This document shows positions 1-41,299 of a stretch of DNA of 41,299 nucleotides, one piece after another (within the stretch, counting starts at the first letter, position 1; each line of letters starts with the position of its first letter). Location: contig NZ_QJUG01000059.1 in assembly GCF_003426775.1 (NCBI RefSeq), positions 1-41,299 on the forward strand. The letters run 5' to 3'. The DNA is from Allorhizocola rhizosphaerae. Lineage in GTDB: Bacteria; Actinomycetota; Actinomycetes; Mycobacteriales; Micromonosporaceae. The translations under genes and the position numbers were made by a program. The notes beneath the pieces were generated by a model, which was not told the DNA's origin, ran no database searches, and worked only from the letters and a program-made list of their open reading frames with translations.

Positions 1-450
1 CTCCTGCCCGCCGGGCCGCCTGCGCACCCGGGCCGCGGCCGACGCCGCGCGGATCCACAAGGCACGAAACGGTAACCACAGCGCGAGCGCGATCAGGATG
101 GGCACCCCGCCGGTGAGCCACGCCAGCACGGTCGCCAGATCGCCGACCGCCTCCTGCTGAGTGCGGCCCGCGTCGGCGATCCCGCGCGCCGCCTCCGCCG
201 CGCTGCCGAACGGCGCGGCCACGTTGCGCCCGATGAGCGGCACGGCGGCGGCCCGGTTTTGCGCGTCGGTGAGGTCGGCCGCGAGCCGGTCGCCCGAGCT
301 TTCCAGCTTCTGGCCGGGCACGGCGAGCTTTTGCACGAAGTGATACAGCCAGACCGCCGACCAGATCCACAATAGACTCCAGCCGGCGAGCGCCAGGTCA
401 GCAACGATCTGCCGGGTCAACCGCCACGGCCGCTCCGCATACACCTTCAT
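1..450 (-). CDS. Membrane protein, C-terminus cut by window edge
   Basis: The reading frame opens with ATG at 450 and stays open to base 1, giving 150 codons without a stop, so the C-terminus lies outside the window. It shows a cytoplasmic N-terminus (MKVYAERPWRLTRQ), a first membrane segment at about residues 18-38, a long soluble stretch of about 70 residues rich in Ala, Arg and Asp, and a second membrane segment at about 117-135 followed by a very basic tail. This resembles a conserved two-helix membrane protein of actinomycetes of unknown function; that is an impression from memory. The ATG lies 5 bases after the stop of the upstream membrane protein gene, so the two are probably co-transcribed. 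No function is proposed. Confidence 0.7.
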   Translation of the reverse strand, partial: MKVYAERPWRLTRQIVADLALAGWSLLWIWSAVWLYHFVQKLAVPGQKLESSGDRLAADLTDAQNRAAAVPLIGRNVAAPFGSAAEAARGIADAGRTQQEAVGDLATVLAWLTGGVPILIALALWLPFRALWIRAASAAARVRRRPGGQE

Positions 451-455
451 GGGTA

Positions 456-1724
456 TCACTGTGCCCGATTACGCACCCGCTCACACGGGATCGTGCTGTG
501 CCACCACGTCGAGTCTCGTCCAGGTTGGACGTATTCCTGGAGCGCGGGATCGGCGCACGCGGCCTGGGCGTTGCGCACCACCTGGTCCCATGGCCAGGTC
601 GTGGTCCGGCCGTTGTCCACGCGGAAATTGAAGATCACCGCTACGGAGAGAACAGCGATCACGCCTATCGCGGGCCATGCCGACTTATGAGGCCGCAGGA
701 CGGCCGCGAGCGCCACGTAGAACAGCAGAGCGGGAGCGATCAGGTAGCGCGGTTGCGGGAATCCCGAATTGGTGATGGCCGCGAACAGCACGAGGCTGAA
801 CCCGAGCGCGGCGGCGGCGAGTGGCCAGTGCGGCCGCGTCACCTTGGTCAGCGCGCAGGCGATCGCGGCCAGCACGATGGCCCACGCGAGCACGATCAGC
901 GCGATGTTGGGCGCGGGCGTGGGCGTCACCGGGTTGCCGGACGGCTCGACGCCCGGACCGCCGAGCCAGCGCTCGCCCAGCAGGGCCCGCGGCACGAGCC
1001 ACGTCACGTACTCGTTGAGCACCCACACCGGGTCGTATCGCTGGCAGCACACGTGCGACCGGCTCGCCTTGCCCAGGGCCAGCCCGAGGAAGTGCAGGCC
1101 CATGCCGGCGAAGTAGGCCAGGGGTACGAACCACTCGCGCATCTTCCACAGGCGCCAGATCGCGAGCGGAGCCAGCACCGCCGGGATGATGCTGCTGAAC
1201 GCGATGAACGCCGTCGCGCCAACGGCGACCACCTGGCCGGTTTTGGAAGCAGGGCGCCACAGCATGAGCCAGAACAGCGCGTAGAGTCCCGGAAACTGCA
1301 GCGTGGCCACGTCGTTGTCGGCCTGCGTGCGGGCGAGCGGGAGCAGCACGACCGGCGCGGCCACGAACAGCCGCAGCCACCACTGCTCGATGAACTGCCC
1401 GCCGGCCGTGTATGCGATCGCCCCATACGACGCCGTGATCAGTGCGGCCGATGTCGACAGCAGCACGGCCGACCACGACACCGGGAAAAGCGAGACGATT
1501 TCGGCCAGGACGCGCGGGCCGATGTGGTAATAGCCGTTGAGCGACTTGAACAGATTGTGCCGCAGCGTGTCGGTGAGCGCGTCGTTCAGGAAGACCTGGG
1601 CGTCCTCGATCCACACCGAGTTCAATGAGCCGGGCCCGCGGCTGCGCAGCAGGCTCAGCGCCGCGCCGGCGCATATGGCCAGTCCACCCCAGAGGATGCG
1701 GTACCGCGTCGAGAACGCTTGCAT
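456..1724 (-). CDS. Polytopic membrane protein, GT-C-like hypothetical
   Basis: A protein of 422 residues with roughly ten hydrophobic helices separated by short loops. An early extracytoplasmic segment contains SVWIEDAQVFLNDAL, and a C-terminal soluble stretch of about 60 residues carries Cys and Trp residues (AACADPALQEY, STIPCERV). An acidic first loop, many helices and a final soluble part recall integral-membrane glycosyltransferase/mannosyltransferase (GT-C) folds, but no diagnostic motif lets me name a substrate. The frame could begin at GTG 1733, but a TAATGT -10 element (1732-1737 on this strand) overlaps that codon and ends seven bases before ATG 1724, so a leaderless start at 1724 is preferred. 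The next gene begins 5 bases downstream. Confidence 0.72.
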   Translation of the reverse strand: MQAFSTRYRILWGGLAICAGAALSLLRSRGPGSLNSVWIEDAQVFLNDALTDTLRHNLFKSLNGYYHIGPRVLAEIVSLFPVSWSAVLLSTSAALITASYGAIAYTAGGQFIEQWWLRLFVAAPVVLLPLARTQADNDVATLQFPGLYALFWLMLWRPASKTGQVVAVGATAFIAFSSIIPAVLAPLAIWRLWKMREWFVPLAYFAGMGLHFLGLALGKASRSHVCCQRYDPVWVLNEYVTWLVPRALLGERWLGGPGVEPSGNPVTPTPAPNIALIVLAWAIVLAAIACALTKVTRPHWPLAAAALGFSLVLFAAITNSGFPQPRYLIAPALLFYVALAAVLRPHKSAWPAIGVIAVLSVAVIFNFRVDNGRTTTWPWDQVVRNAQAACADPALQEYVQPGRDSTWWHSTIPCERVRNRAQ

Positions 1725-1731
1725 CCTGCGC

Positions 1732-1737
1732 ACATTA
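1732..1737 (-). promoter_or_regulatory. -10 element, probable leaderless promoter
   Basis: TAATGT on the minus strand ends seven bases before ATG 1724. It overlaps the alternative GTG start at 1733, which makes that start unlikely. No convincing -35 is seen. Confidence 0.35.
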
Positions 1738-1791
1738 GGGCATGCGCGTTATCGGGGCGCGACGGGGTACAGCATGCTATTCATTTAGGAT

Positions 1792-2913
1792 ATGAGCGAA
1801 AAAATCCAACCATTCCGGATCAGCATCCCGCAGGCCGACCTCGACGACCTCAACGAGCGGCTGCGCCGCACCCGCTGGGCCAACGAACTGCCCTCCGACC
1901 AGCGTGGCAACGGTCAGCAGCACGGCCCAATCCCGCCCGGTTGGGAGTACGGCGTGCCCGTTGACTACGTGCGCGAGCTGCTCGACTACTGGGCGCACGG
2001 GTTCGACTGGCGCGTGCAGGAGGCCCGACTCAACGCCTATCCGCAGTTCATCACCGAGATCGACGGGCAGACCATCCACTTCGCACACCTCAAGTCCAAG
2101 AACCCCGACGCGCTGCCGCTGATCCTCACGCACGGCTGGCCCAACACGTTCGCCGAATATCTCGGGCTGGTCGACGAGCTCACCGACGACTTCCACCTCG
2201 TGATCCCGTCACTGCCCGGGTTCGGGTTCTCCGGGGCGACGCGGGAGAAGGGGTGGGACGCGCAGCGCACGGCGCGGGCATGGGCCGAACTCATGCGGCG
2301 CCTGGGATATGAGCGTTATGGCGTGACCGGCAACGACGCGGGCGCGATCGTGGCTCCGCTGCTGGGGCGCGTCGATCCGGCGGGCGTGGTCGCGGTACAC
2401 GTCAATCAAATCTTCTCCTTCCCGACCGGCGACCCGGCCGAATTCGAGGGGCTGTCACCGGAAGATTTTCAGTACCTTCAATTCCTCCAGTCGTTTGTGG
2501 AGCACTCCGTGCACGACAAGCTGCAGCAGGCGCAGCCGCAGACGATCGCGCACGCGCTGGCCGACTCGCCGGCCGGGCAGTTGGCCTGGAGCGGGCAGCT
2601 GTTCGGCAACTCGCTGCACCGCGAGGACATCCTCACCAACGTGTCGATCTACTGGTTCACCAACACGGGAGCCTCGTCCGCGCGGTTCTACTACGAAAAC
2701 CACCACGCGCAGCAGCCGAAGGAGCCCACGACGGTCCCGCTCGGCCTGGCCAGCTTCGCCTACGATTTTCGGCCGCTGCGCAGGTTCGCCGAGCGGGACC
2801 ACCAAAACATCGTGTCTTGGAACGAGTACGACCGGGGCAGTCACTGGGCCACACACGACGCGCCAGACCTGCTGGCCGCCGACATCAAGCAGTTCTTCAG
2901 CAAGACTGTTTAG
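1792..2913 (+). CDS. Epoxide hydrolase family alpha/beta hydrolase
   Basis: A 373-residue protein with the N-terminal EHN domain of microsomal-type epoxide hydrolases (residues about 5-110, IQPFRISIPQADLDDLNERL) followed by an alpha/beta-hydrolase core. HGWP at 114-117 is the oxyanion-hole motif. GNDAG at 180-184 is the nucleophile elbow, with Asp182 as the likely nucleophile. His351 in GSHWATHDAP is the probable catalytic base. Family members open epoxides through an alkyl-enzyme ester; the substrate cannot be read from sequence. The elbow has Asn-Asp-Ala where many relatives have Gly-Asp-Trp. The ATG at 1792 follows an AGGA stretch with very short spacing. The gene stands alone, divergent from the membrane protein pair and convergent with the zinc operon. 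Confidence 0.88.
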   Translation: MSEKIQPFRISIPQADLDDLNERLRRTRWANELPSDQRGNGQQHGPIPPGWEYGVPVDYVRELLDYWAHGFDWRVQEARLNAYPQFITEIDGQTIHFAHLKSKNPDALPLILTHGWPNTFAEYLGLVDELTDDFHLVIPSLPGFGFSGATREKGWDAQRTARAWAELMRRLGYERYGVTGNDAGAIVAPLLGRVDPAGVVAVHVNQIFSFPTGDPAEFEGLSPEDFQYLQFLQSFVEHSVHDKLQQAQPQTIAHALADSPAGQLAWSGQLFGNSLHREDILTNVSIYWFTNTGASSARFYYENHHAQQPKEPTTVPLGLASFAYDFRPLRRFAERDHQNIVSWNEYDRGSHWATHDAPDLLAADIKQFFSKTV

Positions 2914-2933
2914 CTTGCTCCCGCCAAAGCAAG
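2914..2933. terminator. Weak hairpin after the hydrolase stop
   Basis: CTTGCT (2914-2919) pairs with AGCAAG (2928-2933) around an 8-base loop, starting directly at the stop codon of the hydrolase. There is no T-run, so termination is only a possibility between these convergent genes. Confidence 0.25.
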
Positions 2934-3027
2934 TCGCGTGGATCGCCCCGGAAGGCGCCGTCTTCCCTGGCGATCCTGGGGCCCCTACCCAAGATCGCGC
3001 AGTCCAGACGCCGCCGGGCGATCCACC

Positions 3028-3333
3028 CTAAGCACGCCTCTCCCCGGCGTGGGCGACCGCATCCCGGACGATGTGCGCGATGTGCTCATCGACCAGCGAA
3101 TAGGCGATCTCTCGCCCACGCCGCTCGGCCCGCACCACCGCCGAGCCGCGCAGCACGCGCAGGTGCTGGGACACCAGCGGCTGCGGCACGGCTAAGGCCT
3201 CCACGAGCTCGTGCACATATCGCTCACCGTGTCGGGAAAGCTCCGTCACGATGGCAACCCGAACGGTTGCTGCCAATGCCCGCAGAAGATCGCTAGCACG
3301 TTGATACGCGTCGGAATCGGTCACGAGACTCAC
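3028..3333 (-). CDS. ArsR/SmtB-family zinc-sensing repressor
   Basis: A 101-residue winged-helix protein. The recognition region is VPQPLVSQHLRVLRGSAVV (about residues 49-67), followed by a beta-wing with RRGREIAYSL. The C-terminal helix has Asp82, His84, His95 and Glu98, exactly the D-x-H-x10-H-x2-E spacing of the alpha5 zinc site of SmtB/CzrA sensors, in which metal bridges the dimer and releases DNA. It is the last gene of the zinc-uptake operon, 9 bases after znuB. An ArsR sensor, normally released from efflux genes by zinc, is an interesting partner for an import operon that also has a Zur-type box; its targets may lie elsewhere. The start is GTG 3333; a second GTG nine bases in is possible. 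Confidence 0.87.
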   Translation of the reverse strand: MSLVTDSDAYQRASDLLRALAATVRVAIVTELSRHGERYVHELVEALAVPQPLVSQHLRVLRGSAVVRAERRGREIAYSLVDEHIAHIVRDAVAHAGERRA

Positions 3334-3342
3334 GGTAACTTG

Positions 3343-4191
3343 TCATCCCTCGAGTACCCACTCGGGCGGCTCCCCGGCTGAGCCGTTACTCACCCGCTTT
3401 CGCCTGCGCAGCAACGGGCCGGCAAGCACCATCAGCACAAAAAGAGCGATCGCGGTGAGTACGACGGTCGCGCCGGTGCCCGTGTCGAGGCGCAGCGACA
3501 GGAAGAATCCACCCGCCCCGGCGCCGACCCCGCCCAGCATGGACAGCAGCATGGTGCCCGCGAAGCCGCGCGAGAGCTGCTGGGCCGCCGCGACCGGCAC
3601 GACCATGAGCGCGCTGACCAGCAGCAACCCGACCGCGCGCATCGCCACGGTCACGGTGACCGCCGCCATCACGGCGAGAAGCAGGTTGAGCAGGCGGACC
3701 GGAAGCCCCGAGACCTTGGCGTATTCCTCGTCCTGGCAGATCGCGAACAGCCACGGGCGCAGGCCGAGCGTCACGAGGAGCACTATCGCCCCGAGCACCG
3801 CCATGACGATCAGATCGTCCTCGGTCGTGGTCAGCGGGGAGCCGAACAGATATGCCATCAGGTTGGCGTTGGACTTGCCCGGGGCCAGCCCCACCAGGAA
3901 TACGCCGCCCGAAATCCCGCCGTAGAACAGGATCGCCAGCGCCATGTCGCCCGAGGTGCGGCCGCGGGAGCGGACGAGCTCGACCGCGATCGATCCCAGC
4001 GTGGCCACGATGACCGCCATGAGGACCGGTTGGGTGCTGGTCAGCAGGCCCAGGCCGACGCCGGTCAGCGCGATGTGCCCGATCCCGTCGCCGATCAGCG
4101 ACATGCGGCGCTGCACCAGATAGATCCCCAACGATGGAGCCACCAGCCCCGTGATCAGGACACCGAGCAGCGCCCGTTCAAAAAGATCCAT
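3343..4191 (-). CDS. znuB: Zinc ABC transporter permease
   Basis: A 282-residue ABC-3-type permease with about eight hydrophobic helices. It has the family N-terminus LVAPSLGIYLVQRRMSLIGDG and the conserved loop region near RPWLFAICQDEEYAKVSGL. It should form the membrane channel for zinc, or possibly manganese, together with the adjacent ATPase and binding protein. I place the start at ATG 4191, two bases after the ATPase stop; the frame extends to a TTG at 4209, which would overlap the ATPase gene and has a badly spaced ribosome site. A charged tail (LLRRRKRVSNGSAGE) ends the protein. Metal choice is inferred from the neighbours rather than from the permease itself. Confidence 0.9.
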   Translation of the reverse strand: MDLFERALLGVLITGLVAPSLGIYLVQRRMSLIGDGIGHIALTGVGLGLLTSTQPVLMAVIVATLGSIAVELVRSRGRTSGDMALAILFYGGISGGVFLVGLAPGKSNANLMAYLFGSPLTTTEDDLIVMAVLGAIVLLVTLGLRPWLFAICQDEEYAKVSGLPVRLLNLLLAVMAAVTVTVAMRAVGLLLVSALMVVPVAAAQQLSRGFAGTMLLSMLGGVGAGAGGFFLSLRLDTGTGATVVLTAIALFVLMVLAGPLLRRRKRVSNGSAGEPPEWVLEG

Positions 4192-4193
4192 TT

Positions 4194-4955
4194 CTATCTG
4201 GTACCCCAAAAGCCTTCGCCGTGGTCGGGAGCGTGTGGATGAACATGATCATGGTCGGGATCGGCGTGGTGCCCGGCCGGCTCGGGGACGGGCCCGTCAT
4301 GGGCGATCACGCCATCGTGCACGACCACGGCGCGGGTCACGACCGGGCGCAGCGGGCCGAGCTCGTGCGCGACCAGGACCACCGTCCCGCCACCATCGAC
4401 GAACACGCGCAGCGCGTGGGCGAACGCCTCCTGCGAGGCGGCGTCCACCCCCGCCGTCGGCTCGTCGAGCACGAGCAGATCGGGCTCGCCCGCGAGGGCC
4501 CGCGCGATGAGCGTGCGCTGCTGCTGCCCACCGGAAAGGGTCGCGACCGGGTCCTTGGCCCGCGAGCCCAGGCCCACCATGGCGATGGCGTCGTGCACGG
4601 CCTTGCGGTCGCGCGCGCCCGGCGGGCGCAGGAAGCCGCGCTTGCCCAGCCGGCCGGCCGCCACCACCTCGCGCACGGTCGCCGGAACCCCACTGCCCGC
4701 GCCCATCCGCTGAGGCACATAGCCGATCCGCCGCCACTGGCGGAAGCGCCGCAATGGTGTCTCGAACAGCTCCACCGAACCGTCGCTGAGCGGCACGAGC
4801 CCGAGTGCGGCACGGATCAGGGTCGACTTGCCGCTGCCGTTGGCGCCCAGGATGGCGAGCACGTCTCCGGTGTGGACGATCAGGCTCAGGTCGCGCAACA
4901 CGGGGCGGCCGCTGAACGCGACCGCCCCATGCTCAATCCGAAGGACCGATGTCAT
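4194..4955 (-). CDS. znuC: Zinc ABC transporter ATPase with His-rich tail
   Basis: A 253-residue ABC ATPase: Walker A GANGSGKS at 37-44, Q-loop YVPQ near 79-82, signature LSGGQ at 140-144, Walker B LLVLDEP at 160-166 and a switch His in VAHEL near 197. The C-terminus (about 229-245) holds seven histidines interleaved with Asp (GHHADPDHDHVHPH), a probable zinc-binding tail not needed for ATPase function. The gene overlaps the binding-protein gene by four bases (ATGA at 4952-4955) and stops two bases before the permease start, so the three are translationally linked. A longer frame upstream is only the shadow of the binding-protein gene. Confidence 0.92.
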   Translation of the reverse strand: MTSVLRIEHGAVAFSGRPVLRDLSLIVHTGDVLAILGANGSGKSTLIRAALGLVPLSDGSVELFETPLRRFRQWRRIGYVPQRMGAGSGVPATVREVVAAGRLGKRGFLRPPGARDRKAVHDAIAMVGLGSRAKDPVATLSGGQQQRTLIARALAGEPDLLVLDEPTAGVDAASQEAFAHALRVFVDGGGTVVLVAHELGPLRPVVTRAVVVHDGVIAHDGPVPEPAGHHADPDHDHVHPHAPDHGEGFWGTR

Positions 4956-5875
4956 GCACAACCTAACGCTTCGCGCAGGGTTTTCAGATTGGCCCGCATG
5001 ACCGAAAAGTAGTCGTCGGTGCTGCCCGCCGCCAAACCCTCCAGCGGGTCGAGCACGGCGGTCTTCGCCCCGACCTCCTTGGCCAGGGCCTCGGCCACCT
5101 TCGGTGAGACCAGCGTCTCGAAGAAGATGGTCTTCGCGTCGTGCTCCTTGGCCTCCTCGGCGACCTCGGCCAGGCGCTGCGGCGTCGGTTCGGCCTCGGG
5201 GTCGAGCCCGGTGATGCCGATCTGCTCCAGGTCGTAGCGCTTGGCCAGGTAGCCGAAGGCGGCGTGGCTGGTCACGATCTCGCGGCGCTCGCACGTCTTG
5301 AGCCCGGCGGTGAACTCACCGTCCAGTTTGGTCAATTCGGCCTTGAGCGCTTGCGCGTTGGCCGTGTAGTCGGCCGCGTAGGTCGCGTCGGCCTTGCCCA
5401 GCTGGCTCGCGACCGCCTCGGCGATCGTGGCCAGGCGGGTCGGGTCGAGCCACACGTGCGGGTCGAGCTCCTCGTCCTGCTTCGCGTCGGGCGCGGGGGA
5501 CGGCTCTGTCTCGTGCTCGTGCGCCTCGCCCTTCTCCAGCGGTGTCACGGTCGTCACGTCGAACGACTTCGCGGCCGCGTTTTGCTCGACGGCCTTGTCG
5601 AGCTCGGGCTGGAACCCCTTAAGGTAGATCACCAGGTCGGCCCCTGCCACCTGAGTGATCTGTGAGGGCTTGAGCTCCAGGTCGTGTGGCTCGGCGCCCG
5701 GCTGGGCAAGGTTGGTGACCTGCACATGGTCGCCGCCGACCCGCTGGGCGACGAACTGCAGCGGATAGAAGCCCGCCACCACGTCAACCTTGCCCGGCAC
5801 AGCGGGCTCGGTCCCCCCGCCGCACGCGGCAAGGGTGGTCAGCGCGGCAGCGGCGATGAGAATGCGGCTCAACAT
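4952..5875 (-). CDS. znuA: Zinc ABC transporter substrate-binding lipoprotein
   Basis: A 307-residue cluster A-I (TroA/ZnuA) binding protein. It starts with a lipoprotein signal ending in LAAC (Cys18). The expected metal ligands are visible: His64 in EPHDLEL, His140 in DPHVWLDP, His204 in TSHAAFGYL and an Asp near the C-terminus in AVLDPLEG. Between the first two ligands lies an acidic, His-bearing loop (about 115-138, EAHEHETEPSP), typical of zinc rather than manganese binders. ATG 5875 is preferred because GGAGG lies just upstream; an upstream ATG at 5911 would put the Zur-like box inside the gene. It is the first gene of the operon znuA-znuC-znuB-arsR. Confidence 0.92.
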   Translation of the reverse strand: MLSRILIAAAALTTLAACGGGTEPAVPGKVDVVAGFYPLQFVAQRVGGDHVQVTNLAQPGAEPHDLELKPSQITQVAGADLVIYLKGFQPELDKAVEQNAAAKSFDVTTVTPLEKGEAHEHETEPSPAPDAKQDEELDPHVWLDPTRLATIAEAVASQLGKADATYAADYTANAQALKAELTKLDGEFTAGLKTCERREIVTSHAAFGYLAKRYDLEQIGITGLDPEAEPTPQRLAEVAEEAKEHDAKTIFFETLVSPKVAEALAKEVGAKTAVLDPLEGLAAGSTDDYFSVMRANLKTLREALGCA

Positions 5876-5895
5876 GACCTCCACTCTCCCCAAAA

Positions 5896-5910
5896 TGAGA
5901 ATGATTGTCA
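5896..5910. promoter_or_regulatory. Zur-like operator of the zinc operon
   Basis: TGAGAATGATTGTCA is a 7-1-7 inverted repeat with one mismatch, matching the AT-rich core typical of actinobacterial Zur/Fur-type boxes. It lies 21 bases upstream of the znuA ATG and overlaps a TTGACA -35-like hexamer on the minus strand, so zinc-loaded Zur would block transcription. No Zur (Fur family) gene lies in this window. Confidence 0.7.
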
Positions 5911-5930
5911 AAACCGCATGGGTCCATGTC

Positions 5931-6176
5931 CTAGCCGAAGATCAAGATTAGCGCCGTGATCACCAGCAGGACCAGCACAAATACCCGCAAAATGCGGGTG
6001 GAGTTCGGCTGCACCGGCCACGTCGTGGCCATCAGCGCGCCCAGGCCCGCCGCCAGGACGAGCAGCAGAAGCCCGCCCACAACACCCTTGATGAACAGCG
6101 CGCCCAGCAGCAGCGCCAGGGTGATCAGGAACACGGCTGTACGGTTAAGCCGCGCCAGCTTTTCCAGAAAAGCCAT
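5931..6176 (-). CDS. Small membrane protein, unknown function
   Basis: An 81-residue protein with two long hydrophobic stretches, about residues 13-45 (several leucine/glycine-rich turns that could form one or two helices) and 59-79, joined by a short polar loop (TWPVQPNSTR). The N-terminus MAFLEKLARLNRTA is amphipathic. Small proteins of this layout are common in actinomycetes; I cannot assign a function. ATG 6176 is favoured over ATG 6185, but both are possible. It is divergent from the 6213 gene and ends about 55 bases upstream of znuA on the same strand; the Zur-like box in between suggests separate transcription. Confidence 0.65.
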   Translation of the reverse strand: MAFLEKLARLNRTAVFLITLALLLGALFIKGVVGGLLLLVLAAGLGALMATTWPVQPNSTRILRVFVLVLLVITALILIFG

Positions 6177-6212
6177 GGCGTGCATTTAATAGCACGAAAG
6201 TGGGTTTGGACA

Positions 6213-6533
6213 GTGCTCGTACTCAATCGTTTCGTTGTGGCGTCAGACGATGACTTCGTGTCGCGCGCCCATGCCGCCTTGAAGGCCCTTTCGGAGGCCG
6301 ATGGTTACCTTCGCGGCGAGCTCATCCGCGCCCTTGACGACCCGACCCACTGGTGCCTGCTCACCGAGTGGAAAAACGTCGGCTCCTACCGCCGCGCCCT
6401 CGGCCGCTTCGACGTCAAAGTCACCGCCACCCCGCTCTTGGCCGAGTCCCTGATGGAACCCAGCGCCTACGAGACTCTGGCCGCAGCCCCACCCGGCGGC
6501 CCCATCGAGAGCTTCACGGGCGACCTCGCCTAG
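6213..6533 (+). CDS. Antibiotic biosynthesis monooxygenase-like small protein
   Basis: A 106-residue protein matching, from memory, the ferredoxin-like dimeric alpha/beta-barrel (ABM) family: a first strand VLVLNRFVV, a helix FVSRAHAALKALSEADG, a strand with RGELIRALDDP and the motif CLLTEWKNVGSYRRAL, then PLLAESLMEPSAYE. ABM-like proteins include cofactor-free monooxygenases and heme-degrading enzymes, but many have no known activity, and no catalytic residue can be singled out here. The start is placed at GTG 6213, giving the usual family N-terminus; the frame extends upstream to GTG 6180, which would overlap the divergent gene. Confidence 0.62.
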   Translation: MLVLNRFVVASDDDFVSRAHAALKALSEADGYLRGELIRALDDPTHWCLLTEWKNVGSYRRALGRFDVKVTATPLLAESLMEPSAYETLAAAPPGGPIESFTGDLA

Positions 6534-6576
6534 CGCGGAGGATGATGAAGCGGTCCCCAGGTGACGAGGAGGGCTC

Positions 6577-7173
6577 ATGACTATCACGATTCACCAGCCG
6601 CTGGGTTCCCGCGACTGGCGTCCGGAGGACATCGAGGCGCCGGAGCCAGTGGATTACGAGATCGTCGATGGGAACCTCGTCCTTATGGCGTTGCCGCAGA
6701 AATCCCTTTGGCATCAGACGCTCATGCATGAGTTGACGCAAGCGCTAAAGCAAGCCGCTCCATCGGGTTATAGGGCCACGCACGAGTTGACCGTAGGATA
6801 TTTCAGGCCGGGGGCGGCAAAGGAGACACTGCGCGAGCCCGACGTGCTGGTGCTGCGGCCGGGTGCCAAGGCGCGGCCCGGGAATGTCTTCGATCCTCGC
6901 GATGTGGTGCTGGCGGTCGAGGTCGAGTCTCCCAGCACGAGGGCGGTCGATCGCAAGGACAAGGTCGACGAATACGCGCGGGCGGGCATTCCGTGCTACT
7001 GGCGGGTTGAGCAGATCGAAGCCGAGGCGATTGTGCACATATATGAGATCGATCAAGCGACCGGTGAATATGCGTTGATCCGATCGATCGGGCCGAAGGA
7101 CAGCTTCCAGATGCAGCGGCCCTATCCGATCCTCATAGACCCCGTGGAGCTCGTCTCCGATCTGGCCGAGTGA
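6577..7173 (+). CDS. Uma2-family (DUF820) putative PD-(D/E)XK nuclease
   Basis: A 198-residue protein with the fold signature of the Uma2/DUF820 family: N-terminal YEIVDGNLVLM, EPDVLVLRPG in the middle (Asp in the second strand), then LAVEVESPSTRAVDRKDKVDEYARAGIPCYWRV, where the E-x-E and the following Lys fit a degenerate PD-(D/E)XK nuclease site. The family occurs in multiple copies in cyanobacteria and actinomycetes. A nuclease role is inferred from fold alone, and biological function is unknown. ATG 6577 has a strong GAGGAGGG ribosome site. It is a single gene, 43 bases after the small ABM-like gene. Confidence 0.85.
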   Translation: MTITIHQPLGSRDWRPEDIEAPEPVDYEIVDGNLVLMALPQKSLWHQTLMHELTQALKQAAPSGYRATHELTVGYFRPGAAKETLREPDVLVLRPGAKARPGNVFDPRDVVLAVEVESPSTRAVDRKDKVDEYARAGIPCYWRVEQIEAEAIVHIYEIDQATGEYALIRSIGPKDSFQMQRPYPILIDPVELVSDLAE

Positions 7174-7211
7174 GCAGCGGGGGGCGGCGGGCGGGTGATG
7201 CGGGGCGGGCC

Positions 7212-7217
7212 TAGGAT
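7212..7217 (+). promoter_or_regulatory. -10 element, leaderless start
   Basis: TAGGAT ends six bases before the GTG at 7224, the spacing that puts transcription start at the start codon. No ribosome site is seen. Confidence 0.4.
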
Positions 7218-7223
7218 CACAGC

Positions 7224-7706
7224 GTGACAGGTAGCGCTCCGATCCCGCAGGGCCCGGGCGTCACGGCGCCGTTTCCCGCGCCGCCGGCCGAGGGTGGCGG
7301 GGCGAGGCTGGGGTGGGCGCTGGCCGTGGCGGGGCTGTTCGTGGTGCTGTGCTGTGGCGGCGGGACCGCCGCGATGGTCGGGTTCGTGGTGACGCAGGTC
7401 GCGGCGACCGATGAGCAGTCGAAGGCGGTCGTGGGCGATTATCTCGACGCGCTGCGCGATGCCGACTACGACAAGGCATACGACCTGCTGTGCGACGAGC
7501 AGCAGCAGGGCATATCCGCAGACCGCTTCGAGGCCCGCGAGCGCTCCCGCAAGCGCCTGGAAAGTTACGAGATCGGCGAGATGGACATCACCACCGGCGG
7601 CGTGCCGGTCACCGAACGGTATCGCGACGGATCGATCGATGGGGTGACCTACTTCCTGGAGGCGGACCCCAAGAGCGGCCAGTTGGAGATATGCGGTCGA
7701 GAGTGA
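7224..7706 (+). CDS. Membrane-anchored secreted protein, unknown function
   Basis: A 160-residue protein with a Pro/Gly-rich cytoplasmic N-terminus, one membrane segment at about residues 29-60 (WALAVAGLFVVLCC followed by a second hydrophobic run) and an extracytoplasmic domain of about 95 residues. The domain begins SKAVVGDYLDALRDADYDKAYDLLCDEQ, the pattern of DUF4878-like/NTF2-like domains that follow a membrane anchor in many actinobacterial proteins. Two Cys residues (in LLCDEQ and LEICGRE) could form a disulfide outside the cell. GTG 7224 sits six bases after a TAGGAT -10 element. Ligand and role are unknown. Confidence 0.75.
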   Translation: MTGSAPIPQGPGVTAPFPAPPAEGGGARLGWALAVAGLFVVLCCGGGTAAMVGFVVTQVAATDEQSKAVVGDYLDALRDADYDKAYDLLCDEQQQGISADRFEARERSRKRLESYEIGEMDITTGGVPVTERYRDGSIDGVTYFLEADPKSGQLEICGRE

Positions 7707-7783
7707 CGAATCGCAACCTGTAACGTTGTGACATTCCGCCGACATCCGGCCGGCGGCGACCTCCATGGAAGGAGCATCAGCTC

Positions 7784-9163
7784 ATGCCCGCGGACCGCAT
7801 CGACTCCGTTGTCAGCCTGGCCAAGCGCCGGGGTTTCGTCTTCCCGTCCAGTGAGATCTACGGCGGGACGAGGTCCGCGTGGGACTACGGACCACTGGGC
7901 GTCGAGCTCAAGGAAAACGTGCGCAAGCAGTGGTGGCGCTCGATGGTGCAGTCGCGCGACGACATTGTGGGCATCGACTCGGCCGTGATCCTGGCCCGCC
8001 AGGTGTGGGAGGCCTCCGGCCACATCGCCGAGTTCGTCGACCCGCTGACCGAGTGCACCAACTGCCACAAGCGTTTCCGCGCCGACCATCTCGAAGAGGC
8101 GTTCCTGGCCAAAAAGCCCGACGGCGTGTTCAAGCTGTCCGAGCTGAACTGCCCCAACTGCGGCAACAAGGGCACGTTCACCGAGCCGCGCATGTTCAAC
8201 GGGCTGATGAAGACCTATCTCGGCGCGGTCGAGAGCGAGGAGGGCCTGCACTACCTGCGGCCCGAGACCGCGCAGGGCATCTTCGTGAACTACAAGAACG
8301 TGGAGACCACGGCGCGGATGAAGCCACCGTTCGGCATCGCGCAGGTGGGCAAGAGCTTCCGCAACGAAATCACCCCGGGCAACTTCATCTTCCGCACGCG
8401 CGAGTTCGAGCAGATGGAGATGGAGTTTTTCGTGGAGCCGGGCACCGACGAGCAGTGGCACGAATACTGGCTCAGCGAGCGCTGGAAGTGGTACCTCAAT
8501 CTGGGTATCAAAGAAGAAAATCTGCGCTTCTATGAGCATCCCAAAGAGAAGCTGTCCCACTATTCCAAACGCACCGTGGACATCGAGTATCGGTTCCAGT
8601 TCGGCGGGACGGAATTCTCCGAACTCGAAGGCATCGCCAACCGCACCGATTTCGACCTGTCCACGCACACCAAGCACTCCGGTGTTGATCTGTCCTATTT
8701 CGACCAGTCGAAGAACGAGCGCTGGACGCCCTACGTCATCGAGCCCGCGGCCGGCCTGACCCGAGCGGTGCTCGCGTTCCTGCTTGAGGCCTACGACGAG
8801 GACGAGGCGCCCAACACCAAGGGCGGCGTCGACAAGCGCACGGTGATGCGGTTCGACAAGCGCCTCGCGCCGGTGAAGGTCGCGGTGCTGCCACTGTCCA
8901 GAAACGAGCAGCTCTCGCCGAAGGCGCGCGAGCTGGCCGCGACCCTGCGCACCCGGTGGAACGTGGACTTCGACGACGCCCAGGCGATCGGGCGGCGCTA
9001 CCGCCGGCAGGACGAGATCGGCACGCCCTACTGCGTGACGGTCGACTTCGACACGCTTGAGGACAACGCGGTGACGGTCCGGGACCGGGACACCATGGCG
9101 CAGGAGCGGGTGTCACTCGACCAGGTGGAGCACTACCTGTGGGAGCGGCTGCCAGGCTGCTAG
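7784..9163 (+). CDS. glyS: Glycyl-tRNA synthetase, alpha2 type
   Basis: A 459-residue class II synthetase that charges tRNA-Gly. The N-terminus [18 protein letters not shown] is characteristic of the homodimeric enzyme. Zinc-ribbon motifs CTNC (91-94) and CPNC (123-126) are intact. Motif 2 is seen in [25 protein letters not shown] and motif 3 near [14 protein letters not shown]. The C-terminal anticodon-binding domain (from about residue 360, [16 protein letters not shown]) is complete. ATG 7784 follows a GGAAGGAG ribosome site. The 77-base upstream gap is too short for a T-box leader and I see none. It is a housekeeping anchor in an otherwise accessory-looking window. Confidence 0.96.
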
Positions 9164-9207
9164 TGACAGGTTAGAGGATCGACATGTGCCACTAGGGTCT
9201 GTACTTT

Positions 9208-9699
9208 GTGGACATGGCGAAGAACCGAACAGTAGCCGGTGCCGGAACCCTCGCCACCGCTGCGCTCGTCCTGCTCTTTGGCAACCAGCCAATGACCGAG
9301 TGGGTGGGCAACCATGCCACCAATCCCGACAGCGCATGGGATTGGTTTCTTCGGACACTGACGTGGCCGCGCTGGGCCGTCGGGCCGACCGACGGCGGCG
9401 GCGACGCCATGCGTCGGTTGCTCGCAGACGACCTGCGGGCGATCCTGCTGGTCGCATTCGTGGCGATCATCCTCGCGGTGGTCGCCAAGACGGTTTCGGG
9501 GGGCGTCGGCGGCTTCTTCCTGGGTTGGTCGGCAGTCGTGTTCGGGTCGGCCCTCGCGGCCTTCCTCACGGCGTTCATCGTGTCCAACCCGTCCATCCTC
9601 AACGCATTCCAGGTGGCGGCGGCGGGATCGGCCTACGGGCTGTTCGTCGGCTGGATCGTTGGTGCTGTCACGGCCGGTGCCAAGGGCACCGGATCCTAG
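9208..9699 (+). CDS. Hypothetical membrane protein
   Basis: A 163-residue protein with about four hydrophobic helices (roughly residues 9-24, 77-92, 98-118 and 137-156), and an aromatic soluble segment between the first and second (WDWFLRTLTWPRWAVGPTD). No family is recognised. The start is GTG 9208 or the in-frame ATG 9214; TAGGGT at 9193-9198 may be the -10. The stop overlaps that of the convergent Clp-N gene in a shared CTAG (9696-9699). Confidence 0.7.
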   Translation: MDMAKNRTVAGAGTLATAALVLLFGNQPMTEWVGNHATNPDSAWDWFLRTLTWPRWAVGPTDGGGDAMRRLLADDLRAILLVAFVAIILAVVAKTVSGGVGGFFLGWSAVVFGSALAAFLTAFIVSNPSILNAFQVAAAGSAYGLFVGWIVGAVTAGAKGTGS

Positions 9700-10262
9700 T
9701 TCTCCTTGTGCGCCTTGGGAATCGCGGCGATCGTCTTGGCCCGCAGGTCGGCGAAGTCGAGGCCCGCATCGGCAAGCAGCTTCGCCGCGAGTCCCTTGCC
9801 CTCGCGCAGCAGGCCGAGCAGGATGTGCTCGGTGCCGATGTGTTTGTGCTTGAGCGCGAGGGCCTCGCGCAGCGACAGCTCGAGCACCACCTTTGCCCTC
9901 GGGGTGAACCGGCCACCGAGGTAGCGCTTGCGTAGCAGGCCGTGCCGCTCCTCGTGCGGGACATCCTCATCCAGCGCTCCCGGGCCGAACGTCTCCTCTA
10001 TCTTGGCGCGCACCACGTTCAGGTCGATGCCGATGGACTCCAGCGCGTGAGCGTCCAATGTGGGCGGACAGGCGACCGCGGCCCGGATCTTTTGCGCGTC
10101 AAGCCCTTGCGCCCGCAGCACGTCGTGTGCGATGCCGCCGCCCAGGGCCAGGATCGCCAGCAGGAGGTGCTCGGTGCCCACGTGCTTGTGGCCCATCTCG
10201 TTGGCCAGATCCTGTGCTCCCTTGACGACGAGCCGTGACCTGTCGGTGAACCGTTCGAACAT
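9696..10262 (-). CDS. Stand-alone Clp N-domain protein
   Basis: A 188-residue protein made of two Clp_N repeats, the module found at the N-terminus of ClpA/ClpC, but with no AAA+ ATPase domain. The repeats are visible as HKHVGTEHLLLAIL (about 26-39) and HKHIGTEHILLGLL (139-152), separated by a linker with DEDVPHEERHGLL. Such proteins can bind substrates or adaptors without unfolding them. Its ATG at 10262 shares one base with the TAA of the upstream HTH gene, so translation is coupled. Coupling and the autoregulatory-looking promoter suggest that the Clp-N protein modulates, or is delivered with, the small repressor. A competitor or anti-adaptor for ClpC is another possibility. Confidence 0.9.
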   Translation of the reverse strand: MFERFTDRSRLVVKGAQDLANEMGHKHVGTEHLLLAILALGGGIAHDVLRAQGLDAQKIRAAVACPPTLDAHALESIGIDLNVVRAKIEETFGPGALDEDVPHEERHGLLRKRYLGGRFTPRAKVVLELSLREALALKHKHIGTEHILLGLLREGKGLAAKLLADAGLDFADLRAKTIAAIPKAHKEN

Positions 10263-10483
10263 TATCTGTCCCCTCGCCCCCGGGCGTGCTTCTTGTGCAC
10301 GGCCTGCTTGCTGACCTGAAGCGCGTCGGCGATCTCCTGCCACGACCAGCCGAGCTCGCGCGCGTGCCGCACCTGAAGCGCCTCAAGCTTTTCGAGCAGG
10401 TTGCGCAGGGCCACCACTGCCCGCAGCCCGATCTTGGGATCGGCGCTTCCGGCCGCGGTGGCGAGATCCTTCGCTTCGCTCAT
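10262..10483 (-). CDS. Small helix-turn-helix regulator
   Basis: A 73-residue protein: an N-terminal helix with LRAVVALRNLLEKLEALQVRHA and a C-terminal helix-turn-helix, GWSWQEIADALQVSKQAVHKKH (about residues 45-66), ending in a basic tail. It is all DNA-binding and dimerisation with no sensor domain, so a signal probably comes from the coupled Clp-N protein. The start is ATG 10483, seven bases after a TATGTT -10; earlier ATG and TTG codons lie inside the operator/promoter. Two perfect palindromes covering the -35 and -10 argue for autorepression. Confidence 0.82.
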   Translation of the reverse strand: MSEAKDLATAAGSADPKIGLRAVVALRNLLEKLEALQVRHARELGWSWQEIADALQVSKQAVHKKHARGRGDR

Positions 10484-10487
10484 GCTT

Positions 10488-10530
10488 GTCAACATACGTT
10501 GACGAGACGAGTTTGTCAACTTGCGTTGAC
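10488..10530 (-). promoter_or_regulatory. Promoter with two palindromic operators (GTCAAC-N4-GTTGAC)
   Basis: Two perfect inverted repeats of the form GTCAAC-N4-GTTGAC lie at 10488-10503 and 10515-10530, with centres 27 bases apart. On the minus strand the distal copy overlaps TTGACA (10514-10519) and the proximal copy overlaps TATGTT (10491-10496); the two hexamers are exactly 17 bases apart. This is a near-consensus promoter with each element inside an operator, reading into the HTH/Clp-N pair as a leaderless message starting at 10483. Confidence 0.8.
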
Positions 10531-10670
10531 GACTTGAACTCGGTTGGACCTCCGCCGCTGCGAGGCATTCAGCACACCGAGACCCGATACTTGGCCGGGG
10601 CCTCGGTCACGCGCTGGTAGAAGGGCGCGCCGCCGGAGATATGGCAACGGTCATATCGAGCGATGCCATG

Positions 10671-10682
10671 CTCTGATCAGAG
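10671..10682. other. 12-bp perfect palindrome upstream of coiled-coil gene
   Basis: CTCTGATCAGAG is a perfect palindrome 34 bases before the GTG at 10716 and about 22 bases upstream of its presumed -10 element, so it could be an operator near the -35 region. There is no second copy in the intergenic region. It could be chance. Confidence 0.3.
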
Positions 10683-10703
10683 ACAACACAACCCATCCTC
10701 GAC

Positions 10704-10709
10704 TATCGT
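10704..10709 (+). promoter_or_regulatory. -10 element, leaderless start
   Basis: TATCGT ends six bases before GTG 10716. No ribosome-binding sequence is seen, which fits a leaderless message. Confidence 0.35.
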
Positions 10710-10715
10710 CGATGC

Positions 10716-11405
10716 GTGTTCCCTGCCCAGGCGCTGGTGTGGATCTGGACCGGCCTCGGGGTCTTCGGCGCGCTCGTGCTGGTCCTGTTCGGGATGCTGG
10801 CACGGGCGCAGCGGCGCTCCGAGGACCGGCTGCACGGCGTGCTCGGCCCGCAGAGCCAGGCCGAGCTCGCTCGGGAGGCGCAGGAGCTGGAGATCGTCGC
10901 GGCCGACACGCTGCGCGCGGCCCAGCAGGCGGCCACCGCCCTGGAGCGGGCCGAGGCCGCGCTGGCCGAGGCGGAGCAGGAGCGGGAGCTGGCGTGGCGG
11001 CTGCACTCCGAGGCCGCCATCGCGCTGGAGAAGGCCAACACCGAGCTCGACTCGATGCCGGTCGACGTGGTGCTGCGGGGACCGGAGCAGCGATTCGTCT
11101 CGCAGGCGGCGCGCGACGCCTACCGGCGCGGCGAGCTGACCCTCGAACAGCTGCACGCCGTGTGGCAGCGCCTGGACGGGTGGGACAGCACCATCGACGA
11201 GAAGACACATGAGGTGTCTCGGCTGAGGGCGGAGACTGGTGAGGCTTTTCGCCGGTACCATATGGCATCTGCGGCGGAAAGAGCGGCGCGCAAGGCGGTC
11301 GAGGTCGCCCAGATCGCGGCGCGGGCGCTGCGGCAGGAGGCGACCGACGCGGCGTGCGATGCCGTGCTGGCGCAGATGAGGGTGCAGCGGAGGGGGAAGC
11401 GATGA
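10716..11405 (+). CDS. Membrane-anchored coiled-coil protein
   Basis: A 229-residue protein with one N-terminal membrane helix (about residues 7-28, LVWIWTGLGVFGALVLVLFG) and then almost only charged helix. Heptad-like Ala/Leu/Glu/Arg patterns run from about 45 to 112 (QELEIVAADTLRAAQQAATAL) and again from about 150 to 220, with a break around PVDVVLRGPEQRF. It should sit in the membrane with a cytoplasmic coiled coil. I do not recognise a family. The gene overlaps the following acetyltransferase by four bases (ATGA), so the two are co-translated. Confidence 0.72.
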   Translation: MFPAQALVWIWTGLGVFGALVLVLFGMLARAQRRSEDRLHGVLGPQSQAELAREAQELEIVAADTLRAAQQAATALERAEAALAEAEQERELAWRLHSEAAIALEKANTELDSMPVDVVLRGPEQRFVSQAARDAYRRGELTLEQLHAVWQRLDGWDSTIDEKTHEVSRLRAETGEAFRRYHMASAAERAARKAVEVAQIAARALRQEATDAACDAVLAQMRVQRRGKR

Positions 11406-11884
11406 GCGTGCTGCGCGGGGAGCTGGTCACGTTGCGTCCCGTCACCGCAGAAGACGTGCCCGCGCTGTCGGCGATCCGCAACTCGCCGGAGGTCGTCGCG
11501 CGCTGGTCCGAGGGCCACCTTTACGACGAAGACGCCGAGGTCTACCTCATCGAGCACGCGGGCCGGGTGGCCGGCCTGATCCAGTGCAGCGAGGAGGACG
11601 ACCCGATGTACCGGCACGCGGGCATCGACCTCTATGTCGATCCAGCGTTGCACGGCAAGGGAATCGGGACGGACGCCGTGCGCACGCTCGCCCGGCACCT
11701 GATCCACGATCGCGGCCACCACCGGCTGGTGATAGACCCGGCGGCCGACAACGCGGCGGCCATCCGGGCCTACGGCAAGGTGGGTTTCAAGCCGGTCGGC
11801 GTGATGCGCCAATACGAGCGCGGCGCCGACGGGCGATGGCACGACGGACTGCTGATGGACCTGCTGGCCGACGAGCTCTCGTGA
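11402..11884 (+). CDS. GNAT-family N-acetyltransferase
   Basis: A 160-residue GNAT enzyme. The acetyl-CoA pyrophosphate-binding motif A is in DPALHGKGIGTDAVRTL (about residues 81-97, loop H-G-K-G-I-G). It is followed by motif B with NAAAIRAYGKVGFKPVGVMRQYERG, the pattern of RimJ/RimL and AAC(6')-type members. The N-terminus GELVTLRPVTAEDVPAL is the usual first strand and helix. The substrate (an amine on a protein, small molecule or aminoglycoside) cannot be decided. ATG 11402 overlaps the stop of the coiled-coil gene. Confidence 0.86.
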   Translation: MSVLRGELVTLRPVTAEDVPALSAIRNSPEVVARWSEGHLYDEDAEVYLIEHAGRVAGLIQCSEEDDPMYRHAGIDLYVDPALHGKGIGTDAVRTLARHLIHDRGHHRLVIDPAADNAAAIRAYGKVGFKPVGVMRQYERGADGRWHDGLLMDLLADELS

Positions 11885-11945
11885 GCGCATCGCCGGCGTG
11901 CTTCGCCTCGATGTGGGCGACCCGCCTGGCCGTGTCGCTCGCAGA

Positions 11946-11960
11946 CCGCGACCGTCGCGG
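11946..11960. terminator. GC hairpin between convergent genes
   Basis: CCGCGA (11946-11951) pairs with TCGCGG (11955-11960) around a 3-base loop in the 100-base gap between the acetyltransferase and the convergent siderophore-interacting protein. There is no T-run. It could serve as a two-way terminator. Confidence 0.3.
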
Positions 11961-11984
11961 GCCGGTCCGCGGCACGTGGCATCG

Positions 11985-12857
11985 TCAGTCCATCGGTTCC
12001 GCGTGACCCAGCCGCCAGTAGCCCATCAGCGCGACGCCGCGACGGTCGAGTCCGCGCTCGCCGATCAGGTGGCGTCGCAACGTTTTCACGATGCCCGCCT
12101 CGCCTGCCAGCCACACGTAGGCGGGCCCGGCGATCTCGTCGGGCACCTCCCAGGGCAGGGGATCGGCTTCCTCAAGCGACGCCGGATCGTGTTGTGGCAG
12201 CAGGGCCTCGGCGGCATCAACGACGGCGGGGACGAGCCGTGTGCCCGGCCGCTCGTGGCCTCGCGCGTGCCATCGCAGCCGCACGCTCGGCGGCGTGTGC
12301 AGCGGCAGGAAGTCGTCCTCGTGTGGCACTTCGATAACGACGACACCGTCCATTCCGGAAGGCATGCGCTCCAAAATGGACGAGATGGCGGGCACGGCGG
12401 TCTCGTCGCCCGCGAGCAGCACGGTCTTCACCGACTCCGGTGGGCGGAACTCAAGCCCGCCGTGCGGGCCGTCGAAGCGTGAGTCCGGGCCGATGAGCCC
12501 CAGTTTATCGCTGATCTGTGCGGATTCGGCCCATCGCGCGGCCGGGCCGTTGCCGCCGGCGTGCAGCACGAAGTCGACGTCCACCTCGGACGGTCGCACC
12601 GAACGCACCGTGTAGGTCCGAATTGGATTGCGCCGCTCGTCGGGCAGCGCCCGCCATTGCGCGTGCCAGTCCTCACCGGTCGGCAGGTGCGCCACGCCCA
12701 CCCCGGGCAACGGCAGCACCACCTTGATCCGCTGGTCGAACCCGTTGTCGGCGAACGTCTCCAGGTCGTCACCGCCGAACGTGACCCGCAGGAAGGTCGG
12801 GCTCAGCCGCCGCAGCCGCGTCACCTCCACCGCGAAAAGCCGCCAAGGCGCTATCAA
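11985..12857 (-). CDS. Siderophore-interacting protein (FAD ferric-siderophore reductase)
   Basis: A 290-residue SIP/ViuB-family flavoprotein that reduces ferric siderophore in the cytoplasm to release iron. The FAD-binding signature R-x-Y-(T/S)-x-R is RTYTVR at 80-85, and the segment LLAGDETAVPAISSIL matches the NAD(P)H-domain signature of the family. The C-terminus GVALMGYWRLGHAEPMD is typical. The start is TTG 12857, with AGGAGG seven to twelve bases upstream; TTG overlaps the permease stop in a TTGA (12854-12857). It is the last gene of the importer operon. A much longer upstream frame is a shadow of the permease gene. Confidence 0.93.
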   Translation of the reverse strand: MIAPWRLFAVEVTRLRRLSPTFLRVTFGGDDLETFADNGFDQRIKVVLPLPGVGVAHLPTGEDWHAQWRALPDERRNPIRTYTVRSVRPSEVDVDFVLHAGGNGPAARWAESAQISDKLGLIGPDSRFDGPHGGLEFRPPESVKTVLLAGDETAVPAISSILERMPSGMDGVVVIEVPHEDDFLPLHTPPSVRLRWHARGHERPGTRLVPAVVDAAEALLPQHDPASLEEADPLPWEVPDEIAGPAYVWLAGEAGIVKTLRRHLIGERGLDRRGVALMGYWRLGHAEPMD

Positions 12858-14947
12858 CTTCTGCCTCCTGTCGTCGTGCGGGACCGCCAAAGCAGCCAGA
12901 TGAAATATGGTGTACCCAGCAGAGCCGTCACGAGTCCGGCCGGGATCTGCGCCGGGGCGATGACCGTGCGCCCGACCGTGTCGGCCAGGCTCACGAGCAC
13001 CGCGCCGAGCAGCCCCGCCACCGGGAGCACGCGTGCGTGCCGCGAGCCGACCATGGCCCGCGCCGCGTGCGGCGCGACCAGCCCGACAAACCCGACCACA
13101 CCCACGGCCGAAACCGCCGTCGACGTGAGCAGGGCCGCCCCGCCCAGCGCGAGCAGCCGCGCCTTCTCCAAAGGCACGCCCAGCACGCGCGGTGTGTCGT
13201 CGTCGAGCGCGAGCACGTCGAGCTCGTTCCGTCCTAAGGCGACGATCGGGATGACCACGGCCAGCGCCACCGCCACGGGCAGCACCTGCATGGGAGTGCG
13301 GCCATAGGTGGAGCCCGACAGCCAGGTGAGCGCCTTGCCCGTGTTCCACGGGTCGAACGCCACGATGATGAACGTGATGACGGCGAAGCATCCGGCCCAC
13401 ACGCCGACGCCCACCAGCACGAGCCTGTCCGAGTTGAGCCCGCCGCGCCATGACAGTCCATAAACGACGGCGAACGCGAGCAATGCACCGGCACCGGCCG
13501 CGCCCGATATCGCGGCGATGCCGGCCAGGGGCACGAACGTCAGCAGGGCCACCGCGCCGACGCCCGCACCGGCCGTGATGCCCAGCAAACCGGGCTCGGC
13601 CAACGGGTTGCGGCACACGGCCTGTACGACGGTGCCCGCGATCGCGAGCGCTGCGCCGGCTGTGATGGCCGCCAGCACGCGCGGGTACCGCTGGTCGAGC
13701 ACGAACGTCAGCGCCCGCCCGGTCCGGCCCTGCAGCCAGTTCATGACATCGCCGGTCAGCAGCCACGTGTCCCCGGCGAGCATTCCGAGCACGAGAGCTC
13801 CACATAGGACGGACACGAGAACGATGGTGACGGCGAGGAAGGTTCCTCTGCTCCTCACGGGGGCGTGCTGGCGCCCCGGGCGGGAGTCGCGCTGCCGCCG
13901 CGCGAGCGCGATCAGCACGATGGACCCGAACAGGGTGGTCACCACGCCCGTCGGGATGTCCACGCCGCCCTGCCCGCCGAGCACCGCGCGCAGGATGATG
14001 TCGGAGCCGAGCACGATGCCCACGCCGACGATCGCCGACATGGGCAGCAGCGCGCGATGCTTGTGCACGCCCATCAGCCGGACTATCACGGGCGCGCACA
14101 GCCCCACGAACCCGACCGGTCCGACCAGCGTGACGGCGGCGGCCGAGAGCAGCACGGCCAGCAGCGTGATCTGCAGGCGCGTCCATCGCACGTTGACACC
14201 TAGTGTGGACGCTGTGTCGTCGCCGAGGGCCAGCAGGTCCAGTCGGCGTCCTAACGCGACAGTGAGCACGACTCCGGCGCCGACGACCGGTGCCATCTGG
14301 CGCACCGCCACCAAGTCGGTCTGGACCAACGATCCGTTACCCCAGGCGAACAGCCCGATGGTCGCCTGCTCGTACAACAGCAGGAGAAGGGTTGTCACCG
14401 CGGCGAGGGCGAGAGCGCTGGCCGATCCCGCGAGGATCAGCCGGGTCGGACCCTCGCGCCCGCCCGACGACAGTGCCATCACCAGCCCGGCCGCGCCGAG
14501 CCCGCCAACAAACGCGAGCCCACCGGCCGGAAGGACGGGCAGCGACAGGCCGAACGCCGCCGCCGTGACGACCGCCAAATGCGCGCCCGCGTTGACCGCC
14601 AGCGTGTCGGGCGAGGCCAACGGGTTGCGGGCCAGCGACTGGAACGCACCGCCGGCGACGCCCAGTGCCACGCCGACCACGAGCCCGGCGAGCATGCGCG
14701 GCAGCCGCGACGCGACCAGCACGCGCGCCGCCTCCTCGCTGCCCCCGCCGAACATCAGTCCAATCAGGTCGGTCGCGCCCACCGCGGACGTGCCCTGAGT
14801 AAGGTGCACGGCGGCGAGCACGACCACAGCCAGTCCCGCCAACAGGAAGGCTCTAATTCCAGCAGCGGGGGAGGTTGAACGCTTCGCGATCAACCTCCCC
14901 CGCGCAAGATCACGGCTTCGCCTGAACAGAGTGGAACCCTTTCTCAA
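12854..14947 (-). CDS. Fused double FecCD siderophore permease
   Basis: A 697-residue protein consisting of two complete FecCD permeases in tandem (about residues 35-355 and 370-690), as in FhuB. Each half has the family motifs: SRLPRMLAGLVVGVALGVAG and LARNPLASPDTLAVNAGA in the first, QRYPRVLAAITAGAALAIAG and CRNPLAEPGLLGITAGAG in the second, and each ends with a GPVGFVGLCAP / GVVGFVGLVAP segment. One polypeptide therefore supplies both membrane subunits. The start is probably TTG 14947, overlapping the stop of the binding-protein gene in TTGA, the same coupling seen at its own 3' end. Confidence 0.92.
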   Translation of the reverse strand: MRKGSTLFRRSRDLARGRLIAKRSTSPAAGIRAFLLAGLAVVVLAAVHLTQGTSAVGATDLIGLMFGGGSEEAARVLVASRLPRMLAGLVVGVALGVAGGAFQSLARNPLASPDTLAVNAGAHLAVVTAAAFGLSLPVLPAGGLAFVGGLGAAGLVMALSSGGREGPTRLILAGSASALALAAVTTLLLLLYEQATIGLFAWGNGSLVQTDLVAVRQMAPVVGAGVVLTVALGRRLDLLALGDDTASTLGVNVRWTRLQITLLAVLLSAAAVTLVGPVGFVGLCAPVIVRLMGVHKHRALLPMSAIVGVGIVLGSDIILRAVLGGQGGVDIPTGVVTTLFGSIVLIALARRQRDSRPGRQHAPVRSRGTFLAVTIVLVSVLCGALVLGMLAGDTWLLTGDVMNWLQGRTGRALTFVLDQRYPRVLAAITAGAALAIAGTVVQAVCRNPLAEPGLLGITAGAGVGAVALLTFVPLAGIAAISGAAGAGALLAFAVVYGLSWRGGLNSDRLVLVGVGVWAGCFAVITFIIVAFDPWNTGKALTWLSGSTYGRTPMQVLPVAVALAVVIPIVALGRNELDVLALDDDTPRVLGVPLEKARLLALGGAALLTSTAVSAVGVVGFVGLVAPHAARAMVGSRHARVLPVAGLLGAVLVSLADTVGRTVIAPAQIPAGLVTALLGTPYFIWLLWRSRTTTGGRS

Positions 14948-15921
14948 GCCGAGAACACCTTCACGAGGTTGTCGATGAACTGCTTACCCGAGGCCGGCCC
15001 GCCAAAGGTCCAGATTCCGTTGGGATTCTTGTGCACCTGCTTGTTCTTCACGAACGTGAACGACTCCCAGATGGGGTTGCCGGCGAGCCCGTTGACGAAC
15101 ACGTCCTCGCCCTCGGAGGCGTTGTAGAGGAAGCGCAGATCGGTGTCCTTTATGGAGCTGAGTCCCTCGACGTCGGTCGCGCCAAGACCCCAGACCTCGT
15201 CCACCTTGCCGTTCCAGGCATTCTTCAGTCCGATTTGGATGCCCAATTGGGAGACCAGCGCGCCCTGCCCGAACATGCGAATGTTGACCGTGCTGCCCTC
15301 CTTCCAGCCGTCGGCCATCACGAACTGCTTGCCCGCCGCGCCCTTGGAAGCCAGCGTCTGCTTGGCCGTGGCGATCGCGGAGTCGAAGTCCGCCAACACG
15401 TTTTTGGCCTGCTCGGTCTTGCCGACCGCGGTGGCGATCAGGTTGAAGTCTTCCCGCATCCGCTCGATGTTGCGGCTCGCGTCGCTGCCCTTCGTGACAA
15501 TGACCGGCACGAACTTCTCCAGCTGCGGGACCAGAGCCGAGTCCCGCTCGGCCTCCATCACCACCAGATCGGGCTGCAGCGCGACAATCGAGTCCACGCT
15601 GGGCTCGTTACGCGTGCCAACATCCTTCACGCTCGGGTCGAGTTTGACCGCGCCGACCCACGCCGCGAAACCCTTGGTGTCGGCCGCGCCCACAGGCATG
15701 ACACCAAGCGAGACAAGCATTTCGGTCTCGCCCCACTCAAGCGAGACCACCTTGCGCGCTGGAGCGCTAAGCTTGATTTCCTTCCCGCGGCTGTCGGTCA
15801 CGGTGACCGGCCCGCCGGCGTTGGCAGAGCCCTCCGGAGCCGGGGTCTCGGTCGTGCCACACGCGCCAAGCACCAACGCGGCAGCAAAAACGGGCACGGC
15901 AAAGCCAAGCCATCTCTTCAT
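14944..15921 (-). CDS. Ferric-siderophore binding lipoprotein
   Basis: A 325-residue cluster A-II (FecB/FhuD-type) binding protein. The lipoprotein signal ends at LGAC (Cys21), so it is anchored outside the membrane. The two lobes are joined by the usual long helix (about 165-195). Typical motifs are APARKVVSLEWGETEMLVSLGV, LQPDLVVME and the C-terminal WTFGGPASGKQFIDNLVKVF. Position in the operon with the ATPase, FecCD permease and SIP indicates uptake of the hydroxamate made by the adjacent NRPS. ATG 15921 has GGAGTTTCC just upstream. Confidence 0.93.
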   Translation of the reverse strand: MKRWLGFAVPVFAAALVLGACGTTETPAPEGSANAGGPVTVTDSRGKEIKLSAPARKVVSLEWGETEMLVSLGVMPVGAADTKGFAAWVGAVKLDPSVKDVGTRNEPSVDSIVALQPDLVVMEAERDSALVPQLEKFVPVIVTKGSDASRNIERMREDFNLIATAVGKTEQAKNVLADFDSAIATAKQTLASKGAAGKQFVMADGWKEGSTVNIRMFGQGALVSQLGIQIGLKNAWNGKVDEVWGLGATDVEGLSSIKDTDLRFLYNASEGEDVFVNGLAGNPIWESFTFVKNKQVHKNPNGIWTFGGPASGKQFIDNLVKVFSA

Positions 15922-15931
15922 GGAAACTCCT

Positions 15932-16735
15932 TCAGTGGCGGCCGATCGGCCGGGTGGTAAGACGACCGGTGTCCGGATCGGCTTGCACTTCGATGCGAAT
16001 GCCGTAGGTTTCGGTCAAGTGATGCTCGGTGAGCACCTCGGACGGTTTGCCGCCGGCGCGTATCCGCCCCTGCTGCAACAGCACGATATGGTCGGCCAGC
16101 GCGGCAGCCTGATTCAGGTCATGCAGCACAACCCCGACCGCCACCCCATGATCGCTGGCAAGGTCCCGTACCAGATCCAAAATCTCTATCTGGTACCGCA
16201 AATCGAGGAAGGTGGTCGGTTCGTCGAGCAGCAGCACGCCCGTGTCCTGGGCCAGACAGGTGGCAAGCCACACCCGTTGCAGCTCGCCGCCCGAGAGCTC
16301 ATCGACCGGGCGATCAGACATCGCCGTGATGCCCGTGACATCCATCGCCCAGCCGATGGCCCGCGGCCCGTCGGCGTCATCGTTGCGCCACCGGCCACGG
16401 TAGGGGTGCCTGCCATAGCCGACAACATCGCGCACCGTCACCCCGGTGGGGGTGGGTCGGCTCTGCGCGAGCAGCGTGACCCGGCGGGCAAACTCCTTCG
16501 GCGACAAGGCGAGCGCATCGTTCACCGCGGCGCCTTCGCCCTCCGCGAGCTCGATCCGTCCGCTGTCCGGGCGATGCAGGCGCGCGAGCGAGCGCAGGAG
16601 CGTGGACTTGCCGCTGCCGTTGGGCCCGACCAGGGCCGTGACCTCGCCTGGGCGCAACGTAATCTCCGCACCATGCACGACGGCCCGGCCGTGGTAGCTC
16701 AGGCACAGCTGCTCGCCACGTAACGCGTCCATCAC
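15932..16735 (-). CDS. Siderophore ABC transporter ATPase
   Basis: A 267-residue FecE/FepC-type ATPase with Walker A GPNGSGKS at 37-44, signature LSGGE at 147-151, Walker B LLLDEP at 168-173 and switch His in LHDLNQ. The segment VRDVVGYGRHPYRGRW is typical of siderophore importers. The start is GTG 16735 or the adjacent ATG 16732; a TAACCT -10 six bases before the GTG suggests a leaderless message beginning there. It is the first gene of the four-gene importer operon, controlled by the iron box at 16740-16758. Confidence 0.93.
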   Translation of the reverse strand: MMDALRGEQLCLSYHGRAVVHGAEITLRPGEVTALVGPNGSGKSTLLRSLARLHRPDSGRIELAEGEGAAVNDALALSPKEFARRVTLLAQSRPTPTGVTVRDVVGYGRHPYRGRWRNDDADGPRAIGWAMDVTGITAMSDRPVDELSGGELQRVWLATCLAQDTGVLLLDEPTTFLDLRYQIEILDLVRDLASDHGVAVGVVLHDLNQAAALADHIVLLQQGRIRAGGKPSEVLTEHHLTETYGIRIEVQADPDTGRLTTRPIGRH

Positions 16736-16739
16736 GGGC

Positions 16740-16769
16740 TTAGGTTAGCCTAAGCTACTCCATTGTCAA
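16740..16769 (-). promoter_or_regulatory. Iron-regulated promoter of the importer operon
   Basis: The 19 bases at 16740-16758 agree at 16 of 19 positions with the actinobacterial IdeR/DmdR iron box (TTAGGTTAGGCTAACCTAA). On the minus strand the box covers a TAACCT -10 (16742-16747), and TTGACA (16764-16769) lies 16 bases upstream of it. Iron-loaded IdeR/DmdR should therefore block the promoter. The regulator gene is not in this window. Confidence 0.85.
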
Positions 16770-16804
16770 CCCCACCCACCCCGCGGGGGCGGGAAGGGTT
16801 TGGG

Positions 16805-17740
16805 TTAGCGGAGGTAGCCGCCCATGGTGGTGAAGTAGGTGGTGGCGGGTAGTTCGCGGCCGTCTTCGGTGCGGATGCGCTTGACGAGCAGGCCGTGGTT
16901 CTGGCCACGGCGGGCGTCGGCACCCGCCACGATCACGACCCCGTCGCCCTCGCGGATGAAGATGCGACCCGGCGTGCCGCCGTAGCGGCCCGCGGAGACC
17001 GCAGCCGAGATGATGCGGAGTGTCTGTCCATTGTGGGTGGTGAAGGCGTTGGGATAGGGGTCGGATTGGGCTCGTACCAAGCGTTCCAGCTCCTCGGCCG
17101 ACCACGTCCAGTCGATCCGGCTGTCCTCAATGGACCGCTTGTGGAAGAAGCTCGCCTTCGATCGGTCCTGGGGTATGAGTTCCGCGGTGCCCGACTCGAG
17201 CAGCGCTATGGCTTCGACAGTGATCGGGCCGAACAACTCGACGGTCTTGTGGAACAGGTCGGTGGTCGTGTCGGTGGGCTCCACCTGCACCGCCCACTGG
17301 AGCACGATGTCGCCCGCGTCCAGGTCGGCGTCCATCATGTGCGCGGTCACGCCAACCTCCCGCTCCCCATTGATCAGTGCCCAGAGCAGGGGTGCGAACC
17401 CAGCGTAGGTCGGCAGCAGCGAGTCGTGCACGTTCAGCGTGCCCAGGCGCGGTACCGAGAAGATCTCCGGCGGGATCCATGTGCGCCAATTGGTGGCGAC
17501 GATCACGTCGGGCGCGACGGCTCGGATGCGCTCGGCGAGGTCGTCGTCCGGGCGGTTCTTGATCACCGTGGGGATACCGTTTTCCCTGGCCAGCTCGGCC
17601 ACGGAATCGTTCCAGATGCGCTCATAGGCGTGATCGCTCGGCGGGTGCGTCACGACCATCACGACCTCGTGTTTGGACCCGATCAGGGAGCGCAGCGTCT
17701 CGTAGCCCCAGGTCTGGTACCCCATATGAACGATCTTCAT
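16805..17740 (-). CDS. Hydroxyornithine formyltransferase
   Basis: A 311-residue protein of the methionyl-tRNA formyltransferase family: a formyl-tetrahydrofolate-binding N-terminal domain and a C-terminal OB-like domain. The catalytic set is visible as Asn103 and His105 in TLNVHDSLLP and an Asp in LDAGD (141-144). In siderophore clusters this family formylates the delta-N-hydroxyl-amine of ornithine (CchA-type). Its divergent pairing with an ornithine monooxygenase across shared iron boxes supports this over initiator tRNA formylation. ATG 17740 follows a GGGAAGAGA ribosome site; a TTG just upstream is also in frame. Confidence 0.92.
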   Translation of the reverse strand: MKIVHMGYQTWGYETLRSLIGSKHEVVMVVTHPPSDHAYERIWNDSVAELARENGIPTVIKNRPDDDLAERIRAVAPDVIVATNWRTWIPPEIFSVPRLGTLNVHDSLLPTYAGFAPLLWALINGEREVGVTAHMMDADLDAGDIVLQWAVQVEPTDTTTDLFHKTVELFGPITVEAIALLESGTAELIPQDRSKASFFHKRSIEDSRIDWTWSAEELERLVRAQSDPYPNAFTTHNGQTLRIISAAVSAGRYGGTPGRIFIREGDGVVIVAGADARRGQNHGLLVKRIRTEDGRELPATTYFTTMGGYLR

Positions 17741-17771
17741 CAATTTCTCTTCCCGAATCCGGCGGCATGAC

Positions 17772-17818
17772 TTGACTAGTAAAGCAAGGCAATCCTAAGT
17801 TAAGCAAGGCTGCCCTAA
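17772..17818. promoter_or_regulatory. Divergent promoter region with two tandem iron boxes
   Basis: Two iron-box-like 19-mers sit side by side, 17780-17798 (13 of 19 matches to the IdeR/DmdR consensus) and 17800-17818 (14 of 19). Both share the core AAGCAAGGC. On the plus strand TTGACT (17772-17777) and TAAGTT (17796-17801) are 18 bases apart and could drive the monooxygenase-NRPS-mbtH genes, with the boxes covering the spacer and the -10. The same boxes can control the divergent formyltransferase. Confidence 0.75.
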
Positions 17819-17849
17819 ATCACCGCTCCTGGATGGATGGAGATCGTTC

Positions 17850-19118
17850 GTGATCTATGACATCGTCGGCATCGGCTTCGGCCCCGCAAACCTCGCGCTT
17901 GCGATCGCCATAGCCGAACAGTCCCAAGGGTTTCCGGATCCGGCAGGGTCGTCTGTGGACGCGGTGTTCTTAGAACGGCAACCGAGCTTCGGCTGGCATC
18001 GGGGCATGCTGATCGAGGATGCGACGATGCAGGTGTCGTTCGTCAAGGATCTCGTGACGCTGCGCAACCCGAGCAGCGAATACAGCTTTCTGTGCTACCT
18101 GCACAGCAAGGACAGGCTGGTCGATTTCGTCAACCACAAGAGCCTCTATCCACTGCGGATCGAGTTCCACGACTATCTGGAGTGGGCCGCGTCCAAGGTG
18201 GACCGTCTGGTGCGCTACGGGCAGGAGGTCATCGACATCGTGCCCGTGATGGACGGCGACCGCGTCGGGCACTTCGAAGTCATCGCGCAGGGCCCGCAGA
18301 AGGCGCAGGTGTTTCTGGCGCGCAATCTCGTCTTCGGGACTGGTCTGCGACCGGCGTTGCCGGAGGGAGTCCTTGCGGGCGAACGGATCTGGCATAGTGG
18401 CGACCTGCTCACGTGTGCTGGTGCGCTCGACGACTCGTGCCGGAGCTTCGTCGTGGTGGGCGCGGGGCAGAGTGCCGCTGAGGTGACCGCCTATCTGCAC
18501 GAGCGGTTCCCGCGCGCCGAGGTGCGCGCGGTGTTCTCTCGCTATGGTTACAGCCCGGCCGACGACAGTCCATTCGCGAATCGCATCTTCGATCCGAGTG
18601 CGGTTGACGACTTCTACGCGGCGCCGCAGGACGTGAAGCAACTGATGAATGGATATCACGCCAATACGAACTACTCGGTGGTGGATATCGATCTTATCAA
18701 CGAGTTGTACCGGCGGGCGTACCGCGAGAAGGTCCTTGGGGTGCAACGGCTTCACCTGCACAACGTGTCCCGGCTGATCGAAGCCACGGAGCACGCGGAC
18801 GGGGTCGTGGCCACCGTTGAGTCGCTGCTCAGTGGGGAGAAGCTGGTGCTGGAGGCCGATGTTCTGGTGTGCGCCACCGGATACCGGCCGGCCGACCCGT
18901 CCAATTTGCTCGGCGGGTTCGCCGACAGCCTGCGGCGGGACGAGCAAGGGCGGCTATGCGTGGACCGTGACTATCGAGTGCAGGCCCGAGCCGGGCTCGA
19001 TTGCGGCATCTACCTGCAGGGCGGGACGGAGCACACCCACGGCATCACCTCGTCGCTGCTGTCCAACACCGCGATCCGGGCGGGCGAGATCCTGCAGTCG
19101 GTGCTGACGAGGCGATGA
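17850..19118 (+). CDS. L-ornithine N5-monooxygenase
   Basis: A 422-residue flavin-dependent N-hydroxylating monooxygenase (SidA/PvdA/CchB family). The FAD motif is [12 protein letters not shown] (7-18), the NADPH motif [12 protein letters not shown] (about 199-210), and the C-terminal family signature ATGYRP is near 343. Substrate contact regions such as [22 protein letters not shown] are intact. It converts ornithine to N5-hydroxyornithine, the precursor of the hydroxamates. Ornithine rather than lysine is inferred from the hydroxyornithine code of NRPS module 3. GTG 17850 has GGATGGAGA upstream. Its stop overlaps the NRPS start in ATGA (19115-19118). Confidence 0.93.
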
Positions 19119-21985
19119 TGCTGCTGCCGCTGACACCGGCGCAGTCGGGGATCTGGCTCGCGCAGCAGATCGAGCCCGACAGTCGCGCCTACAACATCGC
19201 GATATACATCGAGTTGACCGGGGATGTTGATGTTGCCGCGTTCGGCGCGGCCGTGAAGCGGGTCGTCGGTGAGGCCGGCTGCCTGCACGTTCGGTTTGTC
19301 GATGGCATGCAGGCCCCCGTGCCGGCCCCCGCCGACTGGGAGTTGCCCGTCATCGAGGTCGACGACCCCGACGCCTGGATGGCCGCTGAGCGCGAGCGCC
19401 CGTTCGACCTCGCGCACGGCCCGACGTTCGGGCACGCCCTGCTGCGCGTGGGCGCGGATCGGTACCTGTGGTTCCAGCGATACCACCACCTGGTCATCGA
19501 CGGGTACTCGTGCATGTTGCTGGCCCAGCGGGTGGCCCAGCTCTACACGCATGGCGTGGCTCCGGACGTCGAATGGGCACTGTCCAAAGTGCTCGACGAC
19601 AGCGCCGGTGACAGTGAGTTCTGGCAGGGTGAGCTGGCCGAACGGCCCGAACCTGCGCGCCTGGTCAAGCCGTCGGGCTCGATGTCGTCGCGCGTGGTGC
19701 GACGGTCGTTTGAGGCGCCCGCCGTGCGTGACCCGGGCCTGGCCATCGCGGGCGTCGCGGCCTACACGCATCGCATGACCGGTGCGCGGGAGGTGGTGCT
19801 GGGCCTTACCCTGGCGGCGCGCCCGAAAGAGATGAGCCACATTCCGGGGATGGCTTCCAATGTGGTACCGCTGCGCGTGCCCGTTGACCCGGCGATGACA
19901 CTGCGCGACGTGGCCGCGTCGGTGGCGCAACGCCTCGCGGTGGTGAAGGCGCACGGGCGGTACCGGGGAGAAAAGATCGCCCGCGATTGCGGAATGCCGG
20001 GCGGACTGGGCGAGTTGGTGGGGCCGACCGTCAACTTTATGGCCTTCGATCGTGAGTTGGTGTTCCGCGATCACGGGGTCCGGCTGCGTAACCTGTGGGT
20101 CGGGCCGATCAGCGATCTGGCCGTGTCGGTGAACGTCCACCGGGGCACGACGCTGGTGGACGTCGACGCCGATGCGGCGATGTGCACCTCACTTGAGGTT
20201 GAGGGGCACGCGAGTCGCCTGCGAGCGGTGTTCGAGTCCGATTGGGACGGTCCTATCGGGTCGGCCGAGCTTGTGTCGCATGTGGAACGCGAGCGGGTGC
20301 TGGCTTGGGGCACGGACGAGCTGGCCGTGACGGAGCTTTCGTGGCCCGCGGCGGTTGCGGCACAGGCGCGCGCGCGACCGGACTCGGTCGCGGTGGTGTG
20401 CGAGAAGCAGAGCCTGTCCTATTCGGAGCTTGAGGACCGGGCGCGCCGCGTCGCGGGTGCATTGCACGCGCGTGGTGTGCGGCGCGGCGACGTGGTTGCG
20501 GTGTCGATGCCGCGCTCGGTGGACCTGGTCGTGGCGGTGCTGGGCGTGATGAAGGCGGGTGCGGCGTACCTTCCGATCGATCCGGACCAGCCGCAGGAAC
20601 GCATTGACTACATGCTCAGCGATGCTTCAGCCTCGCACGTGCTGTCTGCGGTGGGATACGGCGAGCCGTTCGAAGTCGAGGTGGGACTCGACGATGCGGC
20701 GTATGTCATTTACACGTCGGGCTCGACGGGGCGGCCCAAGGGAGTCGTTGTCACGCACGAGGGCATCGGAAGCCTTGTCGCCACGGCGGTCGAGCGGATG
20801 AGCGTGTCCGCGTCGAGCCGCGTCATTCAGTTTGCGTCGGTCGGCTTCGACGTTTTCGTTTTCGATGTGTGCATGGCACTGTGCGTCGGTGGGCGCGTGG
20901 TCATCGTGCCGTCTTCGCGACGCGTGGCGGGCGCCGCGCTGACCGACTACATCGCCGAGCATGGCGGCACACACATGATCTTGCCGCCCTCGCTGGTGGC
21001 GTCGCTGCCACCCGACTGCGAGCTGCCGGCCGGCTCGACCATGCTCGTCGGCACGGAGGCCGTGCCGGCGGCGGTCATCGATCGCTGGGCCGACCGGCTC
21101 AATCTGCACGTCGCTTATGGACTGACCGAGGCGACCGTGAATTCGACGCTGTGGCGGGCGGTTCCGGGCGAGGCGGCGCCGCCGATCGGCGTGCCCGATC
21201 CCAACACCCGGGCGTACGTTTTGGACAGTGCGCTGCGGCCGGTCGGCGTCGGTGTGGCGGGCGAGCTCTACATCGGAGGGCGCGGGCTGGCGCGCGGCTA
21301 TCTCGGCCGACCGTGGCTGACCGCCGGGCGCTTCGTCGCCGACCCGTTCGGCCCGCCCGGCAGCCGGATGTATCGCACCGGCGATCGGGCGCGGTGGCGG
21401 CCCGATGGCAACCTGGACTTCCTTGGCCGGATTGATAAGCAGATCAAGATCAGAGGGTACCGAATAGAGCCCGCGGAAATCGAAGCGGCGCTGACGGTCC
21501 ATCCTGGATGCTCGCAGGCCGCGGTGATGGCGTTGAAAGACCATCGCGGGGTGACGCGGCTGGTGGCATATGTCGTTGCCACGGTGGAGCCCGAGGTGTT
21601 GCGAGCGCATGTGGCGGAGCTGCTGCCCGAATACATGGTGCCGTCTGTCATCATCGTGATGGATGGTGCGCTGCCCATGAACGCCAATGGGAAGTTGGAC
21701 ACCGCTGCGCTTCCCGCTCCACATTGGACCTCGCTTGGCGGTGACGCGCAGCCCACGACGGAGACGGAGCGCACGCTCGCGGCGTTGTTCGCGGCCGTGC
21801 TGCAGCTGGAAAGCGTTGGTGTGCATGACAGTTTCTTCGAGCTCGGCGGTGACAGCATCGTCGCCATCCAGTTGGTGGGGGCTGCGCGTGCGGCGGGGTT
21901 GAGCATCACGCCAGCAGAGGTGTTCCGGCTTCGGACCGTTGCCGAGTTGGCTCGGGTTGCGACACCCGTAGGCGCCTCGGTCGGT
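19115..21985 (+). other. NRPS module 1: starter C-A-T
   Basis: The first domain is an EntF-like C domain ([25 protein letters not shown]) with an intact HHxxxDG although no module precedes it; it probably accepts a small acyl donor and caps the alpha-amine of residue 1. A1 pocket residues by alignment to GrsA are D-V-F-I-L-G-A-V-N-K; I cannot match this to a named substrate from memory. The carrier site is LGGDSI (Ser914), the form usually found before epimerisation domains, yet a C domain follows. Confidence 0.8.
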
Positions 21986-24900
21986 GTGGAGCCGTTTTCG
22001 CTGGTCGAATATGACGGGCCAACGGACCGGCTGTGGGATGTGCTGCCGGCCACGCCGTTGCAGGAGGGGTTCTACTTCCACGCGACATTTGGCGACGACG
22101 ATGCATACGTGGTGCGGCAGGAAATCCAGCTGCCCGAGGGCTTTGATGCGCGCACGGCGCTTCAGAAACTCCTCGATCGGCATCCGTTGCTGCGGGCCGG
22201 TTTCCAGCTGCGCGACGACGGCCGGGTCATCCAGGTGATCCCTGAGCGCGTGGAGTTGCCGTGGGGCGAGTCCACCGCGCCGTTCGACCTCGCAGTGCCG
22301 CCGCTGCTGCGGGCACACGCGGCGGGCGACAGGCTGGTGCTGCACGTGCACCACATCATCGCCGACGGGTGGTCGGTCGGGGTCATGCTGGGCGAGATCT
22401 TCGGCACGGGCGGCGTGGCGACGGCGGGCGTTGAGCGTGAGTATTTCGCTTGGCTCGCCGCGCAGAATCGCGACGCGGCCCGGGAGGCGTGGCGGGAAGC
22501 GCTGTCAGATGTGGACCCGGTGGCTCGCCTTGCTGCGGTGGGCGAACCCGAGACAGCGGTGGTCGAGTTTGAGTCGGCCGGGTTGGCGGCGCGGGCGCGG
22601 GCGCTCGGCGTGACTCTGGGCAACACGGTGCTGGGTGCGTGGGGTGTGCTGCTCGGGCGCGAGGCGGGGCGGCGCGACGTGGTGTTCGGGACGACCGTGT
22701 CGGGGCGGCAGGCACCCATCGACGGGATCGAGCAGCTGGTGGGGTTGCTCATCAATACGGTGCCGGCACGGGTGCGGTGGTCGGCCGGGCAATCGTGGGC
22801 GCAGGTGCTCACGGAGTTTCAGGAGGCGCAGACGCGCCTGCTGCCGCACCAGCATCTCGGGCTCGCAGACATTCAGCGTGCGGTGGGGCGCGCCGAACTG
22901 TTCGACACTCTCGCGGTGTTCGAAAACCAGCCGACCGTTGCGGAAGAGGGGTCGGAGATCAGCGACGCGACCCACTATCCGTTGGCGCTGACGGTGATTC
23001 CAGGAGATCGGATGGTGTTCAAAGTGGAGGGTGCGGGCGCGAAGCGGCTGGGGGAGCGGTTCGTGCGACTGCTGGAGGAGGTCGCGACCGACCCCCATGG
23101 GCCGGTCGAGCGGACGGTCGTGGAGGCGTTCGGGACTCAGGCTGCCAAACGGCCGAATGCGGTTGCGGTGATTTTTGAGGGTACGCAGCTGTCGTACGCG
23201 GAGTTGGACAAGCACTCTGATCGGTTGGCGCGCTACCTGGCGGCGCGCGGAGCCGGGCCGCAAGCAGTGGTCGCGGTGGCTGTGCCGCGCTCAGCCGAGC
23301 TGGTGGTGGCGCTGCTCGCGGTGCTCAAGACGGGCGCGACATACTTGGCCATCGACCCGGACCTGCCCGAGGAACGGGTCAAGTACATGCTCGACGACTC
23401 GGGTGCGTGTCTGGTCGTGACGCCTGACATGGTGGACTGCGCGGGCGAGGGCCCGCTTGGCGGGTTCGGGCCGGACAACGGGGCCTATCTCATCTACACG
23501 TCCGGGTCCACCGGGCGGCCCAAGGGCGTACTGGTCACACATAGGGCAATGCTGCAGGCGATAGGACACTTTGCACTGTCCGAAGACGACCGCGTGCTGC
23601 ACCAGTACTCGGTGAGTTTCGATCCGCACGTGCAGGAGATCTTCGCGCCGCTGACGGCCGGGGCCACGGTGGTGGTGGCGCGGGCGGGCGGGCACCGGGA
23701 TCCCGGATATCTGACCGGGCTCATCCGGCGGGAGCGGGTGACGACCGTCGACTTCGTGCCGTCGATGTATCGGGCGCTGCTGCAGGAGTCGGGTTGGTGG
23801 GCCGGTCTGAGGCGTGCGTACAGCGGGGGCGAGGCGCTGCCGGTGGACCTCGCGCGGGAGTGGCTTTCGCGCACGGGTGTGCCGCTGGTCAACGTGTACG
23901 GCCCGACGGAGACCGCGATCCAGGTGACGTCGTGGGAGTGCGACGGCGGTGCGACTGTCCCGATTGGACATCCGGCGGCAGGGACGCGGCTGTATGTGCT
24001 GGACGAGCGGTTGCAACCCGCGGCGGTGGGCGAGCTCTACCTCGCGGGCGTGCAGCTGGCGCGCGGCTACCACGGCCGGCCGGGCATGACCGCCGAACGC
24101 TTTGTCGCCGACCCGTTCGGGGCGCCCGGTGACCGGATGTACCGCACGGGCGACCTCGTCGAGCGGCGGGAGGAGGACGGCGCGCTGGTCTATCGGGGGC
24201 GCGCCGACCTTCAGGTCAAGCTGCGCGGGAACCGGATCGAGCTCGGCGAAATCGAAGCCGTGCTGGCGGCACAGCCGGGCGTGGTGGAGGCCGCAGCCGC
24301 GGTGCGCGGCAATCGGCTCGTGGCATATGTGGTGGGCACGCGGCCCGATGTGAGCCGAGTGCTGCCTGAGGCTATGGTGCCGCAGGACTTCGTGATGCTG
24401 GAGTCGCTTCCGCGCACGCCGGGCGGCAAACTGGACCGGGCCGCACTGCCCGACGCGGGAGTGTCGCGGGTGGACAATCCGGCTGCCGATGGCCTGCAGG
24501 CGACGCTCTGCGGCATCTTCGCGGCGGTGTTGGGACTGGAAAGCGTTGGCCCGCACGAGGACTTCTTCGCCCTGGGTGGCGACAGCATCCTTTCGATGGC
24601 GGTGTCGAGCCGAGCGCGGGCGGCAGGCCTGAGCATCAGCCCGCGCGAGGTGTTCGAGCACAGGACGCCTGCCGCATTGGCCGCAACGGCGGATCCGGCC
24701 TCGGGTGGCACGGACGCGGCGGCGGCTACCGGCGAAGGGTTGCGGCAAGGCTCCGCAAAGGACGCCGGCGCCGGGTCGAGCGGCGCGTCCGATCCGGACG
24801 GTGTCGGCGATGTGCCGTTGTTGCCGATCGTGCATCAGCTCCGTGAGGAGGGCGGCTCGATCGGGCGGTTCAACCTCTCGATGGTCGTGCCGACACCGGC

Positions 24901-27900
24901 CGGGGCCGATCTGCCGGCGGTCGAGTCCGTGCTGCGGGCCGTCGTCGACCGGCACGATGGCCTGCGGCAGAAGCTGACCCGGGTCGCGGGCGTGCTCTGG
25001 TCGATGGAGGTCCGGCCCGCGGCCACGGTTGACGTGAAGCACGTCGACCCGCGTGCTGAGATACAGGCCGAGGCGGATGCGGCGGCCGGGCGGCTCGACC
25101 CCGATGCGGGGGTGATGCTGCAGGCGGTGTGGTTCGATTCGGGTCCGGCCGAGGCCGGGCGGTTGCTGATCGTGGCGCACCATCTGGTGGTGGACGGCGT
25201 GTCGCTGCGGATTCTCGCCGACGACATCGCGGCCGCGTTCGCCGGTGCGCCACTGGAGCCGGTGCCGACATCGTTGCGGGCGTTCGCGCGATCGTTGCAC
25301 GAGCAGGCCCAGTCGGCGGGGCGGCTGGCCGAGCTGCCGATGTGGCTGGAAACGCTGGCACCCGGCGCTGACCTGGTGGAGGGCGGTAGCGCCAAGGGCA
25401 CGTTCGGCGAGGCGAGCCGGCGGGTGGTGAGCGTGCCCGCCGAACTCGGATCCACGCCGACCGAAACCCTGCTCGCCGCGCTGCACACGGCGGTGACCCG
25501 CTGGCGCGGGCCGGGGGACCTGCTGGTGGACCTGGAGCGGCACGGGCGCGAGTCCAATTTGGACCTCTCGCGCACGGTGGGCTGGCTGACGAGCATTCAC
25601 CCGCTGCGGCTGACCGGTGAGGCACCGAGACCGTCGCCCGACAACGGGATCGGCTACGGGTTGCTGCGCTACCTCAACCCGCAGACCGCGCCCCTGCTGT
25701 CCGGTGCGGCAAAGGCGCAGGTGCAATTCAACTACCTCGGACGGTTCGCGTCGCTGGAAGCCGTCGAGCTGGAGCCAGAGCCCGACCTCGGCATGCCGCA
25801 CGTGCTGACGATCGATGCGGCAATGGTCGGATCGGAGCTTTCCGCGGTATGGCGTTGGCGAGCCCCACTGTCCGAGGCAGACATCGACCAGCTGGTGCGC
25901 CTGTGGGCCGAGGCGTTGGGCGACAACCGGGAGATCTGGCCGCTGTCGCCCCTGCAGGAGGGGATCTACTTCCACTCGGCGTACGACGACGGCGGGATAG
26001 ACGTCTATACAGCGCAAGACACGTTCGAGTTCGATGCCCCGCTCGACCTCGCACGCCTCCAGGCGGCCGGTGATGCCCTGCTGGCCAGGCACGCCAGCCT
26101 GCGGGCGGCGTTCACGAGTGAACCGGCACAGGTCATCGCGCCCAGTGTGCGGATGCCGATCGTAGTGACCGACGCACCCCTTGAGGAGGTGATGGCGGCC
26201 GATCGCGTGCGCAGGTTCGACCTGGCGAAGGCTCCGTTGTGCCGGTTGACGGTGATCCGGTCGGAAGGGCGCGACCGGCTGATGCTGAGCCACCATCTGA
26301 TCCTGTGGGACGGGTGGTCGCAGGGTGTGCTGCTCGAAGAGCTGCTCTCGCTTTATGCGGGCCGGCCGTTGCCGGGGACTCCCGGCCGGTACCGCGACTA
26401 TCTGGACTGGCTTGACCGCCAGGACCAGGCCGCCTCGGTGGGCGCGTGGCGGGACGCGCTCGCCGGGCTGGCCGAGCCGACGCTGGTCGGGCCGCCCGGA
26501 CTGGTGCCCGCGATCCCGCAGCGCGCTCATGTCGAGCTTTCGGCCGAACTGGGCGACCGGCTCCGGGCGATGGGGCGCGACTATGGGCTCACGCTCAACA
26601 CCATGCTCAACGCGGCGTGGGGGATCGTGCTCGCCGGTATGGTCGGGCGGCAGGACGTGGTGTTTGGGAGCACCGTGGCAGGGCGGCCCGCAGAGGTGCC
26701 CAATGTGGACTCTGCCATCGGGATGTTCCTCAACACGGTGCCGATCCGGGTCGCCGCCAATCCATATGAGACGGTCCTGGAGATGCTGCGGCGCTTGCAG
26801 ACTGAGCGCATGACGCTCATGGACCACGACTATCTCGGGCTGTCGACGATCCAGCGCGAGTCCGGCCATGCCCGCCTGTTCGACACACTCTATGTGTTGC
26901 AGAACTTCGCCGACGTCGACTCGTTCGAGCAGTTCATGCGCGAGCATGGGATCGTGTCGGTTACGAGCGTCGATGCCACGCACTATCCGCTGACGCTGAT
27001 AGTCACGCCCGCGACGCAAATCCGTGTGGCGCTCGACTATCGGGCTGATGTCGTGCCTCCCGCGCAGGCGGTCGAGCTGCTTGCGCGGTTCGTGACCGTG
27101 CTGGAGCGACTCGATCCGCGGGCCAAGGTGGGCACGCTCGACTCGCTGACATCCGCGCCTGAAGTCGAGGCGCACGACGTCCCCATCCCTGTCGAAACGG
27201 TCGCGGAACTGCTTGCTGCACAAGCGATCCGCACCCCGCACGATACGGCGCTCGTCTTCGGGGACGAGCGGGTGACCTTCGCCGAGCTGGACGAGCGCGT
27301 CAACCGTCTGGCCCGGCGGCTCATGGCACGGGGCGCCGGGCCGGAGCGGGTGGTGGCGCTGGCGTTGCCGCGCTCCATCGAGATGGTCGTGGCGCTGTTC
27401 GCGGTGCTGCGCACCGGTGCCGCCTATCTGCCGCTCGAACTGGACCACCCGGCGCAGCGGCGGCAAATGATGCTCGACGACGTGTCGCCGGTGTGCGTGC
27501 TCACGCCGGACCTCGAACTCTTCGAGGAGTTCGCGGGCGAGTTTCCGCGATTCTCGCTGGACCATCCGGCATACGTGATTTACACGTCAGGGTCGACCGG
27601 GCGGCCCAAGGGTGTGGTGACGCCGTATCGCGGGCTGACGAACATGCTGCTCAACCATCGTGAGGCGATCTTCGCCCCGTTCAGTGGCCGGCGGCTGCGC
27701 ATCGCGCACACCGTGTCTTTCGCGTTCGACATGTCGTGGGAGGAGCTGCTCTGGCTGGTCGAGGGGCACGAGGTGCACATCTGCGACGAGGAGCTGCGCC
27801 GTGACGCGACGGCACTGGTGAAGTACTGCCACGCCAACCGGATTGACGTCATCAATGTGACGCCGACCTATGCTCACCTGCTGTTTGAGGAAGGGTTGCT

Positions 27901-30900
27901 GGACGGGCACGTGCCGGAGCTGGTTTTGCTTGGCGGCGAGGCGGTTTCGGACGCGGTGTGGTCGCGGCTGCGCGAGACGACCGTAGGCTACAACCTCTAC
28001 GGGCCGACGGAATACACCATCAACACGCTCGGCGCGTCGACAGTGGACAGCGCAACCCCGACGGTCGGCAAGCCCATCTTCAACACGCGCGCCTACATTC
28101 TCGACGCGCACCTGCGGCCGGTCCCGGTCGGCTCGCCCGGCGAGCTCTACATCTGCGGGGTCGGGCTGGCGCGCGGCTATCACCGCCGGCCCGGCCTGAC
28201 CGCCGAACGCTTCGTGGCCAACCCGTTCGGCGCGCCCGGAGAGCGGATGTATCGCACCGGCGACCTCGTCGTGCTGCGGCCGGACGGACACCTCGACTTC
28301 CTCGGCAGAACCGACGATCAAATCAAGATCAGGGGGTACCGGGTCGAGCCCGCGGAAATCGCGTCGTGTCTGGAGACGCATCCCGCGGTCGCGCAGGCGG
28401 CGGTCATCGCCTCATCTGGACGGCTCGTCGGCTACGCCGTGTCCGACGCGGATCCGCTGGTGCTACGTGACTATGTGAAGGACCGGCTACCCGAATACAT
28501 GGTTCCGGCGGCCGTGATGTGCGTGGAGCGCCTGCCGCTGACCGTCAACGGCAAGCTCGACGTGCGGGCGCTTCCCGCGCCGGCCATCGCGGTGGCGCAG
28601 CGGCGCGAGCCCGCCACCGAGCAGGAGAAGATCCTGTGTGAGCTGTTCGCGGGCCTGTTGGGGCTCGAAATCGTTGGGCCGGACGACAACTTCTTCGAGC
28701 TGGGTGGGCACTCGCTCCTGGCGACCCGGCTCATCAGCCGGGCCCGTGCGAGGCTCGGCGTGGACTTGGCGATCCGCGATCTGTTCGAGGCGCCGACCGC
28801 CGCTTTGCTTGCGGCGCGGGCCATGGCGGGCGACCCGGCTCGGCCCGCGCTTGTGCCGGGCCCACGGCCGGCCCAGATCCCGCTGTCGGCGGCGCAGCGG
28901 CGGCTGTGGGTCATCCAGCAGATGGAGGAGGCGTCCGCCGCTTACAACTTCCCGTTGGTGATGCGGCTGCGCGGGCCGTTGGACGTGCCGGCATTGCGCG
29001 CGGCGTTGGACGATGTTGTGGCCCGGCACGAGGCGCTTCGCACCGTGTTCGTGGTCCGCGACGGCGTACCATATCAAAGGGTTTTGGAAGAGGTGTCCGT
29101 TCCCTTCGAGTTCGGTCCGGCCAATGTGGACCGGCCGTTCGACCTCGCGGCCGAGCCGCCGATTCGCGCGTGGCTCGATGGTGACGTGCTGACGCTGCTG
29201 CTGCACCACATCACGACCGACGAGTGGTCGGATCGGCCGTTCCTGCGGGACCTCTCGGTTGCCTATGCCGCTCGGCTGCAAGGGACAGTGCCCGACTGGA
29301 AGCCGTTGCGCGTGCAATATGCGGACTACGCGCTGTGGCACGAGCGTTTGCTCGACAGCGTGGGCGAGGCGCAACTGTCCTATTGGGAGCGCGTGCTCGA
29401 CGCAGCGCCCGAGGAGCTTGTGCTGCCGACGGATCGGCCACGTCCGGCCCGGCCGACATTCCGTGGCGCGTCCGTGGATGTCGAGTTCCCGCGGGAGTGG
29501 TTGCCGGAATTGGCGCGCAGCACGGAGGCGAGTCCGTTCATGCTCGTGCACGCGGTGACGGCGGCACTGCTGAACCGGCTCGGCGCGGGCGACGACCTGC
29601 CGATCGGCGCACCGATCGCGGGCCGCACGGACGAGGCGCTGGACGACTTGGTGGGCTTCTTCGTCAACACTTTGGTATTGCGGACGGATGTTTCGGGCGA
29701 TCCGTCGTTTGTCGACCTGCTGCGACGAGTGAAGGATGTTGACCTGGCGGCCTTTTCGCATGCGGACGTGCCGTTCGAGGCGGTGGTGGAGCGGTTGAAC
29801 CCACCGCGTTCGCTGGCGCGCAATCCGTTGTTCCAGGTTATGGTCGGCTATCATCCGTCAACCGATGGCGCATTCGGACTGTCGGGAGTGGAAGCCGAGT
29901 TTCTGCCGTGGGAGTCGACGACGGCGAAGTTCGACTTGGTGTTCAGCTATCACGATTCGGGATGCCGCATCGAGTACTCGATGGATCTCTTTGACGCGGT
30001 GACGGTTCGAGCGTTGGGGGAGCGGTTGCGGCGCGTCATGTCGGCGGTTGTGGAGGATCCTAGCGTTCGCGTACGCGACATCGACGTGTTGCTGGAGGGC
30101 GAAGGGCAGGTCGAGGACACCTGTCGTCCTGTGGAGGAGGTGTCGTTGCCGGTCTTGTTCGCGAGGCAGGTCGCCGTGCGGCCCTCGGCGCCGGCGGTGG
30201 GCTCCATGAGCTATCGGGAGCTGGATCTGCTGTCCAACCGGGTGGCCAGATGGCTTGCGGCACAGGGCATCGGGGCCGGCTCGGTGGTGGGGATCGCGCT
30301 CGAACGGTCCGCGGAGATGGTCGCGGCGGTGTTGGGCGTGCTCAAGCTCGGTGCGGCATACATGCCACTGGATTTGTCGTACCCGTCGGACAGAATCGAA
30401 TACATGGTGAGCGATTCGTGGGCGTCGCTGGTGGTGACGTCGCTTGACGGGGTTTCGGGGTTCGGCGATGAGCCGGTCGAGATCGACGTGCCGCTTGACG
30501 CGCCGGCCTATGTGATTTACACGTCCGGCTCCACCGGACGGCCCAAGGGCGTTGTCGTGCCGCACGAGGGCATCGCGAGCCTCGCCGCGACCGCGATCGA
30601 CCGGATGGGCGTGACGGCGTCGAGCCGGGTGCTGCAGTTCGCGTCGGTCGGGTTCGATGTGGCGGTTTTCGAGCTCGTGATGGCGCTGTGCGTGGGTGGG
30701 TGCCTGGTGTTCGCGCCGCCGCAGGTGCGTGTGCCGGGGCGTGCGCTCACCGATTTCCTCGCCCAGCAACGCATCACACACATGATCCTGCCGCCGTCGC
30801 TGGTGGCCGCGCTGCCGCCAGAGTGCGAGCTGCCGGCCGGGTCCACGATTCTGGTCGGGACGGAGGTCGTGCCGCCCGCGGTGATCGAGCGCTGGGCCGG

Positions 30901-33025
30901 CAAACTCAACCTGATGGCGGCCTATGGGCTCACCGAGGCGACCGTCAACTCCACGCTGTGGCGGGCCCTGCCGGGCCATCACGGCGCCGTCCCGATTGGA
31001 CGGCCCGACCCCAACACGGTGTGCTATGTGCTCGACGAGCGGCTGCGGCCGGTCCCGCCCGGGGTGGCAGGCGAGCTCTATGTCGCGGGGCGCGGGCTCG
31101 CGCTGGGCTATCTCGGGCGGCATGGGCTCACCGCGGAGCGGTTCGTCGCCGACCCGTTCGGCCCGCCGGGCTCGCGGATGTATCGCACCGGCGATCGGGC
31201 GCGGTGGCGCGCCGACGGCAACCTCGACTTCCTGGGGCGGACGGACAATCAGATAAAGATCAGGGGACACCGAGTCGAGCTCGGCGAGATCGAATCCGCG
31301 CTCGTGACCCATCCCGGTGTGCGCCAGGCGGTGGTCGTGGCCGACCGCGATGGCGACATCACGCGCCTGGTGGCCTACGCGGTGGGCTCGTTCGACCCGG
31401 GTGCGGCGCGGGCTCACGTGGCGCGGTCGCTGCCCGACCACATGGTGCCGGCGATGGTGCTGCCGCTGGAGGGGCCGCTGCCGGTGACGCCCAACGGCAA
31501 GGTCGATCGCAAGGCGCTGCCCCGGCTCGACTGGTCGGCGCTGGCGGGCACGCAACGTCCGGCCACGCCGCAGGAGGAGGCGATGGCCGCCGGGTTCGCC
31601 GAGATCCTCGGGCTGCCCGAGGTCGGGGTGCACGATAATTTCTTCGCGCTGGGCGGGCACTCGATGGCGGCGATGCGGTTGCTCGGGCGCATCGCGTCGG
31701 TGTTCGGCGCGGAGCTGTCCATTCGCGACGTGTTCGACGCCCCGACCGTTGCGGGGCTCACCCAGCGGCTGACCACTGTCGACCGGGCCGAGCGCGTGCC
31801 CTTGCGCAAGGGCGTGCGCGGCGCGGGAGGTGAGGTGCCCGCGGCACCGGCGCAGCGACCGCAGTGGTTGGCATACTTGGAAAATCCGGCGTTCCAGCAC
31901 GCGTTCGTGTGGCGGGGCTCGTTCGATGAGGCGGCGCTGGAGGCGGCGCTGTGGGATGTGGCGCGGCGGCACGAGCCGTTGCGGACGTCGTTTGTGGAGC
32001 GTGACGGGCGGCTGTGGCAGGTTCCGGCCGAGTTCGCTGGGTTGGAGCGGGTCGCGGGCGACGTGGATGTGGCGGAGCTGGCGCACGGGCCGGTGGCCCT
32101 GTCGGGGGCGGCGCGGCCGCCGTGGCGGGCGAGGCTTGTGAATGGTCGGGTGCTCCTGCTGACCGCGCACTACCTGGCGGTCGACGAGTGGTCGGTGGTG
32201 CCGCTTTGGCGCGACCTGACGACCGCCTATGCGGCGCGGGTGGCCGGGCGCACGCCTGACTGGGCGCAGCTGCCGGTGGATTACGCCGATTACGCGGTGT
32301 GGGCAAACCAGTTGAGCGGTGACGCGGACTACTGGCGCCGCACGCTGGCCGGCATGCCGCGTGAGCTGAAGCTGCCGACCGACCGGCCACACCCGGCCGC
32401 GGCCGGAAGCGGTGTGCGGGGCGGCTCCTATGTGGAGGGCGTGCTCGACGCCGACCTGCATCGGGCCATCGACGAGCTCGCGCGAAGCAGCGGGGCCAGC
32501 ATGTTCATGGTCTTCCAGGCGGCGCTGGCCACCCTGCTGGCCGGGCACGGCGCCGGGGGCGACCTGCCGATCGGCACGATGGTCGCCGGGCGCACCCACG
32601 AGGCGCTGGCCGACCTGGTCGGGTGCTTCTTCCACCCGATTGTGCTGCGCACGGACGCGGGCGGCGACCCGACCTTCGCCGAGTTGCTGGCGCGGGTGCG
32701 CGAGACCGACCTGTCGGCGTTCGAGCACGCGGCTGTGCCGTTCGATGAGGCCGCGCGGCCGCAGGTGATGCTCATCCACCACGAGCAGGCCCGGCTGGGC
32801 GGCGACTTCGAGGCGGTCCCGGTGCGCAGCGCCTGGGCCGACCTGACCGTGAGCTTCTACGAGCCCCGTGATGACGGGCCCGTGGAGTGGCACTTGGTGT
32901 ATGCCACCGACCTGTTCGACGATTCGACCGCGTGCGGGCTCGCGGCCGGGCTGGAGCGCGTGCTGCGTGCCGCCACCGCCGATCCCGAGCGCGCCATCTC
33001 GACCATCTTTGAAGCAGACCGCTGA
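19115..33025 (+). CDS. Tetramodular siderophore NRPS, C-A-T/C-A-T-E/C-A-T/C-A-T/C
   Basis: A 4636-residue nonribosomal peptide synthetase in one chain. By motif the order is: starter C (HH 124-125), A1 (YTSGSTG at 533), T1 (Ser914); C2 (HH 1079-1080), A2 (1461), T2 (Ser1824), E (HH 2022-2023); C3 (HH 2393-2394), A3 (2823), T3 (Ser3200); C4 (HH 3364-3365), A4 (3802), T4 (Ser4183); terminal C (4352-4358). There is no thioesterase. A1 and A4 have identical pocket residues and A3 has the hydroxyornithine code. The plan equals that of erythrochelin/foroxymithine synthetases, in which a starter C domain acylates residue 1 and a terminal C domain releases a diketopiperazine. With the formyltransferase nearby, formyl-hydroxyornithine at positions 1 and 4 is the best guess. 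The frame is open upstream to 19001, but ATG 19115 gives the natural C-domain start ([18 protein letters not shown]) and overlaps the monooxygenase stop. Confidence 0.95.
22015..25920 (+). other. NRPS module 2: C-A-T-E
   Basis: C2 begins [14 protein letters not shown], the flavour seen in C domains that accept D-configured donors. A2 reads D-P-Q-D-Y-G-V-I-Q-K, sharing six of ten positions with the glutamine code DAQDLGVVDK and unlike serine (DVWHxSLxDK); the call of a polar, Gln-like residue is tentative. T2 is LGGDSI (Ser1824). The E domain is complete ([43 protein letters not shown]), so residue 2 should be D. Confidence 0.8.
25930..28830 (+). other. NRPS module 3: C-A-T for hydroxyornithine
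   Basis: C3 ([15 protein letters not shown]) follows the E domain as a D-donor C domain should. Its catalytic motif reads [11 protein letters not shown], with four rather than three residues between HH and DG. A3 pocket residues are D-M-E-N-L-G-L-I-N-K, identical to the well-known ornithine/N5-hydroxyornithine code of coelichelin module 3. T3 is LGGHSL (Ser3200). Confidence 0.88.
28870..31780 (+). other. NRPS module 4: C-A-T
   Basis: C4 is an L-donor type ([16 protein letters not shown]) with [10 protein letters not shown], so the final Gly of HHxxxDG is Glu while both His remain. A4 pocket residues are D-V-F-I-L-G-A-V-N-K, the same as module 1, and long stretches around the pocket ([21 protein letters not shown]) are shared with A1, so modules 1 and 4 should take the same amino acid. 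T4 is LGGHSM (Ser4183). Confidence 0.82.
31838..33022 (+). other. NRPS terminal condensation-like release domain
   Basis: About 395 residues with C-domain fold motifs ([53 protein letters not shown]) and no downstream A, T or TE. The active motif is [10 protein letters not shown], so the second, catalytic His is Tyr and Gly is Glu. Compared with C4 it lacks about 14 residues, the [14 protein letters not shown] segment after PFD/PFE. By analogy with erythrochelin it should release the peptide as a diketopiperazine. Confidence 0.75.
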
Positions 33026-33047
33026 TGTCGTTTGGAGGAAATAGCTG

Positions 33048-33263
33048 ATGTCCACCAATCCGTTCGACAACCCCGAGGGCCACTTCCTGGTGCTCGTCAA
33101 CCACGAGGGGCAGCACTCGCTGTGGCCGTCGTTCGCCCAGGTGCCGGCCGGGTGGACGGCGGTGTTCGGCGAGGACACGCGGGACGCCTGCCTGTCCTAT
33201 GTGGAGAGCCACTGGACCGACCTGCGCCCGGCGAGCCTGCAGGAGGCGATGCGGCAGGCATAG
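33048..33263 (+). CDS. mbtH: MbtH-family NRPS chaperone
   Basis: A 71-residue MbtH-like protein with every family hallmark: [32 protein letters not shown] and the C-terminal [14 protein letters not shown]. These proteins bind A domains and are often needed for NRPS solubility and adenylation. It begins 22 bases after the NRPS stop with a GGAGG ribosome site, so it belongs to the same operon and is probably its last gene. A 13-base direct repeat starts at its stop codon. Confidence 0.97.
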
Positions 33264-33300
33264 GTGAGGATGCCCCGGTGTAGGTGAGGATGCGGCAGGC
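33261..33300 (+). repeat. Short direct repeat at the mbtH 3' end
   Basis: TAGGTGAGGATGC occurs at 33261-33273 (beginning with the mbtH stop) and again at 33281-33293. GATGCGGCAGGC at 33248-33259 also recurs at 33289-33300. It looks like slippage that copied the end of the gene. Confidence 0.7.
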
Positions 33301-33341
33301 CCAACGCGACTGTCCGGCGGGCCGAGGCGGGCCTGGGTGGC

Positions 33342-33347
33342 TATGCT
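33342..33347 (+). promoter_or_regulatory. -10 element, leaderless start
   Basis: TATGCT ends six bases before GTG 33354, suggesting that the following gene has its own leaderless promoter and is not part of the siderophore operon. Confidence 0.35.
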
Positions 33348-33353
33348 GCCCTG

Positions 33354-33923
33354 GTGGAGTTGACCGTGTGGCACGAGGCCTCCCGCATCACGCACGAGGA
33401 GGCCGCGGCCAAGACGTCCTTCGAGCCGCATCCGTATGTCAGGGATTTCTGCGCGGAGGTCGGCGACTTCATCGTGGGCGGTGACGGGTGGTCGCACGTG
33501 CGCCTGTCGGTCAAGGACAGCGCGGTGGCGCGGGTGCGTTATGCGGCCAGCAAGCACCGGCTGGTGTGCTACGACCCGCGGTGGCAGGCGGTGCTCAACC
33601 CGCCGCTGCTGCGCCGGCCGGGAGCGTGGGAGCTGTGCTTTTGCGTCGGCCACTCCATCGACGACCCGGCGCCCGGCCACCTGGAGCGGGCCGTGCGCGG
33701 GCTCGCGCCGGACAATTGGTTCGTGGCGCTGGAGGACGGCGACGACCACTACGTGCAGGCGGCGCTCACCGAGGCGGGCTACCTGCTGGAGATCCGCGAG
33801 GGGTCGGCCGAGAAGCATTGGCAGACCCGGGTTTCCGACACCGACCGGTTGATCCATGCTTTCACCGCCCAGGCCGCCGGCGACCCCACCTGGCGCGACG
33901 GCTTCGATTGGAAGGGGCTGTAG
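33354..33923 (+). CDS. Hypothetical protein, unknown function
   Basis: A 189-residue soluble protein with no signal or membrane segment and no family I recognise. It has HEASRITHEEAAAKTSFEPHPYVRDF at the N-terminus, an alternating strand pattern in the middle (VRLSVKDSAVARVRY, WELCFCVGHSI) and a C-terminal helix (RLIHAFTAQAAGDP). Codon use matches its neighbours. The last 50 or so bases of the gene lie in a 70-base unit that is repeated immediately downstream. GTG 33354 follows a TATGCT -10 element. Confidence 0.7.
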   Translation: MELTVWHEASRITHEEAAAKTSFEPHPYVRDFCAEVGDFIVGGDGWSHVRLSVKDSAVARVRYAASKHRLVCYDPRWQAVLNPPLLRRPGAWELCFCVGHSIDDPAPGHLERAVRGLAPDNWFVALEDGDDHYVQAALTEAGYLLEIREGSAEKHWQTRVSDTDRLIHAFTAQAAGDPTWRDGFDWKGL

Positions 33924-34016
33924 CCGGGCCTTAACTGCCCAGGCCGCCGGCGACCCCACCTGGCGTAACGCCTTCGACTGGACAGGGCTGTAGCCGGACC
34001 CTAACTGCCCAGGCGA
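33868..34016 (+). repeat. 70-bp tandem duplication at a gene 3' end
   Basis: The 70 bases at 33868-33937 (starting GCCCAGGC and including the stop of the upstream gene) recur at 33938-34007 with a handful of substitutions, followed by a third partial start (GCCCAGGC) at 34008. The period is exactly 70, not a multiple of three, so the second copy is read out of frame. Substitutions between the copies show the duplication is not brand new. Confidence 0.9.
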
Positions 34017-34089
34017 CCCGAGATCGCATCTGGTCGACGATCTGTATTTTCTGGCTCTGCATGAGCCATATCAAGACCCTGAGCACCCC

Positions 34090-34572
34090 GTGCCGTTCGA
34101 CGCGACGGTCGTGCATTGCCGCACGCTGCTGCACCCGCTTGTTCCGCAGCCCGATGGCGGGCGGATCTACCGCTGCCTGACCGAGTTTCCGGGTCGCCGG
34201 CCGGGGATGATTGTGCCAGTCTCGACACTGACATATGAGCTGGCCGGTGGCGCGCTGTGGCCGATGGTCGGCGACTGGGAAGAGGTCGTCGACGCCTTGG
34301 TGTTTCTGGCCCGCGAGGGCGGGTGTGACGCGTTGCGGCTGGGTCTTCCGCAGGCAACCGCCGCCATGGTGGCCAACGGGCCAAATACGAGAGTGAGGCA
34401 TTACCATGCCAATGGCACGGTGCGTCAGACCGGCCCGGCGGAGCGGGAACACGAGTTGTCGCAGCTGGAGGCCCGCGTCCGCGCCATGCTCATGCAGGGA
34501 CCGTTCTGGCCGGGAGGCAGACTCACGACCCCACCCAGCGAACCGGCCGTCATGCCATACCAGCCCGTGTAG
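34090..34572 (+). CDS. Hypothetical protein, N-terminus uncertain
   Basis: 160 residues from GTG 34090. There is no recognised family; the protein is soluble, with a hydrophobic core segment LTYELAGGALWPMVGDWEEVVDALVFLAREGG and a polar C-terminus ending in Pro. The frame is open back to 33994 and reads like protein (RSHLVDDLYFLALHEPYQDP) but has no ATG, GTG or TTG start there, and it abuts the 70-base duplication. The original N-terminus may have been cut off by that duplication, leaving a shortened gene or pseudogene. Confidence 0.55.
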   Translation: MPFDATVVHCRTLLHPLVPQPDGGRIYRCLTEFPGRRPGMIVPVSTLTYELAGGALWPMVGDWEEVVDALVFLAREGGCDALRLGLPQATAAMVANGPNTRVRHYHANGTVRQTGPAEREHELSQLEARVRAMLMQGPFWPGGRLTTPPSEPAVMPYQPV

Positions 34573-34580
34573 CGGCTGAG

Positions 34581-34594
34581 GTCACGCCGGTGAC
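34581..34594 (+). terminator. Short hairpin after 34572 stop
   Basis: GTCAC-GCCG-GTGAC forms a perfect 5-base stem starting 9 bases after the stop. It is short and has no T-run. In the rest of the 218-base convergent gap to 34790 I see only the palindrome at 34755. Confidence 0.25.
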
Positions 34595-34754
34595 GCGGCC
34601 GAGGCCCGGCTGCCGTCGAACTGACACCGATCTGAAGGGCGGGCGGGTTTAGGCTGCGTCACCTGACGGCTTCGACCCCAGGGCAGATGATTGCATGCGT
34701 CCCTGATGATCTGGCCCCATGGTCGGGATGCCGGCTCCCGCGAGCCCATCACGA

Positions 34755-34767
34755 GTCAATGATTGAC
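34755..34767. other. 13-bp palindrome GTCAAT-G-ATTGAC
   Basis: A perfect 6-1-6 inverted repeat lies between two convergent genes, 24 bases past the stop of the transglutaminase gene. Its half-sites resemble those of the HTH/Clp-N operator (GTCAAC) but the spacing differs. It is not placed at a promoter, so it may be chance or part of a terminator. Confidence 0.25.
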
Positions 34768-34790
34768 GTAACACTCTCTCAGCGCGACTC

Positions 34791-35630
34791 TCAGGCGAGA
34801 CGGGTGATTTCGACGGTCACGCCGAGATGCGAGCTGAGCGCTCCATTGTAGACACCCTTGAGCGGCGTCACATCGGCGTAGTCGCGCCCGCGCGCCACCT
34901 GGACGTGCCGATGGTCGGCCGGGCAGCCGTTGGTCGGGTCGTAGCCCACCCAGTCGCCAACCCACCACTGCACCCAGGCATGCGACTGCCCCTCGCACAC
35001 CTCGCCGACCACCCCATCCGCGAGCGGATAGAGATATCCCGAGATGTACCGCGCCGGAATGCCCACCGCGCGCAGCAGCCCCACGGTGAGATGGGCGATG
35101 TCCTGGCACACGCCCTTGCGCAGCGCCCACGCCTCCTGCGCGTTGGTCCGCACACCCGTCGACCCGGGCACATAGGCAACGTGCTCCCGCACCCAGTCGG
35201 CAAGCGCGACCGCCGCCGCAGCGGGGCTCTTGCCGGCCACCACGTGCGCCGCCTCGCCCACGATGTCGCTGCTGACGGCCGTCAACGGCGTGGGCGCCAC
35301 CAGCTCCGAAAACTCGTCCCGCTTGGTGCGCAAGGCGTCCCAGTCGCATTCGGGCAGCTCGCCGTATGTCACGAGCCCGGTCTCCACCAGCGAGGTCGCT
35401 GTGACCCGCAGCTGGTCGTGCCCGCGCTGCAGGTCGAACACCGTGACCTGGGTGCCCCAGTAATCCGTGTAGCGCCACGTCGTCGCCGCCGGGAACACAT
35501 CCACAAAGCTGTGCAACGTCACCTGCCCCGGCATCGACTGTGGCGTCATGCGCGCCTCGTTGTATGAAGTGTGCGCCATGCCGTCGTAGGTGAAACCCGT
35601 GACGTGCCGGATTCGCAGTCGCCAACTCAT
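34791..35630 (-). CDS. Transglutaminase-like cysteine protease family protein
   Basis: A 279-residue protein with an N-terminal bacterial transglutaminase-like domain (MSWRLRIRHVTGFTYDG, from residue 1) and the catalytic transglutaminase core: Cys175 in RKGVCQDIAH, His217 in GQSHAWVQWW and Asp231 in GYDPTNG. Relatives act as peptidases or in peptide ligation/cleavage, and the family is regularly found with alpha-E and ATP-grasp proteins. ATG 35630 lies 7 bases after the alpha-E stop, making it the third gene of the operon. No signal peptide is seen, so it is cytoplasmic. Confidence 0.93.
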   Translation of the reverse strand: MSWRLRIRHVTGFTYDGMAHTSYNEARMTPQSMPGQVTLHSFVDVFPAATTWRYTDYWGTQVTVFDLQRGHDQLRVTATSLVETGLVTYGELPECDWDALRTKRDEFSELVAPTPLTAVSSDIVGEAAHVVAGKSPAAAAVALADWVREHVAYVPGSTGVRTNAQEAWALRKGVCQDIAHLTVGLLRAVGIPARYISGYLYPLADGVVGEVCEGQSHAWVQWWVGDWVGYDPTNGCPADHRHVQVARGRDYADVTPLKGVYNGALSSHLGVTVEITRLA

Positions 35631-35637
35631 GTCAAAA

Positions 35638-36576
35638 TCACGCGTCCTCAAGCGCCCACGCCACCGCGGCCGCCTGCACGAAGAACCGGGCCGTCACCGC
35701 GGCGCTCGCCGCCGCGCACGCCCGCTGCAGTGCCGCCAGATGCTCGGGCAGGTCGTCCAGAAGCGTTGACATGTCGGCGTATTCGAGCCTCGTGCGGGCC
35801 TGCCCGATGGGCCGGCGCGCCGGATCGGTGACGCCCGCCCGCTCCACGCCAGGCGTCAACGCCCGTAGGCAATCCTCCGCCGTGGTGAGCGCGTGCAGCG
35901 CGGAACGCGGGAACAGCCGGTCCAGCAACAGGAATTCGACCACGCGCTGCGGCTTGACCTCTCCACCGTGCGTGCGCAGGAACGACTCGTCAGCGCCGCA
36001 GGCCTTCAAGACGGTGCGCCACTGCGGCGTCCCCGCCTGAATGGAAAGCTGACGCGCGGTCATGTCGACCCGCTCAAGGCTGCGCCCCAGCACCAGGAAT
36101 CGCCAGGTGTCGTCGCGGCTCATCGTGGACTCGGCCAGGCCCGCCAGCACCGCAGCCCGCTCCCGCACGAAGCCCAAAAACAGGTGCGGCCCAAGGCGTT
36201 CGGCCGCCTTGCGGCGCGCCGCCAGCGAGTGCCATGTCACGTTGAGGCACTCCCACATCTCGCTGGAAATGGTTTCCCTTGCGCCACGGGCATTTTCGCG
36301 CGCCGACGCGAGCGCGCCCGTGATGGAACTCGCATTGTGCCGGTCGAAGGCGAGTATCTCCAACGCATCGCCGGTCGTCAGCCGCCCATCCGTGTGCGGC
36401 GCGAACCCGAGGATCGCCAGCATCGAACGGCACGCGGCGTTTTCATCCGCCCACGGATCCTCAAGCATGCGCGCCAGAAAGGCGTCGAGGATGCGCGCGG
36501 TATCGTCGGCTCGCTCTACGTACCGTCCAATCCAGAACAAGGACTCGGCGATCCGGCTCAGCATCCCCGATCTCAT
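35638..36576 (-). CDS. Alpha-E domain protein (DUF403)
   Basis: A 312-residue all-helical protein with the alpha-E/DUF403 hallmarks: MLSRIAESLFWIGRYVERADDTARILDA at the N-terminus and later RDDTWRFLVLGRSLERVDMTARQL, where the repeated E-R-(A/V)-D-(D/M)-T-A-R motif is obvious (helical duplication). The biochemical role is unproven; it is predicted to work with the ATP-grasp partner. ATG 36576 overlaps the ATP-grasp stop in ATGA. A longer upstream frame is a shadow. Confidence 0.93.
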   Translation of the reverse strand: MRSGMLSRIAESLFWIGRYVERADDTARILDAFLARMLEDPWADENAACRSMLAILGFAPHTDGRLTTGDALEILAFDRHNASSITGALASARENARGARETISSEMWECLNVTWHSLAARRKAAERLGPHLFLGFVRERAAVLAGLAESTMSRDDTWRFLVLGRSLERVDMTARQLSIQAGTPQWRTVLKACGADESFLRTHGGEVKPQRVVEFLLLDRLFPRSALHALTTAEDCLRALTPGVERAGVTDPARRPIGQARTRLEYADMSTLLDDLPEHLAALQRACAAASAAVTARFFVQAAAVAWALEDA

Positions 36577-38111
36577 TGCTGGCCCGCCATCTGCGCGCTG
36601 ACCGGTCCACTGTCGCGTGTGGACACCGGCGGTGGCTCGGCCGGTGGTAACGCCTGCGTCGGCACGGAAACCTCGACCTCCTCCGCGGCAATCACCCACG
36701 TATCCTTCGAGCCGCCGCCCTGGCTCGAATTGACGACGAGCGCGCCCTGCGGCAGCGCGACCCTGGTCAACCCGCCTGGCAGCACCCAGACGTCGCTGCC
36801 GTCGTTGACCGCGAACGGGCGCAGATCGATGTGGCGCGGCGCGAGCTGGTCGCCGATGAGGGTGGGGGAGGTGGACAGCGCCACCGGCCGCTGCGCCATC
36901 CATTGGCGCGGATCGGCCGCCACCGTGGAACGCAGCTGCGCCAGCTCCTCGGCGGTCGCCTTCGGCCCGATGACGATGCCCTTGCCGCCTGCCCCGTCGA
37001 CCGGCTTGAGCACCAGCTCGTCCAGGTGATTCAGGACGTGCGCAAGGACATCGGGATCGTCCAGCCGATAGCTGTCCACATTGGAAAAGATGGGATCCTC
37101 GTTCAAATAGTACCGGATGAGGTCCGGCACATAGGTGTAGAGCAGCTTGTCGTCGGCGACGCCGTTGCCAATCGCGTTGGCCAGAGTCACATGTCCGGCG
37201 CGGGCCGCGTTGACCACCCCCGGGCAGCCGATCGCCGAATCGGGCCGGAAGTGAAGCGGGTCAAGGAAATCGTCGTCGATCCGGCGATAGATGACGTGCA
37301 CCGGGCGCTCGCCTTGCGTAGTGCGCATGCTGACCCGGTTTCCGGAACAGACCAGGTCTCTGCCCTCGACCAGTTCCACGCCCATCAACCGGGCCAGCAG
37401 CGCGTGCTCGAAATAGGCCGCGTTATAGACTCCCGGCGTCAGCACGACCACGCACGGATCGGCCACACCCTCCGGCGCTGCCGAGCGCAACGCGGCCAGC
37501 AATCGAGCGGGATAGTCGTCGACCGGCAGCACACGCGCCTCGGCGAAAATGCCGGGCAGCGTCTGCGTCATGGCGCGACGATTCTCCATCACATACGACA
37601 CCCCTGACGGGATGCGCAGATTGTCCTCCAAGACCCTGAATTCGCCCGCCTCGTCGCGGACCAGATCCACCCCGCTGACGTGCACGCGCACCCCGTTGGC
37701 CGGGTTGATGCCCCACGCTTCCCGGTGAAAGTTGGCGCTCGTGGTGATGAGATGACGCGGCACCACACCCTCGCGCAACACCTCGCCCGGCCCGTAGATG
37801 TCGGCCAGAAACCGCTCCAGCGCAAGCACTCTCTGCTTCACGCCGCGGGAAATCTGGTCCCACTCGGCGGCGTCGAGGATGCGCGGAATCAGGTCGAGCG
37901 GGAACGGCCGCTCCTCTCCCGCGTAGGCGAACGTCACGCCGCGATCGGTGAAAACGCGGGCCAGCTGATCGGCCCGCACCCGCAAATCGGCCCCGGACAG
38001 GGGTTGCAGCACAGCGAACAGGGCCCGATATGGCGTGCGAGGTCGGCCCGGCGCCTCGAACATCTCGTCCCACGCCGCGGCCATCGCGTACGAATCGAAC
38101 ACGTCCGCCAT
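36573..38111 (-). CDS. Circularly permuted ATP-grasp protein
   Basis: A 512-residue protein of the circularly permuted ATP-grasp type 2 family (DUF404/DUF407). Typical stretches are VKQRVLALERFLADIYGPGEVL, FRVLEDNLRIPSGVSYVMENR, VIYRRIDDDFLDPLHF, and the ATP-binding part VLKPVDGAGGKGIVIGP near residue 380. ATP-grasp enzymes join carboxylates to amines through acyl-phosphates; in this operon a peptide-bond-forming (amidoligase) role is predicted. The last 40 residues are Pro-rich. ATG 38111 sits six bases after a TAGGCT -10, so the operon message is probably leaderless. Confidence 0.93.
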   Translation of the reverse strand: MADVFDSYAMAAAWDEMFEAPGRPRTPYRALFAVLQPLSGADLRVRADQLARVFTDRGVTFAYAGEERPFPLDLIPRILDAAEWDQISRGVKQRVLALERFLADIYGPGEVLREGVVPRHLITTSANFHREAWGINPANGVRVHVSGVDLVRDEAGEFRVLEDNLRIPSGVSYVMENRRAMTQTLPGIFAEARVLPVDDYPARLLAALRSAAPEGVADPCVVVLTPGVYNAAYFEHALLARLMGVELVEGRDLVCSGNRVSMRTTQGERPVHVIYRRIDDDFLDPLHFRPDSAIGCPGVVNAARAGHVTLANAIGNGVADDKLLYTYVPDLIRYYLNEDPIFSNVDSYRLDDPDVLAHVLNHLDELVLKPVDGAGGKGIVIGPKATAEELAQLRSTVAADPRQWMAQRPVALSTSPTLIGDQLAPRHIDLRPFAVNDGSDVWVLPGGLTRVALPQGALVVNSSQGGGSKDTWVIAAEEVEVSVPTQALPPAEPPPVSTRDSGPVSAQMAGQQ

Positions 38112-38117
38112 GAACGG

Positions 38118-38123
38118 AGCCTA
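38118..38123 (-). promoter_or_regulatory. -10 element of the ATP-grasp operon
   Basis: TAGGCT on the minus strand ends six bases before ATG 38111. No clear -35 is seen. Confidence 0.4.
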
Positions 38124-38160
38124 GTTTGACCCCGTTTCGAACGTGTTAACAGCCCCGCTC

Positions 38161-38198
38161 GTTGTCCGATTCGCACCAGTAGGTACGAATCGGACAAC
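38161..38198. terminator. Strong hairpin between phoX-like gene and ATP-grasp operon
   Basis: A perfect 13-base stem (38161-38173 with 38186-38198), continued after one mismatch by ACC/GGT around an AGTA loop. It begins 9 bases after the stop of the PhoX-like gene and ends about 40 bases before the ATP-grasp promoter. There is no T-run, as is common in actinomycetes. A terminator for the minus-strand phoX-like message is most likely. Confidence 0.65.
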
Positions 38199-38206
38199 AG
38201 TACGTG

Positions 38207-39565
38207 CTACAGCGAGCCCTGCTTCCACGGCCCGGTGATGGCGAACGTGATGCCGGGCGACTGAATGTTGGCGAACAACCAGTTGCCGTTCTTAGGCTCG
38301 AACGTCGCGCCGCACCACTCCGACCCACGGTAGTCGCCGGGCGCGATGTTCGCACGGCCCGGCACGCCACCGTCCGGAATCACCACGTTGTTGGCGGCGA
38401 ACGGGAAAATGTCGCCATCGGTGGTGAGACCGTGCATGTACTCGATGCCGGAACCGTCCTCGCACAGCACCATGCCGCCGCGCGGGCTCACACAGATGTT
38501 GTCCGGGTTGTTCAGCACCGCCGGGCTGGGCGAGGCGAACAGCACCTTCAACGCGCCGGTCGCCGGCTCGTACTCGAAAATTTGACCCTGACCGGCCGGT
38601 CCGCCGCTGGTGGACACGATGTACACCTTGCCTCCGGCATACCACGCGCCTTCGAGCCTCGCGAAGACCGCGCCACCCTTGGCGAAGCCCTCCGTGAACG
38701 GCACGCCCGTCGCCGGGTCCGGTTCGTCGATCGTCACCCAGCTGGTCGAGGCGTAGGTCGTGCCGGTGCCGTCCTTGCGGGTGTCGTAGCGAGGGCCGTT
38801 GATGACCAGCATCTCCAGCACGCCGCCCCCGTGCAGGTTACCCGGTGTGTTGGGCCGGAACCGGTAGAAGCCCGCCGATCCCGCGTCCTCGGTTTCGTAC
38901 ACCCAACCGGTGGCCGGGTCGATGGCGACCGCCTCGTGCGAGAAGCGGCCCATTTCCTTGATGGGATTCGGATTTCCGGTACCGGCGCTGGGCACCTCAA
39001 ACACATAGCCGTGCCGCATGCCGTTGCCCGCGTTGATAAGCGTGGTCTCCTCGCAGGTCAGCCAGGTGTCCCACGGCGTCGGCCCGCCCGCGCAGTTGCG
39101 GATGGTGCCCGACAGGCTGGCCCGCGCCTCGACAAGCTCCCCCTTGTCAGGGTTGAAGATGAGATTTGTGGTACCGCCTCCGGCCTGCGGATCATAGGCG
39201 GGGTCGGCGAACTTGCCCGACAGCGAGCCCACCTCGTGGTTGCGCACCAGGTGCACGCGGTCGCCGCGGCGGTAGGCGGCCATGCCGTCGTGCACGCCGG
39301 GAGTGGCGATGCCGTCGGCCATGCGGTCGCCGGTCCAGCCGAACGTCAGATATTCGAATCCGCGGGGGAGCAGCAGGAGCTCAAGGCCCGTCGTCTGGTC
39401 CTTCACCGGGGCCAGCGGCCCGTAGTCGGGGCTGAACTGCTTCTTCACATCGGTTTGGGCGCTGGCGGTGCGCGCGGCCAGCGCCTCCATCGGGGCGATC
39501 GCAGCTATCCCTGCCGCCACGGCGGCGCCGCGCAGCACATCACGCCGGTCTAACGAGATTTCCAT
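38207..39565 (-). CDS. Tat-exported PhoX/DUF839-family protein
   Basis: A 452-residue protein. The N-terminus has a twin-arginine signal (LDRRDVLRGAAVAAGIAAIAP, Arg7-Arg8), so it is exported folded. The body matches DUF839/PhoX-type beta-propellers: LVRNHEVGSLSG, TWLTCEETTLINAG, GRFSHEAVAIDPATGWVYETED, DNICVSPRGGMVLCEDG and a late GSEWCGATF. PhoX members are calcium/iron-dependent alkaline phosphatases, but many DUF839 proteins are untested. ATG 39565 puts the RR motif in the right place; the frame extends upstream without support. Single gene. Confidence 0.88.
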   Translation of the reverse strand: MEISLDRRDVLRGAAVAAGIAAIAPMEALAARTASAQTDVKKQFSPDYGPLAPVKDQTTGLELLLLPRGFEYLTFGWTGDRMADGIATPGVHDGMAAYRRGDRVHLVRNHEVGSLSGKFADPAYDPQAGGGTTNLIFNPDKGELVEARASLSGTIRNCAGGPTPWDTWLTCEETTLINAGNGMRHGYVFEVPSAGTGNPNPIKEMGRFSHEAVAIDPATGWVYETEDAGSAGFYRFRPNTPGNLHGGGVLEMLVINGPRYDTRKDGTGTTYASTSWVTIDEPDPATGVPFTEGFAKGGAVFARLEGAWYAGGKVYIVSTSGGPAGQGQIFEYEPATGALKVLFASPSPAVLNNPDNICVSPRGGMVLCEDGSGIEYMHGLTTDGDIFPFAANNVVIPDGGVPGRANIAPGDYRGSEWCGATFEPKNGNWLFANIQSPGITFAITGPWKQGSL

Positions 39566-39634
39566 CCGCTCAGGCTGGCAAGCCCAGGTAAAGGGAAGGT
39601 GTCCTGCTCCCGAAGTCTCCCTAGCCACGGCTGC

Positions 39635-39640
39635 TTAAAT
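39635..39640 (+). promoter_or_regulatory. -10 element, leaderless start
   Basis: TTAAAT ends six bases before GTG 39647, an AT-rich island in GC-rich sequence. Confidence 0.35.
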
Positions 39641-39646
39641 GGGGTC

Positions 39647-40540
39647 GTGCGAGCAGTGGTCTTCACCGAGTACGGTCCGCCGGACGTGCTGCGTGTGGTC
39701 GAGATGGATACTCCGGTGCCTGGGCCGGGCAAGGTGCTGGTGCGCGTGCGGGCGGCGGGTCTGCAGCCGTTCGATGCCAAGCTGCGCTCGGGCGTCATGG
39801 CCCCGCATGTGCAGGCGAAGTTCCCGCAGCAGCTCGGGGCGGAGGTCGCCGGGGTGGTCGAGGCCGATGCCGGCTCGTTCAAGGCCGGTGATGAAGTTCT
39901 CGGTCCGGCGCCCATGACAGCCCACGCGACGCATACGCTCACCGATGTCGACTCCGTGGTGGTCAAGCCGGCGCGCATGTCGTGGGCGGAGGCCGGTGCG
40001 CTGACGGCCTCAGGGCAGACCGCTGCCACGGCGATCCACGATCTCGGCGTCAAGCCCGGCGACACCATTCTGATCCACGCCGCGGCGGGCGGTGTTGGCA
40101 GCTTCGCGGTGCAGCTGGCGCGAGCGGCCGGGGCCACGGTCATCGGCACGGCAAGCCCGCGCAACCACGATTATCTGCGCGACCTCGGCGCGGTCCCCGT
40201 CGCGTATGGCGACGGGCTGGCCGAACGGATCCGGGCCGTAGCCGATGGTGGTGCGGTCGACGCGGTGCTCGACTGTGTCGGTACCCCCGAGGCAATCAAT
40301 GTTTCCTTTGAAGTGATAAGGGATCCGGCCCGATTCGGCTCGCTCGTGTCGCCTGCTCCGGGTGTACGACGGCTGTCCACTCGCGGCAGTGTGACCCAAC
40401 TGGCCGAGCTTGTCGCGCTCTATGAGAAGGGTGCGCTGCGTGTGGAGGTGGCCGCGACGTTTCCATTGGAGGAGGCGGCTGCCGCGCATCGGCTGCTCGA
40501 AAGCGGGCACGTTCGCGGCAAGGTAGTCCTTATGCCATAA
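39647..40540 (+). CDS. NADPH:quinone oxidoreductase-like MDR enzyme
   Basis: A 297-residue zinc-free medium-chain dehydrogenase/reductase. The N-terminus is MRAVVFTEYGPPDVLRVVE, the GroES-like part contains GAEVAGVVEADAGSFKAGDEV, and the Rossmann motif AAAGGVGSFAVQLARAAG lies near residue 140. No Cys/His zinc ligands are seen. The C-terminus FPLEEAAAAHRLLESGHVRGKVVLMP is typical. It reduces quinones or enones with NADPH; the substrate is unknown. GTG 39647 gives the family N-terminus. Confidence 0.88.
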   Translation: MRAVVFTEYGPPDVLRVVEMDTPVPGPGKVLVRVRAAGLQPFDAKLRSGVMAPHVQAKFPQQLGAEVAGVVEADAGSFKAGDEVLGPAPMTAHATHTLTDVDSVVVKPARMSWAEAGALTASGQTAATAIHDLGVKPGDTILIHAAAGGVGSFAVQLARAAGATVIGTASPRNHDYLRDLGAVPVAYGDGLAERIRAVADGGAVDAVLDCVGTPEAINVSFEVIRDPARFGSLVSPAPGVRRLSTRGSVTQLAELVALYEKGALRVEVAATFPLEEAAAAHRLLESGHVRGKVVLMP

Positions 40541-40599
40541 CGGTTTTTGTGTGACCTTCGTCGCGGCGTATTCCGTGGGTGTGCCCGTGGCTGGCGGCG

Positions 40600-40605
40600 T
40601 AGCGT
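40600..40605 (+). promoter_or_regulatory. -10 element, leaderless start
   Basis: TAGCGT ends seven bases before ATG 40613. Confidence 0.3.
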
Positions 40606-40612
40606 AAGGCCG

Positions 40613-41299
40613 ATGAGCGAGCTTTCGAAAGTCGTGCGGGGCCGGGTGACACTTCCGGGAGACGCGGAGTTCGCCGAGGCCAGCCAGCCCTGGAATCTCG
40701 CGGTTGACCAGCGCGGCGTGCTCGCGGTCGTGGAGGCGGCCGATCGCGACGATGTGGCCGCGCTGGTGCGTTATGCGCGCACGGCCGGGGTCCCGATAGC
40801 GCCGCAGGCCACCGGGCACGGCGCGAGCGGCAGTGCGATCGGCGCGATCCTGTTGCGCACCAACCAACTCGGCGGCGTCGAGATCGACGCGGCCGCCCGC
40901 ACGGCCCGGGTCGGCGCCGGCGTGAAGTGGGGCGAGGTGCTCGCGGCCGCGAGCCCGCACGGTCTGACCGGCCTGGCCGGCAGCTCGCCCGTCGTCGGCG
41001 TCGTGGGCTTCACGCTCGGTGGCGGGCTGAGCTGGTTCAGCCGCAAGTTCGGGCTGGCCGCCGACAGCGTGCGCGCGTTCGAGGTCGTCGATGCCGAGGG
41101 CGCGTTCGCCCGGGTCACGGCCGAGTCCGATCAGGAGCTGTTCTGGGCACTGCGCGGGGGCGGGGGTGACTACGCCATCGTGACCGCGCTCGAGTTCGAC
41201 CTGCACCCGGCGCCCTCGCTTTACGGCGGGCGCGTGTTGTGGCCGGTCGACCGGGCGGCGGCCGTGCTCGACGTCTATCGCGAGGTGACCGCGTCCGCG
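40613..41299 (+). CDS. FAD-linked oxidase (BBE/PCMH type), 3' truncated
   Basis: 229 codons open to the window end. The FAD-binding PCMH domain is clear: LAVVEAADRDDVAALVRYAR, then PQATGHGASGS, where His69 is at the usual site of covalent flavin attachment in berberine-bridge-like oxidases, and VVGVVGFTLGGGLSWFSRKFGLAADSV and LFWALRGGGGDYAIVTALEF. The second covalent attachment Cys of bicovalent members is not seen at the expected spot (GLAGSSPVVG), so a single His link is more likely. The substrate and the C-terminal BBE domain lie outside the window. Confidence 0.9.
   Translation, partial: MSELSKVVRGRVTLPGDAEFAEASQPWNLAVDQRGVLAVVEAADRDDVAALVRYARTAGVPIAPQATGHGASGSAIGAILLRTNQLGGVEIDAAARTARVGAGVKWGEVLAAASPHGLTGLAGSSPVVGVVGFTLGGGLSWFSRKFGLAADSVRAFEVVDAEGAFARVTAESDQELFWALRGGGGDYAIVTALEFDLHPAPSLYGGRVLWPVDRAAAVLDVYREVTASA

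Follow-up and report, generated by a model that had tools for sequence, protein, structure and literature searches.

The stretch of DNA analyzed here, 41,299 nucleotides of Allorhizocola rhizosphaerae that we refer to as the window, carries on its minus strand two small ORFs that share a single base. The first (10262..10483, with its ATG at 10483..10481 and its end at 10262) encodes a 73-amino acid protein predicted to bind DNA through a helix-turn-helix (HTH), and the second (9696..10262) encodes a 188-amino acid stand-alone Clp-N protein with two Clp repeats, base 10262 being the last of the HTH ORF and the first of the Clp-N ORF. This organization agrees with a sequence-only reading of the locus, and Pfam assigns HTH_23 and Clp_N to the two products. 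Upstream of the HTH gene, the window sequence contains two perfect palindromes of the form GTCAAC-N4-GTTGAC (N4 sites), a proximal one at 10488-10503 (GTCAACATACGTTGAC) and a distal one at 10515-10530 (GTCAACTTGCGTTGAC), both of them exact as that reading had claimed. The minus strand accordingly runs from the distal operator GTCAACGCAAGTTGAC over 11 bases to the proximal operator GTCAACGTATGTTGAC and, after another 4 bases, to the ATG. The locus had been placed at 10484-10530, a start that is one base off given that the HTH ATG occupies 10483..10481, with four bases between it and the operator.

Each operator coincides with one promoter element of the HTH gene, as had been proposed. On the minus strand, the -35 element TTGACA (10519..10514) lies inside the distal operator plus one base, while the center and right half of the proximal operator form the -10 element TATGTT (10496..10491). 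The distance of 17 bases that had been given for the operators is correct for the two promoter hexamers but not for the palindromes, which start 27 bp apart and leave a gap of 11 bp. From the position of the -10 element relative to the ATG, transcription is predicted to start on the minus strand at the ATG or one base before it (10481..10484).

Chance palindromes were ruled out by the expectation from base composition, a control with the pattern read backwards, a scan of 150 genomes, and the presence of the sites in 80/80 relatives (the best 80 of 558). The window contains 2 perfect N4 sites where 0.001 would be expected from its base composition, and a search of the 8.8-Mb genome, which the sequence-only reading had suggested, found 5 where 0.23 would be expected from the window's base composition, 4 of them forming two pairs. 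With up to one mismatch, the genome has 12 N4 sites compared to 2 for the backward pattern. When 3 mismatches are allowed, the window shows no excess of N4 sites (10 seen versus 16.06 expected), and the signal thus resides in the perfect sites. Among 150 genomes of the order, 34 contain the paired N4 pattern and none contains its backward version. A large regulon of perfect sites was not seen in the window's own genome (493 contigs, 96.66% complete), where the 5 perfect N4 sites comprise, beyond the window pair, only a lone site at an ORF end on contig C463 and one pair of promoter-like layout in front of a DUF998 gene. This second perfect pair (C37:21204-21248; L005 5205-5249; N4 site L026) has its sites 29 bases apart and lies 2 bases before the ATG of a 152-amino acid ORF, which is perhaps truncated because the DUF998 match in Pfam (2e-28) covers only profile positions 2-106 of 184. 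It is possible that the DUF998 gene is a further target of the HTH protein.

Relatives of the pair were fetched by protein with a profile of 21 HTH proteins, and those analyzed further, with organism names, are the best 80 of 558. The 21 proteins came from paired-operator loci, so that the motif entered the building of the profile but not the search itself, and the named relatives, as the best 80 of 558, lean towards close relatives; they include Streptomyces, Actinoplanes, Prauserella, Saccharothrix, Sphaerisporangium, a Nitriliruptorales bin, and others. In all 80, the 120 bases ahead of the ATG contain exactly two N4 sites (at most 2/12 mismatches), whose first bases lie at -46 to -48 and at -18 to -20, within two bases of the window positions. 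The same upstream scan with other spacers gave 0/80 for N2, N3, N5, and N6 and 5/80 for N7. A Clp-N gene follows directly downstream on the same strand in 80/80 of these best 80 of 558 (profile search), and the overlap between the HTH stop and the MF start of the Clp-N protein is one base in 64 of them, so that both the pair and its motif are conserved in related genomes, as the sequence-only reading implied. Across 81 upstream regions (the window plus the best 80 of 558), the -35 hexamer is TTGACA or TTGACG in 78, the hexamer spacing derived from operator positions is 17 bp in 59 and 18 bp in 22, the gap between proximal operator and ATG is 2-4 bases, and spacer positions 2-3 are TA in 79 proximal operators and in 1 distal one. 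The TA in the proximal operators, the hexamer spacing, and the short gap to the ATG indicate that the proximal operator is the -10 box and that the mRNA probably starts at the ATG; judged from these sequence features, the HTH/Clp-N mRNA is probably leaderless.

This layout recalls mycobacterial ClpC2 (Rv2667 and its M. smegmatis homologue), a single chain of an N-terminal domain and a Clp-N part that represses its own gene (Taylor et al. 2023, PMC10030653). As described there, its operators have the form CGTCAAC-n5-GTTGACG and lie one or two bases before the ORF, many organisms have a second upstream operator so that both together cover the -35 and -10 elements, and the mRNA was judged to be leaderless (PMC10030653). 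Cyclomarin A binds to the Clp-N part of ClpC2 and weakens DNA binding, which lifts repression, and the induced ClpC2 soaks up cyclomarin and protects the cell (PMC10030653). According to PMC12913811, an ecumicin analogue and an ilamycin bind ClpC2 of M. tuberculosis without inducing it, and conservation of the pocket therefore does not give the ligand.

For the HTH protein, Pfam matches HTH_23 (6.1e-06, above cut-off) and also Sigma70_r4_2, general HTH families only, and no NCBIfam model reaches its cut-off. The AlphaFold model (mean pLDDT 90.7) has helices at residues 2-11, 16-43, 48-55, and 59-70, of which the last is the predicted recognition helix, and the protein was aligned with 20 relatives. 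Structural comparisons point to generic HTH resemblance, with no PDB match at E 0.001 in Foldseek and a best Z of 5.0 (Fis) in VIA-align, and 8ADA, a crystal fragment of ClpC2, was absent from the matches shown in either case. A single-sequence search of the PDB gave only two mitoribosomal chance matches (E 0.36 and 0.81), with 8ADA unlisted up to E 1. The HTH profile matches 8ADA weakly (E 0.011), and its best solved match is the antitoxin RelI (9sdc, E 1.1e-4). When the split HTHs were aligned to the N-terminal regions of 12 fused relatives, hhalign returned a probability of 97.0 and an E of 7.9e-11 over 50 columns spanning the entire HTH. In our own mapping, the D46-R57 salt bridge of the ClpC2 dimer corresponds to E31 (at least 90%) and R42 (invariant, 21/21) of the HTH protein. 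By sequence, the HTH protein thus appears homologous to the N-terminal region of ClpC2 via the fused relatives, the direct match to 8ADA being weak. In a tree of HTH regions (69 rows, 79 columns, quick method), a branch with support 100 separates the fused from the split proteins. The program flagged long branches and a small number of columns, however, and we therefore did not use this tree to root split or fusion.

The Clp-N protein matches Pfam Clp_N in two stretches (8.1e-30), and its AlphaFold model (mean pLDDT 87.1) retrieves N-terminal domains of ClpC1 as top Foldseek matches (8ibp, E 6.9e-11). It has the same fold as the ClpC1 N-terminal domain, from which it differs in being stand-alone without AAA+ modules and in an extra helical hairpin between the Clp repeats. 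Conservation was counted over 103 split Clp-N proteins, a set that leaves out L106, L108, and L123 (ORFs of at least 240 amino acids) as well as L015. The ligand-contact phenylalanines of ClpC2, F96 and F172, correspond to F2 and F119 in the window protein, which are kept in 101/103 and 96/103 split proteins, but many of the relatives have drifted at other positions, such as E31 (E in 70/103) and E128 (74/103). The extra hairpin (about residues 66-95, core ALESIGIDLNVVRAKIEETFGPGA; 9978..10067, minus strand), apparent from alignments and the model, is predicted by AlphaFold to form helices 69-76 and 81-92 (block confidence 72-87), and its residues A73, L74, G78, D80, E89, and G93 are kept in 100-103 of the 103 proteins. 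It was not seen in 9 aligned fused ClpC2-type proteins nor in the genome's own ClpC, in which about 25 of the alignment positions here are missing. Since the hairpin is more constant across split Clp-N proteins than some pocket positions, we propose it, as a guess, as a candidate dock for the HTH protein. The Clp-N domain is the part of ClpC on which adaptors dock, and its fold is not that of adaptors like MecA or ClpS. No adaptor family of the MecA or ClpS type appeared for the window protein, with Pfam up to E 0.1 giving Clp_N and a DUF3572 match below cut-off and the best Foldseek rows being ClpC N-domains. Similarly, no toxin domain was found, with Pfam giving Clp_N and NCBIfam giving nothing at cut-off and listing Clp ATPases and a secretion chaperone.

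The window pair therefore shares with ClpC2 the half-sites GTCAAC/GTTGAC, two operators over the -35 and -10 elements of a promoter with a leaderless start (predicted here from position), an HTH-type N-terminal region, a Clp-N part with two pocket phenylalanines, and an autoregulated layout. Unlike the one-gene ClpC2 with its CGTCAAC-n5-GTTGACG (N5) operators, it consists of two ORFs with an N4 spacer (in the window and in 80/80 of the best 80 of 558), a shorter HTH protein, and the conserved hairpin between the Clp repeats. Another small HTH protein related to the N-terminal region of ClpC2 and paired with a partner gene is the RelI antitoxin (Rv2664), which HHpred finds similar to ClpC2 within the HTH region and of which at least some homologues were proposed by the authors of that study to derive from ClpC2; its partner, unlike that of the window pair, is an RNase toxin without Clp-N, and the main text of that paper does not use the terms "operator" or "palindrom" (PMC13284704). 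We found no description of a split HTH/Clp-N pair in the published papers that were searched. Our preferred reading of the pair is a two-gene variant of mycobacterial ClpC2 that is widespread among the actinobacteria searched.

The genome of the window also encodes a fused ClpC2-type protein elsewhere (229 amino acids, contig C172), which has two N5 operators with the nearer one 3 bases before the ATG. Paired N5 sites occur in 61/150 genomes of the order, paired N4 sites in 34/150, and both in 24/150 by our own row count; paired N6 sites occur in 0/150 and paired N3 sites in 1/150, and the backward control gave 0 in each of these paired N3, N4, N5, and N6 searches. The sole N3 match is a tandem GTCAAC-N3-GTTGAC array (G114:C27:9938-10021) in a 78%-complete genome. 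All 30 paired N5 loci examined, out of 64 places of which 34 were left out, start a fused protein of 213-259 amino acids. Together with the adjacency of the two genes in 80/80 of the best 80 of 558, this bears out the earlier claim that HTH and Clp-N belong together. By comparison, 57 of 59 paired N4 loci examined start a separate HTH gene of this family. These 59 are the window, 30 loci from the search of the order (including the second site of the same genome), and 28 new loci from a search of 296 genomes of the class; 6/37 places from the order search (in G026, G027, G118, G125, and G138) and 10/41 from the class search were left out, and genomes common to both searches (G000 and G014 among the matches) were counted once. 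The two exceptions are the DUF998 site (L026) and L038, where paired perfect N4 operators (1501-1544) stand without a family HTH and an ORF that by eye resembles alpha/beta-hydrolases starts 18 bases away.

The partner of the 57 HTH genes is Clp-N in 48 cases, a serine hydrolase in 5, and ABC transporter-like in 1, with no partner seen in 2 (L172 and L174, with paired N4 operators and HTH) and a contig end cutting the remaining locus (L163). Clp-N was identified by profile search in L015, L020, L035, L037, L175, and L176, which a rule based on the start motif had missed (L015 and L176 also by Pfam), and in L167 it starts 3 bases after the HTH stop and had escaped the adjacency rule of the profile search. 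In the serine hydrolase loci (L027, L028, L164, L165, and L166), the HTH ORF overlaps the hydrolase ORF by about 4 bases; the partner in L027 matches Pfam Beta-lactamase (1.5e-36), and the other four were named by sequence likeness, with no Pfam match for a 60-residue piece in L164. In L156, three N4 operators are followed, about 45 bases past the last of them, by a family HTH and then by an ORF that is ABC transporter-like by sequence likeness. The distribution of spacers suggests that the N4 spacing keeps the split repressor apart from fused ClpC2 (N5) in the same cell. However, 10/34 genomes with paired N4 sites have no paired N5 sites, and insulation can therefore not be the sole reason for the N4 spacer.

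These loci also bear on which half of the repressor reads DNA. Taylor et al. 2023 place the DNA binding of ClpC2 in its Clp-N half, where R185A/R189A weakens it, and treat the N-terminal part as a dimerization domain through which dimer formation matters, with "helix-turn-helix" and "HTH" absent from the main text (PMC10030653). On the basis of these mutants, Clp-N may touch DNA too. The equivalent of R185 (R132) is kept in 95/103 split Clp-N proteins and also present in the genome's own ClpC, and the equivalent of R189 (position 136) is R in only 20/103. The two ClpC2 crystals cover residues 4-72 (8ADA, with the chain ending at V72) and 94-252 (8AD9), and in fused relatives the stretch after that valine is [ST]KQAAQKR, aligned with residues 59-70 of the window HTH, its predicted recognition helix. 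Because the crystals stop at 72 and restart at 94, the predicted recognition helix (stretch 73-93) would be in neither of them. Furthermore, N4 operators also precede HTHs with non-Clp partners, which means that the operator follows the HTH and not Clp-N. An operator that travels with the HTH, as seen in these sequence comparisons, disagrees with the published placing of the ClpC2 DNA contacts in the Clp-N half and argues for the HTH as the putative DNA reader with Clp-N in a modulating role. The results of Taylor et al. with the mutants remain valid and can be reconciled with Clp-N playing a supporting role.

We consider it probable, from sequence and by analogy, that the pair represents a split form related to ClpC2, that is, an autorepressor of two proteins with Clp-N as ligand sensor and sponge. 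The operator layout strongly suggests that an HTH dimer would bind the two N4 operators, cover the -35 and -10 elements, and thereby shut its own leaderless promoter. Clp-N, made in step with the HTH protein, would bind to it, as gene coupling and the fused homologue suggest, with the hairpin as a guessed docking site. As in fused ClpC2, a ligand that fills the ClpC-like pocket of Clp-N would make the complex leave the DNA and induce the operon, and surplus Clp-N would soak up the ligand and shield ClpC. Candidate ligands would be those that otherwise act on ClpC, such as a ClpC-targeting peptide antibiotic or a flood of unfolded or marked clients, and the one-base-shorter operator would insulate the split repressor from fused ClpC2 (N5). 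The sequence-only reading had called the HTH protein a sensorless repressor, which is probably wrong because its partner Clp-N is probably the sensor: the Clp-N half is where cyclomarin A binds in the fused relative (PMC10030653), and the pocket phenylalanines are kept. The partnership of the two proteins and their link to the Clp system hold up.

That reading had linked the pair to proteolysis or Clp availability, with Clp-N as a delivery module that tethers the HTH repressor to ClpC so that the level of repression would depend on ClpCP proteolysis or on how occupied ClpC is. The tight gene coupling with its one-base overlap in 64/80 (best 80 of 558) and the Clp-N fold that links the pair to the Clp system would fit such a role, but a Clp-N domain receives adaptors and does not itself have an adaptor fold, and nothing in our analysis points to presentation of the repressor to ClpC. 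The route known from fused ClpC2 is, furthermore, a ligand-weakened DNA binding (PMC10030653). A delivery function thus seems unlikely to us, and we regard Clp-N as ligand sensor and sponge as likelier than the idea of proteolysis. Given that the HTH/operator unit also occurs with other partners and alone, the HTH protein could instead be a stand-alone homeostatic repressor and Clp-N a passenger, co-regulated as decoy or holdase outside of DNA binding and sensing. We find this rather improbable, since Clp-N is the partner at 48/57 paired N4 HTH loci and at 80/80 named ones (best 80 of 558), and since the fused homologue joins both parts and its Clp-N ligand alters DNA binding (PMC10030653). 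A toxin-antitoxin-like module, with the HTH protein as antitoxin and free Clp-N poisoning or deregulating ClpC, is brought to mind by the solved structure that the HTH profile matches best, the RelI antitoxin (9sdc, E 1.1e-4) with its possible kinship to ClpC2 (PMC13284704), but is highly improbable given that the partner has no toxin family in Pfam or NCBIfam and that induced ClpC2 protects instead of harming (PMC10030653).

Beyond the reading of the pair as a two-protein autorepressor with a sensing Clp-N, we tentatively put forward a broader one that we would not call likely. Actinobacteria may possess a common chassis of small autorepressors, composed of one HTH and two GTCAAC-N4/5-GTTGAC operators in a leaderless promoter, to which interchangeable partners are attached that copy a drug target or handle a drug. 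Clp-N would be a ClpC decoy, the serine hydrolase of beta-lactamase fold might act as a decoy for cell-wall drugs or degrade them, and the ABC transporter would be a third such partner, with the partner in each case acting as sensor and sponge. A one-base change in spacing would insulate paralogues, and ClpC2 itself would read DNA via its N-terminal HTH.

Cyclomarin, ecumicin, rufomycin, and lassomycin all target ClpC, and cells are known to answer cyclomarin with ClpC2. The split form found in Streptomyces, Actinoplanes, Prauserella, and others (best 80 of 558) separates the DNA-reading from the ligand-reading part, so that the question of the DNA-binding half of ClpC2 becomes answerable with two small proteins. 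The genera carrying the split pair make many natural products, and the promoters of split pairs may report ClpC-directed antibiotics in these genera. A genome with both N4 and N5 operators may also offer a clear natural example of paralogous repressors that are kept apart by a single base of spacing. Elsewhere in the genome of the window, a 946-amino acid open frame (L008; C238:3828-4337) matches Clp-N residues 1-178 at 42% and is perhaps a second, divergent Clp ATPase-like gene. Within the window itself, ORFs on the minus strand at 3343-5911 resemble by eye the permease, ATPase, and binding protein of a metal (zinc-type) ABC transporter.
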